Origin: Marinobacter sp. CHS3-4
GTDB taxonomy: Bacteria > Pseudomonadota > Gammaproteobacteria > Pseudomonadales > Oleiphilaceae
DNA: 64,000 bases
Direction of reading: 5' to 3'
NCBI RefSeq assembly: GCF_030053415.1
Contig: NZ_JASGBJ010000003.1
Coordinates: 248,001-312,000, forward strand
How positions within the stretch are numbered: the first letter of the stretch is position 1; each line of letters starts with the position of its first letter. The translations under genes and the position numbers were made by a program. Under the pieces are notes generated by a model, which made no database searches, had not been told where the DNA came from, and was given only the letters and a program-made list of their open reading frames with translations. Below are positions 1 through 64,000 of the stretch, piece by piece.

Positions 1-228
1 ACCGGTCAATGCGTGTAGCTGACGGTTGGTGTTCGACACGCATACGTCGTCCATGTCGATCAGGGTGAGGGCGCCGATACCGGAGCGCGCCAGGGATTCC
101 GCGGCCCAGGAACCCACGCCTCCCAGTCCAACGATGGCGATGTGCGACTGGCGAAACGCCGCCAGGGCCATGCGGCCGTACAGGCGTTCAATGCCGCCAA
201 AGCGGAAATAGTAGTCGTCATCGGTCAC
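1..228 (-). CDS. tcdA: TcdA/CsdL-type tRNA threonylcarbamoyladenosine dehydratase, N-terminal part
   Basis: The 76 visible codons give the start of a ThiF/MoeB/HesA-family E1-like protein; the C-terminal part lies beyond base 1. It opens with a YYFRFGGIERLYG segment typical of TcdA, followed by a Rossmann ATP-binding turn (IVGLGGVGSWAAESLARSG, about residues 31-49) and an LIDMDDVCVSNTNRQ stretch. TcdA dehydrates t6A37 of ANN-decoding tRNAs to the cyclic form using ATP. The start is GTG at 228 with a GGAGA ribosome site just upstream. ThiF and MoeB share the fold, but the N-terminal signature favours TcdA. Confidence 0.8.
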   Translation of the reverse strand, partial: MTDDDYYFRFGGIERLYGRMALAAFRQSHIAIVGLGGVGSWAAESLARSGIGALTLIDMDDVCVSNTNRQLHALTG

Positions 229-300
229 AGGGTGTCTCCGGTTGCATCAGTACTGCGAGTGCCTTTGTGGCCGCTCGATTGTACCCCAGTCTTTCGCCCA

Positions 301-333
301 TAAAAAAAGGCCGCGCAAATGCGCGGCCCCAGA
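301..333 (-). terminator. Rho-independent terminator of the acyl-CoA dehydrogenase gene
   Basis: Arms GGCCGCGC (309-316) and GCGCGGCC (321-328) enclose an AAAT loop. The A-run at 302-308 becomes a U-tract on the minus strand, so the hairpin terminates the leftward gene that ends at 462. It also isolates that gene from tcdA downstream. Confidence 0.85.
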
Positions 334-461
334 GGGTGTGTCCTTCCCGCTAAGGGGTTGGACAAGACTAGTTCAGAGACACTAATCAACGGGATTAGTA
401 TCTCTCCGTGACCGGCTATCCGGAAGGTCACAAACTGTCACATATCGGTCATTTTCGGCCA

Positions 462-2237
462 TTACGCTGCCCAGTGGTCGTCGCCATAGGCCATCATCGA
501 GTCCTTGCCGGTTTCGATGTCTTTCTGCAGCATGTCTATTTCAGGCAGCAGCTTCTCGAAGAAGAAGCGGGCAGAAATCAATTTGCCCTCCAGTAGCGGA
601 GTGTTGCCTTCGCCCTTGTCCAGTTGGGCCTGAGCGACGCCGGCCATGCGGGACCACAGGTAGGCGATGACGGTCAGAGCCATCAAGCGCAGATAGGGCG
701 TTGCGGCCGCGCCGGCTTGTTCCGGATCTTTCGGCGCATTGGTTCCAATCCACATGGTGGTGGATTCCAGTGCTTTCATGGCGCCTTTCAGCTCCTCACG
801 ATGTGGGGCTTCCGGGTTGTCTTTCAGGTATCCGGTCAGCTCGCCGAACAGGGTCCGCACCAGTTGTCCGCCTTTCAGGCCGAGTTTGCGGCCCACCAGA
901 TCCATTGCCTGGATGCCATTGGTACCCTCATAAATGCGGGCAATCCGGCCATCGCGAACCAGCTGCTCCAGAGGCCAATCGGTGGTAAACCCGGAGCCGC
1001 CCAGCACCTGCAGGCCGATGTTGGCGTTGTTGTAGCCTTCGTCGGTCAGGAAGGCTTTCACGACCGGTGTCAGCAACTGCACGATATCGTCTGAGGCTTC
1101 GCGAACGGCTTCGTCAGGATGCGCCACTGCCAGGTCCAGTTTCTGCCCCGTAAACAGGGCCAGGGCGCGCATGCCCTCGTTCAGCACCTTTTGACGCATC
1201 AGCATGCGGCGAACGTCCGGGTGCACGATGATCGGGTCGGCCGGGCCGTCAGGGTTCTTCTTGCCACTCAGCGAACGGCTCTGCAGGCGCTCACGGGCAA
1301 AGTCGAGGCTTTCCTGATAGGCCATTTCAGCCAGCCCGAGACCTTGCATACCCACCATCAGTCGGGCTTCGTTCATCATGGTGAACATGGCACGCATGCC
1401 GTCGTTCGGCTCGCCGACCAGCCAGCCCTTGGCGCCTTCGAAGTTCATCACGCAGGTGGCAGAGCCCTTGATGCCCATCTTGTGCTCCAGGCCGCCACAG
1501 AAAGCCGGGTTGCGTTCGCCAGTGTCAGGCAGCACTTTCGGCACAACGAACAGGGAGATACCTTTGGTGGTGTCTGGAGCGCCTGGAAGTTTGGCCAGTA
1601 CCAGATGCACGATGTTGTCGACCAGATCGTGCTCGCCGCCAGTGATCCATATTTTCGTGCCCTCAATGGCGTAGGAACCGTCATCATTGGGCGTCGCCTT
1701 GGTGCGGATCATGCCCAGGTCGGTACCGCACTGAGGCTCGGTCAGGCACATGGTGCCGGTCCACTCGCCGGAGATCAGCTTCTCCAGGTAAGTGTCTTTC
1801 AATTCGTCAGACCCGTGAGAATGCAGAGCACTGATTGCTCCGTGGGTCAGGCCCGGATACATGCCCAGTGAGAGGTTGGTGGAGCACATCATCTCATCCA
1901 CCACGAACTTCAGAGTGTGTGGCAGACCCTGGCCGCCGTATTCAAGGGGCGCGTCCAGAGCTGTCCATCCGCCTTCCACAAATTTGGCATAAGCTTCCTT
2001 GAAGCCGTCAGGCGTGGTCACTTCGTGCGTTTCCGGGTTGTACTGGCAGCCCTGGCGGTCGCCGATCTGGTTAGTAGGCTGAATCACTTCGGAGGCGAGT
2101 TTGCCGGCCTCTTCAATGACTGCAGAGATAAGATCTGGCGTGGCATCTGCATATTTTTCAAGCTCGTGGAGCTTGTCCACACCCAGTACGTCGAACAGTA
2201 GAAAGCCAAGGTCATTGGCGGGTGCCTGATATTGCAT
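462..2237 (-). CDS. Acyl-CoA dehydrogenase, large FadE/DmdC-like subfamily
   Basis: At 591 aa this belongs to the long acyl-CoA dehydrogenases with an extra C-terminal helical domain (DmdC and related fatty-acid enzymes), not the 380-aa class. The FAD-binding signature MCLTEPQCGTDLG lies near residues 163-175, and RIYEGTNGIQAMDLVGRKL near residue 435 carries the glutamate used as catalytic base. The reaction is alpha,beta-dehydrogenation of an acyl-CoA with electrons passed to ETF. The start at 2237 has a GGAGAG ribosome site, and a terminator follows at 301-333. Substrate (medium/long-chain acyl-CoA or a methylmercaptopropionyl-CoA-like thioester) cannot be decided from sequence alone. It is monocistronic and divergent from the SDR gene at 2405. 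Confidence 0.9.
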   Translation of the reverse strand: MQYQAPANDLGFLLFDVLGVDKLHELEKYADATPDLISAVIEEAGKLASEVIQPTNQIGDRQGCQYNPETHEVTTPDGFKEAYAKFVEGGWTALDAPLEYGGQGLPHTLKFVVDEMMCSTNLSLGMYPGLTHGAISALHSHGSDELKDTYLEKLISGEWTGTMCLTEPQCGTDLGMIRTKATPNDDGSYAIEGTKIWITGGEHDLVDNIVHLVLAKLPGAPDTTKGISLFVVPKVLPDTGERNPAFCGGLEHKMGIKGSATCVMNFEGAKGWLVGEPNDGMRAMFTMMNEARLMVGMQGLGLAEMAYQESLDFARERLQSRSLSGKKNPDGPADPIIVHPDVRRMLMRQKVLNEGMRALALFTGQKLDLAVAHPDEAVREASDDIVQLLTPVVKAFLTDEGYNNANIGLQVLGGSGFTTDWPLEQLVRDGRIARIYEGTNGIQAMDLVGRKLGLKGGQLVRTLFGELTGYLKDNPEAPHREELKGAMKALESTTMWIGTNAPKDPEQAGAAATPYLRLMALTVIAYLWSRMAGVAQAQLDKGEGNTPLLEGKLISARFFFEKLLPEIDMLQKDIETGKDSMMAYGDDHWAA

Positions 2238-2404
2238 GGAATTCTCTCCTCAAACTGATGTTGGAATACAGTCACACCTTCTGGAATCACAATTTCATAC
2301 GCCCGTATGAATTTTTGGTTCATTTTTTTCTCTGATGCATTTGCTATCGGTCTGATTGAATAAATTTTCGTATCCAGTCAAAAGCGAGGTAATGAGGAGC
2401 GGAG

Positions 2405-3148
2405 ATGACCAATATATTGATTGCAGGGGTGTCAGGGGCTATCGGGCACGCTATTGCGGAACATTATCTGTCCGCCAGTGAGGAAGTCAGAATCATCGGC
2501 CTTTGTCGCAATCCGGGCGCAGTGTCGTTCGATGAGTCGGTGAAACATCGGGTGCAATTGCTAGCATGGGACGCGGCTGGTCTTCCGGACGGTAAGGGGA
2601 TACAGGCAGACATTGAACGGGTCTTGACGCCTGAGGAAGGCCTGGATCGTGTCATTTATGCCGCTGGTTTTCTTCATGGGCAGGGAATGAAGCCGGAAAA
2701 ACGGCTGGAAGACTTGAATCCGCAGGCGCTGTCTCACGCTTATGCCGTCAATGCCACCGGTTACGCGGTGTTGATGCAGTCTATTGCGCCGTGGTTGCGC
2801 CACCGTCGGTTTAAATCCGTTGTCGCGATTTCGGCCAAGGTCGGTTCGATCACCGACAATGGCTTTGGCGGCTGGTATGCCTACCGCAGCTCCAAGGCCG
2901 CTTTGAATATGCTTGTCCGGAATTTTTCAATTGAGCTGCCCCGCAAATGTAAGCCCATCGCCTGCGTTGCTGTGCATCCGGGTACAACGTTATCACCCTT
3001 GAGTGAACCATTTTCGCGTTCGCTGGCTCAATTGACGGTTCATGAACCTGCAGATACCGCGCGTAATATTGCGGGAGTGATTGACGGGCTGACAGAAGAC
3101 TCGAATGGAACGTTCCTGAGTTGGGACGGTTCTGAACTGCCCTGGTGA
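2405..3148 (+). CDS. Short-chain dehydrogenase/reductase (SDR), C-factor-like
   Basis: This 247-aa protein is a classical-length SDR with an N-terminal nucleotide-binding turn (AGVSGAIGHA, residues 8-17) and an active-site YRSSK (Y-x3-K) near residue 160, preceded by an AISAKVGSI strand. The whole pattern resembles cell-cell signalling C-factor-type SDRs that are widespread in proteobacteria. Substrate is unknown. The ATG has a strong AGGAG ribosome site (2396-2400), and a hairpin terminator shared with the convergent chrR gene follows at 3171. Confidence 0.85.
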   Translation: MTNILIAGVSGAIGHAIAEHYLSASEEVRIIGLCRNPGAVSFDESVKHRVQLLAWDAAGLPDGKGIQADIERVLTPEEGLDRVIYAAGFLHGQGMKPEKRLEDLNPQALSHAYAVNATGYAVLMQSIAPWLRHRRFKSVVAISAKVGSITDNGFGGWYAYRSSKAALNMLVRNFSIELPRKCKPIACVAVHPGTTLSPLSEPFSRSLAQLTVHEPADTARNIAGVIDGLTEDSNGTFLSWDGSELPW

Positions 3149-3170
3149 ACAAAAACATAAAGTAAAAAAA

Positions 3171-3196
3171 AAAGGCCGGGAGAACCCGGCCTTTTT
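3171..3196. terminator. Bidirectional terminator between SDR and chrR
   Basis: GGCCGGG (3174-3180) and CCCGGCC (3185-3191) form a stem with an AGAA loop. An A-run precedes it and TTTTT follows, so it can stop transcripts from both convergent genes. Confidence 0.9.
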
Positions 3197-3222
3197 CACT
3201 ACTTCAGATGCTGTCGTGTCAT

Positions 3223-3876
3223 TCAGCGAATGAACGGGTTCAGCATCCGGCTGAAGGTGCCCGTCAACTTGACGGGTGCACTGAGTACCGACAGCGTGAT
3301 GCAATCTTCACAGCCCACTGCCACAGGGCGATGGTTGTCTTCCTGGTTCAAAACCACGAAGTCCCACTGATTGAAAACCCCTTTCTGATCCGCAAAGGCG
3401 CCCTGCAAAACGATGGTGGTTTCTTCTCCCCGGTGGGTGTGAGAGGGTGCCTTACCACCGGCAACAAGCTTCTGAAGGACTACCTGCTCGTTCTGGCCAG
3501 GAAACCGGTCAGAGATATCGAGAACGCTGACATCACCAAGCTGGCGTTTCCAGGGCAAACCGTTTAGATCGTCGCCCAACAGTTTTTGAAGTGCACTGGC
3601 ACGCTTACCAGCCTTTGCCGCGGTGCTAACTTCGCGTTCAGCATCAGTATCGTCACTGTCAATCTTGGACAGAATAGAGTCAAACATACCCGACGACATC
3701 TCGGTTTGCGGCTGATTTTCCATCATGACCGCACCAAGACTATCCAGCGTGTCTACCCGGCTGCGACAGTCAGCACATTGGTCCAGATGGAGTCTGATAC
3801 ACAAAGCGTGCGGCTCGGTCAGATTACCAGCACTGAATTCCATCAGGGTAAGTGTGTCTGGGTGGTGCGAATTCAT
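3223..3876 (-). CDS. chrR: ChrR-family zinc anti-sigma factor with C-terminal cupin
   Basis: The 217-aa protein has the two-domain layout of Rhodobacter ChrR. An N-terminal zinc anti-sigma (ZAS) domain carries H30-x3-C34-x2-C37 (HLDQCADC). A C-terminal cupin carries H146, H148, E152 and H182, in the same relative spacing as the ChrR cupin zinc ligands. In the known system ChrR holds its ECF sigma factor inactive until singlet oxygen or related stress triggers release. Its ATG overlaps the sigma-factor stop by 4 bp (ATGA), which suggests translational coupling. Role in singlet-oxygen response is inferred from the family; the inducer here is untested. Confidence 0.88.
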   Translation of the reverse strand: MNSHHPDTLTLMEFSAGNLTEPHALCIRLHLDQCADCRSRVDTLDSLGAVMMENQPQTEMSSGMFDSILSKIDSDDTDAEREVSTAAKAGKRASALQKLLGDDLNGLPWKRQLGDVSVLDISDRFPGQNEQVVLQKLVAGGKAPSHTHRGEETTIVLQGAFADQKGVFNQWDFVVLNQEDNHRPVAVGCEDCITLSVLSAPVKLTGTFSRMLNPFIR

Positions 3877-4520
3877 ACGTTTTGATCCTGCAAAATCACT
3901 TTCAACTTATTCAATGCCAGGCGTACCCGGCTTTTCACGGTTCCCAGAGGGATACCAAGCTCGTCGGCCACCATCTGGTGGGACTTGCTTTCCATATAGA
4001 CTTTTGCAATCACCGTAATCTGCTCTTCGGGCAGATGCTTCAGTGAATCACGAACCCTTCTCTCAGACATCAAGCGGTGAAGCGATGTCACGGGCTCATT
4101 TTCATACTCGCCCGGAATTTGCCAGAGATCTTCCGTCTCTACCGGCATCTCAGCGCTCGTACGTTGCATCTTGCGAAGCATGTCGATGCGCTGGTTCCGC
4201 GCGATGGTAAAGATCCAGGTTGATGCAGCCGCTTTCTTCCAGTCATACAGACAGGAGCGGCGCCAGATCGATACAAACACCTCCTGCACCAGCTCTTCAG
4301 CATGACTGGCGAGGCCATTGGCCATCGCGTAATACTTGATTTGTGGCCCAAAATGCTGAAACAACGCGTGGTACGCTTCTCTATCCTGGTGTTTGCCTAC
4401 TTTTTCCAGCAACTGACTCCAGGGGTCTTTGCGACCCTCGGCACGTGCCGGTTTGGAATCCAGTGTGGTCACCGGACGCTCCTTGACTGTTGCATGGCTT
4501 GAAATTGTCTTGGTCATCAT
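3873..4520 (-). CDS. rpoE: ECF sigma factor of the RpoE/ChrR (ECF11-like) group
   Basis: This is a sigma-70 family ECF factor of about 215 aa. Region 2 includes ELVQEVFVSIWRR and AASTWIFTIARNQRIDMLRK; region 4 includes LPEEQITVIAKVYMESKSHQMVADELGIPLGTVKSR, a helix-turn-helix. Co-translation with a ChrR-type anti-sigma factor places it in the RpoE-ChrR group that controls photooxidative or singlet-oxygen responses. The start is uncertain: a GTG at 4529 and ATGs at 4520 and 4517 are in frame. I use 4520 because the AGGA at 4532-4535 is too close to the GTG. The upstream palindromes are listed separately. Confidence 0.85.
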   Translation of the reverse strand: MMTKTISSHATVKERPVTTLDSKPARAEGRKDPWSQLLEKVGKHQDREAYHALFQHFGPQIKYYAMANGLASHAEELVQEVFVSIWRRSCLYDWKKAAASTWIFTIARNQRIDMLRKMQRTSAEMPVETEDLWQIPGEYENEPVTSLHRLMSERRVRDSLKHLPEEQITVIAKVYMESKSHQMVADELGIPLGTVKSRVRLALNKLKVILQDQNV

Positions 4521-4563
4521 TCTAAGCACTCGTCCTGGATTTGTCAGTCTTATTGGTTTACGC

Positions 4564-4588
4564 GGGTTAAACCCATCTGGATTAATCC
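4564..4588. promoter_or_regulatory. Paired palindromes upstream of rpoE-chrR and the AraC gene
   Basis: GGGTTAAACCC (4564-4574, symmetric around a single central base) is followed by GGATTAATCC (4579-4588, perfectly palindromic). They sit in the divergent intergenic space between the ECF sigma operon and the AraC gene. On the minus strand TAATCC, an 18-nt spacer and TAAACC resemble the TGATCC-N18-TA pattern reported for RpoE-type autoregulated promoters, but the match is loose. It could be an operator, an ECF promoter or both. Confidence 0.35.
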
Positions 4589-4714
4589 GAACGCAAAAAA
4601 ATCAGGCTCTGACATGACTGAATTGCCGGTCATTTTATATCTTTGCGGCGATTGCCCGGCTGCAGAGGGAAGGCTAATCTGTTTTCAACAACGAAAAACA
4701 AGGAATGTGCGGTC

Positions 4715-5788
4715 ATGAGCTTTTGCCGAGCGCCATCGAATCAATCCTCATCGCTGAAGATCCCCAGTCAGCAGGGAAAAATGCCGGCTATCCGGGCCCA
4801 TTACGCAGATATTCTCTGCCAGCTTGCCGAGGAGCGTCAGGTCTCGCGTTCTGCACTGTTAAATGCGGCAGGTATCCGCGCTTCCCTGTTAAACCACCCG
4901 GAAAATTTCATTACCGTTGATCAGTTCAGTGCCCTGTGTCGTGAGGCGATCAGGTGTAGCGGGGATCCGTGTTTGGGAATTGAATACGGCAAGCGATTGA
5001 AATTCACGACCCACGGAGCGCTTTCCCAGGCAGCGATCAGTTGCGACACCATTGGCCAGGCTCTGGATGTCCTGATCAAGTATTTTCGAATCCGATTCGT
5101 GTATATGAAGCTGGAGTGCTTTACCGAGGGCAGTGATGCTGTTCTTCAGCTGGACGTACTGCACGACGTTAACGACCTTTACCGGTTCAATGTAGAAGTC
5201 GTGATGGCCTCGCTGATGGATGTAAATCTGCTGTTGTTCGGGCCGCAACTCCTGGACGGAGGCAGTTGCCGGGTCAGCTATCAGGAACCGGACGATGCGT
5301 CTGCCTATCACTCACTATTCGGGCATCGCCTGACCTTTGATGCGGGCGCCAACCAGCTTCGTTTCCGGCGAGAGTTTCTCGATTTACCCATTTCCCTGTC
5401 TAATCCCGTCGCTCGAAGAGTTGCCGAAGCCCAGTGCGAGGAGGAAATGAAGCGGCTGGAAGCGGCGGAATCTGCAGCCGGTCGCGTGGAACGGGTGCTG
5501 GAAACGGTCAGGGATGGCCGGCTTCCCACTATCGAAGCGGTTGCCGAGGAGCTGCGCGTTTCGCCGAGAACCTTGCGGCGACAGCTCCATCAGGAAGGGG
5601 CGCGATTCCAGGATATACTCGAAGGGATTCGCCACCAGAGGGCGCTGGAATTGCTGAAAACAAACAACCTCAGTGTGGATGCCATTTCCGATCGCCTTGG
5701 CTATAGCGATCCGTCCAATTTCGGTCGCGCTTTTCGCAAGTGGGAGGGAGTGTCTCCGTCCGTCTGGCGCAAGCAGAACGCTGGTTAG
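4715..5788 (+). CDS. AraC-family transcriptional regulator (Arabinose_bd N-domain)
   Basis: The protein is about 357 aa from ATG 4715, with an AAGGA ribosome site at 4700. A longer in-frame ORF begins at 4643 but lacks a better signal. The N-terminal ~200 residues match the PF12625-type ligand domain of OruR/ArgR-like regulators (YADILCQLAEERQVSRSALL, then THGALSQAAISCDTIGQAL). The C-terminal ~90 residues hold a double helix-turn-helix, including RVSPRTLRRQLHQEGARFQD and AISDRLGYSDPSNFGRAFRKW. The ligand is unknown. It is convergent with speA, 16 bp away, so it is not in an operon with a likely target. Confidence 0.9.
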   Translation: MSFCRAPSNQSSSLKIPSQQGKMPAIRAHYADILCQLAEERQVSRSALLNAAGIRASLLNHPENFITVDQFSALCREAIRCSGDPCLGIEYGKRLKFTTHGALSQAAISCDTIGQALDVLIKYFRIRFVYMKLECFTEGSDAVLQLDVLHDVNDLYRFNVEVVMASLMDVNLLLFGPQLLDGGSCRVSYQEPDDASAYHSLFGHRLTFDAGANQLRFRREFLDLPISLSNPVARRVAEAQCEEEMKRLEAAESAAGRVERVLETVRDGRLPTIEAVAEELRVSPRTLRRQLHQEGARFQDILEGIRHQRALELLKTNNLSVDAISDRLGYSDPSNFGRAFRKWEGVSPSVWRKQNAG

Positions 5789-5804
5789 TGGTGGCAGAGC
5801 CTGT

Positions 5805-7712
5805 CTACTCCTCCAGATAGGTGTAGCCGGATAATCCGTTTGTTAGCTCTTCCATCAAGCGGGTTTGCGTGTCCGGATCAAACTCACTGGCGGAAAACTT
5901 CTGACGATAGGATTCCAGTAAACGGGCAGGTTCGAAATTCACGTATTGCAGCACCTTGGCCACCGTATCGCCCTGGATCGGATCGCTGATGGAATAACCG
6001 CCGCCGGGGTTGCTTCGCACATCCACCGAGTGAGTGTCACCGAACAGGTTGTGCATATCCCCCAGTATTTCCTGATAGGCACCGGTCATGAAAAAGCCCA
6101 TCAACAGGGTTTCGCCTGGTACGTCTGCCGGCAGGGGCAAGGTTGTTTCAATGCCCTGGCCATCCACGTAACGGTCGATGCGGCCGTCTGAATCGCAGGT
6201 GATGTCTTGAATCACTGCCCGGCGGTTCAGTGGGAGGTGAAGCCCGTTGATCGGCATGATGGGGAAGATCTGATCAATGCCCCAGACGTCCGGCAGAGAC
6301 TGAAACAGAGAAAAGTTGATAAACAGTTTTTCTGCAAGCTTCTCATTGAGTTCATCAATGATTTCCCGATGCGCGCGGTTGGCGCTGTTCAGCTGCTTTT
6401 GAAGCGAACGGCAGCAAGCTGCGTAAAGCGTTTCGGCATGAGCGCGGTCGGTCAGCGATAAAACGCCGTGGGCAAACTGGGCATGAACGTCTGCCATGGC
6501 GTGAAGAATGTCGTGATAGATCTCTGCCAGCGAGCGATGGGAATTCTGATCTTTCAGGCTGTCCAGGTCCCGTTGCAACGCGTGTAACGGTTCGGGCGCA
6601 TCGCTGCGGGGAGAATGGGTGTCTGGTTTGTCCTGGATTTCCCGGTCTATCACGTTGGTAATAAGCACCGAGTGATGGGCCGTCAGCGCGCGGCCGGATT
6701 CACTGATCAGGTTGGGGTGTGGAATGCCGGCACGATCACATTCGGACTGCAGAATGTGCACCACGTTATAGGCATACTCCTGCACGCTGTAATTCATTGA
6801 ACAGCTGCTTCTTGAACGGGTGCCTTCATAATCCACGCCTAACCCGCCGCCGATATCTACCGTGGCCACGGGAGCACCTAACTGACGCAACTCGCTGTAA
6901 AAACGGGCGCACTCCCGCAGGCCGGTCTGGATGTCACGAATGTTGGCAATCTGCGAACCCAGGTGGAAATGCAGCAGCTGCAGGGAGTCCAGAGCATTGG
7001 CATCCCGAAGCGTACTGACAACATCCAACACCTGACTGGCAGACAGGCCGAATTTGGATTTTTCGCCGCCGGTGTTCTGCCAGTTACCTTTGCCAATGGT
7101 CGCCAGCCGCGCCCGTACGCCGATCATCGGCTTGACCCCCAGCGCCTGTGCTTCCTCGAGAATCAATGGCAGCTCGGATTGCTTCTCCACCACAATGAAC
7201 ACCCGATGCCCGAGCTTCTGGCCAATCAGCGCCAGCCGGATGTATTCGCGATCTTTATAACCATTGCAGACAATGACGGACTCCGGCTTTGACAGCGCCA
7301 GAACCACCATCAGTTCCGGTTTGCTGCCCGCTTCCAGGCCAATCTGATTGTTGTCAGCCGCTGGTTGGGCGCTTAAAAGTTCTTCCACAACCCGACGCTG
7401 CTGATTGACCTTGATGGGATAGACCGCCGTGTATTGGCCCTGATAACTCTGCTCAGTGGCAACCTGGTTAAAGGCGCCGCACAGAGTGTTGACCCGGTCA
7501 TGAAGAATGTCGGTAAAGCGCACCAGTACGGGTAACTGAACCCCGCGCTGCGCAAGGGTGTGGGCCAGATCCGGTAGACAGATGTTATCCTTGTCGCCGC
7601 CGCGGTCCGGACGGATCTGTACATTGCCATCGTCACTGACGCCGATGTAGCCATCGCTCCAGTGGGCAATGTTGTAGACCTCGTAGGCAGCACTTTTGCC
7701 GGGTTCATTCAT
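5805..7712 (-). CDS. speA: Biosynthetic arginine decarboxylase
   Basis: The gene encodes about 635 aa of a PLP-dependent fold-III decarboxylase that converts arginine to agmatine, the first step of the agmatine route to putrescine. Visible hallmarks are YPIKVNQQRRVVEELL (the PLP lysine), the LLHFHLGSQIANIRDIQTG segment, VDIGGGLGVDYEGT and the C-terminal MTGAYQEILGDMHNLFGD. I choose ATG 7712 (MNEPGKSAAYEV); the 42 codons upstream look non-coding and overlap the speE promoter region. It is divergent from speE, so the two polyamine genes share a control region at about 7713-7873. Confidence 0.93.
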   Translation of the reverse strand: MNEPGKSAAYEVYNIAHWSDGYIGVSDDGNVQIRPDRGGDKDNICLPDLAHTLAQRGVQLPVLVRFTDILHDRVNTLCGAFNQVATEQSYQGQYTAVYPIKVNQQRRVVEELLSAQPAADNNQIGLEAGSKPELMVVLALSKPESVIVCNGYKDREYIRLALIGQKLGHRVFIVVEKQSELPLILEEAQALGVKPMIGVRARLATIGKGNWQNTGGEKSKFGLSASQVLDVVSTLRDANALDSLQLLHFHLGSQIANIRDIQTGLRECARFYSELRQLGAPVATVDIGGGLGVDYEGTRSRSSCSMNYSVQEYAYNVVHILQSECDRAGIPHPNLISESGRALTAHHSVLITNVIDREIQDKPDTHSPRSDAPEPLHALQRDLDSLKDQNSHRSLAEIYHDILHAMADVHAQFAHGVLSLTDRAHAETLYAACCRSLQKQLNSANRAHREIIDELNEKLAEKLFINFSLFQSLPDVWGIDQIFPIMPINGLHLPLNRRAVIQDITCDSDGRIDRYVDGQGIETTLPLPADVPGETLLMGFFMTGAYQEILGDMHNLFGDTHSVDVRSNPGGGYSISDPIQGDTVAKVLQYVNFEPARLLESYRQKFSASEFDPDTQTRLMEELTNGLSGYTYLEE

Positions 7713-7873
7713 GTTGCATTTACCTGTGTTATGGCTCTGAACCGGATTTGCGGGGAACTGGCGCTTATTGTAGGGATTACGGGGCCTTGCCGAAAGAAGT
7801 GTTGCTACAATGCCGGAATAACACCAATTCAACATCACCAGGGCGGGGCTTCCGCCATTTTGGGAGAGTCACC

Positions 7874-8755
7874 ATGACAGCATTGAACGACGGCTGGTTT
7901 ACCGAAGTATTCCAGGACCACGGGACGGCTTTTTCGCTGAAAGTGAAGAAAAAGCTTCATGAAGAGCAGAGCCAGTTCCAGAAGCTTGAGATCTGGGAAA
8001 CCGAGACTTTTGGCAATCTGATGGTGATCGATGGCTGCGTGATGCTGACCAGCCGGGACAACTTCCTGTATCACGAGATGATGACCCATCCAGCTCTGTT
8101 TACCCATCGTGATCCGAAGAAGGTGGTCATTGTTGGAGGCGGTGATTGCGGTACGCTGAAAGAAGTGCTGAAACATCCCGGCGTTGAAGAAGCCTGGCAG
8201 GTGGAAATCGACGAGCGGGTTACCAAGCTGTCGGAACAGTATTTTCCGGAGTTGTGTGAGTCCAATACCGATCCCCGGGCCAATTTCTTCTTTGGCGACG
8301 GTATTCAGTGGATGCGGGACGTCGAGCCAGACAGCCTGGATGTGATCATTATCGACAGTACGGATCCGGTTGGTCCCGCTGAAGGCCTGTTTGCTCTCGA
8401 TTTTTATCGCGATTGCATGCTGGCATTGCGCGATGGCGGGCTGATTGTCCAGCAGAGTGAATCGCCTCTGCTACACACCAATACCATCATAAAGAGCATC
8501 CATGATGACATGCGCAAGGCCGGCTTTGATCATGTGACGACTCTGCCATTTCCTCAGCCGGTCTACCCCACGGGCTGGTGGAGCTGCACCATGGCTGGAA
8601 AGGAAAAACCAGTGGTGTACTTCCGAGAGGAGGATGCCGACCAGCGTCCGTTTGTGACCCGCTACTACAACGCAGATATTCACAAAGGCGCTCTGGCGAT
8701 GCCCCAGTTTATGGTGGATGTGCTGGAAGACGAGGTGATGTCCAGCGAGCGATGA
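7874..8755 (+). CDS. speE: Polyamine aminopropyltransferase (spermidine synthase)
   Basis: A 293-aa protein, close to the 288 aa of E. coli SpeE. It transfers aminopropyl from decarboxylated SAM to putrescine. The SAM-binding GGGDCGTLKEVLKH, the DVIIIDSTDPVGPAEGLF segment and QSESPLLHT are present. The start at 7874 is supported by GGGAGA nine bases upstream; the longer in-frame ORF from 7748 runs through the promoter region. No speD lies in the window. A strong terminator follows. Confidence 0.93.
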   Translation: MTALNDGWFTEVFQDHGTAFSLKVKKKLHEEQSQFQKLEIWETETFGNLMVIDGCVMLTSRDNFLYHEMMTHPALFTHRDPKKVVIVGGGDCGTLKEVLKHPGVEEAWQVEIDERVTKLSEQYFPELCESNTDPRANFFFGDGIQWMRDVEPDSLDVIIIDSTDPVGPAEGLFALDFYRDCMLALRDGGLIVQQSESPLLHTNTIIKSIHDDMRKAGFDHVTTLPFPQPVYPTGWWSCTMAGKEKPVVYFREEDADQRPFVTRYYNADIHKGALAMPQFMVDVLEDEVMSSER

Positions 8756-8781
8756 CCTTTTGCATGGATGACAATTGCACG

Positions 8782-8813
8782 AAAAAGGGGCGCCCGAAGG
8801 CGCCCCTTTTTTT
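8782..8813. terminator. Bidirectional terminator between speE and amtB
   Basis: GGGGCGCC (8787-8794) and GGCGCCCC (8799-8806) form a stem with a CGAA tetraloop. It is flanked by an A-run on the left and seven T on the right, which suits the convergent genes on both sides. Confidence 0.93.
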
Positions 8814-8834
8814 GTTCCAGAGTGTCAGCCGATA

Positions 8835-10115
8835 TTACTTGGCGCTGACAAACTCCGGATAGGCTTCCATACCACACTCTTCGACGTCCACACCTTCGTA
8901 TTCGGTCTCTTCGCTGACGCGCAGTCCGAAGATCGCCTTGATGATGCCCCAGGCAATCAGGCTGGTCACGAAGACCCAGACGAAGATGGTCAGTGTGCCG
9001 ACCAGCTGACCCATGAAGGTCGCGTCGCTGTCGGACAGAAGTACCGCGAAGATACCCCAGACACCGACCACGCCGTGAACAGAGATGGCGCCGACCGGAT
9101 CGTCGATGCGGATCTTGTCCAGGAACACGATGGAGAACACAACGATCACGCCACCGATGGCACCGATGATGGTGGCCAGCAGAGGTGAAGGATCCGCAGG
9201 CTCAGCAGTAATGGCAACCAGGCCAGCCAGAGCGCCGTTCAGAGCCATGGTCAGGTCAGCTTTGCCAAACATGACGCGAGCGACGATCAGAGCAGCGATC
9301 AGGCCACCAGAAGCTGCGGCGTTGGTGTTCAGGAACACGTTAGCCACTTCGTTGGCAACACCGATGCCACCCAGCTTCAGGGTAGAACCGCCGTTGAAGC
9401 CGAACCAGCCCATCCACAGGATGAACATACCCAGTGTGGCCAGTGGCAGGTTCGCGCCAGGGAACGCCTTGATTTCGCCGTTCGGACCGTATTTGCCCTT
9501 ACGAGCACCCAGCAGGATAACGCCAGCCAGGGCAGCAGCCGCACCGGCCATGTGAACGATACCGGAACCGGCATAGTCGCTGTAGCTCAGTTCGTAAATT
9601 CCGAAAACAGACGCGCCGTTCCAGGTCCAGGCACCTTCCATCGGATAGATGAAGCCAGTCATGATGACGGCGAAGATCAGGAAGGACCAGAGCTTCATGC
9701 GCTCAGCAACCGCACCAGAGACGATGGACATGGCAGTGGCCACGAACACAACCTGGAAGAAGAAGTCAGACGCACCGCTGTACTCGCCCATGTCGCCGAA
9801 GCCAGCTTCAGCAGAGGCAGCCAGGATGCCAGCAACCGCAGCGTCGTCCATACCGGCAACGGTAGTGATGCCGCTCAGGAAGATGCCGCCGCCGTACATG
9901 ATGTCGTAGCCGCAGATCAGGTACATAGTGCACGCGATCGCGAACAGAGCGACGTTCTTGGTCAGGATTTCAGTGGTGTTTTTAGCACGCACAAGACCTG
10001 CTTCCAGCATTGCGAAGCCCGCGGCCATCCACATGACCAGAGCACCGCAAATGAGGAAGTAGAACGTATCCATTGCGTACTGCAATTCAAAAATATAATT
10101 GAGATTACTTTCCAT
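8835..10115 (-). CDS. amtB: Ammonium transporter, Amt family
   Basis: The 426-aa protein is an 11-helix Amt channel of the inner membrane. SYSDYAGSGIVHMAGAAAAL (conserved aspartate and first pore histidine, near residues 160-180) and GAISVHGVVGVWGIFAVLL (second pore histidine, near 345) are present. Unlike E. coli AmtB there is no cleavable signal peptide; the first residues run straight into helix 1. It lies 77 bp downstream of glnK on the same strand, the usual glnK-amtB pair in which GlnK blocks the channel when nitrogen is sufficient. The operon is very probably driven from the sigma-54 promoter at 10646-10661. Confidence 0.94.
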   Translation of the reverse strand: MESNLNYIFELQYAMDTFYFLICGALVMWMAAGFAMLEAGLVRAKNTTEILTKNVALFAIACTMYLICGYDIMYGGGIFLSGITTVAGMDDAAVAGILAASAEAGFGDMGEYSGASDFFFQVVFVATAMSIVSGAVAERMKLWSFLIFAVIMTGFIYPMEGAWTWNGASVFGIYELSYSDYAGSGIVHMAGAAAALAGVILLGARKGKYGPNGEIKAFPGANLPLATLGMFILWMGWFGFNGGSTLKLGGIGVANEVANVFLNTNAAASGGLIAALIVARVMFGKADLTMALNGALAGLVAITAEPADPSPLLATIIGAIGGVIVVFSIVFLDKIRIDDPVGAISVHGVVGVWGIFAVLLSDSDATFMGQLVGTLTIFVWVFVTSLIAWGIIKAIFGLRVSEETEYEGVDVEECGMEAYPEFVSAK

Positions 10116-10192
10116 TGGTAAGCCCTCCGCACGAGGCTAATCTTTTGGAGTTAAGAATTTTTGCGTTGGCTGAATCTGTTCGTGTTACTGGA

Positions 10193-10555
<363 letters not shown>

Positions 10556-10645
10556 TCAAAATTTGGGGCTCTTTAGGGCCCTTGAATTGAGTTCGGGATG
10601 CTGCCACCTCGCACACCAATTGTGCGGATTGCGTACAAGGCTTTT

Positions 10646-10661
10646 AGCATCGTGTGTGCCA
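10646..10661 (-). promoter_or_regulatory. Sigma-54 promoter of glnK-amtB
   Basis: Reading the minus strand from 10661, TGGCAC-N5-ATGCT matches the RpoN -24/-12 consensus TGGCAC-N5-TTGCW at all but one position, with the essential GG and GC in correct spacing. Transcription would begin near 10634, leaving a leader of about 100 nt before glnK. Confidence 0.8.
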
Positions 10662-10725
10662 ACGCAAAAAAAAGCTTATATATCAGTAATCTATTAATAC
10701 GCTGATCCAAAATGGACCGTTTTGA

Positions 10726-10742
10726 TGCACCAAAAAGGCGCC
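10726..10742. promoter_or_regulatory. Candidate NtrC-binding site, promoter-proximal
   Basis: TGCACCA-N3-AGGCGCC keeps a perfect left half of the NtrC palindrome TGCACCA-N3-TGGTGCA and a partial right half. It lies about 70 bp upstream of the -24 element, a normal enhancer distance. Confidence 0.5.
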
Positions 10743-10768
10743 ATGCTCTGGCAATTGAACCAAAATAA

Positions 10769-10785
10769 TGCACTGTGCCAGTGCG
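10769..10785. promoter_or_regulatory. Candidate NtrC-binding site, distal
   Basis: TGCACTG-N3-CAGTGCG is a symmetric site: the inner GCACTG/CAGTGC arms (10770-10775 and 10779-10784) are perfectly complementary and share TGCAC with the NtrC consensus. Its centre is 43 bp, about four helical turns, from the centre of the proximal site, so two dimers could bind the same face of the DNA. Confidence 0.55.
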
Positions 10786-10910
10786 GGATTCAGAGCCGGG
10801 GCAAACTCCATTATAGGAGGATCGCGCCACAGTATGGCAGGGCTGCGGCTGTGATACACTTCCGCCCAATGCTCCGGGCATGGGTCCGGCAAGATTTGGA
10901 GAGGTTTTCT

Positions 10911-11165
10911 ATGAAAGGTCCGCAGGATTTCTTTAGCCAATTGCAAGGTCAGTTTGGCCAGTTTGTGCCAGACATGGCGCGCGCCGCCCGGGAAGATTTT
11001 GAGGCCCAGGCGAGGGCGACGGTGATGTCGGTGCTGTCACGTCTGGAGCTGGTGAGTCGGGAAGAGTTTGATGCTCAACAGGCAGTGTTGATGAAAACCC
11101 GTGAAAAAGTGGAGGCGCTGGAGAAGCGCGTTGAAGCGCTGGAAAGCCGCCTGTCAGACGCCTGA
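10911..11165 (+). CDS. ubiK: UbiK (YqiC/BMFP family) ubiquinone biosynthesis accessory factor
   Basis: From ATG 10911 the product is 84 aa, the expected size. It has an amphipathic N-terminal half (PQDFFSQLQGQFGQFVPDMA) and a C-terminal trimeric coiled coil (LEKRVEALESRL). UbiK helps the soluble Ubi complex in ubiquinone synthesis. A GGAGAGG ribosome site lies just upstream; the longer ORF from 10722 crosses the glnK regulatory sites and is not believed. It ends 6 bp from the convergent GDPD gene. Confidence 0.88.
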   Translation: MKGPQDFFSQLQGQFGQFVPDMARAAREDFEAQARATVMSVLSRLELVSREEFDAQQAVLMKTREKVEALEKRVEALESRLSDA

Positions 11166-11171
11166 ACCGGC

Positions 11172-12419
11172 CTAGTCAGGGTCTGCCAGTCCCATGCAGT
11201 TGGCATAAAACGTGGTGGTCGCCGGCCAGTCCGAAAAGACGCCAACCACCCCCACGTCCTGAGCCAGCACGTCGATGACCGTCAGCACATCGCCGTCGTT
11301 GTTGATGGCCTCGGTTACGCTGGAATAGTACCAGCCTCCGCCATTGTCCAGCGAACCGCTTCGTTCGACGGTCCAGGCGATGAGATTCAGGCCCGCTGTG
11401 CGAGCATTTTTAGCATAGGCAGACGGCACGATGTGGCCCTTCTCATCGGTACTCAGCAGCTTCCAGAGTGGGGGTGCAAGAAAGTGAACCCCTTGGGCCT
11501 TCAGGCGTTTGAGGAACTCCACTGATGTGTTGGATTGTGTCGTCGCATCCGAGTCCAGCAGCACGGCCTGACGCCCAAATTCGGGCATCTCTTCAATCCA
11601 GAACAGCACGTCTTCCAGATTGAACGACTGGGGCCAGACATGGGCCGGGTGAATGCCCGCGTCGATGTAATCCTGAATCATCTGGCGTGCATAGGCCTTT
11701 TGGCTGTATTCGCCCTCGAACGGCATGTCCACCACCGGCGATTTGAGCTCTGGCGTAAACTTCACCCCCAGTGCCTGGAACAGCTCAATGCTCTCTCTAT
11801 GGGTCATCACCGTGCCACGACGGTCCCGCGTCATCTGCTGGTCACCGTTGGCGTTCTGGATGTAGGCCTCGGGGGACGTTGCCATAGGATTGGATCCCGT
11901 CATTTTGCCTTGCAGCTGCCTGAATTCCGCCAGAGTGAGGTCGCTGGTCCGACATTCGGCCCGGGCCGGCGTTCCGGTTGAAGGATCCGCCGGCACAAAG
12001 GGCTGGGTGCACTTGGCGTTCAGTTTGGGGATGGTCACGATATTGGTGGTGGTATGAAGGTCATCCTGGGCATGACGGCACACCAGTTCCCGATCTTTGG
12101 TAAAGGCCACATCGCATTCCACAATACCGGCACCCATTTGTGCGGCTGCAATATAAGATTCCCGGGTGTGTTCCGGATAGTTCAACGGCGCGCCACGATG
12201 GCCGATTGAAAACTCCGAGGCTTTGAATTGCTCGATATCGCAAGACAGCAACCGCTCTTTCAAAGGGCTTTCGTCCATATCTCTCACCAATGCCATGGGG
12301 CGTGAGCCAATCTGAACATCACCGGTCTGCACCGACTCTATGCTTTTGGCGATTGCCAGGCTGGCAGCCAGCACCAGAAACAGACCTGCACAGCTTGCAC
12401 ATTGCGTCATCCGCGACAT
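11172..12419 (-). CDS. Secreted glycerophosphodiester phosphodiesterase
   Basis: A protein of about 415 aa with an N-terminal signal peptide (ASCAGLFLVLAASLAIAKS) and a GDPD TIM-barrel: IGHRGAPLNYPEHT (catalytic His, near residue 75), ECDVAFTKDRELVCRHAQDDL, a mid-domain FTPELKSP and C-terminal LNLIAWTVER. It is longer than cytoplasmic GDPDs (about 250 aa) because of an insertion between the first and second motifs, as in periplasmic GlpQ-like enzymes. It hydrolyses glycerophosphodiesters to glycerol-3-phosphate and an alcohol. I choose ATG 12419; an in-frame ATG at 12434 is the alternative. Confidence 0.85.
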   Translation of the reverse strand: MSRMTQCASCAGLFLVLAASLAIAKSIESVQTGDVQIGSRPMALVRDMDESPLKERLLSCDIEQFKASEFSIGHRGAPLNYPEHTRESYIAAAQMGAGIVECDVAFTKDRELVCRHAQDDLHTTTNIVTIPKLNAKCTQPFVPADPSTGTPARAECRTSDLTLAEFRQLQGKMTGSNPMATSPEAYIQNANGDQQMTRDRRGTVMTHRESIELFQALGVKFTPELKSPVVDMPFEGEYSQKAYARQMIQDYIDAGIHPAHVWPQSFNLEDVLFWIEEMPEFGRQAVLLDSDATTQSNTSVEFLKRLKAQGVHFLAPPLWKLLSTDEKGHIVPSAYAKNARTAGLNLIAWTVERSGSLDNGGGWYYSSVTEAINNDGDVLTVIDVLAQDVGVVGVFSDWPATTTFYANCMGLADPD

Positions 12420-12462
12420 AATGATCAGCCTCATTTACTGACAGATACCATGGAAGGTTGTC

Positions 12463-13986
12463 ATGTTAGCCATCGTTCACACCCGCGCCTGTGTTGGCGT
12501 GTCGGCGCCGTCAGTGACGGTAGAAGTCCATCTTTCCGGTGGTTTGCCGGCGCTGTCAATTGTGGGCTTGCCGGAAACCGGTGTTCGGGAAAGCCGTGAG
12601 CGGGTGCGCAGCGCTCTGCTCAACTCCGGTTTCGAATTTCCTGCTCGCCGCATCACGATCAATCTTGCTCCGGCGGATTTGCCCAAAGAAGGCGGTCGCT
12701 TTGACCTTCCCATCGCTCTGGGCATTCTGGCGGCCTCTGGGCAGATCCCCGCAGAAAGCCTGGAAGCGGTTGAATGCGTGGGTGAGTTGTCTCTGGACGG
12801 CGCATTACGACCGCTCAAAGGTGTATTGCCCGCCGTACTGGCGGCACGTTCTGAACAGCGACAGTTACTGATTCCGCTTGCCAATGCGGATGAAGCCGCG
12901 CTGGCCAGTGAGCAGGATGTGTTTGCCGCTAATCACCTGCTGGCCGTGTGTGAACACCTGTCTGGTCGCGCGAGGTTGTCGCCTGTAGCTCCGTTGGACA
13001 TTGACCGTGCGCCGGCCGACGCTCCGGACCTGGAGGATGTCCGGGGCCAGAAGGTACCCCGTCGTGCTCTGGAGGTGGCCGCCGCTGGCGGACACAATCT
13101 GTTGATGTTTGGCCCGCCCGGTACCGGTAAAAGCATGTTGGCCAGTCGACTGCCGGGCATTCTTCCGCCGCTGACCAACGACGCCATGCTCGACGTGGCC
13201 AGCATTTATTCCGTGGCTGGCCTGACCTTGCCGGATAGCAACTGGCACTGCCCGCCATATCGGGCGCCCCATCACACGGCTTCCTCGGTGGCGATGGTTG
13301 GGGGTGGGGGCAGTCCACGTCCGGGTGAAATCTCGCTCGCGCATCGTGGTGTGTTGTTTCTGGATGAGCTTCCCGAGTTCGGCCGTCGAGTGCTGGAAGT
13401 ACTTCGCGAGCCAATGGAAAGCGGGGAAATTGCCATCAGTCGTGCGGCCCGCCAGGTTACCTATCCGGCACAGTTTCAAGTGGTTGCTGCCATGAATCCC
13501 TGCCCGTGTGGGTACCAGGGCCATCCGACCATCGAGTGCCACTGTTCGCCCAACCAGGTGTTGCGCTACCGTTCCAAAGTGTCGGGTCCGCTGCTGGACC
13601 GGTTCGACTTGCATGTGGAAGTGCCGGTACAGAGCGCCAAACTGTTGCTGGCCGATGTTGGAGAAAGTGAATGCAGCGCAACCGTTCGTGAACGGGTGAA
13701 TCATGCCAGGGCTCGGCAGAACTCACGTGGCACAATCAATGCGCAGCTTGGCGGGCGTGAGCTGGATCGCTATTGTCGTCTGGATGCCAAAGGCGAAACA
13801 CTGGTCACTGGTGCTATGGAGCGCCTGGGGCTATCGGCCCGGGCACTGCACCGGATTTTGAGGGTCGCGCGCACGCTGGCGGACCTGGAAGGTGCGGATG
13901 AGGTTTCTCAACCTCATCTTGTGGAAGCGCTGGGTTATCGAAAACTGGATCGGCAGCAGTCTCGTAATGCTCAGGTGTCGGTTTGA
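12463..13986 (+). CDS. comM: ComM/YifB-type Mg-chelatase-like AAA+ ATPase
   Basis: This 507-aa protein has the full ComM layout: an N-terminal Lon-like ChlI domain (HLSGGLPALSIVGLPETGVRESRERVR), an AAA+ core with Walker A GPPGTGKS (near residue 218) and Walker B VLFLDELPEF, and the C-terminal zinc-cluster region MNPCPCGYQGHPTIECHC. ComM is a hexameric branch-migration helicase that helps integrate DNA during natural transformation. GGAAGG precedes the ATG. The nearby type IV pilus motor genes pilT and pilU fit with possible DNA uptake, but competence itself is not shown here. Confidence 0.92.
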   Translation: MLAIVHTRACVGVSAPSVTVEVHLSGGLPALSIVGLPETGVRESRERVRSALLNSGFEFPARRITINLAPADLPKEGGRFDLPIALGILAASGQIPAESLEAVECVGELSLDGALRPLKGVLPAVLAARSEQRQLLIPLANADEAALASEQDVFAANHLLAVCEHLSGRARLSPVAPLDIDRAPADAPDLEDVRGQKVPRRALEVAAAGGHNLLMFGPPGTGKSMLASRLPGILPPLTNDAMLDVASIYSVAGLTLPDSNWHCPPYRAPHHTASSVAMVGGGGSPRPGEISLAHRGVLFLDELPEFGRRVLEVLREPMESGEIAISRAARQVTYPAQFQVVAAMNPCPCGYQGHPTIECHCSPNQVLRYRSKVSGPLLDRFDLHVEVPVQSAKLLLADVGESECSATVRERVNHARARQNSRGTINAQLGGRELDRYCRLDAKGETLVTGAMERLGLSARALHRILRVARTLADLEGADEVSQPHLVEALGYRKLDRQQSRNAQVSV

Positions 13987-14049
13987 ATCTGATAAACTTG
14001 GGCAAAGTTTTCACGGGCTTGAGCCCATCGGGGCGATTGAGGACAGTCA

Positions 14050-14766
14050 ATGAGTGAACAAAACAACGAGTCTGGCGAATCACCGGTTACGACCCGTCGG
14101 GGTATCCGCAGCTTCGTACTGCGTCAGGGCCGCATGACTGAAGGCCAGAAGAAAGCCTATGAGCGAAACTGGCCCAAATACGGTCTGACCCGCGAGCACG
14201 GCATGATCGATCCCCGTGAGGTGTTTGGCCGGGACAACGTGCTGAATCTGGAAATCGGGTTTGGCATGGGGCAGTCACTGGCTGATATGGCCGAAGCTGC
14301 TCCCGAGCAGGACTTTATCGGCGTTGAGGTGCACCTGCCGGGCGTAGGCGCATTGCTCAAAGAAGTGGAGGATCGAGGGCTGGAGAATGTCCGGATCTAT
14401 GCCATCGATGCTAACGACGTGGTCGACCTTTGCCTTCCGGATGCGGCCCTGGATCGGGTCATGGTGTTTTTCCCGGACCCATGGCCGAAGAAGAAGCACC
14501 ACAAACGTCGTCTGATTCAGCATGACTTTGTTCAGCGTCTTCGCCATAAATTACGGGTTGGCGGTGTACTTCATCTGGCCACTGACTGGGAGAACTACGC
14601 GGAACACATGATGGAAGTCATGGGGGAGTCCGAGGGGTTCGAGAACGCTGTCGAAGCGGGCGCGTATTCGCCACGTCCGGATGACCGTCCCATGACCAAG
14701 TTCGAGAAGCGTGGCGAGAACCTCGGCCATGGTGTTTGGGACTTGCTGTTCTACCGTACCAACTGA
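14050..14766 (+). CDS. trmB: tRNA (guanine46-N7)-methyltransferase
   Basis: 238 aa of a class I SAM methyltransferase. The signature [17 protein letters not shown] (near residues 60-76) and the TrmB motif [16 protein letters not shown] are both present. It makes m7G46 in the variable loop of tRNAs. The start has GAGGA about seven bases upstream, 63 bp after comM. Confidence 0.94.
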
Positions 14767-14782
14767 TGGACAACCAGCAAGA

Positions 14783-15319
14783 TTAGCCCCGGGACAGCGG
14801 ATGTCGCCGGGCTGCTCGCAGGATAACCAGGCCTGCCAACCCCAGAATCAGACCGGTGAACTTGGCCAATGCGAACAGCGTCGCCGCCAGGTTCAGGCTC
14901 TCGCTTGGTGACTCAAGGCTGTTCAGCAAGAGAATGTTCTCCGCCACATCGCACGTGCCTGCACCGATAAACATGCCTCTTACCCAGCGGGTCACGGTGC
15001 GCTCCCTAACGCCTGGCCGGTCTCTGGATAAGTGTCTGGTTAACAGCAGTAGAGTTAAGACGTAGGCGGGTGCGAAGGCAAAATCCAGCCACAGGGACGC
15101 TCTTGCCCAGGCCATGCCTTCTCCATTCCAGCTTGCCAGGATTTCCCTGACGTGATCCAGCGAGCCAGCCATTTGCAAGCTGATGATGCCTTTGGGGGCA
15201 GGACTTGTTTGCAGCGGTTGGTTCACCAAAACAAGTACCACGAACAGCATCACAGTGACCAGCAGGCTGACACTCAGGGCCCTGGGCAAGTGAGGTCTGG
15301 GTAATGCGTTGAGTACCAT
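14783..15319 (-). CDS. Conserved membrane protein, unknown function
   Basis: This 178-aa protein has about four hydrophobic segments (near residues 14-33, 73-95, 112-130 and 145-167), with a short periplasmic or cytoplasmic section between the first two. I do not recognise a family. Its ATG shares one base with the hemW stop codon (TAATG), so it is translationally coupled to hemW at the end of the metX-metW-DUF4426-rdgB-hemW cluster. Confidence 0.75.
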   Translation of the reverse strand: MVLNALPRPHLPRALSVSLLVTVMLFVVLVLVNQPLQTSPAPKGIISLQMAGSLDHVREILASWNGEGMAWARASLWLDFAFAPAYVLTLLLLTRHLSRDRPGVRERTVTRWVRGMFIGAGTCDVAENILLLNSLESPSESLNLAATLFALAKFTGLILGLAGLVILRAARRHPLSRG

Positions 15320-16446
15320 TACAAAAATCGCTCCAGCAGGGTGTTCAGGTAACGCTGGCCCAGTTCCGTGGTCTTCAGGCCGTGCCGTTCCAGCAATTGT
15401 TCCTGTCGTAACGATTCAAGTTTTACCGCAACTGTGTCCAGGGGTAAACCTGTACGCTCCGTGAACAGGCCTTCCGGAACACCTTCGGTCAGTCGCAAGG
15501 CATTCATCATGAACTCGAGCGGCAGCTCATCCTCTTCGATAACCTGTGAGCCTGCGGTGCGGCTGGCAATTCGGTTCAGATAAGCGTCAGGCTGGCGGGT
15601 TTTCCAGAATCGTCGGATTTCGCCGCTTGCCAGGGTCACTTTGCCGTGCGCGCCGGCCCCCAGGGCCAGGTAGTCGCCAAAGGTCCAGTAATTCAGGTTG
15701 TGGCGCGAAGCTTTGCCCGGTCGGCTCCAGGCCGATACCTCGTAGTCGCCGAACCCGTGTTTGCGAAGCGTATCGGCACCCTGACAGTAAATGTCCCAGA
15801 GGCGATCGTCGTCCGGCAGATTCGGGGGTCGGCTGTAAAACTCGGTGTTCGGTTCGAGAGTGAGCTGATACCAGGATATGTGCGGCGGATTCCAGGCAAT
15901 GGCGGCTTCCAGATCTGCCACCGCGTCCGCCGGTGTTTGATCGGGCAACCCGTGCATCAGGTCCAGATTGAAGTTGTCAAAGCCCGCGTTCCTGGCCGCT
16001 TCAATGGCTCGATGGGCGGCTTTGTCGTCATGAATGCGGCCGAGCGCTGACAACTGCGAGGGCTGAAAACTCTGGATGCCGAGTGAGAGTCGATTGATGC
16101 CTGCCTGTCGAAAGCCGGTAAAGCGGGACTGTTCCACGGTACCTGGGTTCGCCTCCAGCGTGATTTCAGCGTCATCGGCCAGGGTCAGATAGGCGCGCAG
16201 GCTGTCGAACAGCTGGTGGTAGAACTCGGGTGACATGAGCGAGGGAGTGCCACCACCGATGAATACGGTCTGAATCGGTCGCCCCTCTGCCAGGGAAAGG
16301 TCGTGTTTCAGGTCTTCCACAATGGCATTCAGGTAAGACTGTTCGGGAATGTCTCCGTTCAGGGCATGAGAATTAAAGTCACAATAGGGACATTTTTTCA
16401 CACACCAGGGCATGTGCAGGTAAAGGCTGAGCGGAGGCAGATTCAA
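15319..16446 (-). CDS. hemW: HemW, radical SAM heme chaperone
   Basis: A 375-aa radical SAM protein with C15-x3-C19-x2-C22 (CVKKCPYC) for the 4Fe-4S cluster, VFIGGGTPSLM, and the HemW-specific HNLNYWTFGDYLALGAGAHG. It lacks the fourth N-terminal cysteine pattern of true coproporphyrinogen dehydrogenase HemN, so a heme-transfer role is favoured. The start is TTG at 16446 (GGAGG upstream), overlapping the rdgB stop as TTGA. Confidence 0.9.
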   Translation of the reverse strand: MNLPPLSLYLHMPWCVKKCPYCDFNSHALNGDIPEQSYLNAIVEDLKHDLSLAEGRPIQTVFIGGGTPSLMSPEFYHQLFDSLRAYLTLADDAEITLEANPGTVEQSRFTGFRQAGINRLSLGIQSFQPSQLSALGRIHDDKAAHRAIEAARNAGFDNFNLDLMHGLPDQTPADAVADLEAAIAWNPPHISWYQLTLEPNTEFYSRPPNLPDDDRLWDIYCQGADTLRKHGFGDYEVSAWSRPGKASRHNLNYWTFGDYLALGAGAHGKVTLASGEIRRFWKTRQPDAYLNRIASRTAGSQVIEEDELPLEFMMNALRLTEGVPEGLFTERTGLPLDTVAVKLESLRQEQLLERHGLKTTELGQRYLNTLLERFL

Positions 16447-17045
16447 CGTGCCTCCAGCTGGTCCACAAGGATGGCCAGGGCGCGACCCCGGTGACTGATC
16501 TTGGCTTTTTCGGTCCGGCTCAATTCTGCGGCGCTGGTGTCGGTTTCTGGCGCAAGAAACACCGGGTCATACCCGAAGCCACCATCGCCCCTGGGCTGTT
16601 CCAGAATCTGCCCGGGCCAACGACCATGGCAGATGATGGGAGTAGGGTCGTTGGCGTGGCGTAGATAGACCAGCACGCAGTGGAACTGGGCGCCCCTCTT
16701 TTCCATCGGAAGGCCTTTCAATGCGGCCAACAGTGCGTCGATATTGTCCTGGTCGCTGGCATTGTCGCCGGCAAACCGGGCTGAACGCACACCTGGTTTG
16801 CCGCCAAGGGCGTCCACGGCCAACCCGGAATCGTCCGCAAGCGCTGGTAAACCCGTTTCTCTGGCTGCGTGGCGAGCTTTCAGGATGGCGTTCTCAACGA
16901 AAGTGACAGCCGGTTCGTCCGCTTCGCCCACCCCCAGCTCACCCTGCGCCACCGGCGCCAGATTGAGTGGGGCCAGTAGTGCTTCTAGTTCGGCAATTTT
17001 GCCACGGTTGTTGCTGGCGATAACCAGCTTGTTCACGTCCGTCAT
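16443..17045 (-). CDS. rdgB: XTP/dITP diphosphatase (non-canonical purine NTP pyrophosphatase)
   Basis: About 200 aa from ATG 17045, which has GAGGGT upstream; an upstream ATG at 17093 would run into the DUF4426 gene. The Ham1 signatures VIASNNRGKIAELEALL at the N-terminus, LADDSGLAVDALGG, and C-terminal GGFGYDPVF and KAKISHRGRAL are present. It removes inosine and xanthosine triphosphates from the nucleotide pool. Confidence 0.93.
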   Translation of the reverse strand: MTDVNKLVIASNNRGKIAELEALLAPLNLAPVAQGELGVGEADEPAVTFVENAILKARHAARETGLPALADDSGLAVDALGGKPGVRSARFAGDNASDQDNIDALLAALKGLPMEKRGAQFHCVLVYLRHANDPTPIICHGRWPGQILEQPRGDGGFGYDPVFLAPETDTSAAELSRTEKAKISHRGRALAILVDQLEAR

Positions 17046-17067
17046 TTGACCCTCAATGCTTGTGCGT

Positions 17068-17514
17068 TCAATCGTTAAACAGTGTGTGGGCAAAGCGGAT
17101 CGGCAGGTCTCGGGACGCGCCCTGAGGTCTTGCCGTGATCTGAAACGTCATCAGCTCGGCATTGCTGTACTGGTATTGGGCAATGAAATACACCGCGTCA
17201 CCTTCCTGGATACGGCGAAACGCGAGGAATTTTGCCTGCTGAATATCGTTCAAAGCCTTTCCTTCCACCTGGCCAGGTACGGTGTCCAGACCTCCGTCTT
17301 CGCCCTTGGTCATGATGGCGATGTTGACGATCCCGATGCCACGGCTTCGGTTCAGATCGTTCTCGCTGGCAATCTCCGGTGTCAGGAAGGTGCTGGGAAA
17401 CACACTCCATTGAACGACATACTCGCCAAAGTCCTTCGAGCCAGCGTGGCTGGCGCTGATGAAAAACAATAGAAAAAAGGTCGCTAGCAGTGGGATAAAA
17501 CGGCGCGGTTTCAT
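17068..17514 (-). CDS. DUF4426 periplasmic protein
   Basis: 148 aa with a clear signal peptide (FIPLLATFFLLFFISASHAG) and a beta-rich mature part (VVQWSVFPSTFLTPEIA, GIVNIAIM, YQYSNAELMTFQITARP). DUF4426 proteins regularly sit between metW and rdgB in Pseudomonas relatives; their function is unknown. It is 22 bp upstream of the rdgB start in the same direction. Confidence 0.85.
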   Translation of the reverse strand: MKPRRFIPLLATFFLLFFISASHAGSKDFGEYVVQWSVFPSTFLTPEIASENDLNRSRGIGIVNIAIMTKGEDGGLDTVPGQVEGKALNDIQQAKFLAFRRIQEGDAVYFIAQYQYSNAELMTFQITARPQGASRDLPIRFAHTLFND

Positions 17515-17543
17515 AGCTGCACTCCTTCGGCTTATCCGGCTAC

Positions 17544-18146
17544 TTACCCGGTTTTTCGGGCAATCCGGTAAATGGCGATTTGCCCCAGCATATTCGGCCA
17601 GAGACGGCTCAACCAGCGATCCTGATGTTCGCCGTCCACCACTGTGCGGTTGAGGATCTGGAAGTCTTTGCGGTAGCAGAGCGCTTCAAAATCCTTAAAG
17701 GTGCACAGATGAATATTGGGGGTGTTATACCACTTATACGGTAGTGTTTCCGATTCGGGCATACGACCTTTGCGCATCAGATACCATCGCAATCTCCAGT
17801 ATGCAAAGTTGGGAAAGGTCACGATGCCTTCCCGGCCAACCCGCATCATTTCATCCAGCACCATATCCGGCCGACGCACAGCCTGCAGCGCCTGGGTCAT
17901 CAGCACCGTATCGAAGGTATGGTCTTCAAAATTGCCCAGCCCCTGGGTGTCCAGGTTCTGCTCGATAACGGATACGCCGCGGCCAAGACAGGTAGTGATG
18001 TGGTCGTGGTTGATTTCCAGGCCGAAGCCGGTGGCCTGTTTTTCTCTCTGAAGGTAGTCCAGCAGGGTGCCATCACCGCAACCGAGGTCCAGGACGTGGC
18101 TACCTGAATCGATCCATGGTTCGATGATCTTCAGGTCAGTTCTCAT
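17544..18146 (-). CDS. metW: MetW, methionine biosynthesis methyltransferase-like protein
   Basis: About 200 aa from ATG 18146, with GGGAGG upstream and a 4-bp overlap with the metX stop (ATGA). The SAM-fold motif [16 protein letters not shown] and the MetW-like [20 protein letters not shown] are present. MetW is required together with MetX for acylation of homoserine in many proteobacteria, although its own catalytic role is unclear. Confidence 0.92.
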
Positions 18147-19291
18147 GCGCCTACCTCCCGGGCCACTCGATCCATATACGCGCTGAAGATGGCCGTGTAC
18201 CGAGGGGTGGGGATCAAAAAGGCATCGTGCCCCCAAGGCGCGTCAATCTCTGCATAACTGACTTTACAGCGCGCTGAGATCATCGCGTTGACCAGTTCTT
18301 CGGACCTTGCCGGTGTAAACCGCCAATCGGTGCTGAACGAGAGCACCAGGAATTCGGATTTCGCCCGACTCAGTGCTTTGGCGAGGTCGTTATCAAATTC
18401 ATACGCCGGGTCAAAATAGTCCAGCGCTTTGGTCATCAGCAGGTAGGTGTTGGCGTCAAAGCTTTCAGAAAATCGTTCACCCTGGTACCGCAGGTAACTC
18501 TCCACCTGAAACTCGGCGTCATATCCGAATTTGTAGGCCTGGTCCCGCAGCTCCCGCCCAAACTTCTCACCCATGGAGGCATCTGAAAGATAGGTGATGT
18601 GGCCGACCATGCGGGCAAGCATCAACCCGCGACGGGGCAGAGTGTTGTGCTCGTAATAGTGGCCGTCATAGAACTCGGTGTCAGAAGTGATGGCCTGGCG
18701 GGCGACTTCGTTGAACGCAATATTCTGAGCGCTCAGGCGGGGAGTCGACGCAATAATCACCGAATGCCGGATCCGATCCGGATAGTCCAGGCTCCACTGC
18801 AGCGCCTGCATACCGCCCAGGGATCCGCCGACCACCGCCGCCCAGCAACCAATGCCAAGCCGATCGGCCAGCAACGCCTGGGATTGGACCCAGTCGCGTA
18901 CCGTAATGACCGGAAAATCCGGGCCGTAGGGCTTGCCAGTGTTTGGGTTGGTGCTGCAGGGGCCGGTACTGCCGTGGCAACCGCCCAGATTATTGACGCT
19001 GACAACAAAGAATCGGTTGGTGTCGATGGGCTTGCCCGGCCCGATGCAGCTGTCCCACCAGCCAGGTTTGCGGTCATCCGCGCTGTGGAAACCAGCGGCG
19101 TGGTGATGGCCGCTCAGAGCATGGCAGATCAGCACGGCATTGCTGGCGTTATCGTTCAGAGTGCCGTAAGTCTCATACACCAGGTCATACTGATCCAGCG
19201 TTCGATTGCACGCCAGGGTGATGGGCGTGTCGAAATGCAAAGTCTGTGGGGTGACGATCCCGACAGAGTCCGTTGGCAGGGTATCGGGCAT
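18143..19291 (-). CDS. metX: Homoserine O-acyltransferase
   Basis: About 382 aa of the alpha/beta-hydrolase MetX family: [13 protein letters not shown], nucleophile elbow [14 protein letters not shown], the [13 protein letters not shown] loop with the acid, and the APWGHDAFL histidine. It activates homoserine for sulfhydrylation. Many gammaproteobacterial MetX enzymes linked to metW use succinyl-CoA, so acetyl versus succinyl is left open. A TTG at 19318 is an alternative start; ATG 19291 has AGGA upstream. Confidence 0.9.
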
Positions 19292-19376
19292 TGGCGCGAC
19301 GGTTCCTGGTTCAGTCAATCAGCCAGCGAGTTTAAAGCCCGCCACCCAAGGCTGCAACCGCCGCCTGTCCGGTGAA

Positions 19377-21341
19377 TCAGAGTGCCCCGGACAGGTTGAC
19401 GACCTTTTGCTGAATCATGGTGGGCGCCGGCTTGCGGATCTGCTTGTGCATGGCGTCCGCCAGCTCCAGTTGCCGTTTGAGATCGGTGACGGCCTTTTCC
19501 AGGCGTTCGCGCTCGGCCCGGCCATCGCGATCGTTGCGCACCATGTCGCGAAGGCGACGAATCTGATGTTCGAGCAGCTGCTTTTGCTCCATCGAGTATT
19601 GCATGATGGGCAGCATCGCTTCCGCAGGCCAGCGTTCGACATCCTTGCGAACCCGCTGGTGCAGCGTGCGGGCTTCGCTGACGATCACATTGAAAAACCG
19701 TCGTACCAGAACGGACTGTTCGGTCAGAAGATTGGTGGGGCTGATCTTGAAGCGCTTTGCTTTTTTGCGCAGCTCGCGCACGGCGATGACATGGCGACCG
19801 GCGCGAAGCGGGATCGGCTCCAGATGCTTCGCCCGGGTGTCTTCGTTGTATCGGCGATAGATAGCACCGACCATTTTTTCTGCCAGCCGACCCTCACTCA
19901 TCAAGTTATTCAGATCCGCTTCCAGAAGTTCGAAGAAATACTCCATGCTGCGATTCATGCCAGCCGTGGTCCAGCTGTTAGACATCTGCTCGCGAACGGT
20001 TTGGGCGTGGTTTTCAAAGCGGTCTTCGCTGACGAATTCCTTGAGGGTTTCGCCTTGCGAATCCATCAACCGTCGGCTGGAGCGAAGGGTAATCAGCTTT
20101 TTGTAGTAAAAGTCGTAATCCTGTTGGGCCCGGTCAGCCAGGTGCCGCAGAGCCTTCTTGTCCACGGTAACACCGGTGCAGGCCTGCTTTTCTTCCTGCA
20201 GCGCTTCCAGACGGTTCTGCATGGCGGCCTGGCTGTTTTGCAGCATGCCCAACAGATCGTTGATCAGGCTCTGGGTGATTAACTGTTCCTTGTGCATCAG
20301 AATGCGCTGGATGATCAGCTGTTCAAGCTGCGCCAGATTAGAGCGTTCGAACAGTGCTTCATCGTTCTTCACTCTGGCTGTCAGGCCTTGTTTTGCTGAC
20401 AGTGGAATCACATCCTTTTCGCGCATGCCAAGGTGATCGGCGGTATAGCCACGCATCCGGTGGATGGCATCGTTGGTGTGCTTCTCACCCTGAAGGTCAT
20501 CCCAGAGCACGTCGATTTTGTTCAGTACCGCAAATCGTCCGGCGCGATGGTCGGCATGCTCAGTGTCAATGTGGTCTTTCCAGATGGCCATGTCGCTGGC
20601 GGTGACGCCGGTGTCAGCACTCAGGAGGAACACCACGGCATGGGCGCGAGGGAGCATGCTGATGGTCAGTTCCGGCTCGGAACCAAGCGCATTCAGGCCC
20701 GGTGTGTCGAGGATTCGCAGGCCGCGTTCAAACATCGGATGGCGAATACTGATCTGGGCGTTGCGCCAGGCAGGCACCAGCACGTTGCCGGGCTGGGTGC
20801 GGTCGTTTTCAAGCATGTCTTCATCAAAGCCGAGCTCCCGGGCTTCACCGGGGCTCACGCTCTTGACTCTGGCCACTTCGGCCAGGACTTCGCGCATGAC
20901 ATCGGGATCACGCTCGTCTAACTCGTGCTTCACCCAACGCTCGGGTTGCTTCCGCAGTTGCTGCAGCGACAGTTCACCGGTTCGGGTTTCAATAGGCAGC
21001 AATAGCAGGTAATTGCTGTTGGTGTTGCGATCGAAAAAAAGCTCGGTGGGGCACATAGTGGTGCGCCCAGCCTGAGAGGGCAGCATGCGCTGACCAAATT
21101 CCGAGAAGAACAGCGCATTGATCAGCTCTGTCTTGCCGCGAGAATACTCGCCCACAAAGGCAATGGTCAGTTCGTCCTCAACCAGCAGTTCAAGCCCGTG
21201 GCGGATGCGTTTGCTGACGTCGTCTGAAAACAGGTCGTTGTCCTGTAACCAAAGCCGGTAGCGACCGATCTGACGGATCAGCTCTTTCTTCCAGCTGTGA
21301 TAGGCCTCGACCTGTTGCGACAGGGTGCCATTGTTGTTCAT
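19377..21341 (-). CDS. Dynamin-like GTPase
   Basis: The 654-aa protein has an N-terminal dynamin-type GTPase: G1 FVGEYSRGKTELINALF (GxxxxGKT, about residues 62-78), G3 LDTPGLNALG (near 202) and G4 LNKIDVLWDD (near 262). The rest is helical with coiled-coil character and no obvious transmembrane segment, ending in a basic KPAPTMIQQKVV tail. Bacterial dynamin-like proteins act on membranes in repair, fission or phage defence; nothing here assigns one of these roles. It is a single gene with AAGGA before the ATG. Confidence 0.82.
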   Translation of the reverse strand: MNNNGTLSQQVEAYHSWKKELIRQIGRYRLWLQDNDLFSDDVSKRIRHGLELLVEDELTIAFVGEYSRGKTELINALFFSEFGQRMLPSQAGRTTMCPTELFFDRNTNSNYLLLLPIETRTGELSLQQLRKQPERWVKHELDERDPDVMREVLAEVARVKSVSPGEARELGFDEDMLENDRTQPGNVLVPAWRNAQISIRHPMFERGLRILDTPGLNALGSEPELTISMLPRAHAVVFLLSADTGVTASDMAIWKDHIDTEHADHRAGRFAVLNKIDVLWDDLQGEKHTNDAIHRMRGYTADHLGMREKDVIPLSAKQGLTARVKNDEALFERSNLAQLEQLIIQRILMHKEQLITQSLINDLLGMLQNSQAAMQNRLEALQEEKQACTGVTVDKKALRHLADRAQQDYDFYYKKLITLRSSRRLMDSQGETLKEFVSEDRFENHAQTVREQMSNSWTTAGMNRSMEYFFELLEADLNNLMSEGRLAEKMVGAIYRRYNEDTRAKHLEPIPLRAGRHVIAVRELRKKAKRFKISPTNLLTEQSVLVRRFFNVIVSEARTLHQRVRKDVERWPAEAMLPIMQYSMEQKQLLEHQIRRLRDMVRNDRDGRAERERLEKAVTDLKRQLELADAMHKQIRKPAPTMIQQKVVNLSGAL

Positions 21342-21500
21342 TGAAGAATCCTTCTGCGCGACTTGCGGGCGACGGCAACGATTCGTAAAACGTGCGATTC
21401 GTCAAAAGTTTCAAGAATATAGTGCAGGTTACGACTTCTTCATAAAAAGTCTTTAGTCGTTCTGTAAGCGCGATCGTAGACGATAACCCGTCGTACACAG

Positions 21501-21535
21501 AAAAAGATCAGCCGATTCAATGACATGAATCGGCT
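21501..21535 (-). terminator. Terminator of the yggS-proC-yggT operon
   Basis: AGCCGATTCA (21510-21519) pairs with TGAATCGGCT (21526-21535) around a six-base loop. On the minus strand it is followed by a T-rich tract (21501-21505 complement), about 60 bp after the yggT stop. Confidence 0.8.
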
Positions 21536-21594
21536 GGCGTGGGGGCTTTCGTGTTTTTGCGGCTCTGTAACAAAGTGTGATTTTGCGCGCTAAT

Positions 21595-22176
21595 CTACAT
21601 TCCGGCCAGGGCGCCCATGCCGGCGCTGCGCTGAAGATTATCAATCACGACGCGTATCACGTTCAGGATAAGGAACACGATGATCGGGGACAGATCCAGT
21701 CCGCCCATGGAAGGCATCAGGTTGCGAACCGGGCGCATGACCGGCTCGGTGATCTGGGCGACAAGCTGAATGGCCGGATGATTACTGCCCGGAGCTATCC
21801 AGCTGATGACCACCACGGCAATCACTGACCAGAAGTAGATAGTCACAATCAGATCCAGGACGTTCAGCACCGACCAGGTCAGCAGCGTGAGAGGATTCAT
21901 GCTGGGCACGCCGCCACTCATGGCTACAACAATCAGAAAAAACGTGATGGCCTGAACGATGATTGCCAGCACCAGAGAGGCGCCATCAAGACCACCCCAG
22001 CCAGGAATGACTTTTCTGAGAGGCCGAAGCAGCGGATTGGTCGCTTTCACGACAAACTGGGAAATCGGGTTGTAAAAGTCTGCACGGGCAAGCTGCAGCA
22101 GAAACCTGAGCAGCACAATGGTCAGGTAGAAGCTGGAGGCAATTAGCAGAATCGTGATGACAATGTCGGCCAGCAT
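21595..22176 (-). CDS. yggT: YggT family integral membrane protein
   Basis: 193 aa with two tandem YGGT repeats. Each has hydrophobic helices followed by the NPISQFVVKATNPLLRPLRKVIPGWGG-type turn; in the second copy this reads QLVAQITEPVMRPVRNLMPSMGG. It is the usual third gene of yggS-proC-yggT. The family has been tied to osmotic tolerance and envelope functions, but no mechanism is settled. GGAGA precedes the ATG. Confidence 0.9.
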   Translation of the reverse strand: MLADIVITILLIASSFYLTIVLLRFLLQLARADFYNPISQFVVKATNPLLRPLRKVIPGWGGLDGASLVLAIIVQAITFFLIVVAMSGGVPSMNPLTLLTWSVLNVLDLIVTIYFWSVIAVVVISWIAPGSNHPAIQLVAQITEPVMRPVRNLMPSMGGLDLSPIIVFLILNVIRVVIDNLQRSAGMGALAGM

Positions 22177-22200
22177 GGCACTGTGTCTCCCGTTTGGCGG

Positions 22201-23034
22201 TTACTGTTTGGCTGCAAGTTCTTTCGACATTTCGCCGGAGCGATTGTAGGCAGCGGAATAGGCCTTTTTGACCAGTTCTCTCAGGCCGCCCTCTTCAAAG
22301 GTGTGAATGGCCTGTTCGGTTGTGCCACCAGGCGACATCACGTTTCGCTTGAGCTGGCCGGGGTCGTGTTCGCTGCGTCCTGCCATCTCGGCGGCGCCGG
22401 CCATCGTCTGAATAGCCAGTTCGCGAGCGGTTTTGCCGGGGATGCCAGCCTCGGTAGCCGCTTCTTCCAACGCTTCCAGCATCAGGAAAAAGTACGCAGG
22501 GCCGCTGCCTGACAACGCCGTGACGGCATGCAGAAGCGACTCGTCTTCTACCCACAGGGCAGACCCAATGCTCGAAAATACCGACTCGACCATGGCTTTC
22601 TGTTTGTCTTTGACCTGATCGTTTGCGTACAGGCCTGCGGCACCTTTGCCCACCAGCGACGGGGTATTCGGCATCACCCGAACCATGGGCATGCCGCCGC
22701 CCAGCCATTCGTCCAGCGTGGTGGCTTCAAGGCCAGCGGCAATGGATACCATCAATGGCCGCGTATTCTGCACCACGGGTGCAATGTCTATGCACACGTC
22801 TTTCATGACCTGTGGTTTCACTGCCAGTATCACCATGTCGGCCTGTTGGGCGCAGTGGCGGTTGTCGGTCGTGATGCTGACGCCAAACTCTTTGCGAACT
22901 GACTGAAGATGCCCGTCATCCGGGGCGCTGACCCAGATATTGGCTGCGTTGTAACCGCTTTCCAGCATGCCACCGATGATGGCGCTGGCCATGTTGCCGG
23001 CACCGATAAACGAAATGGTTGGTGATGTGCTCAA
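22201..23034 (-). CDS. proC: Pyrroline-5-carboxylate reductase
   Basis: 277 aa with the NADP-binding FIGAGNMASAIIGGMLESG at the N-terminus, VILAVKPQVMKDV, and C-terminal GSGPAYFFLMLEAL and NVMSPGGTTEQAI. It catalyses the last step of proline synthesis. The start codon is TTG (23034) with GGGAG upstream. The yggS and yggT neighbours on the same strand indicate one operon. Confidence 0.94.
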   Translation of the reverse strand: MSTSPTISFIGAGNMASAIIGGMLESGYNAANIWVSAPDDGHLQSVRKEFGVSITTDNRHCAQQADMVILAVKPQVMKDVCIDIAPVVQNTRPLMVSIAAGLEATTLDEWLGGGMPMVRVMPNTPSLVGKGAAGLYANDQVKDKQKAMVESVFSSIGSALWVEDESLLHAVTALSGSGPAYFFLMLEALEEAATEAGIPGKTARELAIQTMAGAAEMAGRSEHDPGQLKRNVMSPGGTTEQAIHTFEEGGLRELVKKAYSAAYNRSGEMSKELAAKQ

Positions 23035-23124
23035 GGTTTACTCCCGCTCGTGGTCAGAGGCGGCGTGCAGCCGCATTGCAATGGATGATAACAGGAACCG
23101 CGCCCGCCAGCTTGTCTGCTCCGC

Positions 23125-23820
23125 CTAATGGCGCATACCGAAAATTGCGGTGCCAATACGCACCCAGGTGGCACCGGCTGCAACGGCAACTTCAAGGTCC
23201 GCCGACATGCCCATCGACAGCGTGTCGAGCCCCCTGTAATCAGGGTGGCTCTGCCGAAGGTCTTCCAGCGCCGCTGCCAGTCTTTCAAAACTTGCCTTCA
23301 GCTCGGGCGCCGGCTGATCCGGATCCGGAATTGCCATCAGGCCTCGAAGACAGACGTTTGGCAGGCCCAGAACGTCCTCTGCCAGCCCTGGCAGTTCGGA
23401 AATCAGGCAGCCCGCTTTACTGTCTTCTTCATTGATATTGACTTGCAAGCAGATATTCAATGGCTCGGCGGTGTTTTCCCGTTGCTCGCTAAGCCTTCGT
23501 GCAATTTTCAGTCTGTCGACACTGTGCACCCACTTAAAGGCGTTGGCGATCTGACGGGTTTTGTTGGACTGAATGGGTCCAATAAAGTGCCATTCCAGGC
23601 CGGGCAGGTCGCCGAGCGTATCGATCTTCTCCAGGGCTTCCTGAAGGTAGTTTTCGCCAAACGCGGTCTGGCCCGCCGCGTAAGCGGTGCGGACGTCCTC
23701 GGCAGGTCGTGTCTTGCTGACCGCCAGAAGCCGGACGGAGCCGGGCGCACGACCGGCATCCAATGTTGCTTTTTGTATGCGTCGGGTTACGGTCCCCACG
23801 TTGTCTGCTATGCTGCTCAT
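23125..23820 (-). CDS. yggS: YggS/PipY PLP homeostasis protein
   Basis: 231 aa, a single-domain fold-III PLP protein: LLAVSKTRPAEDVRTAYAAG carries the PLP lysine near residue 36, then FGENYLQEALEKI, WHFIGPIQSNK, LQVNINEEDSKAG and LSMGMSADLEVAVAAGATWVRIGTAIFG. It balances vitamin B6 and amino-acid pools rather than catalysing a known reaction. It is the first gene of yggS-proC-yggT and divergent from pilT. Confidence 0.94.
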   Translation of the reverse strand: MSSIADNVGTVTRRIQKATLDAGRAPGSVRLLAVSKTRPAEDVRTAYAAGQTAFGENYLQEALEKIDTLGDLPGLEWHFIGPIQSNKTRQIANAFKWVHSVDRLKIARRLSEQRENTAEPLNICLQVNINEEDSKAGCLISELPGLAEDVLGLPNVCLRGLMAIPDPDQPAPELKASFERLAAALEDLRQSHPDYRGLDTLSMGMSADLEVAVAAGATWVRIGTAIFGMRH

Positions 23821-23965
23821 AGTGCAATTTCGCCGATGCCGGTCTACCTCATTTACGGTGACACGTTAACCGCAGGTCACTGAAATGCCAAGTGAACACG
23901 GGCTTTAACCTGCGCCGGCACGAGCCAAAATCAGAACAGAAGAATAACGCCTTCCGAGGACCCCT

Positions 23966-25000
23966 ATGGATATTACTGAACTGCTTGCCTTTTCAGCCAA
24001 ACAGGGCGCATCTGACTTGCACCTGTCGGCTGGCCTTCCGCCCATGATTCGGGTTGATGGCGATGTTCGCCGGATCAACCTTCCGCCGATGGAGCACAAA
24101 GAGGTCCACGGCCTGATCTACGACATCATGAACGACAAGCAGCGTAAGGATTACGAGGAGTTTCTGGAGACGGACTTTTCCTTCGAGGTCCCTGGTGTTG
24201 CCCGCTTCCGTGTCAACGCGTTTAACCAGAACCGTGGCGCCGGCGCCGTTTTCCGTACCATTCCTTCCAAAGTGCTTACCATGGAAGATCTGGGCATGGG
24301 GCAGGTATTCAAGGACATCGCCTCGGTGCCTCGCGGGCTGGTGCTGGTCACCGGGCCAACGGGTTCTGGTAAGTCCACGACGCTGGCGGCGATGATCGAC
24401 TACATCAACGACAGCCGCTACGAGCATATCCTGACTATCGAAGACCCGATCGAATTTGTGCACGAATCCAAAAAATGCCTGCTAAACCAACGGGAAGTTC
24501 ACCGCGACACCCTGGGCTTCAACGAAGCACTGCGCTCTGCATTGCGGGAAGACCCTGACATTATCCTGGTCGGTGAGCTTCGTGACCTTGAAACCATTCG
24601 CCTGGCGCTGACCGCCGCGGAGACGGGCCACCTGGTATTCGGTACGTTGCACACCACCTCGGCGGCCAAGACCATTGACCGGGTGGTCGACGTTTTCCCG
24701 GCGGAGGAAAAGTCCATGGTTAGGTCCATGCTTTCCGAATCACTGCAGGCGGTTATATCCCAGTCTCTGATGAAAAAAATGGGCGGCGGCCGGATTGCTG
24801 CACACGAAATCATGATTGGTACTTCGGCGATCCGGAACCTGATCCGGGAAGATAAGATCGCCCAGATGTATTCCGCCATCCAGACGGGTGGGTCGCTGGG
24901 TATGCAGACGCTGGACCAGTGTCTGGAGAAATTACTCAAGAAAGGCCTGATTTCACGCGAGGCTGCGAGAATGAAAGCCAAGATGCCGGACAATTTCTGA
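23966..25000 (+). CDS. pilT: Type IV pilus retraction ATPase PilT
   Basis: 344 aa. GASDLHLSAGLPPMIRVDGD, Walker A VTGPTGSGKSTTLAAMID, the Asp box ILTIEDPIEFVHESKK, Walker B EDPDIILVGELRDLETIRLAL and the retraction-specific AIRNLIREDKIAQMYSAIQT are all present. The hexamer powers pilus retraction for twitching and DNA uptake. GAGGA precedes the ATG; pilU follows after 87 bp. Confidence 0.96.
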   Translation: MDITELLAFSAKQGASDLHLSAGLPPMIRVDGDVRRINLPPMEHKEVHGLIYDIMNDKQRKDYEEFLETDFSFEVPGVARFRVNAFNQNRGAGAVFRTIPSKVLTMEDLGMGQVFKDIASVPRGLVLVTGPTGSGKSTTLAAMIDYINDSRYEHILTIEDPIEFVHESKKCLLNQREVHRDTLGFNEALRSALREDPDIILVGELRDLETIRLALTAAETGHLVFGTLHTTSAAKTIDRVVDVFPAEEKSMVRSMLSESLQAVISQSLMKKMGGGRIAAHEIMIGTSAIRNLIREDKIAQMYSAIQTGGSLGMQTLDQCLEKLLKKGLISREAARMKAKMPDNF

Positions 25001-25087
25001 CAACTTGGGAATTGGCACGGGGCGGGCAGTCCTTCCGGGGCACGCTAAACTCGGGTGAACAGCGAACACTTGGAGATAGGTGGCAGC

Positions 25088-26209
25088 ATGGAATTCGATA
25101 AATTATTACGTTTAATGGTCGACAAGGGCGGCTCTGACCTGTTCATCACCGCCGGTGTTCCGCCCTCCATGAAAGTGAATGGCAAGGTTCTACCCGTCAC
25201 CAAGAGCGCGTTGACGCCGGAGCAGACCCGGGATTTTGTCTACGGGGCCATGAACGACAAGCAGCGTCAGGAATTCGAAGAAAGCCACGAGTGCAACTTT
25301 GCCATCAGTGCCCGGGGCATTGGCCGATTCCGTGTCAGCGCGTTTTTCCAGCGCAATCTCTGCGGCATGGTATTGCGGCGGATTGAGGTGAAAATCCCCA
25401 ACGTTGATGATCTTTCACTGCCGGCAGTGATCAAAGATCTGGCGATGACCAAGCGTGGCCTGATCATGTTTGTGGGTGCCACCGGCACCGGTAAATCGAC
25501 GTCGCTGGCGGCAATGCTTGGGCACCGAAACCGGAACAGTCGTGGTCATATCATTTCCATCGAAGATCCCATCGAATTCGTTCACCAGCATCAGGGCTGC
25601 ATCGTCACGCAGCGCGAGGTGGGTATCGATACGGAAAGCTTCGAAGTCGCACTGAAGAATACCCTGCGTCAGGCGCCGGATGTCATCCTGATTGGTGAGG
25701 TCCGGACCCGTCAAACCATGGAATATTCAGTTCAGTTTGCGGAAACCGGTCACCTCTGCCTGGCGACTCTGCACGCGAACAACGCCAACCAGGCACTGGA
25801 TCGGATCATCCAGTTCTTCCCGCCAGAGCAGCACAATCAGATCTGGATGGATTTGTCGCTGAACCTGAAAGCCATCGTGGCCCAGCAGTTGGTGCCGACA
25901 CCGGATGGTCAGGGCCGCAAGGCGGTCATCGAGGTGCTGATTAATACGCCTCTGGTGGCCGATCTGATCCGCAAGGCGGAAGTGCACAAGCTCAAAGAGT
26001 TGATGTCCAAATCAAGAGAATCGGGCATGCAGACGTTTGACCAGGCTTTGTATGACCTGTATTCCGAAGGTTCGATTACCTACGAGGACGCGTTGGCCCA
26101 CGCTGATTCGGCCAACGACCTGAGGTTGATGATCAAGTTGGGCGCTGACTCTCAGGGTGCCGACAAACTGGCGTCCAGTGTGGACAAGTTGTCTATTCAG
26201 GACGATTGA
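25088..26209 (+). CDS. pilU: PilT-dependent retraction ATPase PilU
   Basis: 373 aa from ATG 25088; the ORF continues upstream to 25055 but GGAGA/AGGTGG lies before 25088. Walker A FVGATGTGKSTSLAAMLG, IISIEDPIEFVHQHQGCIVTQ and the PilU-type C-terminal tail SANDLRLMIKLGAD are present. PilU works only with PilT to increase retraction force. It is convergent with the MYRGQ-protein gene, with 21 bp between the stops. Confidence 0.94.
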   Translation: MEFDKLLRLMVDKGGSDLFITAGVPPSMKVNGKVLPVTKSALTPEQTRDFVYGAMNDKQRQEFEESHECNFAISARGIGRFRVSAFFQRNLCGMVLRRIEVKIPNVDDLSLPAVIKDLAMTKRGLIMFVGATGTGKSTSLAAMLGHRNRNSRGHIISIEDPIEFVHQHQGCIVTQREVGIDTESFEVALKNTLRQAPDVILIGEVRTRQTMEYSVQFAETGHLCLATLHANNANQALDRIIQFFPPEQHNQIWMDLSLNLKAIVAQQLVPTPDGQGRKAVIEVLINTPLVADLIRKAEVHKLKELMSKSRESGMQTFDQALYDLYSEGSITYEDALAHADSANDLRLMIKLGADSQGADKLASSVDKLSIQDD

Positions 26210-26230
26210 GCTGTGGGGCCGGGTGGTGTC

Positions 26231-26647
26231 TTATCCCACCACCTGGCCGCGGTACATCTTCTTCGCTTTGCGCGGGCTGTCCACTTCGCCATCACTTTCA
26301 AGCTGGGTGTCGTCTGTTCTCGGTTTAGTTTCATCGGCAATCGCCTGACCGCGGTACATGCGCTTTGGGCTGGCTGATTCCTTTTTACCGTCAGCGTCTT
26401 TTCCTTCCGGTTCTTCCTCCGCGGGCAATTCCAGGGTCGGAATCTGGTGCTTTAACGCTTCCCACGTGCGGATGAAGTCCGATGACCGGGTTTTGCTGGC
26501 GTATTCGGCCAATCGATATTCCAGACGATCTTCTGTGAGGTGTAGTTTGACCCCGAATTCCGATTGGATCAGACGACGGCATTGATGAACCAGCTTCAAA
26601 AGACCCGGATTCAGCAGCCAACTGCGTTCGGATGCCATGGTGGACAT
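26231..26647 (-). CDS. Conserved small protein with two C-terminal MYRGQ motifs
   Basis: About 138 aa from ATG 26647 (GAGG upstream). The N-terminal 75 residues are helical (WLLNPGLLKLVHQCRRLIQS, FGVKLHLTEDRLEYRLAEYA); the C-terminal half is acidic, proline- and lysine-rich and probably disordered. It carries two copies of a motif, PKRMYRGQAIA and KKMYRGQVVG; the second copy is the very C-terminus. I do not recognise the family. Its codon pattern and position between pilU and polA suggest a real core gene. Confidence 0.7.
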   Translation of the reverse strand: MSTMASERSWLLNPGLLKLVHQCRRLIQSEFGVKLHLTEDRLEYRLAEYASKTRSSDFIRTWEALKHQIPTLELPAEEEPEGKDADGKKESASPKRMYRGQAIADETKPRTDDTQLESDGEVDSPRKAKKMYRGQVVG

Positions 26648-26720
26648 GGTAGGCGCCTCATAATGGGTGTCACAACTTGGCCTCTGCATGCGTGGTTTCT
26701 ACGCTGCGAAAAGGCCGACC

Positions 26721-26861
26721 ATGTCTCCTTTTGCGAAATTCGTGCCGTTTATTCGATTCGGCGCCAGCCCAGTATTTGCGGGGCTTGGCGACGTTCTGGA
26801 GGGTTTGGCGTCATATCTGGCCAGCACGTTTTGCGGGCAAGCCGACCCGTTTACGCGCTGA
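26721..26861 (+). CDS. Possible small protein (46 codons), uncertain
   Basis: An ATG at 26721 is preceded by AAAAGG at a good spacing and opens 46 codons of mainly hydrophobic sequence (FVPFIRFGASPVFAGLGDVL). It fills part of the gap between polA and the MYRGQ gene. No homologue is recognised, so this may be chance. Confidence 0.25.
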   Translation: MSPFAKFVPFIRFGASPVFAGLGDVLEGLASYLASTFCGQADPFTR

Positions 26862-26910
26862 AATGATGCGTGATCTCCCAGTTGGACGCGGCTCACCCTC
26901 CGCCGGGCGC

Positions 26911-29634
26911 TCAGTGAGCTTCATCCCAGTTGTTACCGATGCCTGCTTCCACAAGCAGAGGTACATCCAGCTTGGCCGCAGCGGACATTCGCGACTCAAG
27001 TCCCTTGCAGATGGTGTCCAGAGCGCTCTCTTTGACCTCCAGAATCAGTTCATCGTGAACCTGCATGATCATTCGAGCGTCGTCTGCGTGATTTGTTGTC
27101 AGCCAGTCTTCCACGCTGAGCATCGCGAGTTTAATGATGTCGGCCGCCGTTCCCTGCATGGGGGCATTGATGGCCGTGCGTTCGGCGGCCTGTTGCAGTT
27201 GTTTGTTTCGGGCATTGATTTCAGGCAGGTATAGACGACGGCCGAAGAGTGTTTCTACATAACCGTCGTCGTGCGCCTGCTTGCGTATGCTGTCCATGTA
27301 TTTCAATACACCCGGGTAACGCTCGAAGTACCGGTCGATGTACTCCTGTGCCTGGTTTCGGCCTACGTCCAACTGTCGGGAAAGGCCGAAAGCAGACATG
27401 CCGTAGATTAGCCCGAAATTAATTGCCTTCGCACTGCGTCGCTGGTCGCTGGATACCTCGTCTACACCAACGCCAAACACCTCTGCCGCTGTCGCCTTGT
27501 GGATGTCTTCACCCTTCTCGAAAGCCCTCAGAAGACCTTTGTCTCCGGAAAGATGCGCCATGATGCGCAGTTCGATCTGGGAATAGTCGGCAGCCACCAG
27601 TTTGAAACCCTCTGGCGCAATGAATGCCTGGCGAATACGACGGCCCTGCTCAGTGCGGATGGGGATGTTCTGCAGATTGGGTTCCGAGGAGGATAGCCGC
27701 CCCGTGGCAGTAACGGCCTGATGGTAAGAGGTATGGATGCGGCCGGTACGGTGGTGAATAAGCTCCGGCAGTGTATCCGTATAGGTGGATTTGAGCTTGC
27801 TCAGGCTTCGATGTTCGAGAATCAGGTGAGGCAATCGATGTTCATGCGCCAGTTCCTGAAGTACCGGTTCTGCCGTAGAGGGGGCGCCTTTGGGTGTTTT
27901 TTTGATCACCGGCAATCCCATTTTCTCGTAGAAAATAGCTTGCAACTGTTTTGGTGAGCCCAGGTTAAAGGTTTCCCCCGCTTCGTCGTGGGCTTCCTTC
28001 TCGAGTTCGGCCATTCGCTCAGCCAGTTCCTGGCTGTGCTGGCGTAAGGTGCTTGCGCTGATCATCGCGCCACGTTGCTCCATCCGCGACAACACGGGCA
28101 CCAGGGGCAGGTCGATGTTCTCGTAAACGTCTTTCAGGCGGCCGGTCTTGGCCAGGCGTGGCCGCAGAACCTGGTGGAGCCTGAGAGTAATATCTGCATC
28201 TTCTGCCGCGTAGGGCCCGGCCTGTGCCAGGTCAATCTGATTAAAGGTCAGCTGTTTGGCACCTTTACCGGCGATGGACTCGAAAGAGGTGGTCTGCTCG
28301 CCCAGATACTCCAGGGCAAGGGCGTCCATATTGTGGCGGGATGCCACCGAATTGAGAACGTAGGACTCCAGCATGGTGTCTTCAGCAATGCCCTGGAGAT
28401 CAATGTCGTGGTTTGCCAGCACGTTTTTGTCGTATTTGAGATTCTGTCCGACTTTGGCAGCCTTGGGGTCCTCGAGTAGCGGCTTGAACTGGTCGAGTAC
28501 TGCTTCGCGATCCAGTTGTTCTGGCGCCCCCATGTAATCATGACCAAAGGGTACGTAGGCGGCTTCGCCAGGCTCTATGGCAAAAGACAGGCCCACGAGC
28601 TCGGCGTCCATATAACGCAGGCTGGTGGTTTCTGTGTCGAACGCAAACAGGTCCGCCTGTTTCAGTCGCTTTAGCCACTGATCCAGCTCGGCCTGGTCGG
28701 TCACAATCGTGTATTGGGACTCGACTTGGGAAGGCGCTGGCGATTCCGAAGCAGGGTTGGTGTCTTTTTGTTCGTCGCTTTCGAGCTCGGCAATCCAGGT
28801 TTTAAACTCGTATTCCTTGAAAAGCTCCAGCAGTTCATCATCATCCTGCTCGCGGAGCTGTAAATCCTCCAGCCCAAAATTCAGGGACACGTCAGTACGG
28901 ATTGTGGCCAGCTCGTAGCTCAACGGTAACGTGTCGGCTGCTTCTCTCAGATATTCTCCGATCTTGCCTTTGACTTCATCGGCATGCTCTATCACCTCAT
29001 CAAGGTTGTTCCAGGTTTGCAGCCATTTGACCGCAGTTTTGGGGCCACATTTATTAACGCCTGGAATGTTGTCGACCTTGTCACCGACCAGAGCGAGATA
29101 GTCGATGATCTGTTCCGGTTTGACACCGAACTTCTCCACCACACCTTCCCGATCCATCCGGGTGTCGGTCATGGTGTTGATCAGAGTGACATGATCACTG
29201 ACCAGCTGAGCCATATCCTTATCGCCAGTGGAAATCACCACATCGATGCCTTTGCTGGTTGCTTCGTGGGCAAGAGTGCCAATCACATCGTCGGCCTCAA
29301 CGCCTTCCTCGATCAGCAACGGCAACCCCATCGCCCGCACGATGTCATGTATCGGCTGGATCTGAACGCCCAGGTCTTCCGGCATTGGCGGGCGATTCGC
29401 CTTGTACTGTTCGTATATCTCATGGCGAAAGGTTTTTCCTTTTGCATCAAACACCACCACCATTTTCGAACCCGGAAAATCCTGTTCCAGCTTACGTATC
29501 ATGCTGATGACGCCCTTGATCGCACCGGTCGGGTGATTCTTGCTGGTGGTCAATGGTGGCAGTGCGTGGTAAGCGCGGAACAGGTAGGAAGAACCGTCAA
29601 CGAGAACCACTGGCGGAGTTTTAGTCTCTGTCAT
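26911..29634 (-). CDS. polA: DNA polymerase I
   Basis: About 907 aa from ATG 29634 (MTETKTPPVVLVDGSSYLF). The 5'-3' nuclease domain covers about the first 300 residues (VVISTGDKDMAQLV, GDKVDNIPGV). The 3'-5' exonuclease keeps its active-site pair (FAFDTETTSLRY). The polymerase domain has ADYSQIELRIMAHLSGD, the finger motif RRSAKAINFGLIYGMSAFGL and MQVHDELILEV. It therefore appears fully functional in Okazaki processing and repair. The ORF runs upstream to 29697, but that part is not conserved. Confidence 0.95.
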   Translation of the reverse strand: MTETKTPPVVLVDGSSYLFRAYHALPPLTTSKNHPTGAIKGVISMIRKLEQDFPGSKMVVVFDAKGKTFRHEIYEQYKANRPPMPEDLGVQIQPIHDIVRAMGLPLLIEEGVEADDVIGTLAHEATSKGIDVVISTGDKDMAQLVSDHVTLINTMTDTRMDREGVVEKFGVKPEQIIDYLALVGDKVDNIPGVNKCGPKTAVKWLQTWNNLDEVIEHADEVKGKIGEYLREAADTLPLSYELATIRTDVSLNFGLEDLQLREQDDDELLELFKEYEFKTWIAELESDEQKDTNPASESPAPSQVESQYTIVTDQAELDQWLKRLKQADLFAFDTETTSLRYMDAELVGLSFAIEPGEAAYVPFGHDYMGAPEQLDREAVLDQFKPLLEDPKAAKVGQNLKYDKNVLANHDIDLQGIAEDTMLESYVLNSVASRHNMDALALEYLGEQTTSFESIAGKGAKQLTFNQIDLAQAGPYAAEDADITLRLHQVLRPRLAKTGRLKDVYENIDLPLVPVLSRMEQRGAMISASTLRQHSQELAERMAELEKEAHDEAGETFNLGSPKQLQAIFYEKMGLPVIKKTPKGAPSTAEPVLQELAHEHRLPHLILEHRSLSKLKSTYTDTLPELIHHRTGRIHTSYHQAVTATGRLSSSEPNLQNIPIRTEQGRRIRQAFIAPEGFKLVAADYSQIELRIMAHLSGDKGLLRAFEKGEDIHKATAAEVFGVGVDEVSSDQRRSAKAINFGLIYGMSAFGLSRQLDVGRNQAQEYIDRYFERYPGVLKYMDSIRKQAHDDGYVETLFGRRLYLPEINARNKQLQQAAERTAINAPMQGTAADIIKLAMLSVEDWLTTNHADDARMIMQVHDELILEVKESALDTICKGLESRMSAAAKLDVPLLVEAGIGNNWDEAH

Positions 29635-29721
29635 GTCAAAGCGGATCCGGATTGTGATTGAAGCGTGGGGTTGCTTGTGCAAATCTGTTGGTATCAACGA
29701 CCGTTGGAACCAGAGGGTACC

Positions 29722-30057
29722 ATGAATCCAAAAACGATCACCTGCTTTGCCCTGGCGTTCGTTGCTTTGACAACGTCTGCCGTGGCGCAGGAATCCAAGA
29801 AGACTGTGCAGACGCCGGAAGAGCCGGTGGTTGTCTCCGATTATCAGCCACCGGGCTCAGAGGCCCAGATTGTGATTCGGCCCGGCGATGAGGACCAGGT
29901 TTTCTATGAATACCGGGTCGGAGGGGAGCTCAAAGAGATCAAGGTCGTTCCGAAGGTCGGCCCTGAATATTATCTGGTGCCTGCCGAGGGCGGAGGCTGG
30001 ATCCGAGAGAATGAAACAGACCTGCTGGTACCCAGCTGGGTGCTGTTTCGTTGGTAG
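29722..30057 (+). CDS. DUF2782 periplasmic protein
   Basis: 111 aa from ATG 29722, with a signal peptide (CFALAFVALTTSAVAQ) and the DUF2782 core: EAQIVIRPGDEDQVFYEYRV, LKEIKVVPKVGPEYYLVP and the C-terminal LLVPSWVLFRW. DUF2782 genes are commonly divergent from polA in gammaproteobacteria, as here. Function unknown. Confidence 0.87.
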   Translation: MNPKTITCFALAFVALTTSAVAQESKKTVQTPEEPVVVSDYQPPGSEAQIVIRPGDEDQVFYEYRVGGELKEIKVVPKVGPEYYLVPAEGGGWIRENETDLLVPSWVLFRW

Positions 30058-30078
30058 CTTATTCTTCTGATCTCATGT

Positions 30079-30570
30079 TCAAATGAGATCGACAGCAACG
30101 CCGTCTGAACGGCGGCTTTCGCGTCCTTCCGAGTCAACGGCAGTCACGCTGAACTCGTAGGCCCCCGCGCTAAATTCCTCCAACTTGAACGCCGTTCCCT
30201 GTTCTGCGGGGTATTCGATTGCTTTATAGCTGGACTGATACCTCAGTCGGTAATAAATGCGGTATTCCTCAATGTCACCGGATAAAAGCGGGGAGCCGTC
30301 TTCACGGGTGGACGGCGGTTCCCACCTCAGGGTCGGGCGATCCAGGTTTTGCGTATTGGATGGCTGGTCCGGCGACTGTTGGCCGAGGGTCTTTTCAAAT
30401 GAAGATACAGCGCTGTCAAGGCGCTTTTCTGAGGCTGCTGAGGCGTCGGCGGAGTCGGCTCTGGATTGGCCGTAGTCTTCCTGGCACCCACTGATGATGA
30501 AAGCAATGAGCAATGTGATCAGAGAAGCAGAAATATTGTCGCCGAGCAGGCGAGGAGCATTATTTTTCAT
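30079..30570 (-). CDS. Lipoprotein with a fibronectin type III-like domain
   Basis: About 163 aa from ATG 30570 with a lipobox (LLIAFIISGC, Cys near residue 28). After a low-complexity linker, residues 80-163 look like one FnIII module: RPTLRWEPPSTREDGSPL, IEEYRIYYRL, YEFSVTAVDSEGRES. Such small FnIII lipoproteins are common in Marinobacter-like genomes and may bind surface polysaccharide or partners. An upstream ATG at 30678 is less likely because the lipobox would then be deep in the chain. Confidence 0.75.
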   Translation of the reverse strand: MKNNAPRLLGDNISASLITLLIAFIISGCQEDYGQSRADSADASAASEKRLDSAVSSFEKTLGQQSPDQPSNTQNLDRPTLRWEPPSTREDGSPLLSGDIEEYRIYYRLRYQSSYKAIEYPAEQGTAFKLEEFSAGAYEFSVTAVDSEGRESRRSDGVAVDLI

Positions 30571-30892
30571 GATTAGATCTCGCAGTCGGGCCGTCTTTGC
30601 GGACCCTTTATCAAGCCATTTAAAAACTGGATGCACGGATTGCGGCCGGAATAATACGGGTAGACTGGCGAGCGCCAAAAAAGCAGGGGCAGTATGCCAA
30701 GCGTCAGCAAATCATCAAGTGACAGTTCGGTAAGGCGCGTCAGAAAGCACATTTTTCCCTATTAGTATGATCATTCTAATTTTTGAGCTTACTGTGCATG
30801 TGTCAGTCACAAAACGGCTTCAAAAACAGTTGCTGTGGTGATGCATATTTTAAATCGTGTAGTACGCATCCAAACCATTGAGGAGAGACATT

Positions 30893-31297
30893 ATGGGTAA
30901 GCTCAAAACTTATCAGGAACAACTTCAGGAAATCGTAGAGAAGGGCATCAATGCCGCAGAAGAGCAGCAGAAGAAGCTGTCTGCCAAGCCTTTCGAGTAC
31001 GCTGAAAAGCTTGAAAATGAAGCGCGCGAATACAGCGTTAAGACTCTGCGCACCCGTTATAACGGCTACAGTGAGAGCCTGTTCGAGCAGCTGCGTTCAC
31101 TGAACACCCGTTTCGGTAGCTTCGCTGCTGATCTGGTTGCCAAGCTGGAAAAAGAAGCGGCTGAAGGCGCTTCAGAAGTTTCCGAAGCTGCGGAATCAGT
31201 GAAGAAGACTGCACAAGCCAAGAAACCAGCGGCCAAGAAGCCAGCGGCTAAAAAGCCTGCAGCGAAGAAGACTACCACCACTACTGCCTCCGCTTAA
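30893..31297 (+). CDS. Phasin-like protein with a KPAAK-repeat histone-like tail
   Basis: 134 aa from ATG 30893 with GGAGAG upstream. Residues 1-95 form long amphipathic helices (TYQEQLQEIVEKGINAAEEQ, SESLFEQLRSLNTRFGSF) as in phasins. The C-terminus has three copies of AKKPA and a TTTTTASA end, similar to the DNA-binding tail of PhaF and histone H1. This suggests attachment of a granule or lipid surface to the nucleoid, but no pha gene is nearby, so the role is inferred. A strong terminator follows directly. Confidence 0.75.
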   Translation: MGKLKTYQEQLQEIVEKGINAAEEQQKKLSAKPFEYAEKLENEAREYSVKTLRTRYNGYSESLFEQLRSLNTRFGSFAADLVAKLEKEAAEGASEVSEAAESVKKTAQAKKPAAKKPAAKKPAAKKTTTTTASA

Positions 31298-31320
31298 TCG
31301 CGAAGAGACAGTATGGAGAG

Positions 31321-31346
31321 AAGGCCGCCTGCGGGCGGCCTTTTTT
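31321..31346 (+). terminator. Terminator of the phasin-like gene
   Basis: GGCCGCC (31323-31329) pairs with GGCGGCC (31334-31340) around TGCG, then six T. It sits 25 bp after the stop codon. Confidence 0.92.
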
Positions 31347-31359
31347 AGTGGTTATTTGT

Positions 31360-32013
31360 TCAGTTTTCCCTGTCTTCGGGAGAGACTTCCAGAGGCAGAG
31401 TGCGAGCTTTACCGGTGATGGTTTCCAGGCGCTCGATATCTCGAACGAATTGATCTTTGACGGCATCGATCTCGGCTTCCTGCGCATTGATTTCACGCTC
31501 AATGTCACGGATGTTGGATTCAAGCCGGCGTATTTTTTTGAGGGTTGCCTCAGGAATTTTTTGTCCCGAACGTTCCCTGTCAGCGGCTTTGCTCTGTTCA
31601 GTGTCCAGTTGGCTTTCGATCACTGAAATATTGCCGCGTTTGAGTTGGGAAAGTCCGCGAAGCTCTCGGACCTTACGGTACATGGCACGAACGGCTTCGT
31701 CCGGGTGACTGAAACGTTCCAGGAGTTTCTTGTCGAGTTCCCGCCGGCGGGCTTCCTCTTCCTGGCGGCGCTCTCTGGCTTCGCGGGCGGCGATTTCTTC
31801 AGCGGTTGGTGCCGGATCGACGGTTTCGATGACGCGACCCTGGCTGTTGAGAATGTCGTAGCCGCGTTTTGACGCTTCCTGGGGAATGGTGTTGCTAATG
31901 ACAACCTGGCCACTCTCATCGGTGTAGCGATAGAGGTTGGCCTGGGCAACCGAAGAGAGCAGAAGTAGGGCGACTGCAGAGACTGTCAGGCGAAGCCGGG
32001 TCAGATCATTCAT
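31360..32013 (-). CDS. DUF4124 domain protein with coiled coil
   Basis: About 217 aa from ATG 32013, with a signal peptide (LTVSAVALLLLSSVAQA) and a short DUF4124 domain (NLYRYTDESGQVVISNTIPQ). A long charged coiled coil follows (about residues 70-200). DUF4124 proteins are envelope proteins of unknown function. It lies 76 bp downstream of pyrE on the same strand. Confidence 0.83.
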   Translation of the reverse strand: MNDLTRLRLTVSAVALLLLSSVAQANLYRYTDESGQVVISNTIPQEASKRGYDILNSQGRVIETVDPAPTAEEIAAREARERRQEEEARRRELDKKLLERFSHPDEAVRAMYRKVRELRGLSQLKRGNISVIESQLDTEQSKAADRERSGQKIPEATLKKIRRLESNIRDIEREINAQEAEIDAVKDQFVRDIERLETITGKARTLPLEVSPEDREN

Positions 32014-32089
32014 GGTCACTAGATGCACTCTGGTTGGCGAAAGATGCTTACAGAAGCATATCAAAAGCAGCGGGATATGCCATGGGCAT

Positions 32090-32728
32090 CTACACGCCGT
32101 AGGTTTCCCGGTAAGCTGCTACTTTCGCAGCGTGCTCTTCAAAGCCGGGGCGGTTGTTCAGATAGTCAAGAATCTGATCAAGCTTGATGATGCTGATCAC
32201 CGGAATGCCGAAGGTGTCCTGCACTTCCTGAATGGCAGATCGGTCGCCGGTTCCGCGTTCCTGGCGGTCCAGGGCGATTAACACGCCGGCGGGCCGGGCG
32301 CCAGACTGTTTGATCAGATCCATGGATTCACGAATGGCGGTCCCGGCCGTGATCACGTCATCCACGATCAGAACATTGCCCTGCAATGGGGCGCCGACGA
32401 TGTTGCCGCCCTCGCCATGATCCTTCTTCTCTTTTCGATTGAAGGCAAAGGGCTTGTTGGTGCCATTCGATGCGAGCGCCATCGCGGTTACCGTGGCCAA
32501 CGGAATGCCCTTATAGGCTGGGCCGAAAATGATGTCATAATTCACGCCGCTGCGTTCGATTGCCGCGGCATAGGCTTTGCTTAGTTCTAGTAGGTCGTTG
32601 CCGGTATTAAACAGCCCTGCATTGAAAAAGTAAGGGCTGGTGCGGCCGGATTTCAGTTTGAACTCGCCAAATTTCAGGGCTTCTCGGGCGATGGCGAACT
32701 CAATAAACGTCTGCTGATAGTCATGCAT
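32090..32728 (-). CDS. pyrE: Orotate phosphoribosyltransferase
   Basis: 212 aa. [19 protein letters not shown], the [19 protein letters not shown] segment and the PRPP loop [20 protein letters not shown] are all present. It makes OMP in pyrimidine synthesis. It is divergent from crc, the same pyrE/crc/rph neighbourhood seen in Pseudomonas. Confidence 0.95.
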
Positions 32729-32809
32729 GGCAAGGAGTCTGGCGAGTCTGGAACTTTAATTGAAACGCAAAAACAGTATGATACACACAAACCGGATCAG
32801 GGAACACGT

Positions 32810-33616
32810 ATGCGCGTAGTGACAATCAGCGTTAATGGGCTGGCGCAGGCCGTTGAGAAGGGCTTCTTCGAGTGGTTGGCCCGCCAGGATGCTGACGTGG
32901 TCTGCGTTCAGGATCACCGCATGCGCGCCTATGAAGTTGAGGATAACAATCTGATTCCGGAAGGTTATGAAGCCTATTTTATTGATGGCGAGCGCAATGA
33001 AGATGGCGGCGTCGGCATCTACACCCGCCATTTTCCCAAGGCCATCATGTATGGGTTTGCCAACGAACAGGCAGACCGCGAAGGCCGTTTCATCCAGGCG
33101 GATTTTGACAAGGTGTCCGTGGCTTCTGTGCTTGCACCCTGCGCGCTGGGGCGCGAAGAAGAACTGATTGGTAGTGATGATCTGACCGTGCTGGACCATA
33201 AAGACGATTTTATGGAGTCTTTTGGCCTCCACATGCAGAAAACCCTTCGCAAGCGCCGACAGTTCATTTTCAGCGCCAACCTGCAAACCGCTCATCACGT
33301 CACGGACGCCAGCCCGCTGTACCACAAAGTGGACTTCTCTGGATTTCTGCCCCACGAAAGAGCGTGGTTGGACCGCCTTTTCGATGAAATGGGCTGCGTT
33401 GATGCGTTCCGCGATATGAACAAGCAGAGCAATCAATTCACCTGGTGGCCGGAGCAGGCCGAAGGTTCTCGCAAGAAGGCGGGAATTCGGGTGGATTATC
33501 AGCTGTTGACGCCGGGTATTCGAAAGACGGTTCTGGATGGCTGGATTGATGATTCAACCCGGTTCTCTGATCATGCGCCGGTGATCATGGATTACGACAT
33601 AGAGATCGGCGTCTAA
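32810..33616 (+). CDS. crc: Crc, catabolite repression control protein
   Basis: 268 aa from ATG 32810 (AGGGA upstream), an exonuclease III-fold protein close in length to Pseudomonas Crc (259 aa). Similar blocks include RFIQADFDKVSVASVLAPC, GFLPHERAWLDRLFDEMGC, QFTWWPEQAEGSRKKAG and VDYQLLTPGIRKTV. Crc acts with Hfq to block translation of catabolic mRNAs; it is not a nuclease. Synteny with pyrE and rph supports Crc over xthA. Confidence 0.88.
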   Translation: MRVVTISVNGLAQAVEKGFFEWLARQDADVVCVQDHRMRAYEVEDNNLIPEGYEAYFIDGERNEDGGVGIYTRHFPKAIMYGFANEQADREGRFIQADFDKVSVASVLAPCALGREEELIGSDDLTVLDHKDDFMESFGLHMQKTLRKRRQFIFSANLQTAHHVTDASPLYHKVDFSGFLPHERAWLDRLFDEMGCVDAFRDMNKQSNQFTWWPEQAEGSRKKAGIRVDYQLLTPGIRKTVLDGWIDDSTRFSDHAPVIMDYDIEIGV

Positions 33617-33648
33617 GGCGAAAGTCTTCAAGGTCAGGCGCAGCGCTT

Positions 33649-33750
33649 CCAGAAAGAGAGGCTGTTCCGGACACGCTACAAGCACATCCCTGTGCGCTCG
33701 GCTTCGGCCATCCATGGCCGAAGACGGTCCGGAAAAGCCTCTCTTTCCGG
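33649..33750. repeat. 102-nt multi-hairpin element between crc and rph
   Basis: The outer stem pairs AAAGAGAGGCT (33653-33663) with AGCCTCTCTTT (33736-33746) and TCCGGAC (33666-33672) with GTCCGGA (33727-33733). Inside are two hairpins, GCACA-TCCC-TGTGC (33682-33695) and CTTCGGCCA-TCCA-TGGCCGAAG (33702-33723), sharing the apex pattern CATCC[CA]TG. It has no U-tract, so it is not a plain terminator. It lies between convergent genes, and resembles dispersed intergenic elements; only one copy is in this window. Confidence 0.75.
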
Positions 33751-33775
33751 AACCGCCCAGCTTTGGCAATATCTT

Positions 33776-34492
33776 TTACTGCGCTAACGCTGCTTTTTGG
33801 GCTTCAAACAGCTGGTTAATGCCAAGCTTGGCCAGTTTAAGCATCCCGTCCAGCTCTTCCTGCTCGAACGGAGCACCTTCCGCCGTTCCCTGAATCTCGA
33901 TGAATCCACCCTTATCGGTCATGATCACGTTCATATCGGTTTCGGCTTCGGAGTCTTCCGGGTAGTCCAGGTCCAGTACCGGTGTGCCTTTGTAAACACC
34001 GACCGAGAACGCCGCAATCATTTGCTTCAGCGGTGACTTCTTCAGGCGACCTTCCTTGACCAGATGATTCAGAGCGTCAACCAGAGCCACGCAGCCGCCG
34101 GTGATTGCTGCTGTGCGGGTGCCGCCGTCGGCCTGGATAACGTCGCAGTCGATGGTGATGGAATGTTCGCCCAACGCGCTAAGATCTACCGCGGCGCGTA
34201 GCGAACGGCCGATCAAGCGCTGAATTTCTACAGTGCGGCCACCTTGCTTGCCACGGGCGGCTTCGCGGCCCATGCGGCTGCCTGTTGAACGGGGAAGCAT
34301 GCCGTATTCGGCGGTAATCCAGCCTTTACCTTCGCCGCGCAGAAACGGAGGCACCTTGTTTTCAACGGATGCAGTACAGATTAACTTCGTATCGCCAAAT
34401 TCCACCAGCACAGAGCCTTCGGCGTGGCGGGTGTAGTTGCGTGTGATTCGGATATCGCGGGGTTGTTCCGGCGTTCTTCCGCTCGGTCTCAT
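33776..34492 (-). CDS. rph: Ribonuclease PH
   Basis: 238 aa, standard length. [14 protein letters not shown] at the start, [20 protein letters not shown], the basic [15 protein letters not shown] and the active-site [19 protein letters not shown] are present. It trims tRNA 3' ends by phosphorolysis. AGGAACG lies before the ATG. Confidence 0.96.
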
Positions 34493-34676
34493 AGTCGTTC
34501 CTGGTAATTCTCAAGTGAGTGTCCAGCCATGGGGCCGGTCGATTGAATAAATGAAAGGCCGGAGAGTATAACATGCTGCTCGAGACGAGGGTTCGATGCT
34601 GTTTCACTAAGGGTCGCCGTTGTAATATCAGCCCTGCTAGACTGAATCAATATCACGCCAATCATGCGGAGCCTTT

Positions 34677-35540
34677 ATGATTCGAAGTATGACGGCCTTT
34701 GCCCGTCGGGATGCTCAGGGCGACTGGGGCACACTCACCTGTGAGATTCGCACGGTGAACCATCGTTATCTGGAACCGTCCTTTCGCCTGCCGGATGCGC
34801 TCCGCGATCTGGAGAACCGTTTTCGGGAAACCTTCCGAAATCAGGTCAAGAGGGGCAAGGCAGAAATAAGTCTGCGTCTGCAATCGTCTGATTCCGGGCA
34901 GCGGCTCGACATTGATGAGTCCATGGCCCATGCCATAAATGAGGCGGCCAATCACATCAACCGGATGCTCGATAACCCGGCCCATCTCAGCGCTCTGGAT
35001 ATTCTGCGTTGGCCCGGCGTGCTGGCCTCCAGAGAGCAGGACTACAGTGCGGTAAAACAGATTGCCGAAGAACTGTTCAGAGAAACCGTCGAGGAACTGG
35101 TGTCGGTTCGCGAGCGTGAGGGTGAGCGCTTGCTGCCTCTCTTCGAGGAGCGCCTTCAGGGCATGGGTAAGCTGGTTGCCGACGTGCGGCAATTGATGCC
35201 AACGCTGTTGCAGTCACAGGAAGAGCACCTGCGGCAAAGGTTTGAACAGGCTAAAGTAGAACTGGATCCGGAGCGGCTATCGCAGGAGATGGTGATGTTG
35301 GCCCAGAAGTCTGATGTGGCCGAAGAACTGGATCGCCTGGATGCGCACATTCAGGAAGTGGGTGATGTTCTGGGCAGTGGTGAGGCTATCGGACGCAAGC
35401 TGGATTTCCTGATGCAGGAGCTTAATCGCGAAGCCAATACCTTGAGCAGTAAGAGCATCGATGCCCGAACAACCCGTGCTGCGGTGGATCTCAAAGTGCT
35501 GATCGAACAGATGCGTGAGCAGGTTCAGAATATTGAATAA
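34677..35540 (+). CDS. yicC: YicC family endoribonuclease
   Basis: 287 aa with the family start MIRSMTAFARRD, then CEIRTVNHRYLEPSFRLPD, FLMQELNREANTLSSKS and the C-terminal RAAVDLKVLIEQMREQVQNIE. YicC proteins are hexameric endoribonucleases that contribute to RNA decay. It starts the run yicC-gmk-rpoZ-spoT and has GGAG upstream. Confidence 0.93.
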   Translation: MIRSMTAFARRDAQGDWGTLTCEIRTVNHRYLEPSFRLPDALRDLENRFRETFRNQVKRGKAEISLRLQSSDSGQRLDIDESMAHAINEAANHINRMLDNPAHLSALDILRWPGVLASREQDYSAVKQIAEELFRETVEELVSVREREGERLLPLFEERLQGMGKLVADVRQLMPTLLQSQEEHLRQRFEQAKVELDPERLSQEMVMLAQKSDVAEELDRLDAHIQEVGDVLGSGEAIGRKLDFLMQELNREANTLSSKSIDARTTRAAVDLKVLIEQMREQVQNIE

Positions 35541-36188
<648 letters not shown>

Positions 36189-36287
36189 TTGGGGCGCTTG
36201 GGCACCGAAGGCTGTGTACAAAGTCTTGCTTGCGGATTACACTACGCGGTCTGCTGAATCAGCCATTGTTTAAAGGTCGGGAAAGTT

Positions 36288-36500
36288 ATGGCACGAGTTA
36301 CCGTTGAAGATTGTCTGGAAAACGTTGATAACCGCTTTCAACTGGTCATGCTGGCCACCAAGCGGGCCCGTCAGATTTCCACCAAGGGGTTTGAGCCACT
36401 GGTGATGGAAGAGAACGACAAGCCTACCGTAATCGCGCTTCGGGAAATTGCTGAAGGCAAGATCGGTCGTGAACTGCTTGCCGAGGAAGACGACGAATAG
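36288..36500 (+). CDS. rpoZ: RNA polymerase omega subunit
   Basis: 70 aa, slightly shorter than E. coli omega (91 aa). The core [29 protein letters not shown] and [12 protein letters not shown] are present. It is 99 bp after gmk, and a rho-independent terminator lies between it and spoT. Confidence 0.95.
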
Positions 36501-36622
36501 TCGACACGGTATTTCTTCGGCATTAAACGCCGATAAGCATTGAAATCCGGCATTCCGCTTTTATAGTGTATAGGTATAAGCATGAAGGAATAGCACGGAG
36601 CAGCGCGAAATGGCGTAAATGG

Positions 36623-36651
36623 AACCCGAATGCCCGCATTCGGGTTTTTTT
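36623..36651 (+). terminator. Terminator between rpoZ and spoT
   Basis: CCCGAATG (36625-36632) pairs with CATTCGGG (36637-36644), followed by seven T. It lies upstream of the spoT GTG start, so some transcripts probably end before spoT and spoT expression depends on read-through or on a promoter of its own. Confidence 0.88.
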
Positions 36652-36684
36652 GTCCCTGTAGAATGGCTTGTATACGGAGGCGCG

Positions 36685-38838
36685 GTGTCGGCAGAGGCGA
36701 CAGTAGAGGTGCTGGCAAGTGAGTTAAGCACCTATCTTGATACCAATCGCATCAATCAGGTGCGACGAGCCTACTATTATGCCGAACAAGCCCACGAAGG
36801 GCAGATGCGCAAAAGCGGCGACCGTTACATTACCCACCCTCTGGCTGTGGCCCACATTCTTGCCAGCCTGAAGCTGGACCATCAAAGCCTGATGGCGGCC
36901 ATGCTTCACGACGTTATCGAAGATACCGGTATCCCGAAAGACGCCTTGGCCGAGCAATTTGGTGAAGATGTCGCCGAATTGGTAGACGGCGTCAGCAAGC
37001 TCACCCAGATAGAATTCCGTACCCGCGCCGAAGCCCAGGCTGAAAACTTCCAGAAGATGACTCTGGCCATGGCTCGCGACATCCGGGTGATTCTGGTCAA
37101 ACTGGCGGACAGGCTGCACAACATGCGCACTCTGGGCCCCATGCCCTATGAAAAACGCAAGCGCATCGCTAACGAAACCCTGGACATATACGCGCCCATA
37201 GCCAACCGGTTAGGCATGCATTCCATCTGTACAGAATTGGAAGACCTGGGGTTCTCGTCACTTTACCCCATGCGCTCGAAATACATTTCCAAAGCGGTCG
37301 CGAAATTGCGGGGCAGTCACCGGGAAATCATTGATGAGATTCGCGGTAAGCTGCAGGAAAAGCTGGAAGAGCGAGGCTTGCCTGGCAGGATTCAGGGCCG
37401 GGAAAAGCATTTGAACAGCATCTACAACAAGATGAAGTTCAAGCATAAGTCCTTCCATGAAATCATGGATGTGTATGCGTTTCGAATCATTACGGACACC
37501 GAAGACGACTGTTATCGCATTCTGGGTGCCGTGCACAGCCTCTATAAACCACTCCCCGGCCGCTTCAAAGATTACATCGCCATGCCCAAGGCCAATGGGT
37601 ATCAGTCATTGCATACCACCCTGTTCGGCATGCACGTGAATATTGAAATCCAGATCCGCACCGAAGAAATGGAGCAGATTGCCAACAACGGCATCGCGGC
37701 CCATTGGATGTACAAGAATGAGCCGTCCGACGTCAGCGCGGTGAACCAGAACCGGGTCGATCAATGGGTGAAAGGCCTGATGGAAATGCGGGAGCGGGCG
37801 GACGATTCCCTGGAATTCATCGAACACGTCAAAGTGGATCTGTTCCCGGATGAGATCTATGTGTTCACGCCCAAAGGCCGGATCATGGAATTGCCGCGAG
37901 GCGCGACGCCGGTGGACTTCGCCTATGCGATTCACACCGACATTGGCAATGCCTGCGTGGCCTGCAGGATCAATCGCAATCTGGGCTCGTTGAGCCAGAC
38001 ATTGCAAAGCGGTCAGACGGTGGAAATTATTACGGCACCGGGTGCCCGCCCGAATCCTGCGTGGCTGAGCTTCGTAACGACCGGCAAGGCCCGCAGCAGT
38101 ATCCGTCATGTGCTCAAGAATCAGCGCCGTGCGGAGTCCCTTGAGCTGGGTAGAACCTTGTTGAAACGTTCTTTGAAAGGTTTCGGTACCAAACTCTCGG
38201 ATGTTAATGAAGCGCAGATCCAACATGTCGTGCGACACAACCAGGTTGAAAGTTTCGAAGATCTGATCAGCGACATCGGCCTTGGGAATCGAATGGCTTA
38301 TCTGGTGGCCAGGCAACTGGTCAGCGATCAGAGTGAGAGTGGAAAGGGGGTCACCAAGCAAACCGAATTGTCGGGGCAGGAACATGGCTCCATGACCATT
38401 CGCGGCACCGAAGGCTTACTGGTCAAATTCGCCAAGTGTTGCAAGCCGATCCCGGGCGATCCGGTCGTGGGAGTAATGGATTCTGGTAAAGGTCTGGTGA
38501 TTCATTCCGATACCTGTCCACGTTTGCCTGACGACAGCGAATCCCGCGCCAATCTGACCCAGTTGAAATGGGCCAAGGATATCGACGGCGAATTCTCCGT
38601 TGAACTACGGGTAGAGTTGGAACGCCAGCGAGGGGTGATTGCCGAACTGGCCAACGCGGTGGCCATGGCCGATGGCAACATTGAGCGAATCAACGTGGAA
38701 GAGCAGAACGCGCGATTGGGCGTTGTCAGCCTGGTGGTCCATGTTCAGGGGCGTCGCCACCTGGCCCGAGTCATGCGCCGCGTGCGCAATATCAAAGCGG
38801 TGACCCATATTAATCGGGTACGCAACCGGGGCAGTTGA
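36685..38838 (+). CDS. spoT: Bifunctional (p)ppGpp synthase/hydrolase SpoT
   Basis: About 717 aa. I choose GTG 36685, with GGAGG four bases upstream; the open frame from ATG 36619 runs through the terminator hairpin. The HD hydrolase ([33 protein letters not shown]), synthetase ([39 protein letters not shown]), TGS and C-terminal ACT domains are present. The intact HD residues and synteny with rpoZ favour SpoT over RelA. It controls the stringent response. Confidence 0.94.
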
Positions 38839-38888
38839 CAGTCCGCGCCTCTGGAGGTGAGGATTGCCGTTTTGAACGAGGGAAAAAC

Positions 38889-39275
38889 ATGACCAACAAA
38901 TCTGTCATTCAGACTGAAAACGCGCCGCAGGCTATTGGCACCTATTCTCAGGCCGTCAAAGCTGGTGATACCGTGTATCTTTCTGGCCAGATTCCACTGG
39001 TGCCGCAGACCATGGAAGTGGTGGCCGGTGATTTTGCGGCGAAAACCCGCCAGGTGTTCGAGAACCTGAAAGCCGTGTGCGAAGCCAGCGGCGGCGAGCT
39101 GAAGGACATCGTCAAGCTCAACATCTACATGACGGACCTGAGCAACTTTGCCACCGTCAACGAGATCATGGCGACCTACTTTCAGGAACCGTACCCGGCC
39201 CGCGCCGCTGTGGGGGTTGCCGCGTTGCCCAAAGGCGTTCCCATTGAAATGGAAGCGGTTATGGTTCTGAGCTGA
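38889..39275 (+). CDS. ridA: RidA family enamine/imine deaminase
   Basis: 128 aa from ATG 38889 with GAGGGA upstream. [39 protein letters not shown]-type and [21 protein letters not shown] motifs are present, including the arginine used by active RidA. It clears reactive 2-aminoacrylate and related imines. It is the usual partner 3' of spoT. Confidence 0.94.
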
Positions 39276-39293
39276 TTCGGACGTCGTCCGAGC

Positions 39294-39323
39294 AAAAAAG
39301 GCGGCCCTGGGGCCGCCTTTTTT
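39294..39323. terminator. Bidirectional terminator between ridA and the epimerase gene
   Basis: GGCGGCC (39300-39306) pairs with GGCCGCC (39311-39317), with an A-run on the left and six T on the right. A smaller hairpin, CGGAC-GTC-GTCCG, lies just before it at 39278-39290. Confidence 0.9.
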
Positions 39324-40200
39324 ATTGTTGTTTCATTTGTTCATCGATCATTTCGCCGTAGCCGGCCCGATAGTTCGGATAGCGGAATTCAAACCCGCTT
39401 TGCAGAAGTTTCTGGTTACTGCAGCGCTTGCTGCCAGCTCGGCCGCCTTTACGCGCACCGGCCGCTGGAGCTTTGCAGGGCAGTTGTGAGCGTACCCACT
39501 CAACCACCTCATCCAGCCGGGCGGGTTCGCTGTCGCTGGCCAGGTAGCAAGGCTCCAGCGCCTGGCCATTGAGTGCATGTTCTGCAAGATGACAGACTGC
39601 CGCGGCGGCGTCCGCCTCATGAATACGGTTGCTGAAAGGTGCGGGCGAGGCTGGGTCCATCTCACCTTCCATCACCGCCTGCAGGAAGCGTTTGCGTGAC
39701 GGACCGTAAATACCACTGAAACGAACAACCGTCGCCGGGAATCCGCTGTTCAGTGCCGTTTGTTCGCCTTGCAGGATCTGTTGGCCGCTGGCCCTGGCGG
39801 GTTCGGTTGGGCTGGATTCGTCCACCCAGGAATCGTCGTCCTGGGAATACACGCTGCTACTGCTGATAAAGATAAGGCGCTTAACCGGCTGGTCGCCGAT
39901 GGCGTTGATCAGGTTCTCAAGTCCGGTGACAAAGGCATCCCGATAACCAGACTCGTCATATTGAACCGGCGTTAGACAGTAGATAACCAAATCCAGTTCT
40001 TTTGGCAGGACCGCCCTTAGCTGATCTGGATTCAGCAGATCGGCGGCCACTGGATGAACGCCCGTTGGCACTCGATCCGGATTGCGCCGAAGGCCGTAAA
40101 TAGTGTGTTCTTTTGCGAGGTGCGAGGCGATGGTGCCTCCGAGTTTGCCGCACCCGGCGATCAGAATGCGCGGAGCGGTTTCGTCTTCGGTGATTGCCAT
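39322..40200 (-). CDS. NAD-dependent epimerase/dehydratase-like (extended SDR) protein
   Basis: About 292 aa from ATG 40200; a TTG at 40212 is also in frame. The Rossmann turn ILIAGCGKLGGTIASHLA is a variant of GxxGxxG, and ISSSSVYSQ and IYGPSR follow at the usual strand ends. The catalytic YxxxK is not visible where expected (GQQILQGEQ in its place), so it may be a binding or atypical SDR such as the YeeZ group. It is divergent from oxyR. Confidence 0.8.
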   Translation of the reverse strand: MAITEDETAPRILIAGCGKLGGTIASHLAKEHTIYGLRRNPDRVPTGVHPVAADLLNPDQLRAVLPKELDLVIYCLTPVQYDESGYRDAFVTGLENLINAIGDQPVKRLIFISSSSVYSQDDDSWVDESSPTEPARASGQQILQGEQTALNSGFPATVVRFSGIYGPSRKRFLQAVMEGEMDPASPAPFSNRIHEADAAAAVCHLAEHALNGQALEPCYLASDSEPARLDEVVEWVRSQLPCKAPAAGARKGGRAGSKRCSNQKLLQSGFEFRYPNYRAGYGEMIDEQMKQQ

Positions 40201-40249
40201 AGGCAAACTCAATCCTTATGCTTTGGATAATAAATTACCGGAGCCTCCC

Positions 40250-41209
40250 ATGACTCTTACCGAGTTACGATACGTTGTTACCCTTGCTCGAGAAAGACAT
40301 TTTGGCCGCGCTGCCGAGCGTTGTCATGTCAGTCAGCCTACCCTCAGCGTGGCGGTGAAAAAACTCGAAGATGAACTGGGTATACCGCTGTTCGAACGCA
40401 GTAAAAACAGCATTCGTGTTACGGAAACCGGTAAGCGCATCATTGAGCAATCCCAGCGTGTGTTGGATCAGGTGGGGCTGATCCGAGACATGGCCCAGGA
40501 CGGTAAAAATCAGCTCAATGCACCGTTGAAAGTGGGTGCTATTTATACCATCGGGCCATACCTTTTCCCCCACTTGCTGCCGGAACTGCGCCGGGGCGCG
40601 CCGGACATGCCGTTGTACATCGAAGAGAATTACACCGCCACTCTGCGCCAGAAGCTTCGCCAGTCAGAGCTGGATGCCATCATCATCGCGTTGCCATTTG
40701 AAGAGCCTGAAGTGGTTACGCTTCCGCTGTATGACGAGCCTTTTGTGGTTCTGCTGCCCGGTGGTCACCCCCTGGCCAGGCACGAAAGCCTGACAGCAGA
40801 ACAGCTGGCGAAAGAACAGTTGCTGTTGTTAGGCCCTGGCCACTGTTTCCGCGACCAGGTTCTGGAATCCTGTCCGCCACTGGTGGAAGCCGTCAGTCGC
40901 AGCTCGGCCACGGAGAAGGGGCCGTCGCTGGTTACCGAAGGCAGTTCGCTGGAAACCATTCGCCACATGGTGGCTTCCGGGCTGGGTATTACGGTTTTGC
41001 CGATGTCTGCGGCCACCGCCATGCAGTACGACGAAGACATTCTGGCTGTTCGACCGTTCGTGGCGCCTGTGCCCTACCGCACGGTGGCGCTGGCCTGGCG
41101 AGTCACCTTTCCGCGACCCAAGGCAATTGACGTGCTGTCTCTGGCAGCCAGCCAATGTCGGGTGATGGATAAGGCGAAGTTGGAAAAACCAGCCGCTACT
41201 GCGTCCTGA
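40250..41209 (+). CDS. oxyR: OxyR, peroxide-sensing LysR regulator
   Basis: 319 aa from ATG 40250 (GGAG upstream). The N-terminal LysR helix-turn-helix is RHFGRAAERCHVSQPTLSVA. The redox centre GHCFRDQVLESC places cysteines at 199 and 208, the same numbers as E. coli OxyR. It activates peroxide defence on disulfide formation. recG follows after 7 bp, as in many gammaproteobacteria. Confidence 0.94.
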   Translation: MTLTELRYVVTLARERHFGRAAERCHVSQPTLSVAVKKLEDELGIPLFERSKNSIRVTETGKRIIEQSQRVLDQVGLIRDMAQDGKNQLNAPLKVGAIYTIGPYLFPHLLPELRRGAPDMPLYIEENYTATLRQKLRQSELDAIIIALPFEEPEVVTLPLYDEPFVVLLPGGHPLARHESLTAEQLAKEQLLLLGPGHCFRDQVLESCPPLVEAVSRSSATEKGPSLVTEGSSLETIRHMVASGLGITVLPMSAATAMQYDEDILAVRPFVAPVPYRTVALAWRVTFPRPKAIDVLSLAASQCRVMDKAKLEKPAATAS

Positions 41210-41216
41210 GCAGTTC

Positions 41217-43292
41217 ATGACCTCACTGGGCGACATTGACGTCACCGTTCTAAAAGGGGTGGGCAAGGCTCTTGCCCAGACCCTGGCGAAGCTGGGAATC
41301 CATTCTCTGCAGGATCTGCTGTTCCACCTTCCACACCGATACGAGGACCGAACCCGCCTGATCCCGATGGGGCAGCTGCGTATTGGCGACGTGGGCGTGG
41401 TGGAAGGTGAGGTGATGAAGGCGGATCTGGTGATGGGGCGCCGGCGTAGCCTGCAGGTGACTTTAAAGGACAGCAGCGGCTTTCTGGTCATGCGTTTCTT
41501 CCACTTCAACGCCGCCCAGAAAAACCAGCTGTCGGAAGGCACACGTGTGCGGTGTTTTGGTGAAGTTCGTCCGGGCCGGGCAGGTTTTGAATTCTATCAC
41601 CCGGAATATCAGGTCAACCCGCCACCGATGCCCTCAGCGGCCGAGGCCACCCTGACGCCGGTCTATCCCCTTACCGAAGGCATTCAGCAGCCGCGGGTCC
41701 GCTCGCTGTGCCAGCAGGCGCTGACTTATCTCAAGCGTTATCCCATCCATGACTGGTTGCCGCCGGAATTGATGGAGCAATATCAGTTGCCCGGTATTAC
41801 ACAGGCTGTGGAATTGGTGCACTCACCGCCTGCCAGTGCGCCGGTCCATCTGTTGATGGAGGGAAGACATCCGGCTCAGCAACGCCTGGTGATGGAAGAG
41901 CTGCTTGCGCATCAGCTTAGCCTGTTGCAGGTCAGACAACAGATTCAGGCTCGTGATGCGCTACCGCTGTTACCCAATGGCGATTTGCCGGCACGGTTTC
42001 TTGAAGAGTTGCCATTCAGACTGACTGGCGCCCAGAAGCAGGTAATGAGCGAAATTCGTCAGGATCTGAGCCAGACTGTACCCATGCTGCGCCTGGTTCA
42101 GGGTGATGTGGGCTCTGGCAAAACCGTTGTGGCAGCGTTGGCAGCTCTGCAGGCCATTGGCGCCGGGGCCCAGGTCGCCCTGATGGCGCCAACGGAAATC
42201 CTGGCGGAACAACATTATCAAAATTTCAGGGGCTGGCTGGAGCCTCTCGGTATTCAGCTGGCATGGTTATCCGGCAAGGTAAAGGGAACCGCCCGAAAAG
42301 GTGTTCTTCAGGCGGTGAGCACCGGAGAAGCCGGCGTGGTCATTGGTACCCATGCTCTATTCCAGGATGACGTTGTGTTCAACCGCCTGGCTCTGGTGAT
42401 CGTCGACGAGCAACACCGGTTTGGGGTGCATCAACGCCTGGCGCTGAGAGAGAAGGGGGTTGGCGGAACCCTGGCGCCTCACCAGTTGATCATGACCGCC
42501 ACGCCCATTCCCAGGACGTTGGCCATGAGCGCCTATGCGGATCTGGATACCTCGGTGATCGACGAATTGCCACCGGGTCGCAAACCCATAGAAACCATCG
42601 CCATCCCGGACAGTCGCCGGGAGGATGTGACTGATCGGGTGCGCAACGCTTGCCGGGAAGGGCGCCAGGCTTACTGGGTGTGTACGCTGATTGAAGAATC
42701 CGAGGCCCTTCAGTGTCAGGCGGCGGAAGCCACGGCAGAAGAATTGGCCAAACGCTTGCCAGACCTGAAGGTGGGGTTGGTCCATGGGCGTCTCAAAGCG
42801 TCGGAAAAAGCCCAGGTGATGGAACAGTTCAAGGAAGGTGAGCTGGATCTGTTGGTAGCGACTACCGTGATTGAGGTCGGGGTTGATGTGCCCAATGCGT
42901 CACTGATCATTATTGAAAATCCGGAGAGGCTGGGGCTCGCTCAATTGCACCAGCTCAGAGGCCGGGTCGGTCGGGGCGAGGAAGCCAGTTTCTGCGTGCT
43001 GATGTACCACCCGCCGCTGTCCCAGAACGGCAAAGCACGGCTTCAAGCCCTGAGAGACAGTCAGGATGGCTTTGTGATTGCTGAAAAAGATCTTGAAATC
43101 CGGGGGCCAGGCGAGGTTCTGGGCACGCGTCAGACTGGTATGATGCAATTCCGGCTGGCGGACTTTGAGCGCGATAAAGGGTGGATCGAACCGGTAAGGG
43201 ATATGGCCCCCGAGTTGTTGAGTCAGCCTGAGCGCGTGAATGGACTGATAAGACGTTGGCTGGGCGAGCGAGTTCGCTACGGCGACGTTTAG
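41217..43292 (+). CDS. recG: ATP-dependent DNA helicase RecG
   Basis: 691 aa, normal length. N-terminal wedge domain (GVGKALAQTLAKLGIHSLQDLLFHLPHRYEDRT), Walker A LVQGDVGSGKTVVAALAAL, VDEQHRFGVHQR and motif VI QLRGRVGRGEEASFCVLMY are present. It remodels stalled forks and branch points. It is probably co-transcribed with oxyR. Confidence 0.96.
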   Translation: MTSLGDIDVTVLKGVGKALAQTLAKLGIHSLQDLLFHLPHRYEDRTRLIPMGQLRIGDVGVVEGEVMKADLVMGRRRSLQVTLKDSSGFLVMRFFHFNAAQKNQLSEGTRVRCFGEVRPGRAGFEFYHPEYQVNPPPMPSAAEATLTPVYPLTEGIQQPRVRSLCQQALTYLKRYPIHDWLPPELMEQYQLPGITQAVELVHSPPASAPVHLLMEGRHPAQQRLVMEELLAHQLSLLQVRQQIQARDALPLLPNGDLPARFLEELPFRLTGAQKQVMSEIRQDLSQTVPMLRLVQGDVGSGKTVVAALAALQAIGAGAQVALMAPTEILAEQHYQNFRGWLEPLGIQLAWLSGKVKGTARKGVLQAVSTGEAGVVIGTHALFQDDVVFNRLALVIVDEQHRFGVHQRLALREKGVGGTLAPHQLIMTATPIPRTLAMSAYADLDTSVIDELPPGRKPIETIAIPDSRREDVTDRVRNACREGRQAYWVCTLIEESEALQCQAAEATAEELAKRLPDLKVGLVHGRLKASEKAQVMEQFKEGELDLLVATTVIEVGVDVPNASLIIIENPERLGLAQLHQLRGRVGRGEEASFCVLMYHPPLSQNGKARLQALRDSQDGFVIAEKDLEIRGPGEVLGTRQTGMMQFRLADFERDKGWIEPVRDMAPELLSQPERVNGLIRRWLGERVRYGDV

Positions 43293-43375
43293 CGCTGAGT
43301 CTGACGTTCTGCCCTATAATGAAAATAAACAATAACGAATAAAACGACAGAATAAACGGAACAAGGGAGAGATCT

Positions 43376-44743
43376 ATGGAACTACCTGTCGCAGTCAGGC
43401 AGGCGCTGGGTGATTCCGTCTCCGGAGTGTCGCTCCGGGATGTTAGCCAGGCCGTGGAAGAACAGCTGTTGCGTATGGTACTTCTCAGGGACGATCAGGG
43501 GAGTTTGCAGGCGATTTGCCGCCACACGGATCTTCTGGATATCAACGCCCTGAACAAGAAGCTTGGTCGGGATCTTCGAATGATGACCCGCAGGGACCAG
43601 GCCCAGGCACGCCAGCGTGCTGGCCTGACGGAAATGCCACCATTGCCCTCCCTCACAGGCTGGCCTACGGTCGTTGACGATCGGGTGGATGCTCTGTCTT
43701 CTGTGACTTTGTCGCTGGGTGCAGACAACCCCTGCATCGTGATGCCTTGCGAAGACTTCCAGTCTCTTATCGAGAGCGCCGACCGCCACTCGTTCTCGGT
43801 GGCGTCTGGCAGCATTCAGGTCAACCTGGACCACCCTGAGGAAGATAAGGCCCAGCTTCACTCTGCCATTCGAAAGTTTACCAGCCTGCGAATTCAACAA
43901 CGGCTGGAGGATACCCTGGAGTTGCCACCACTGCCGGAAACAGCTCAGCGAATCATTCACCTGCGGGTCAATCCCAACGCGGTGATGGGCGACCTCGTAG
44001 ACGTCGTGGAGAGTGACCCAAGTTTGGCAGCACAGGTAGTCAGTTGGGCATCGTCGTCTTTTTACGCAGCAGCCGGGCAGGTTCGGTCGGTGCATGATGC
44101 GGTGTCCCGTGTTCTTGGTTTTGATCTGGTAATGAACCTGGCCATGGGCCTGTCACTTGGCCGGGCGCTTAAAACGCCACAGGATCACCCGGAAGGCTAT
44201 GTGGACTACTGGCAGCAGGCGATCTGGCAAGCGCAGTCCTGTGGAATTCTGTCCAGCATGATGCCGAGGGGTGAACGCCCCATATTCGGTTTGTCGTATC
44301 TGGCGGGGTTGCTTCACAACTTTGGCTATCTGGTTCTGGCACAGGTGTTCCCGCCTCATTTCAAGCTGGTGTGTCGTACTTTGGAGGTCAACCCGCACAT
44401 GGATTCGTCGGTCATCGAGCATTACCTTCTGGGGGTCAGCCGTGAGCAGATTGCGGCTCAGCTGATGCAGAACTGGGGCATGCCGGATGAAGTGAACCTG
44501 TCCATCAGGTATCAGAAAAATCCTGGATACGACGGGCCCTATGCCGTCTATGCAAAGCTGCTCTGGCTGGGGCGTCAGTTGCTGATCGAGCGCGGAGTCG
44601 CACTGGGTGCGGGCCAGGAAGTGCCTTCTGAGCTATACGAGTCGTTGGGGCTGGATCGAGCAAAGGTGGAAGATCAGTTTGATCAGCTCGTAGAGAATAA
44701 AGACGTGGTGATGGCCATGGCGGGTATGATGAGCCCGTCATAA
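43376..44743 (+). CDS. YbaK-like/HDOD fusion protein
   Basis: 455 aa. The first ~150 residues resemble a YbaK/ProX aminoacyl-tRNA deacylase-like domain (VEEQLLRMVLLRD, DINALNKKLGRDLRMM, VTLSLGADNPCIVMP). Residues ~175-380 are an HDOD domain (LPPLPETAQRIIHLRVNP, SDPSLAAQVVSWASSSF, YLAGLLHNFGYLVL). HDOD proteins act in signalling, often in chemotaxis, motility or c-di-GMP networks. It is a single gene with GGGAGAG upstream. The role of the fusion is unknown. Confidence 0.8.
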   Translation: MELPVAVRQALGDSVSGVSLRDVSQAVEEQLLRMVLLRDDQGSLQAICRHTDLLDINALNKKLGRDLRMMTRRDQAQARQRAGLTEMPPLPSLTGWPTVVDDRVDALSSVTLSLGADNPCIVMPCEDFQSLIESADRHSFSVASGSIQVNLDHPEEDKAQLHSAIRKFTSLRIQQRLEDTLELPPLPETAQRIIHLRVNPNAVMGDLVDVVESDPSLAAQVVSWASSSFYAAAGQVRSVHDAVSRVLGFDLVMNLAMGLSLGRALKTPQDHPEGYVDYWQQAIWQAQSCGILSSMMPRGERPIFGLSYLAGLLHNFGYLVLAQVFPPHFKLVCRTLEVNPHMDSSVIEHYLLGVSREQIAAQLMQNWGMPDEVNLSIRYQKNPGYDGPYAVYAKLLWLGRQLLIERGVALGAGQEVPSELYESLGLDRAKVEDQFDQLVENKDVVMAMAGMMSPS

Positions 44744-44766
44744 AAAAAGCCGGCCCTGAGGCCGGC
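44742..44766 (-). terminator. Minus-strand terminator hairpin
   Basis: GCCGGCC (44749-44755) pairs with GGCCGGC (44760-44766) around CTGA. The A-run 44742-44748 gives the U-tract only on the minus strand, although a plus-strand gene ends here. A second minus-strand terminator already follows the DUF2489 gene at 44989, which leaves this one to end some other leftward transcript. Confidence 0.75.
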
Positions 44767-44988
44767 AAGCTCACCCGCTTGTTGCAGATTCAATCCAATG
44801 CTAGGAGAAAACAATACGAGTCGTTTGGCGAAAAGTGACAACGACTTCATTTAATTTAGCCAATGGTGCGGAAAAGGAAAGAAAATAGCCGTGGCATTTT
44901 TCGGCTGGATCCTGGTAACAATGTGTCGGCAGCCAGAAAGGTTTGATTTAAAAGATTTAAAACAGCCGTTTTATCGGTAGGTAGTTAC
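44767..44988 (-). ncRNA. Possible small RNA between two minus-strand terminators
   Basis: This 222-bp gap has no ORF. On the minus strand it contains a hairpin (AGTCGTT 44819-44825 with AACGACT 44840-44846) and ends in the strong terminator at 44742-44766. An upstream terminator at 44989-45021 would separate it from the DUF2489 transcript. I cannot point to a convincing promoter, so this is only a candidate. Confidence 0.3.
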
Positions 44989-45021
44989 AAAAAAAAACAA
45001 AACCGCTGCTTATTCAGCGGG
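44989..45021 (-). terminator. Terminator of the DUF2489/molybdoenzyme transcript
   Basis: CCGCTG (45003-45008) and CAGCGG (45015-45020) form a short stem; the A-rich run 44989-45002 makes a long U-tract on the minus strand. It lies 15 bp after the DUF2489 stop. Confidence 0.78.
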
Positions 45022-45035
45022 CAAGGCCAGGGAAA

Positions 45036-45491
45036 TTAGAACGGATGCTGGCGCAGTGCGACAGCGGCCTCGCGAATCCGATCGGCGTGCTCTTCCTCAA
45101 CAGCCAGACGTTCCTGGTCCATCTTTTCGACAAACCGTGTATTGGTGTCCTGCCGGGCCTGGTGAGTTGGCATGTGCTGGATCAGATCATGAACTTCCTG
45201 GAACACCCGGAACGGCGACTGATCCAGCAACTCGGGTTTTACGTGGTCGAGTAACCCTTTGATTCGCAGGCAGGCTTCGGAGTATTCCATCTGGTCTGCC
45301 TCAACGGCCATGGCCAACACCTGCAGGCTATCCACCATATTCTGGTGACGGTCTCGCTGAAAGGCCTCCGTTTTTTGCTGACGCTTGCGCCCTTCTCTGA
45401 GGGTGCGCATCTGCCTGGCGATGAAGGTAATCAGCAAAGCGATGGCGATCATCCCGCTCGAAATCAATGTCCACTGCAGCCACTGGGGCAT
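45036..45491 (-). CDS. DUF2489 membrane-anchored protein
   Basis: 151 aa from ATG 45491, with GGAGATA upstream; the ORF runs to 45692 only by overlapping the molybdoenzyme gene. One N-terminal helix (LQWTLISSGMIAIALLITFIA) is followed by a cytosolic helical domain (QNMVDSLQVLAMAVEADQ, EACLRIKGLLDHV). Function unknown. It is 19 bp downstream of the molybdopterin oxidoreductase gene and probably co-transcribed. Confidence 0.82.
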   Translation of the reverse strand: MPQWLQWTLISSGMIAIALLITFIARQMRTLREGRKRQQKTEAFQRDRHQNMVDSLQVLAMAVEADQMEYSEACLRIKGLLDHVKPELLDQSPFRVFQEVHDLIQHMPTHQARQDTNTRFVEKMDQERLAVEEEHADRIREAAVALRQHPF

Positions 45492-45510
45492 AGTTATCTC
45501 CGAAAGTCGA

Positions 45511-47805
45511 TCAGGCCCGCTTGCGTTGCCGGTCGGCGCGCCAGACTTTGATGTTGACGGTCTGACCATTGAGTACGGAAGTGCCCACCAACGGATCAAC
45601 CTGATCGTCGCTGATGACGTCATTAATACTGGCCCCGGCGTGGGCTGAGGCAACGGATTGGGCAATACCTTCACGGTCATGGCCCCATCCATGAGGTACC
45701 GAGACCACGCCAGGCATGATGTCCTCTGTAATCTCGACCGGCAGCACGATTTTGCCCGTATCGGTGCTGATCTCAGCGGAATCGCCGGCCTGCAGGCCAG
45801 ACCTGGCCGCGTCTTTTGGGCTGATCATCACGGTACAGCGATCTTTTCCCTTCACCAGCCGTTGGCTGTTGTGCATCCAGGAATTATTGCTGCGGACGTG
45901 GCGGCGACCTATCAGCAACAGGTCGTCGCTGACCGCCTGGTTAAGAAACTCATGCAGCCTGTCCAGATCGGCCAGATAGCGCCTTGGCGCCAGATTAACC
46001 TTGTGGTCCGGCGTGAACAGGCGTTCGGGCATGCAGGGGCGCAGCGGCCCAAGATCGACCCCATTGGGTAGTTGGGTCAGCGACCGTATCGACAGCCCCT
46101 TAGGTAAATCCTGCCAGTGGCGGTTCAGTGGGCTAAGTCTGGCAAGCCCACGCACCGGATGACGTTCGGGAAGAATATCCAGAACCAGATCAATGGCAGG
46201 CTGAACCAGCCCACGAGCAGGCCCGATATCGGTTCCGTAAGGGCCGGATCGTAGCATCAGATCAAGGATCGGATCCGGGCCGATCTGTTTGAAAGCCCGC
46301 CAGCCTGCTTCGGAGCGCAAGCTCAGTCGGCCACCCGCCCGGTGCTTTTCCAGGCGGTGAGCCAGTTCCAATAGTATTTGCCAGTCGTGACGGCTATCTT
46401 CGCCAGCTTCGAATAGGGCAGGGCTGTATTTCGCAGTATTTCGTACCGCAAACATGCTGAAAATCAGGTCGTAGTGGCTGCGCTCCAGGCCGGCGGTAGG
46501 CGGCAGGATCACATCCGCGTGACGGGTGGTTTCGTTGAGGAAATAGTCCACCGATACCATGAAATCCAGAGAGCTGAAGGCTTCATCCAGCCGACCGCCA
46601 TTGGGGCTGGAAAGCACCGGGTTACCGGCCACGGTCACGAAGGCGCGAATCTGGCCTTCGCCCGGCGTCAGTATCTCATCCGCCATGGTGCTGGAGGGGA
46701 ACTCACCACCAAATTCAGGGAGCTTTTTGACCCTGCTGTATCGACGCCCGAAATGCCCTTTCTGACCAGCAAGCGCGCCAAGGGCCACCATGTCGATCGC
46801 CGGCTGGGTAAACATAACGCCGCCGGTACTATCGAGTTTCCCGGTCAGGATGTTCAAAACATAGGCCAGCCAGGTGGCGATGCCGCCGAACGCCTGGGTA
46901 CTGGTGCCCATGCGAGTGTAGAGCGCGGCTTTACGCGTGTTGGCCAGCTGGCGAGCCAGATCCCGAATGGTGTCTGCTGACAACCCGGTATGGCCACTGA
47001 CCGCTTCCGGCCTGAAGCCCAGGCTTGCCAGGCGGATCAGATCGACGTCTCTGGTCCATTTTTCCGCATGACCCAGATCGACCAGTTGTTCTTCGAAAAG
47101 CGTGTGAACCATGGCCATCATCAGCAACGCATCGGTGCCGGGACGTACAAAATGGAAGTCGTCGGCCAGCTTTGCCGTTTCTGTGCGCCTTGGATCGATG
47201 ACAATCATCCGGCCACCGCGTGACTTCAGTTTTTTGATGCGGCCACGGAAATCCGGCACGGTCATCAGGCTGCCATTGGATGCCATGGGGTTCGCTCCAA
47301 TGCAGATGAAAAGCTCCGTGCGATCAATATCGGGGATTGGGAACAGCACCTGATGCCCAAACATTTCCAGGCAGGCCAGCATGTGGGGCAATTGATCGTT
47401 TGAGGTGGCCGAGAACCGGTTCTTGGTGCCCAGCGCCTGCAAAAAGGGCAGGCCAGTCATCAGGGCGCCGTGGTTATGGACATTGGGATTGCCGAAGTAG
47501 GCGCCGATACTGTTGCGGCCATGCTCTTTGCGAACCCGGTGCAGGCGATCTGCCACCAGATCAAACGCTTCGTCCCACTCCATTTCTTCCCAGCCGTCCG
47601 CGGTGCGTCGAACCGGCTTGCGCAACCGATCCGGGTCTTCGTGCAGATCCTGCAGCGCGACGGCTTTGGGGCAGATGTAACCCTGGCTCAGGGGATCGTC
47701 CGGATCACCTTTTATAGACTGAACCTGTCCGTCCTGCACCTCAATTGCAACGCCGCACATGGCTTCGCACAGATGGCAGGTGCGGTAGTGTGTGCCGTTG
47801 TCCAT
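45511..47805 (-). CDS. Molybdopterin-dependent oxidoreductase, formate dehydrogenase-like
   Basis: 764 aa of the DMSO reductase superfamily. C10-x2-C13-x3-C17 (CHLCEAMC) and C45 (GYICPKA) bind a 4Fe-4S cluster. Cofactor segments include GANPMASNGSLMTVPDFR, IDPRRTETAKLADDFHFV and a C-terminal molydop-binding domain (RRHVRSNNSWMHNSQRL, VSVPHGWGH). There is no Tat signal, so it is cytoplasmic. No partner subunit or cofactor gene lies nearby. Formate, nitrate or another substrate cannot be decided. Confidence 0.85.
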   Translation of the reverse strand: MDNGTHYRTCHLCEAMCGVAIEVQDGQVQSIKGDPDDPLSQGYICPKAVALQDLHEDPDRLRKPVRRTADGWEEMEWDEAFDLVADRLHRVRKEHGRNSIGAYFGNPNVHNHGALMTGLPFLQALGTKNRFSATSNDQLPHMLACLEMFGHQVLFPIPDIDRTELFICIGANPMASNGSLMTVPDFRGRIKKLKSRGGRMIVIDPRRTETAKLADDFHFVRPGTDALLMMAMVHTLFEEQLVDLGHAEKWTRDVDLIRLASLGFRPEAVSGHTGLSADTIRDLARQLANTRKAALYTRMGTSTQAFGGIATWLAYVLNILTGKLDSTGGVMFTQPAIDMVALGALAGQKGHFGRRYSRVKKLPEFGGEFPSSTMADEILTPGEGQIRAFVTVAGNPVLSSPNGGRLDEAFSSLDFMVSVDYFLNETTRHADVILPPTAGLERSHYDLIFSMFAVRNTAKYSPALFEAGEDSRHDWQILLELAHRLEKHRAGGRLSLRSEAGWRAFKQIGPDPILDLMLRSGPYGTDIGPARGLVQPAIDLVLDILPERHPVRGLARLSPLNRHWQDLPKGLSIRSLTQLPNGVDLGPLRPCMPERLFTPDHKVNLAPRRYLADLDRLHEFLNQAVSDDLLLIGRRHVRSNNSWMHNSQRLVKGKDRCTVMISPKDAARSGLQAGDSAEISTDTGKIVLPVEITEDIMPGVVSVPHGWGHDREGIAQSVASAHAGASINDVISDDQVDPLVGTSVLNGQTVNIKVWRADRQRKRA

Positions 47806-47897
47806 GGATCTGTCTCCCGGGCTACTGTGGTCAAAGAAAGGTCAGGTTAGCAGGAATCCCGGAGCTTGGGAAAAGCGCGGGCGCTTCTTGCAGGCAT

Positions 47898-47924
47898 AAA
47901 AAAGGCCAGCCCGGTGGACTGGCC
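47898..47924 (-). terminator. Terminator of the FadL-like/Ig-lipoprotein operon
   Basis: GGCCAG (47904-47909) pairs with CTGGCC (47919-47924); the six A at 47898-47903 form the U-tract on the minus strand. It lies about 20 bp after the lipoprotein stop. Confidence 0.85.
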
Positions 47925-47946
47925 TGTCAAGCCTGAAAAAAAGACG

Positions 47947-50900
47947 TTACTGCTGGGCCGGCAGATCCTTGACCGGGTTGGATATGAAGTTGAGATAGGT
48001 GCCATTCACGGGAATTTCCAGCGGCAGCCTCAGTGTGACGACACCGGCGTTCTGGAAACCGCCCGTGTTAGCCGTGACAAGTAGCTCGTCGCTGGCTCCG
48101 ACCCGGTTGGAATTGCGCTGTTCAATTTGCATCCGGCCATCGTCGAAGAAGGTAATATCGCCCTTCAGATCTAGCGTGAATGGTCGACCATAGAGGTCGT
48201 GGGTGCCACCCAGCGGGATGGCCATATCCGGCGCGTCAATCAGCAAATCTGCTTTGGTGATAAACACAGGCTGGCCGTTTTCACCTTCAGCGATAACGCC
48301 GGGCACCAGCGAGTTGCGAGCGCAGTTGCTGCCTGTGCAGGCGGGATCATCCTTGGCGTAACGCATCCGCAGCACCTGGGTATTGGTCACCGTTTCTTCC
48401 TGCAAAGGGATAAAGCCAAGCACGTAGATTTTGGTGAACACACTGATAGAAGTGGTGCTGAGCATGGTGGGGTAGAGATCCACCAGAATGCCTTCGATTT
48501 CATCACCATCCACGTTGGGATCCGGGTCATAGATGCCAGGACCTTTGACTTCGGTATTCAGCGCATAGCTCTGGTAGATGAACTTGGCGCGAGGGCAAGT
48601 CACGCCTTCGCCAGCAACACAGCCAACCTGGGCAGGTGCTGTTGGCGACACCAGGCCACTAGCAGAGGCCTGTTTTCCAGTGACTGCCAGCTTGGTCGAG
48701 TTGGCGGAGGATGCCCAGCCTTCGGCATCACTGCCTCCATGCTCGAAGGGCTCCAGGCAGTTCTCAACGTTCTCGAACGTGCGATTGCCACTGTCGTTGG
48801 TGCCGGCATTGCAGTCCACCAGGAAGTTGGAATTGGTGTCCCGGATGGGCAGGTTCCGCAGGGGCGTGAATACCGTATCCACGGCCTCGGTGCCGGTGAA
48901 GTAGATGGTAAGCGGATCGGCGCCCGGATCTGAATCGTTCAGGCCTTCCAGCAGGTCTGTCTTCAGTGCCAGGCCATCGGTGTCACAGATGGCGCTGTAG
49001 GTACCAGCGCTACAGGCACCAGCTGCCTCGGAAGATGCCAGGGTATAGCGATAGTGATCGCCTGGCTGCCAGGCCTCGTCCGGGAAGAAACGCAGCCTTT
49101 GGGGGCCAAGCTCAAGACGTCCAGAGACCGGTTCGCTTGAGGTGATCGCGCCACTGCCAACGCCGTTCTGCGTCACCTTCTCGACGATGAAGGTGGTGCC
49201 CTCAATCACCGAATCCGGGTCGATACTCTTCGAAAACACCACCGTGATGGGGCGATCTGCCGGCATGGTAGAAACCGGCATGGTGTCTACCGTGGCGTCA
49301 CGACCGCCGGTGTAGGCGTCGCCGCGAACATCGTAGCACTGCCCCAGAACCCCGTTTTCAAGGTCCAGCACCGAGTGGTTGGTCTCACAGGGGTAGCCGG
49401 GGTAGGTTGTCAGTGCCAGCGGAGGCCGTTTGACAATGGAACTGCCGTCGATAGGGTCTAGCGCAAACTCCAGGGGTGCCAGAGCGGTCGGGTTGCCGGC
49501 CAGGTCTGTCACACCGTTCACCAGCACCTGATAGTCTACGCCGTGCTTCAGGCCGCCTTCCGGGTTCAGGGTGATGGTGGTGCCATCCAGTTTCATATCC
49601 AGATTGCTGACCGTCGTGCCGTTTTCGGTCAGCGTGATGTTGCCGTCAAGAGAATCCGGCGCCAGCGGCTCGTCGAAGAACAGAATCACCGGGTCGCCAG
49701 GGCGCTGCATGGACTGGCGGGTGGCTGGGATAGCATCCACCGGGCCGGGCATCCAGCTAAGCAGTGAAGGTGCTGTGGCGTCCATCTCACGCTCGTTTTC
49801 GGCATCCAGTGCGGAATCGACGTCTGTCGCCGCCTCCAGATGGAAAGCGATGGTGGAATCGGTGTATTCCTGGCCCAGCAGGCCCGGCTCCACGGTGCCA
49901 ATGGCATCGATGGTTAATACGCCGTTCTCAACAATCGCGATACCGCGCAGTTCGACGCCCATCAGGGTTTGCGACAGAGCCGCATTCGGTTGAGCGTTGT
50001 CAGTGTTCATGGAAACGTCCATGAACAGCGTAATATGGCGAGGCGCGCTCAGATCATCGGTGTATGGGTTGGGGCTCATGTAGCCCGAGGCATCGGACAT
50101 CATTGTCACTTTGATGTCGCCCGTGGTTTGCAGATTACCGGTGGCGGCATCCAGCACAGGCACCTCGCCGCCAACCAGCACGTCCAGGCTGGTGCTGCGC
50201 AGGACGCTTCCCTTTGGAATCCGCAGGGGCAGCGCTTCGTCAGCCTTGAACGCAGGTGCGAACGCCAGCTCCGCAAACAGATCGCCGGTTTGCTGGGACG
50301 GACCCGCATTGCCCTGGAGAACTGAATTGAGCGTGACACCATTGATCACCTGACCATTCAGGATGGACTTCATCGACTCGGACTCACTGGCGCCGGAAGC
50401 CAGCCCGGAATCGATCGCGGTTTGCTTCAGTGTCACCGTCGGGCCAGTGTCACGCGGGGTGAAGGTCCAGTCAGAACTGAATCGACTGCCGGACGGGTCT
50501 GTCAGGCTGGGCAAATTCTGGATCTGCAAGGTGTATTCGGCGCCACTGTTCAGAATGTCATCCTTGCTGCCGCACATGGTTGGTTCTGCGGTAACGCAGG
50601 GGTCCAGGGCGATGCGGTTACCCTTTACCAGCACCGTTGCAGGTACCGGTTGATCGTCCTGGTCAAGCAACTGCACGGAGCCACCGAGGGATTCCCAGTC
50701 GGGATGAATCGGCTGGGTCATGGTCACACGGAAGGTGGAGAAGTTCATCGCTTTAAAATCGCCGCTGGCAGACGGCACCTGCGAGGCGATTTCAAAGGTT
50801 TCTGAAGTGTTTGTCAGCGATGCAATACCAGAGAGTGAACCGCGCGTCTGAAACTGAACGCCCGGGTCGCCGGACGCATTGGGAACGTCGACGTTACGAC

Positions 50901-51258
50901 CTCCTTCTGCGTTCAATGGCTCGTTGAAGGTGACATCAAAGTTGGTAGCCGCTGCCAGTGGCTCATCAAACATCAGCTTCAGACTCTGTCCGCCGTCGAC
51001 TTTCTCCACGGTAAAGGACACCGGGGTGCCGCCGGTGGTGACGCTAATCTTGCTTTGCAGGTCATTCACGCTGTCGGTGATGGTATGGCTGAAACGCAGT
51101 ACCGTATCAGATTGCTGGCTGACGCCAATCTGCCCGTCAGCAGGGTAGCTGTAAACAACCGAGCCAGGCCCCGTGGGTTCGTTGATGGTCTGCTCTTCAC
51201 CACCGCAGGCGGCCAATAGAATTGCAGGAATAAGTGCCAGGGTCTTGTTGTACTTCAT
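47947..51258 (-). CDS. Large lipoprotein with bacterial Ig-like (Big_5) domains
   Basis: About 1103 aa from ATG 51258 (GGAG upstream), with a lipobox (LIPAILLAAC, Cys18). It contains at least three Big_5-type modules: SYPADGQIGVSQQSDTVLRF, GDPVILFFDEPLAPDSLDG and DRPITVVFSKSIDPDSV. A cysteine-bearing C-terminal part follows. It is secreted and lipid-anchored. It starts 13 bp after the FadL-like gene, which suggests joint function in uptake or surface exchange of hydrophobic substrates; see findings. Confidence 0.83.
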   Translation of the reverse strand: MKYNKTLALIPAILLAACGGEEQTINEPTGPGSVVYSYPADGQIGVSQQSDTVLRFSHTITDSVNDLQSKISVTTGGTPVSFTVEKVDGGQSLKLMFDEPLAAATNFDVTFNEPLNAEGGRNVDVPNASGDPGVQFQTRGSLSGIASLTNTSETFEIASQVPSASGDFKAMNFSTFRVTMTQPIHPDWESLGGSVQLLDQDDQPVPATVLVKGNRIALDPCVTAEPTMCGSKDDILNSGAEYTLQIQNLPSLTDPSGSRFSSDWTFTPRDTGPTVTLKQTAIDSGLASGASESESMKSILNGQVINGVTLNSVLQGNAGPSQQTGDLFAELAFAPAFKADEALPLRIPKGSVLRSTSLDVLVGGEVPVLDAATGNLQTTGDIKVTMMSDASGYMSPNPYTDDLSAPRHITLFMDVSMNTDNAQPNAALSQTLMGVELRGIAIVENGVLTIDAIGTVEPGLLGQEYTDSTIAFHLEAATDVDSALDAENEREMDATAPSLLSWMPGPVDAIPATRQSMQRPGDPVILFFDEPLAPDSLDGNITLTENGTTVSNLDMKLDGTTITLNPEGGLKHGVDYQVLVNGVTDLAGNPTALAPLEFALDPIDGSSIVKRPPLALTTYPGYPCETNHSVLDLENGVLGQCYDVRGDAYTGGRDATVDTMPVSTMPADRPITVVFSKSIDPDSVIEGTTFIVEKVTQNGVGSGAITSSEPVSGRLELGPQRLRFFPDEAWQPGDHYRYTLASSEAAGACSAGTYSAICDTDGLALKTDLLEGLNDSDPGADPLTIYFTGTEAVDTVFTPLRNLPIRDTNSNFLVDCNAGTNDSGNRTFENVENCLEPFEHGGSDAEGWASSANSTKLAVTGKQASASGLVSPTAPAQVGCVAGEGVTCPRAKFIYQSYALNTEVKGPGIYDPDPNVDGDEIEGILVDLYPTMLSTTSISVFTKIYVLGFIPLQEETVTNTQVLRMRYAKDDPACTGSNCARNSLVPGVIAEGENGQPVFITKADLLIDAPDMAIPLGGTHDLYGRPFTLDLKGDITFFDDGRMQIEQRNSNRVGASDELLVTANTGGFQNAGVVTLRLPLEIPVNGTYLNFISNPVKDLPAQQ

Positions 51259-51271
51259 GGCCAACATCTCC

Positions 51272-52603
51272 TCAGAACTTCAGAGTAATCGAACCGCTGA
51301 TGACGTGAATCTCACCGTCAGCCGTTGCCTGTTGTTCATTGCCGTCGAAATCGACGATGGTGAAATCCCGCTCCTGCAGTTGCTGGTACTGGTAGCCAAT
51401 GTCCATGCGGACCGGATAGGCCAGTAAACGGGTTTTGGTGTAGGTGGCGCTCAGGCCAAGGCCCACAACGATCTTGTCGGTGTCCAGATAATTCAGCTCG
51501 GGGTTGCGAGTAGTTTCCAGTGGCGACTCCTCGTAGGCAACGCCGCCGCGCACCGCAAAATGTTCGCCAAGCTGATATTCACCGCCAATTCTTGGAATCA
51601 TGATGTCCTTGAACCGAATCCGGTCTGCCGGACTGATGCTTTCCTGGTCGCGAACTGATTCGCTGGCAAATTCGTCTTCCAGTTCGGACCAGTTCTGCTG
51701 TTCGACACTGCCACCTACGCGCCAGCCATCTCCGACATATTGGGTTCCGAACGAGAAGGTTTCAGGCTGAAACGAGTCAATGGTGGCCACATTCAGGCTC
51801 AGCCCCGGATCCGGAATGGTCTGGGTGACGATGACGTTGGAATTCACCGAGGTTGAAGATGCAGATTTGGTCCGATAGGTCAGCGCGGATTCCCAGCCAC
51901 TGAACAGACAAGACTCATCCGGGCACAAGGTTTCCCCCCAGTTTACGGTGGTACCGAGGATGGACTTGAGCGAAGGTTCGGCATTGACGGAAAGTCTTTC
52001 ACGGCTGGTTTCACCACCAAGTGTTGAAACCGCATCCAGGCTCGCCGCCGCTTCCAGGGTAATCCGCGCAGATACGCCTGCCGAAATGCCCCGCCAAAGC
52101 GGCGTCGCCCCGCCGATGTTGAGAAACAGTGGTTCCTTGCCGTACTGCAGGTACTGCCCGGTCTCAGAGGTTTGGGAGGAAAACGCCAGCATCTCCTTGC
52201 CGTATTTTTCCACACCGGCAATGAAGCCCAGGTAAATAGGGTGGTCAAACCGGGTCAGTGAGCCAAGGTTGGTTTTCATACCGATTAGCACATGTTGGCT
52301 GGGCGCATTGGATACGATGTCCCCATTGGCATCTGAACGGCTGGAACGAAGTTCTTGCTCTGCGTGCAGTATTCCCGAGGTTAACTCACCCCGTTCGTCG
52401 GCAGTCAGGTAGGACGGATTGTAATAAGTAGACGATACCTGGCTGTTGAACATCGACAGCGACTGCGCTGTGGCCACGTCGACAGGCATGACACCGTAAG
52501 CGGTGCCCAGATTGCCCATGCTGGCCATAGAAAGTGCCGAATAGCCACTGGCTGCAATAGCAAGCGTCAGTGTATGAAGAGAAAATCGGGGGGTTAATGC
52601 CAT
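51272..52603 (-). CDS. FadL/OmpP1-family outer membrane protein
   Basis: About 443 aa from ATG 52603 with GGAG upstream. A signal peptide (LTLAIAASGYSALSMA) is followed by a FadL-type N-terminal plug (NLGTAYGVMPVDVATAQSLS, SSTYYNPSYLTADERGELT) and a beta-barrel ending in ISGSITLKF with the terminal Phe used for barrel insertion. FadL-family barrels admit long-chain fatty acids, alkanes or aromatics. The long promoter region upstream is at 52604-52904. Confidence 0.85.
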   Translation of the reverse strand: MALTPRFSLHTLTLAIAASGYSALSMASMGNLGTAYGVMPVDVATAQSLSMFNSQVSSTYYNPSYLTADERGELTSGILHAEQELRSSRSDANGDIVSNAPSQHVLIGMKTNLGSLTRFDHPIYLGFIAGVEKYGKEMLAFSSQTSETGQYLQYGKEPLFLNIGGATPLWRGISAGVSARITLEAAASLDAVSTLGGETSRERLSVNAEPSLKSILGTTVNWGETLCPDESCLFSGWESALTYRTKSASSTSVNSNVIVTQTIPDPGLSLNVATIDSFQPETFSFGTQYVGDGWRVGGSVEQQNWSELEDEFASESVRDQESISPADRIRFKDIMIPRIGGEYQLGEHFAVRGGVAYEESPLETTRNPELNYLDTDKIVVGLGLSATYTKTRLLAYPVRMDIGYQYQQLQERDFTIVDFDGNEQQATADGEIHVISGSITLKF

Positions 52604-52904
52604 GGAACACTCCAATTGTTGTCTTTTTCCACTTTGGCGCACGCCTGTAAGGTAACCGGCGAATAGGAACCACGGTGGTTATTCAGTGTGTGGCGATTTT
52701 ATGTTGGCAGGGCAGGCGGCACTTTGGCTGTTCTGACATCGGGGGGTGTCTGGCGAACCACTTGATTCAAAGCCGAAGATAAAAAATGGTTCGATATCAA
52801 CTAATTACATCGCCGCACCTGAAGTGTGCGACCGCGCTGTTTCTGTGGCGCAAATGTGATTGGCTTCGCACTATGGGCCTGACATCGGCCCACGTATTCG
52901 CCGT
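52604..52904. other. Intergenic region upstream of the FadL-like gene
   Basis: No gene is seen in these 301 bp. On the minus strand a CATAAAAT element (near 52700) could serve as a -10 for the FadL-like operon. A hairpin GGGCC...GGCCC at about 52873-52890 follows the TIGR02647 gene but has no U-tract. Confidence 0.4.
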
Positions 52905-53159
52905 TCAGGTGACGGTATTGTTGGTGCTGCTCAGAACTGACAGCAGCCGTTGAGCGTGTTCTGCGGTTTCGCTGCCAAGGCTCGTGAGATAGCCCCCGTC
53001 TTTTTGGGTAATCAATCCTTTGGCGTACAGACGTTCTGCGGCTGCGATGGCCTCGGCCGACGCGGAATGGCTGTGTACCTTGATGCCTTCATTGATCGAA
53101 GACAGGTTAAACATGGAAAGCAGATTCAGCTCTGCCAGGTGATCGGTTGTGAATGCCAT
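52905..53159 (-). CDS. TIGR02647 family small protein
   Basis: 84 aa matching the TIGR02647 pattern: an AELNLLSMFNLSSINEGIKVH start, AIAAAERLYAKGLITQKDGGYLTSLG, and a LLSVLSS end. GGAGGACA precedes the ATG. The family is uncharacterised; the GLITQKDGGYLT segment looks like a winged-helix recognition part. Confidence 0.88.
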   Translation of the reverse strand: MAFTTDHLAELNLLSMFNLSSINEGIKVHSHSASAEAIAAAERLYAKGLITQKDGGYLTSLGSETAEHAQRLLSVLSSTNNTVT

Positions 53160-53342
53160 GGCGTGTCCTCCGGACTGGGGCTTTATGGCAGTCTGGGTCG
53201 TGATTCGGCATTTCGCCAGTTTTCGGTATGGGTATGCCTGATCGAGGGGGAAATTTTCGAAAAAGCCTGCAATACTGTCGCTAGACGAAGCTATGAAACG
53301 TCACCACGTGCGTCCCAGATGACAAGCATAGACATACGACAG

Positions 53343-54152
53343 ATGCCCCGGCGAGCGGGGAGCGTTCCAGCGGTGGTTGTTCTTACTGCCGTGGTATGGC
53401 TGATCTGTTGTCTGGTTCCTGTCAGCGTCAAGGCCGTCGAACATATCCGGATCGCGGCGCCTGATCTCCCTGGTGCGTCTGGAGAGGGGGGCACAGGCCG
53501 GGATGCAGAAATCGTCGATCAGGTTTTGAACCTCTGTGGTTACCAGGCGGAGTTTGTGGTTCAACCGTTCGGGCGACACCTGCGAACCTACCGGGAACAG
53601 CAGAATTATGACGCAGCCATGACAGTCCCTTTGGCTGCGAATCTTGCAGGGGCTGGAACAGCGGCTTACATCTGGTATCAGAACGGGGCTTATTATGACA
53701 GCTCCCGAACCGGCCCTATCCGGTCCATTGAAGACCTTTCTGATCTTCACCTCGTGACCTTTAAAAATGGCGTCGAACTGCTCGAGCTGAATGAAATCGT
53801 GCCTGATATTGCTTCCGTGCTTGAGATAGCAGATCAGCGTGTTCATTCGAAGCTGCTCTTCCTCAAGCGGGTAGATGCCATTCTGGCGGATGGACTGATC
53901 ATTGCGGAAATCAATCGCAGGCTGGCGAACGACCAGCAATTCAGCCCGAATTTCGATCCCCACGCGGCTTTACGTTTTTCACCCATCTTTCCGCCGTCAC
54001 CCTACAAGATGGTATTCCGAGATTCGTTGATCGCTGAAGAGTTCGATCGCTGCTACGATGCGGCCCGAAAGGATGGGGTAATAGCGGATATTAACGAACG
54101 TCATCTCGGGCCCTTCCAGCACGAACTCAGGCATGGTTATCTGGGGTTTTGA
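53343..54152 (+). CDS. Periplasmic substrate-binding-like protein (SBP_bac_3 type)
   Basis: About 269 aa with a signal peptide (VPAVVVLTAVVWLICCLVPVSVKA). The mature part (HIRIAAPDLPGASGEGG, DAEIVDQVLNLCGYQAEF, NYDAAMTVPLA, VDAILADGLIIAEINRRLA) is a family-3 type fold. No ABC permease or ATPase is near, so it may be a sensor or an orphan. The start is uncertain: ATG 53319 and ATG 53343 are in frame and neither has a strong ribosome site. xdhC follows after 13 bp. Confidence 0.8.
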   Translation: MPRRAGSVPAVVVLTAVVWLICCLVPVSVKAVEHIRIAAPDLPGASGEGGTGRDAEIVDQVLNLCGYQAEFVVQPFGRHLRTYREQQNYDAAMTVPLAANLAGAGTAAYIWYQNGAYYDSSRTGPIRSIEDLSDLHLVTFKNGVELLELNEIVPDIASVLEIADQRVHSKLLFLKRVDAILADGLIIAEINRRLANDQQFSPNFDPHAALRFSPIFPPSPYKMVFRDSLIAEEFDRCYDAARKDGVIADINERHLGPFQHELRHGYLGF

Positions 54153-54165
54153 TTGAGAACACGCC

Positions 54166-55158
54166 ATGAATAATCTGGATTATCAGGTAGTCACGCAGGC
54201 CATTAGTTGGCTGGAAGAGGGCAGGACCATCTGGTTCTGCACCGTGCTGTCTACCTTTGGCTCATCACCCCGCGAGCCCGGATCACTCATGGTCGCTTCG
54301 GCAGACGGTAAACATGTTGGATCGCTTTCAGGAGGCTGTGTTGAGGAAGACTTTCTTGAGCGAGTGACCACCGGCGATTTTGAATCCCCAGCGGTTACGG
54401 TGCGTTATGGTGATTCGAAAGATGACCGGGGTAACCCCCGCATCAAATTGCCCTGCGGCGGCGTGCTGGAAGTGCTTATCGAGAAAATGAGTGCCAATGA
54501 AGAGACCAAGGTTCATTGTGCCCGGATACTCGACGCCATGGTGTCCGGCCAGCCCCCCGTTGCACGACAAGTCAGGCTGACAGACGGTGCAAAGTGGCTT
54601 GAAACGATAGAACCCACCGGGCCGCGAGTGGTGGTCAGCCAGGCAGAAGAAATAGTGACCATCCGGGTTGGCGCCATTGCCCGGCTCATATTGGCTGGCT
54701 ACTCAGCCGTTGCCGAAGCTTGCGCCAGTTTTGCCGTGAGCCTGGGTTATGAAGTGATTGTCTGCGACCCCCGTGAGGAAGTGACGGCTAACATGCGCCT
54801 CCCGGAGGGTGTTCAGTTTCAGCCGGTTTTACCATCGCTTTATATCAGTGCCGAGGGCACTTGCACCGCGTCCACAGCGGTGGTGGCAGCAACCCACGAC
54901 CCGAAAATCGATGACCTGGCGGTGATGGCCGCCGTTAAAACCCCGGCAAGCTACATTGGTGTGATGGGGTCTCTGAAGACCTCTAAAGCACGCTCAGAGC
55001 GCCTGCGACGTTCGGGTGGGCTTAGCGATGAAGACATCCGTCGAATTCACATGCCCATCGGTCTTCAGCTTGGCAGCAAAACGCCATCAGAAATCGCACT
55101 GGCCATCATGGCCGATATTGTTCGTGTGAGACGGGGTCGCGACATCGACGAATTGTAG
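54166..55158 (+). CDS. XdhC/CoxI family protein
   Basis: 330 aa with both XdhC domains: N-terminal STFGSSPREPGSLMVASADG and GSLSGGCVEEDFLE, and C-terminal ATHDPKIDDLAVMAAVKT, SYIGVMGSLKTSKARSERLR and LQLGSKTPSEIALAIMADIV. XdhC proteins bind molybdenum cofactor and pass it, sulfurated, to xanthine dehydrogenase-family enzymes. No such enzyme is in the window. Confidence 0.88.
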   Translation: MNNLDYQVVTQAISWLEEGRTIWFCTVLSTFGSSPREPGSLMVASADGKHVGSLSGGCVEEDFLERVTTGDFESPAVTVRYGDSKDDRGNPRIKLPCGGVLEVLIEKMSANEETKVHCARILDAMVSGQPPVARQVRLTDGAKWLETIEPTGPRVVVSQAEEIVTIRVGAIARLILAGYSAVAEACASFAVSLGYEVIVCDPREEVTANMRLPEGVQFQPVLPSLYISAEGTCTASTAVVAATHDPKIDDLAVMAAVKTPASYIGVMGSLKTSKARSERLRRSGGLSDEDIRRIHMPIGLQLGSKTPSEIALAIMADIVRVRRGRDIDEL

Positions 55159-55220
55159 TCGGCGCGCCTGTTCTGGCAACTCTTAAGGGGCCGGACGCTT
55201 ACGTCTCACCGGATATGACA

Positions 55221-55261
55221 GGTTGTACGAACCAGGCAGAGATGGAATGAAGGTTGTCGAA
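55221..55261 (+). promoter_or_regulatory. Tandem repeats upstream of the PEP-CTERM promoter
   Basis: GGTTGTACGAA (55221-55231) and GGTTGTCGAA (55252-55261) are direct repeats starting 31 bp apart, about three helical turns. They lie about 90-125 bp before the -24 element and could be enhancer sites for a sigma-54 activator. Confidence 0.4.
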
Positions 55262-55347
55262 ATTCTTTACAAACTTAGTGATCTGTCGCTTGGGGTGAAT
55301 GTAAGCCGGCATCACAACCACTGATAAACACATCACAATACTGCCCA

Positions 55348-55363
55348 TGGCACTGTTATTGCT
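55348..55363 (+). promoter_or_regulatory. Sigma-54 promoter of the PEP-CTERM gene
   Basis: TGGCAC-N5-TTGCT matches the RpoN consensus at every position. It would start transcription near 55375, about 55 nt before the PEP-CTERM start codon. Confidence 0.85.
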
Positions 55364-55429
55364 CCCGAATCAAAGCAGTACGTGTAGTCTGTATGAACGC
55401 GAAAACCAAAACAACATGGAGCGTATGCT

Positions 55430-55990
55430 ATGAAAAAGAATGCCTGTTTTTGCCTCTTGATGATTCTGGGTTTGATCTGGATATCACCTGCTCAGGCAAC
55501 ACCAATATATGCGGACAGCCTTGTGGCTTCTAGCTTCGTCACTTCCTTTGGCTCTGGTGATGTGACCGGTGCACCAGATGGTGGTGGCCTCTTCTTGGGA
55601 GATGACTTCGATCCACCCACCAATCCGGGCTCCATTACCGTGGGGTTTTCAGGAGGACTGGGTGACGGCGCGGGAGATGACATTTTTGTTGTTGATGTCG
55701 CTAGCTCGGTTAATGAGACAGCCAATATTTATGCCAGCACGGACAATATTTCGTTCACCTTTCTGGGTATGGTAAATGCTGTCGCAAACAGCCTTGATAT
55801 CAACGGCCTGTTTTCAGGCGCCATCAACTATCTGAGAATCGACAACGCTTCCACCGAGGTCTCGATCGATATCGATGCCGTGGGTGGCTATTATGCCTAC
55901 GAGCCCCGTGACGTGCCGGAGCCAGCATCCATTCTGATCATGCTTGCCGGTCTTCTGGGAATTGGTGTCTCTCGTATTAAGAAGTCCTGA
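55430..55990 (+). CDS. PEP-CTERM sorting domain protein
   Basis: 186 aa with a signal peptide (CLLMILGLIWISPAQA), a low-complexity, Gly/Asp-rich beta domain (DGGGLFLGDDFDPPTNPG), and the C-terminal tripartite signal VPEPASILIMLAGLLGIGV followed by SRIKKS. Such proteins are cut and exported by an exosortase (XrtA) in EPS-producing bacteria. No exosortase gene is in the window. Expression probably depends on RpoN (promoter at 55348). A terminator follows. Confidence 0.9.
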   Translation: MKKNACFCLLMILGLIWISPAQATPIYADSLVASSFVTSFGSGDVTGAPDGGGLFLGDDFDPPTNPGSITVGFSGGLGDGAGDDIFVVDVASSVNETANIYASTDNISFTFLGMVNAVANSLDINGLFSGAINYLRIDNASTEVSIDIDAVGGYYAYEPRDVPEPASILIMLAGLLGIGVSRIKKS

Positions 55991-56001
55991 CAGAAATTGA
56001 G

Positions 56002-56045
56002 AGCCCCCCGATGGCTGGTTGCCGTGACCGGTCTTGGGGGGCTTT
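56002..56045 (+). terminator. Terminator-like hairpin after the PEP-CTERM gene
   Basis: AGCCCCCC (56002-56009) pairs with GGGGGGCT (56036-56043), with a TTT just after and a T-rich stretch to 56055. The loop is long (26 nt) but the stem is strong. It sits between convergent genes. Confidence 0.65.
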
Positions 56046-56067
56046 AGCTTTTCCTTTGCGGCGCGTC

Positions 56068-56532
56068 TCACGCACCCGTCTTCCTTGGCCGGTTAGGGCT
56101 GTTAAGCTCTTTCGTGTATACATTAGTCGTTTTCGTAAGATCAAAACCGATAGAAGGGTAAAACTTATGAGATTCCAAACGACGCACGTTAGAGCGAACG
56201 AGTACACGCGTTAGACCTAAATTTCGAGACCAGTCTTCGGCAGCATTTACCAACAAAAGCCCGATGCCTGATCGTCTATGACTTGAGCGCACGACCAAGC
56301 CAGTTATTTCTGAGATAAAACCCTGACCGAGCGATAGGCGTTTTTCGACAGCGATCCACCCAAGAACCGAATCATCAGAAACAGCCACGAATAATTGATG
56401 ATTTGACGAATTCGCCGATGCTTTAAGCCACTCAAGAGTTTCTGGCTCGCTTACTGAATAGCCCCATTCCAGGACTAACTCGTGAATCCCTTTCAGTTGT
56501 TTGCTTCTTGCAGTCTGAATCGAAACTTGCAT
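56068..56532 (-). CDS. GNAT family N-acetyltransferase
   Basis: About 154 aa from ATG 56532. The GNAT acetyl-CoA loop appears as VVRSSHRRSGIGLLLVNAAE (R/Q-x2-G-x-G/A pattern) and the C-terminal HKFYPSIGFDLTKTTNVYTK is typical. Substrate is unknown. It lies in the accessory region; single GNAT genes are common cargo in integron and island DNA. No clear ribosome site is seen. Confidence 0.82.
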   Translation of the reverse strand: MQVSIQTARSKQLKGIHELVLEWGYSVSEPETLEWLKASANSSNHQLFVAVSDDSVLGWIAVEKRLSLGQGFISEITGLVVRSSHRRSGIGLLLVNAAEDWSRNLGLTRVLVRSNVRRLESHKFYPSIGFDLTKTTNVYTKELNSPNRPRKTGA

Positions 56533-56568
56533 ATTCAATCGAGTGCCCGAACGTCAATTAAGCAGTAA

Positions 56569-56817
56569 TCACCTGCCCCGTATTGGCCGATTATTCGCCC
56601 AGTCTATGATTGATTGGGTTCTTGCGTCATGAGCATCTCTGCTTTTTTGGTCTTCTCGTAATGCCATCAAGTCCTGATAGTCAGCCTTAACAGCTTCTTT
56701 CTCTTCGTCAGAGAGTTTGCTCCACTCTTTTTCACTAAGTCCATAATAAGGCGTTGCGCATCCCGAAAGTGCCAGCGAAAACACGAGAAAAGTCAAAAGC
56801 GCGATTAAGTTTTTCAA
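56569..56817 (-). CDS. Small lipoprotein, unknown function
   Basis: About 82 aa with a lipobox (FLVFSLALSGC) and a charged helical mature part (GLSEKEWSKLSDEEKEAV). The start is doubtful: I use TTG 56817 (AAAGGAA nine bases upstream), but TTG 56823 or ATG 56859, the latter overlapping the DUF2834 gene, are possible. Family not recognised. Confidence 0.6.
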   Translation of the reverse strand: MKNLIALLTFLVFSLALSGCATPYYGLSEKEWSKLSDEEKEAVKADYQDLMALREDQKSRDAHDARTQSIIDWANNRPIRGR

Positions 56818-56848
56818 GGTCAAATCTTCCTTTGAACCTAGCGGCCTG

Positions 56849-57187
56849 TTAAGAATCACTTTTAACCTCTTTGATTTGCCTTTCGCGAATTAGCAAATAG
56901 AGAGCAAAGCCCACCGCGACTCCCGGGACGATGCCAAGCAGCAAACAAACCCATCCTTTCCGAACCGAGTATATCTTGGCCTCGTAAACTACCCAGGCCG
57001 CAAGAATGGCCCAGCAAACAAGGACGTCCATCGAATAGCCACTGGAATACGGGTTAACAAATCCTGCCGCGAATGCGCCCCATACATCGGGATTCTCGAT
57101 AAGCGGAGGTAAGACAATCGAAGCGAAAAAGCCCGTGAAGAAAAGAGCAGCGACAACCAGTGTTGCCTTAAATACTGACTCAGACAT
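56849..57187 (-). CDS. DUF2834 membrane protein
   Basis: 112 aa with three hydrophobic segments (VVAALFFTGFFASIVLP, MDVLVCWAILAAWVVYEAK, VCLLLGIVPGVAVGFALYLL) and a charged tail (IRERQIKEVKSDS), matching the small DUF2834 family. AGAGGG is upstream of the ATG. It overlaps or abuts the small lipoprotein gene on the same strand. Confidence 0.75.
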   Translation of the reverse strand: MSESVFKATLVVAALFFTGFFASIVLPPLIENPDVWGAFAAGFVNPYSSGYSMDVLVCWAILAAWVVYEAKIYSVRKGWVCLLLGIVPGVAVGFALYLLIRERQIKEVKSDS

Positions 57188-57278
57188 TTATAAACCCTCT
57201 CGCGCGCGACGCATTACCGCAATCAAGTATGTCTTTGATCGTGTGGATATTTGAAAAGGTACGATTGTGGCACAGGAA

Positions 57279-57336
57279 CGGCCGGTATGGGGTGTCAGAA
57301 ACACTTAGAATTGGTAGTGACACCATAAAGCGGCCG
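57279..57336. repeat. Imperfect inverted repeat in the accessory region
   Basis: Arms at 57279-57297 and 57318-57336 pair through CGGCCG, TATGG and TGTCA blocks with small mismatches, around a 20-nt loop. A further GCGAA-CA-TTCGC hairpin lies near 57393-57404. The element could be a folded RNA, a terminator without U-tract, or an end of a small mobile element. Confidence 0.5.
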
Positions 57337-57428
57337 GGTAAAACGGAGGCTGACTGCCATTGCTGCGAAGTCCAAAGTGGCGCTTGCAAACAAAAGCGAA
57401 CATTCGCGTTTCTTCGGATCAGCTCACT

Positions 57429-58232
57429 TCAATCACTTTTATTCCGCAGTAAACCCTGCGTTAGGTCATGTGTGATTGCGGACGCAAAATCTTCCAGCGC
57501 ATGACAATAGGCTTTACCCAAGATCGATTCATAATCGCTCAAGTAGGCGTAGGAGAATTTTTCTTCGTATTCACCCGTGAAACCCAAGTGTCTTGCAGGT
57601 TCTTCTCCCTGCCCTGTCAGATCCACCGTAAACCGTGCTTCTGCATGAGTGGTCCCCTCAAGCCAACCTGTCCGCGAACGAACATCTAGAAAGGTGACGT
57701 CGCCAACAAGCCTGTAAACAGCCTTATCGGGATGTCCTGCAATCGAGTATCCATGTGCCTCTAGAATCTTTGAGAGGTCAAGCTTTAGGGTCTGCCATGG
57801 GGAATTTTTGGCATAAATAGGGAATGGGTTTACATGTGCAGTTAAATTGCCCACCAACGGCGCACGCGGTCCATCTGCAACATCGACAAAAACAGACGGG
57901 TAACCTCTGGGTGAAAGGACTGAATCTGTCGGCTCCGGCATCGAAAGGCACCTAACGGCAATAAATGCCTCACAACGGATCGCCTGAAACAATTCATTTT
58001 CTGGCACGAAGCACTGTCTGTCAGGGTTTTTATAGGTCTCCTCGTACCAGGCGCAGCCGGAGAGGACGAGGACCTTCAAAGCAAGCGCTGTTCTCAGAAA
58101 TATGCAAAGCCTCTGGAAAGCGCCACGCTGGCAGCCTCGAGAGCTGTTAGGGGAACACACGAAGCTGGTTGAGCGTCCCCTTTTTGAAACGGATATCAGG
58201 AATTTCAATCTCTTTACCCTCAATAGAGACAC
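57429..58232 (-). CDS. Predicted lipoprotein, YajG-like
   Basis: The open frame is 267 aa. A lipobox (LALKVLVLSGC) is followed by a ~200-aa soluble domain (SVFVDVADGPRAPLVGNL, LDLSKILEAHGYSI, YRLVGDVTFLDVRS, LTGQGEEPARHLGFTG) resembling YajG-type lipoproteins. No ATG, GTG or TTG lies just before the signal peptide; the only ATG (58232) overlaps the upstream gene by 86 bp and leaves a 60-residue leader. Either the 5' end is damaged or a non-standard start (ATA or CTG near 58100) is used. Confidence 0.6.
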   Translation of the reverse strand: MSLLRVKRLKFLISVSKRGRSTSFVCSPNSSRGCQRGAFQRLCIFLRTALALKVLVLSGCAWYEETYKNPDRQCFVPENELFQAIRCEAFIAVRCLSMPEPTDSVLSPRGYPSVFVDVADGPRAPLVGNLTAHVNPFPIYAKNSPWQTLKLDLSKILEAHGYSIAGHPDKAVYRLVGDVTFLDVRSRTGWLEGTTHAEARFTVDLTGQGEEPARHLGFTGEYEEKFSYAYLSDYESILGKAYCHALEDFASAITHDLTQGLLRNKSD

Positions 58233-58827
58233 CTTTGATACTCAACAGGAATTCATGAGTCGGGAGGGAATCGGTGTCAAACCAGAAAAGGAAACAGCTC
58301 GTTTCTGTGAAACGAATAGGCTCTTCAGATGGTCTGAAAATGCCCAGAGTGTTATCAGCCTTGAGAACGGACTCCTGAGAAGCACCAAATCGCGTCAATC
58401 CGATCCCGGTTCGATAGAAACGTGGACCACAACCTGCGGCCAGTGCCCGAGGACTGAACCAGGCGACATCCGGCCCCAGAAAAGCGACTGTGGGTGCCGG
58501 CTCTCCATCTGAGAGCAACATTACCTTAGATGTCGTGATGGTAAGAGGCTTGCCCTTGGGGTCGATATTTAACCAGAGGCCCAGCGGGGGCAAGAGGTAC
58601 TGACCGTCCCAATCGAACGCTTGAAGCTGGGCATACAGAATCAACTGAGGAAATCGGAGTTCCACCAACTCGTTGTGAAGCTCCCCTCGAACCTGTTCAG
58701 GGATCACAGGGACAGCCGCATCATATTGCACGTTAGCGACGCAGGCACTCAGCAAAAACGTTGAAAACCATCCGAATCCACAATGCAGCCATTGCCTACA
58801 GATACCATGGACTGAGATTCGAGTCAT
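58147..58827 (-). CDS. Predicted lipoprotein, unknown function
   Basis: 226 aa with a signal region ending in FSTFLLSAC (lipobox). The rest is beta-rich (ELVELRFPQLILYAQL, KPLTITTSKVMLLSDGEPA, IRFTETSCFLFWFDTDSLP). AAGGGGG precedes the ATG. I do not recognise the family. It is the first gene of a minus-strand pair with the YajG-like lipoprotein. Confidence 0.65.
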   Translation of the reverse strand: MTRISVHGICRQWLHCGFGWFSTFLLSACVANVQYDAAVPVIPEQVRGELHNELVELRFPQLILYAQLQAFDWDGQYLLPPLGLWLNIDPKGKPLTITTSKVMLLSDGEPAPTVAFLGPDVAWFSPRALAAGCGPRFYRTGIGLTRFGASQESVLKADNTLGIFRPSEEPIRFTETSCFLFWFDTDSLPTHEFLLSIKGVSIEGKEIEIPDIRFKKGTLNQLRVFP

Positions 58828-59246
58828 AGTGTCCCCCTTCTATACTCTTGCAAGGGATACCCATACAGACAACGCCAACATGCCAGGGCCTTAAGAGAAG
58901 TATAGACACTACCACTCGAACTCATGAGCAACGCGTAAATAAAAAGAGAGTTTGAAAACTGGTCGACTCCGTACGGTGCTAAAAGAAACAGGTATTAAAC
59001 TAGGGCTCACCTCACGTTTAAACTGGCGAGCGTGGGCAGCGGACCGCTTCATTTCACGTGTTAACTATTCATGGCTGAGAGGGATAGATGCTGGCTGGGT
59101 TCCCGGTTCAAGTAATGGAGTCAGCGCCTGATCAACGCAAATCTGCGCATGTCAGGTATAGCTACGCATTACCGATGGGTGGCAAACTTGTTCCATTGTC
59201 CTAATCCTTATCTGGCGGCGGTGCATGTCAGTGCGGTGCAAGCGAC
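58828..59246. other. Gene-free accessory DNA left of attC
   Basis: This 419-bp stretch has no convincing ORF on either strand. It would be the body of a cassette in front of the attC site if the site were used, but it holds no recognisable coding sequence; an ORF from 59149 runs through attC and is taken as chance. Confidence 0.4.
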
Positions 59247-59345
59247 AAATAACAGATCATTGCAGCGGACGTTTGACCCGCCACCCATGATTGCTTTCGA
59301 AAAGATAGGCGTCGCCTCAAGCGCCGCTGAATTCAGGCGTTATCT
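59247..59345 (+). mobile_element. Integron-type attC site (solitary)
   Basis: The 99-bp site has R'' AAATAAC (59247-59253), L'' GCAGCGG (59262-59268), L' CCGCTG (59324-59329) and R' GTTATCT (59339-59345). L'' and L' are complementary, and the outer parts (ATAAC..ATCATT, GAATTCAGGCGTTAT) match typical attC sites, including an unpaired base in one arm. No integrase or second attC was found in the window. Confidence 0.75.
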
Positions 59346-59484
59346 CTTAATCTGAACGTTCGCTTTGCGACCAAACAGAACTTCGGTTGTGAAGCGGTCA
59401 TTTTTGGTTACCTAAGTAACCATAGGTTGGTCAAAACGGACGTTTTATGGTTTCAGTACCAGAGAGGTCCGTCTTGTGCGGGAG
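59346..59484. other. Spacer between attC and the tRNA remnant
   Basis: No gene. It includes the hairpin GGTTAC-CTAA-GTAACC (59406-59421), a perfect inverted repeat that could be an operator. Confidence 0.35.
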
Positions 59485-59530
59485 ATGGTGGGCCCAATTG
59501 AACTCGAACCAGCGACCATAGGATTATGAG
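59485..59530 (-). repeat. Degenerate copy of the tRNA-Ile 3' half (island end)
   Basis: This 46-bp segment is identical at 42 positions to 62936-62981, the 3' half of tRNA-Ile from the anticodon loop through CCA. It is in direct orientation and is not followed by the 5' half, as expected of an attachment site left by integration. Confidence 0.75.
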
Positions 59531-59649
59531 AGCCTTGTAGAACGTTTCGGAACACCACAATAATCTAGAGTGCTAGCCATTCTGCGGTGCGAGTTATTTG
59601 CTCCCCACAGAGAACCACACGAAAGCACGTCGGTGTTGATGTTCAGATG

Positions 59650-59689
59650 ACGCCTGATTGGCATGCAATACAATAGACACTTATCGCGG
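59650..59689. repeat. 40-bp direct repeat, left copy
   Basis: It shares 36 of 40 positions with 62878-62917; the block CGCCTGATTGGCATGC is identical in both. It lies about 120 bp inside the left tRNA remnant. Confidence 0.75.
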
Positions 59690-59710
59690 GGTAACGGGAT
59701 AATAATGTGG

Positions 59711-60670
59711 CTACTTACCTTTACCAATTAGACGCCATCGGCGACGGTACTCTCGCCCAGTAAAATCGCTGGGATTCTCACCGTTCGCCATTGCTTCAGC
59801 TCTATCGGCTCTAAGCAGTAGCTCTAAACGAACCTCATCTGTCGAACTCCACCTCCCGATACTCGATGATTTTCGCACGTTAATACGTCTCGGAAGAACG
59901 ATGAATGGATTACTTGGTAGTAAAAATGATCCAAACTGAACTTCATCAGCGCTGCTGGCTTGCTCTGCAAGCTTGCGCATCGCGCGTGCCAAAGCTTTTG
60001 GTTCTAAGGTTTTTTGAACCGCTACCACATCGGCACAGAGATCACGAGCTTGTTCGATCCATCTTGGGGCTAACCCCCATGCAAACAAAGCGAAGAGATA
60101 GAAAACAGAGTAAGTAAAAGCAATTGGCCCATCTAAAAACCAGCTCAAAAGGAATGAAAAACCAAGTATCCAGAGCAGAAGCCACCAAAGAATTTCCGCT
60201 CGTGTAGCTAACCGACACCAGCGGTCGCGCATACCCGCGAATTGGGCCGCAACCAATGCTTGCAGCTCGTAACGATCGAGTCGCTCCAAGGCACCTGTTG
60301 TTGCCACAACAATCTCTCGGTCTGAGCAAGGCAGCATCGCGACGTTAGCTACAGAGCAATCGCTGACTTGGATATTTTCCACAGGCTCGCCAAGTGCGAT
60401 GGCGATCTCCGCAACAATATTTTCAAATACTTTTGTTGGCGGGTGTGGTTGGAGATGTCGTGCCAATCGATTTGAAATTCGCTCCGGGGACAAATACCAC
60501 ATGATTAGAATGGGCATTGTCACTGATATCCCTACATACCATTGCCATGAGATGTAGGGAGCCGTATCGAATTTAAACACCCAAGAAGCGATGACAAATC
60601 CAAAACAAAGAATACTTAGGATAGCCGCTATAAGTGCGTGGCGTCTGGCCACTAATTCTAATCGCATCAT
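59711..60670 (-). CDS. M48-like membrane protein lacking the catalytic motif
   Basis: 319 aa with two N-terminal helices (about 11-32 and 45-60) and two central ones (about 160-200). The alignment to M48 peptidases is clear in NVAMLPCSDREIVVATTGALERLDRYELQALV-like sequence (about 109-140), but where HExxH should be it reads AAQFAG: both histidines and the glutamate are replaced (A142, Q143, G146). The usual third ligand (REx-AD) reads RDLCAD. It should not bind zinc or cut peptides in the usual way. The function is unknown. Confidence 0.75.
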   Translation of the reverse strand: MMRLELVARRHALIAAILSILCFGFVIASWVFKFDTAPYISWQWYVGISVTMPILIMWYLSPERISNRLARHLQPHPPTKVFENIVAEIAIALGEPVENIQVSDCSVANVAMLPCSDREIVVATTGALERLDRYELQALVAAQFAGMRDRWCRLATRAEILWWLLLWILGFSFLLSWFLDGPIAFTYSVFYLFALFAWGLAPRWIEQARDLCADVVAVQKTLEPKALARAMRKLAEQASSADEVQFGSFLLPSNPFIVLPRRINVRKSSSIGRWSSTDEVRLELLLRADRAEAMANGENPSDFTGREYRRRWRLIGKGK

Positions 60671-61081
60671 TTTAAAAGAGGTCTATTCATTTGGAGCACG
60701 TAAAGATCCGCGTGCCTCGATGTTTAGAATGAAAAAAATACTAGGCTTACCGATTGCGCTTACTCCACTTCATTCCTCGTATCGTTTATTTTCCAGATTG
60801 GAGTTATCGATTCGAGCCCTTTGATGTGGGGGGCAGCGCAGAACATACTACAACCAGTTGTAAGAGCTGCCGGATCCTTTTCGGTCGACGATCCAGTCAC
60901 CCGAGCTAACCGCAACTGAAGAGTAAGCAGCTAGCAAGGTCAAAACAGCATTCTGTGGAACAACGGCGATTACCAATACTGATAACGACGCCAAAGCTGA
61001 GAGACTCAAATAGTTGAGTCGTGACTGCTAGTTCAAGCCCAAATCATCAGACTCAGGCTCTAATTCAAGATTATGTAAACA
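60671..61081. other. Gap between the M48-like gene and the chemoreceptor gene
   Basis: No gene is supported in these 411 bp. A perfect hairpin GACTCAA-ATAG-TTGAGTC (61003-61020) lies about 60 bp after the chemoreceptor stop but lacks a U-tract. A short ORF from 60591 overlaps the M48-like gene on the other strand and is not believed. Confidence 0.4.
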
Positions 61082-62665
61082 CTAAACCTGAAAGCGGGCG
61101 GTCTGCGTGTTTAAGCCTTGTGCAAGCCTGGCAAGTTCTTCGCTCGCCGCTGCTACTTGATCGGTAGAAGCGGCAGACTGATCGCCGATATCTCGAATCT
61201 GCGTCATGTTCTTGTTGATGTCCTCAGCAACCGAGCTCTGTTGCTCTGCAGCTGTCGCGATTTGACTGTTGTATCGGAGAATCTCCTCAACTGCCTTGGA
61301 AATCTCTTTGATCGAGGAGCCAGAAACCTCTGCGCTTTCCAATGTTTGCTCGGCAAGCTTCTGTCCTTTTCCCATACTCTCAACCGCGTTGTTTGCGCTA
61401 TTCACTAGATTGCCTATTAGGGTTTCAATCTCGACGGCTGAAGTTTGTGTGCGTTGAGCCAGAGAGCGAACTTCATCGGCAACGACAGCAAATCCTCGAC
61501 CCTGTTCGCCTGCGCGGGCTGCTTCGATAGCTGCGTTGAGTGCAAGTAGATTCGTCTGTTCGGCAACTGATTTGATGACATCTAGAATCGTGGCGATATT
61601 GTCAGTTTCGGATTTGAGCTCATTGAGTTGTTGCGAGACCTCGGTACTCTGAGTATTCAATTCCGACACGAAGGCGAGTGTTTTGTTGACTGAATTTTCG
61701 CCGCTTTCAGACTTCTCACTAGAAAGTTGAGCGGCTTGAAACGCCGCCTCGGCATTGTTTGCGATCTCACTCACCGTGGCAACCATCTCGGTCATGGCGG
61801 TGGCGACTTGATCAGTCTGACTTTGCTGTTCCTTGACACCCTGGTTTGTCTGGTCGGTGACGGTCGTTAGTTCCTCCGATGACGAAGCAATGCTGTTTGC
61901 GCCCTGGTCTATTTCTCGAATAAGTTCTCGAAGACTCGTTACCATGGTTCCAAAGGCCGCCATCAGCTGGCCAAATTCATCACTCCGATCGCTCCGGCTT
62001 TCAATTTGTAGATTTCCAGAAGCAACTTTGTTGGCAACGTCTAGGGACGCATTTACAGGCCGTGTAATTGAACGTACCAGCAACCATGCCACGATGCAGC
62101 CAATGACGAGACCAAAGACCATTCCGGCAATAGTTTCGACCACTGTTAGATCGTAGCGTTCAGACATGAGTTTCATTTCACGAGCTTTTAATTGCTCAGT
62201 TTTTTGGATGGCGTCGCGGGCGGCGGTAAGAAGCTGATCTTCAATAGCTGAAACGGATCCACTTTCCGACGTGATACTTGCTACATACTCTTTGAGCAGA
62301 TTCTCGTAGGTAACGACGCTGGAGCGAATCTCCTCAACCAATTGTTGGTCACCAGGCTCCTCAATTAGCTCTATAAGGGTTGTCAGTGAATTCTTCGTTT
62401 TTTCCAAAAGGCTGTCTGTATCTTTAATAGCGCTAAAGTCATTGTGTATTCGGTAGTCTTTCTCTTTCAATTCTGTTCTCAAAAGCGAGATTTCAGCACT
62501 ATTGGCGTACTTCAATATGGAAACGCGATGGTTGTATTCGTTCAGAGAACGAATGCTTATGAGTGAAATCACGATGATTATTGAAATGAGTGCGGCAAAG
62601 CTGAATGACAGTTTTTTACTGATAGAAAGATTGCGGAAAAAATTCCCTGTGCGAGCCTTATCCAT
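61082..62665 (-). CDS. Methyl-accepting chemotaxis protein
   Basis: 527 aa with TM1 near 17-37 (LSFSFAALISIIIVISLISI), a periplasmic helical-bundle sensor of about 135 residues (4HB_MCP type), TM2 near 176-198, HAMP, and a signalling domain with the tip LNAAIEAARAGEQGRGFAVV. No C-terminal CheR-binding pentapeptide is seen. The ligand is unknown. GGAGG precedes the ATG. It lies inside the tRNA-flanked segment. Confidence 0.92.
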   Translation of the reverse strand: MDKARTGNFFRNLSISKKLSFSFAALISIIIVISLISIRSLNEYNHRVSILKYANSAEISLLRTELKEKDYRIHNDFSAIKDTDSLLEKTKNSLTTLIELIEEPGDQQLVEEIRSSVVTYENLLKEYVASITSESGSVSAIEDQLLTAARDAIQKTEQLKAREMKLMSERYDLTVVETIAGMVFGLVIGCIVAWLLVRSITRPVNASLDVANKVASGNLQIESRSDRSDEFGQLMAAFGTMVTSLRELIREIDQGANSIASSSEELTTVTDQTNQGVKEQQSQTDQVATAMTEMVATVSEIANNAEAAFQAAQLSSEKSESGENSVNKTLAFVSELNTQSTEVSQQLNELKSETDNIATILDVIKSVAEQTNLLALNAAIEAARAGEQGRGFAVVADEVRSLAQRTQTSAVEIETLIGNLVNSANNAVESMGKGQKLAEQTLESAEVSGSSIKEISKAVEEILRYNSQIATAAEQQSSVAEDINKNMTQIRDIGDQSAASTDQVAAASEELARLAQGLNTQTARFQV

Positions 62666-62877
62666 GGAAAGAATCCTCCATTAACGATTTTTTCTGAAGT
62701 TTCAGTTTGAATGATAGTTCAAAAATTGGATTTTGCCCGAAGGTCATATGCAATACTTATGCAAGTCACTGAAAAGGCGACGATATCGCTGGACCGATAG
62801 CTCACTCTGCGAATTCAGCTTGGGTTTCTCTGGGCAGCTACTATCGTTATGCTCGGGCAGGTTCAGAGATTTTTTTA

Positions 62878-62917
62878 ACGCCTGATTGGCATGCGATACG
62901 ATAGAAACGTATCGCGG
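62878..62917. repeat. 40-bp direct repeat, right copy
   Basis: Copy adjoining the tRNA 3' end. It contains a perfect hairpin, GCGATACG (62893-62900) with CGTATCGC (62908-62915); the left copy's stem is degraded. On the minus strand it ends in CAGGCGTTAAAA, which is faintly attC-like. Confidence 0.75.
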
Positions 62918-62935
62918 CAGGAAAGTCGTTGAAAT

Positions 62936-62981
62936 ATGGTGGGCCCAGCTGGACTCGAACCAGCGACCAAAGGATTATGAG
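62936..62981 (-). repeat. Intact tRNA-Ile 3' half, island end
   Basis: This is the functional copy of the 46-bp direct repeat. It lies within the tRNA gene, from the CCA end to the anticodon loop. Confidence 0.7.
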
Positions 62982-63013
62982 TCCTCTGCTCTAACCAACT
63001 GAGCTATAGGCCC
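62937..63013 (-). tRNA. ileX: tRNA-Ile with CAT anticodon (lysidine-modified type)
   Basis: The 77-nt sequence folds into a standard cloverleaf: acceptor GGGCCTA/TGGGCCC, D arm GCTC/GAGC, anticodon arm GAGGA-CTCATAA-TCCTT, T arm GCTGG-TTCGAGT-CCAGC and encoded CCA. The CAT anticodon with this body resembles tRNA-Ile2, whose C34 is converted to lysidine to read AUA; elongator or initiator Met tRNAs differ in body sequence. It is the insertion target of the neighbouring island. Confidence 0.9.
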
Positions 63014-63074
63014 TTTTAGATTAAACTGTATTGCCGGATATCGTTTCGGGGAGGGCCGAAACGAAGCGGGCGCC

Positions 63075-63080
63075 ATTATA
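63075..63080 (-). promoter_or_regulatory. Possible -10 element of the tRNA gene
   Basis: TATAAT on the minus strand lies about 60 bp before the tRNA 5' end, between the rpoD stop and the tRNA. The -35 region (TAGCGG at 17-bp spacing) is poor, so only the -10 is offered. Confidence 0.4.
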
Positions 63081-63117
63081 CCGGTGAGGTGTGGCGCCCG
63101 CTACCGCAATGAGAGGA

Positions 63118-64000
<883 letters not shown>

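Follow-up and report, generated by a model that had tools for sequence, protein, structure and literature searches.

In environmental bacteria, the formation of flocs and of matrix depends on PEP-CTERM proteins. The stretch of DNA analysed here (the window, 64,000 nucleotides in all) carries a gene for such a protein behind a long non-coding region, and the question it raises is how this gene is controlled: which activator would act on it, from which site, and how site and promoter are arranged with respect to each other. The relevant features are as follows.

55221-55231, + strand: repeat 1 of the first-pass annotation, GGTTGTACGAA; locus-specific, lacks TTTACA
55252-55261, + strand: repeat 2 of the first-pass annotation, GGTTGTCGAA; the last 7 of its 10 nt coincide with the start of the box at 55255-55271
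55255-55271, + strand: PEP-CTERM box, motif 1 of Haft et al. 2006, TGTCGAAATTCTTTACA; exact TGTC-N7-TTTACA, 17 nt; predicted PrsR site
55313-55328, + strand: IHF-like element, CACAACCACTGATAAA; 41 nt past the box and 35 nt before the promoter; moderate match
55348-55363, + strand: sigma-54 (-24/-12) promoter, TGGCACTGTTATTGCT; perfect consensus
55374, + strand: expected transcription start, ∼12 nt past the -12 GC, from general sigma-54 geometry
55418-55421, + strand: putative ribosome binding site GGAG, 8 nt 5′ of the ATG at 55430
55430-55990, + strand: PEP-CTERM protein gene, 186 aa; N-terminal signal peptide, C-terminal VPEPASILIMLAGLLGIGVSRIKKS
56000-56045, + strand: terminator-like hairpin 3′ of the PEP-CTERM gene; fold dG −36.3 kcal/mol, z −4.7

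The gene and its surroundings

The product of 55430-55990 matches both PF07589 (21.8 bits, cut-off 20.7) and TIGR02595 (20.5 bits, cut-off 16), and is predicted to be an exported surface protein sorted by an exosortase. Its AlphaFold model has a pLDDT of 39.5 and offers no usable structure. No close ortholog was present among 61 genomes of the genus, so that direct footprinting of the gene's own promoter is impossible; the sole relative found, at 31% in a Nitrospirota MAG, has neither box nor promoter.

Between the end of an XdhC-family ORF (54166-55158) and the ATG lies a non-coding gap of 271 nt, longer than the 200 nt used as a criterion by Haft et al. 2006. The strong GC-rich hairpin on the other side of the gene (AGAGCCCCCC...GGGGGGCUUU) is probably its terminator, and a simple terminator scan did not include it in its list. 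Given this hairpin, the gene is probably transcribed alone, that is, as a single-gene operon in the sense of Haft et al. 2006.

Promoter and likely activator site

The first-pass annotation had placed a perfect sigma-54 promoter before the PEP-CTERM start, and TGGCACTGTTATTGCT is indeed an exact match, its last base lying 66 nt from the ATG. Taken by itself the site is not significant in 64 kb: the exact core TGGCAC-N5-TTGC is mildly unusual (1 in the window vs 0.14 expected), and sites with at most one mismatch are as frequent as chance would have it (3 vs 3.25 expected). Significance is reached jointly with the box at 55255-55271. This box corresponds to a 17-nt motif ending in TTTACA (motif 1) which, together with a sigma-54 motif (motif 2) 32-92 nt downstream, precedes most proteobacterial PEP-CTERM genes and has been linked to PrsR, PrsK and PrsT (Haft et al. 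2006, PMC1569441). With a matrix built from the genus, TGTCGAAATTCTTTACA scores 24.9, the next best sequence on either strand of the window reaching 9.9. An alignment of 66 boxes shows that the conserved part measures exactly 17 nt (TGTCRRNWTWHTTTACA) and that the flanks are near random, with almost no conserved information in the 15 nt 5′ of the box. Another dyad resembling the box, TGTAAGCCGGCATCACA at 55300-55316, was dropped, since other sequences of this upstream region match the box better. We found no experimental test of the PrsR box in the open-licence literature.

The regulatory circuit in the genome

The genome (3.72 Mb, 7 contigs) encodes the complete set of proteins that such a promoter would call for. 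PrsR (∼672.6-672.8 bits, cut-off 502.6) and PrsK (666.8 bits, cut-off 300) are each present in one copy; prsK, prsR and prsT are adjacent, one of each, and all three exceed their cut-offs. The exosortase XrtA (TIGR03109, 227.7 bits, cut-off 208) is encoded with glycosyltransferases ∼25 kb beyond prsK-prsR-prsT, and both RpoN and IhfA are encoded in the genome. The first-pass proposal of an RpoN- and PrsK-PrsR-type gene, which named prsK, prsR and xrtA as the genes to look for, is thereby strongly supported. The prsK-prsR-prsT genes, the glycosyltransferases and XrtA form one exopolysaccharide locus (L097:3041-9416, L098:10429-12129) with two PEP-CTERM genes inside it.

The promoter layout also recurs. 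Across the 3.7 Mb there are 11 exact occurrences of TGTC-N7-TTTACA against 2 for a backward control. A GG-N10-GC follows six of the 11 at a distance of 20-130 nt, and each of these six boxes lies before a PEP-CTERM gene; the remaining five have neither a sigma-54 site nor a PEP-CTERM gene. Fourteen PEP-CTERM matches were counted in this genome, and four of them (L003, L010, L012 and L013) are without a box and promoter pair: their expression must presumably follow another route or occur within operons.

Two other readings of the activator and its site have to be weighed here. The first-pass annotation had offered a pair of GGTTGT(A)CGAA repeats, GGTTGTACGAA and GGTTGTCGAA, as a candidate PrsR-type site. 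The repeats do exist; they are the sole two matches in the window and lie 31 bp apart, about three helical turns, and could be conceived of either as the enhancer site of PrsR or as providing an auxiliary half-site three turns (31 bp) before the box. They are, however, found upstream of none of the 158 other PEP-CTERM genes, for which reason we rejected them as a shared regulatory site; GGTTGT itself shows no enrichment upstream of PEP-CTERM genes (24/159 vs 21/159 in reversed controls), the unconserved bases 5′ of the box argue against repeats as the PrsR site, and repeat 1 has no TTTACA. That GGTTGTCGAA resembles a repeat at all is because 7 of its 10 bases form the first part of the box, an overlap due to chance. 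What stands is the presence and spacing of the pair; a role for it in PrsR binding is hardly credible. The activator site is likely to be the known 17-nt box and not the tandem repeats, which settles the likely site. As to the activator, the genome encodes about ten NtrC-family AAA+ regulators, and the assignment to PrsR consequently rests on the family name and on published co-occurrence. Only one protein exceeds the PrsR cut-off, though (the next NtrC-like protein scores 355 bits), and the phylogenetic profile of the box was matched to PrsR by Haft et al. (PMC1569441). That another member of the family binds the box seems very unlikely.

Box and promoter are separated by whole helical turns

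At this locus the spacer between box and promoter measures 76 nt. The comparison set comprised 159 PEP-CTERM genes in 123 genomes of the genus. For each gene the box and the sigma-54 site with the highest score were recorded, score being the sole criterion, and any spacing between 10 and 160 was allowed. A box of at least 10 bits was present in 152 of the 159 upstream regions, and 133 of these also contained a sigma-54 site; clustering by spacer similarity reduced the 133 promoters to 113 non-redundant ones. The spacers fall into four classes, 50-54, 61-65, 71-77 and 83-86, with nothing between: 112 of the 113 belong to one of them, the one outlier being at 115. The class means are 51.7, 64.0, 74.8 and 85.3, and the present locus belongs to the third class. 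When boxes and promoters were re-paired at random, 48% fell in class on average and 71% at most; of the actual spacers within 45-90, all 112 did.

Because the genus data themselves served to define the class windows, the fair test is a search outside the genus. An independent pattern search of 368 such Gammaproteobacteria genomes placed 134 of 150 spacers in class among the matches listed, with 11 off phase where ∼53 were expected; many families are represented, and matches within one genome are partly non-independent. A simple test on short DNA recognised a PEP-CTERM-like tail at 8 of 30 loci from other genera, so some of the class-wide matches may be due to chance or may precede genes that this test missed. 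Spacing by whole turns of the helix thus holds across the sister promoters and goes beyond the regulon as previously described; we found no prior description of helical phasing of PEP-CTERM promoters in the open-licence literature.

Haft et al. 2006 (PMC1569441) remarked that motif 1 can occur in repeated form. This agrees with some promoters in other genomes of the genus (L132, L127), where two complete PrsR boxes stand 62 bp from each other.

A third element in the spacer

De novo motif discovery in 112 spacers returned TAAcnnAYTGAWWTA, with a log-likelihood of 175 compared to 40-47 for shuffled sequences. On the strand read, this motif fits the reverse of YAANNNNTTGATW, the IHF consensus. 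The element keeps its place relative to the promoter: in the first three spacing classes it lies 31-35 nt before it and the distance to the box steps through 20, 31 and 41, and in the fourth class it lies one turn farther from the promoter (43-44). At loci from other genera 8 of 18 element matches are at 33-34, and lesser clusters occur one turn nearer and one turn farther. The copy in the window, CACAACCACTGATAAA, has a score that only 0.7% of shuffled spacers reach at its distance (P = 0.007). Binding of IHF at 55313-55328 is plausible.

Two doubts bear on this picture, one on the identity of the element and one on the origin of the phasing. The element could be the site of some other bending or nucleoid protein, or simply AT-rich loop sequence: CACAACCACTGATAAA matches just 6 of the 9 positions of the IHF consensus, and AT-rich sequence replaces IHF at other sigma-54 enhancers (PMC4740811). 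Against this, the regulon-wide motif prefers the IHF consensus at the specified positions, with the AT tract on the expected side; ihfA is present in the genome; and the order enhancer, IHF, RpoN promoter is a well-known and common arrangement (PMC7962754). We consider an identity other than IHF a real but lesser possibility. The phasing, for its part, might have been inherited through gene duplication and not selected, a view favoured by the kinship among many PEP-CTERM genes of the genus. Yet 113 promoters are left after clustering by spacer similarity, they form four classes with empty gaps, and the phasing recurs in many further families of the class; inheritance alone is a very improbable explanation. 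Phased loops with a positioned IHF-like bend remain the reading we prefer.

Proposed mechanism and relation to known systems

We put at about 0.88 the probability that 55430-55990 is a monocistronic PEP-CTERM surface protein gene of the PrsK-PrsR regulon, transcribed from a sigma-54 promoter with a PrsR box and a bend-assisted loop. PrsR, once phosphorylated by PrsK, would bind its 17-bp box (55255-55271); at the spacer element the DNA would be bent by IHF or by another bending protein; and PrsR could then contact the RpoN polymerase at 55348-55363, whereupon the promoter would open. The 76-bp spacer would set box and promoter on matching faces of the helix, as in nearly all sister promoters.

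The locus belongs to a known promoter type. With the regions that Haft et al. 2006 described it shares the 17-nt motif with its terminal TTTACA, the sigma-54 site downstream, a spacer within 32-92, the large intergenic region, the single-gene operon, the PEP-CTERM domain downstream, and the accompanying prsK-prsR-prsT and exosortase. That paper gives a mean spacer of 62.8 (SD 10.6), and its text contains neither helical classes nor a third, IHF-like element; the phased three-part layout refines the type. A second comparison is with pepA of the floc former Aquincola tertiaricarbonis RN12, also a PEP-CTERM gene, for which RpoN dependence is experimental and PrsR dependence predicted; its mapped -24/-12 is TGGCAC/CTGCTT and an enhancer is predicted upstream (PMC9850573). 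The protein is a different one: the product of 55430-55990 scores 16.7 bits with the floc-forming PepA model NF033554, below the curated cut-off of 80. In the LuxO-sigma-54 qrr enhancers of Vibrio, natural indels likewise respect the DNA helical repeat (PMC4740811), but activator and targets are others, and the PEP-CTERM spacer adds a positioned IHF-like element.

It is probable that PEP-CTERM promoters of Gammaproteobacteria share a phase-locked design of three parts: a PrsR box, an IHF-like bend ∼33 nt before the promoter, and spacing by whole turns. If so, an indel of half a turn should remove a gene from the regulon. The 2006 motif with its loose spacer would become a precise rule, with box, IHF-like element and promoter in helical register, from which members of exosortase regulons may be predicted from sequence.

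At two loci from other genera (L259, L274) in-phase pairs of box and promoter stand before proteins whose sorting tails are of the VPLPA or PAPAPL type and not PEP, hinting that the regulon may extend to variant sorting signals.
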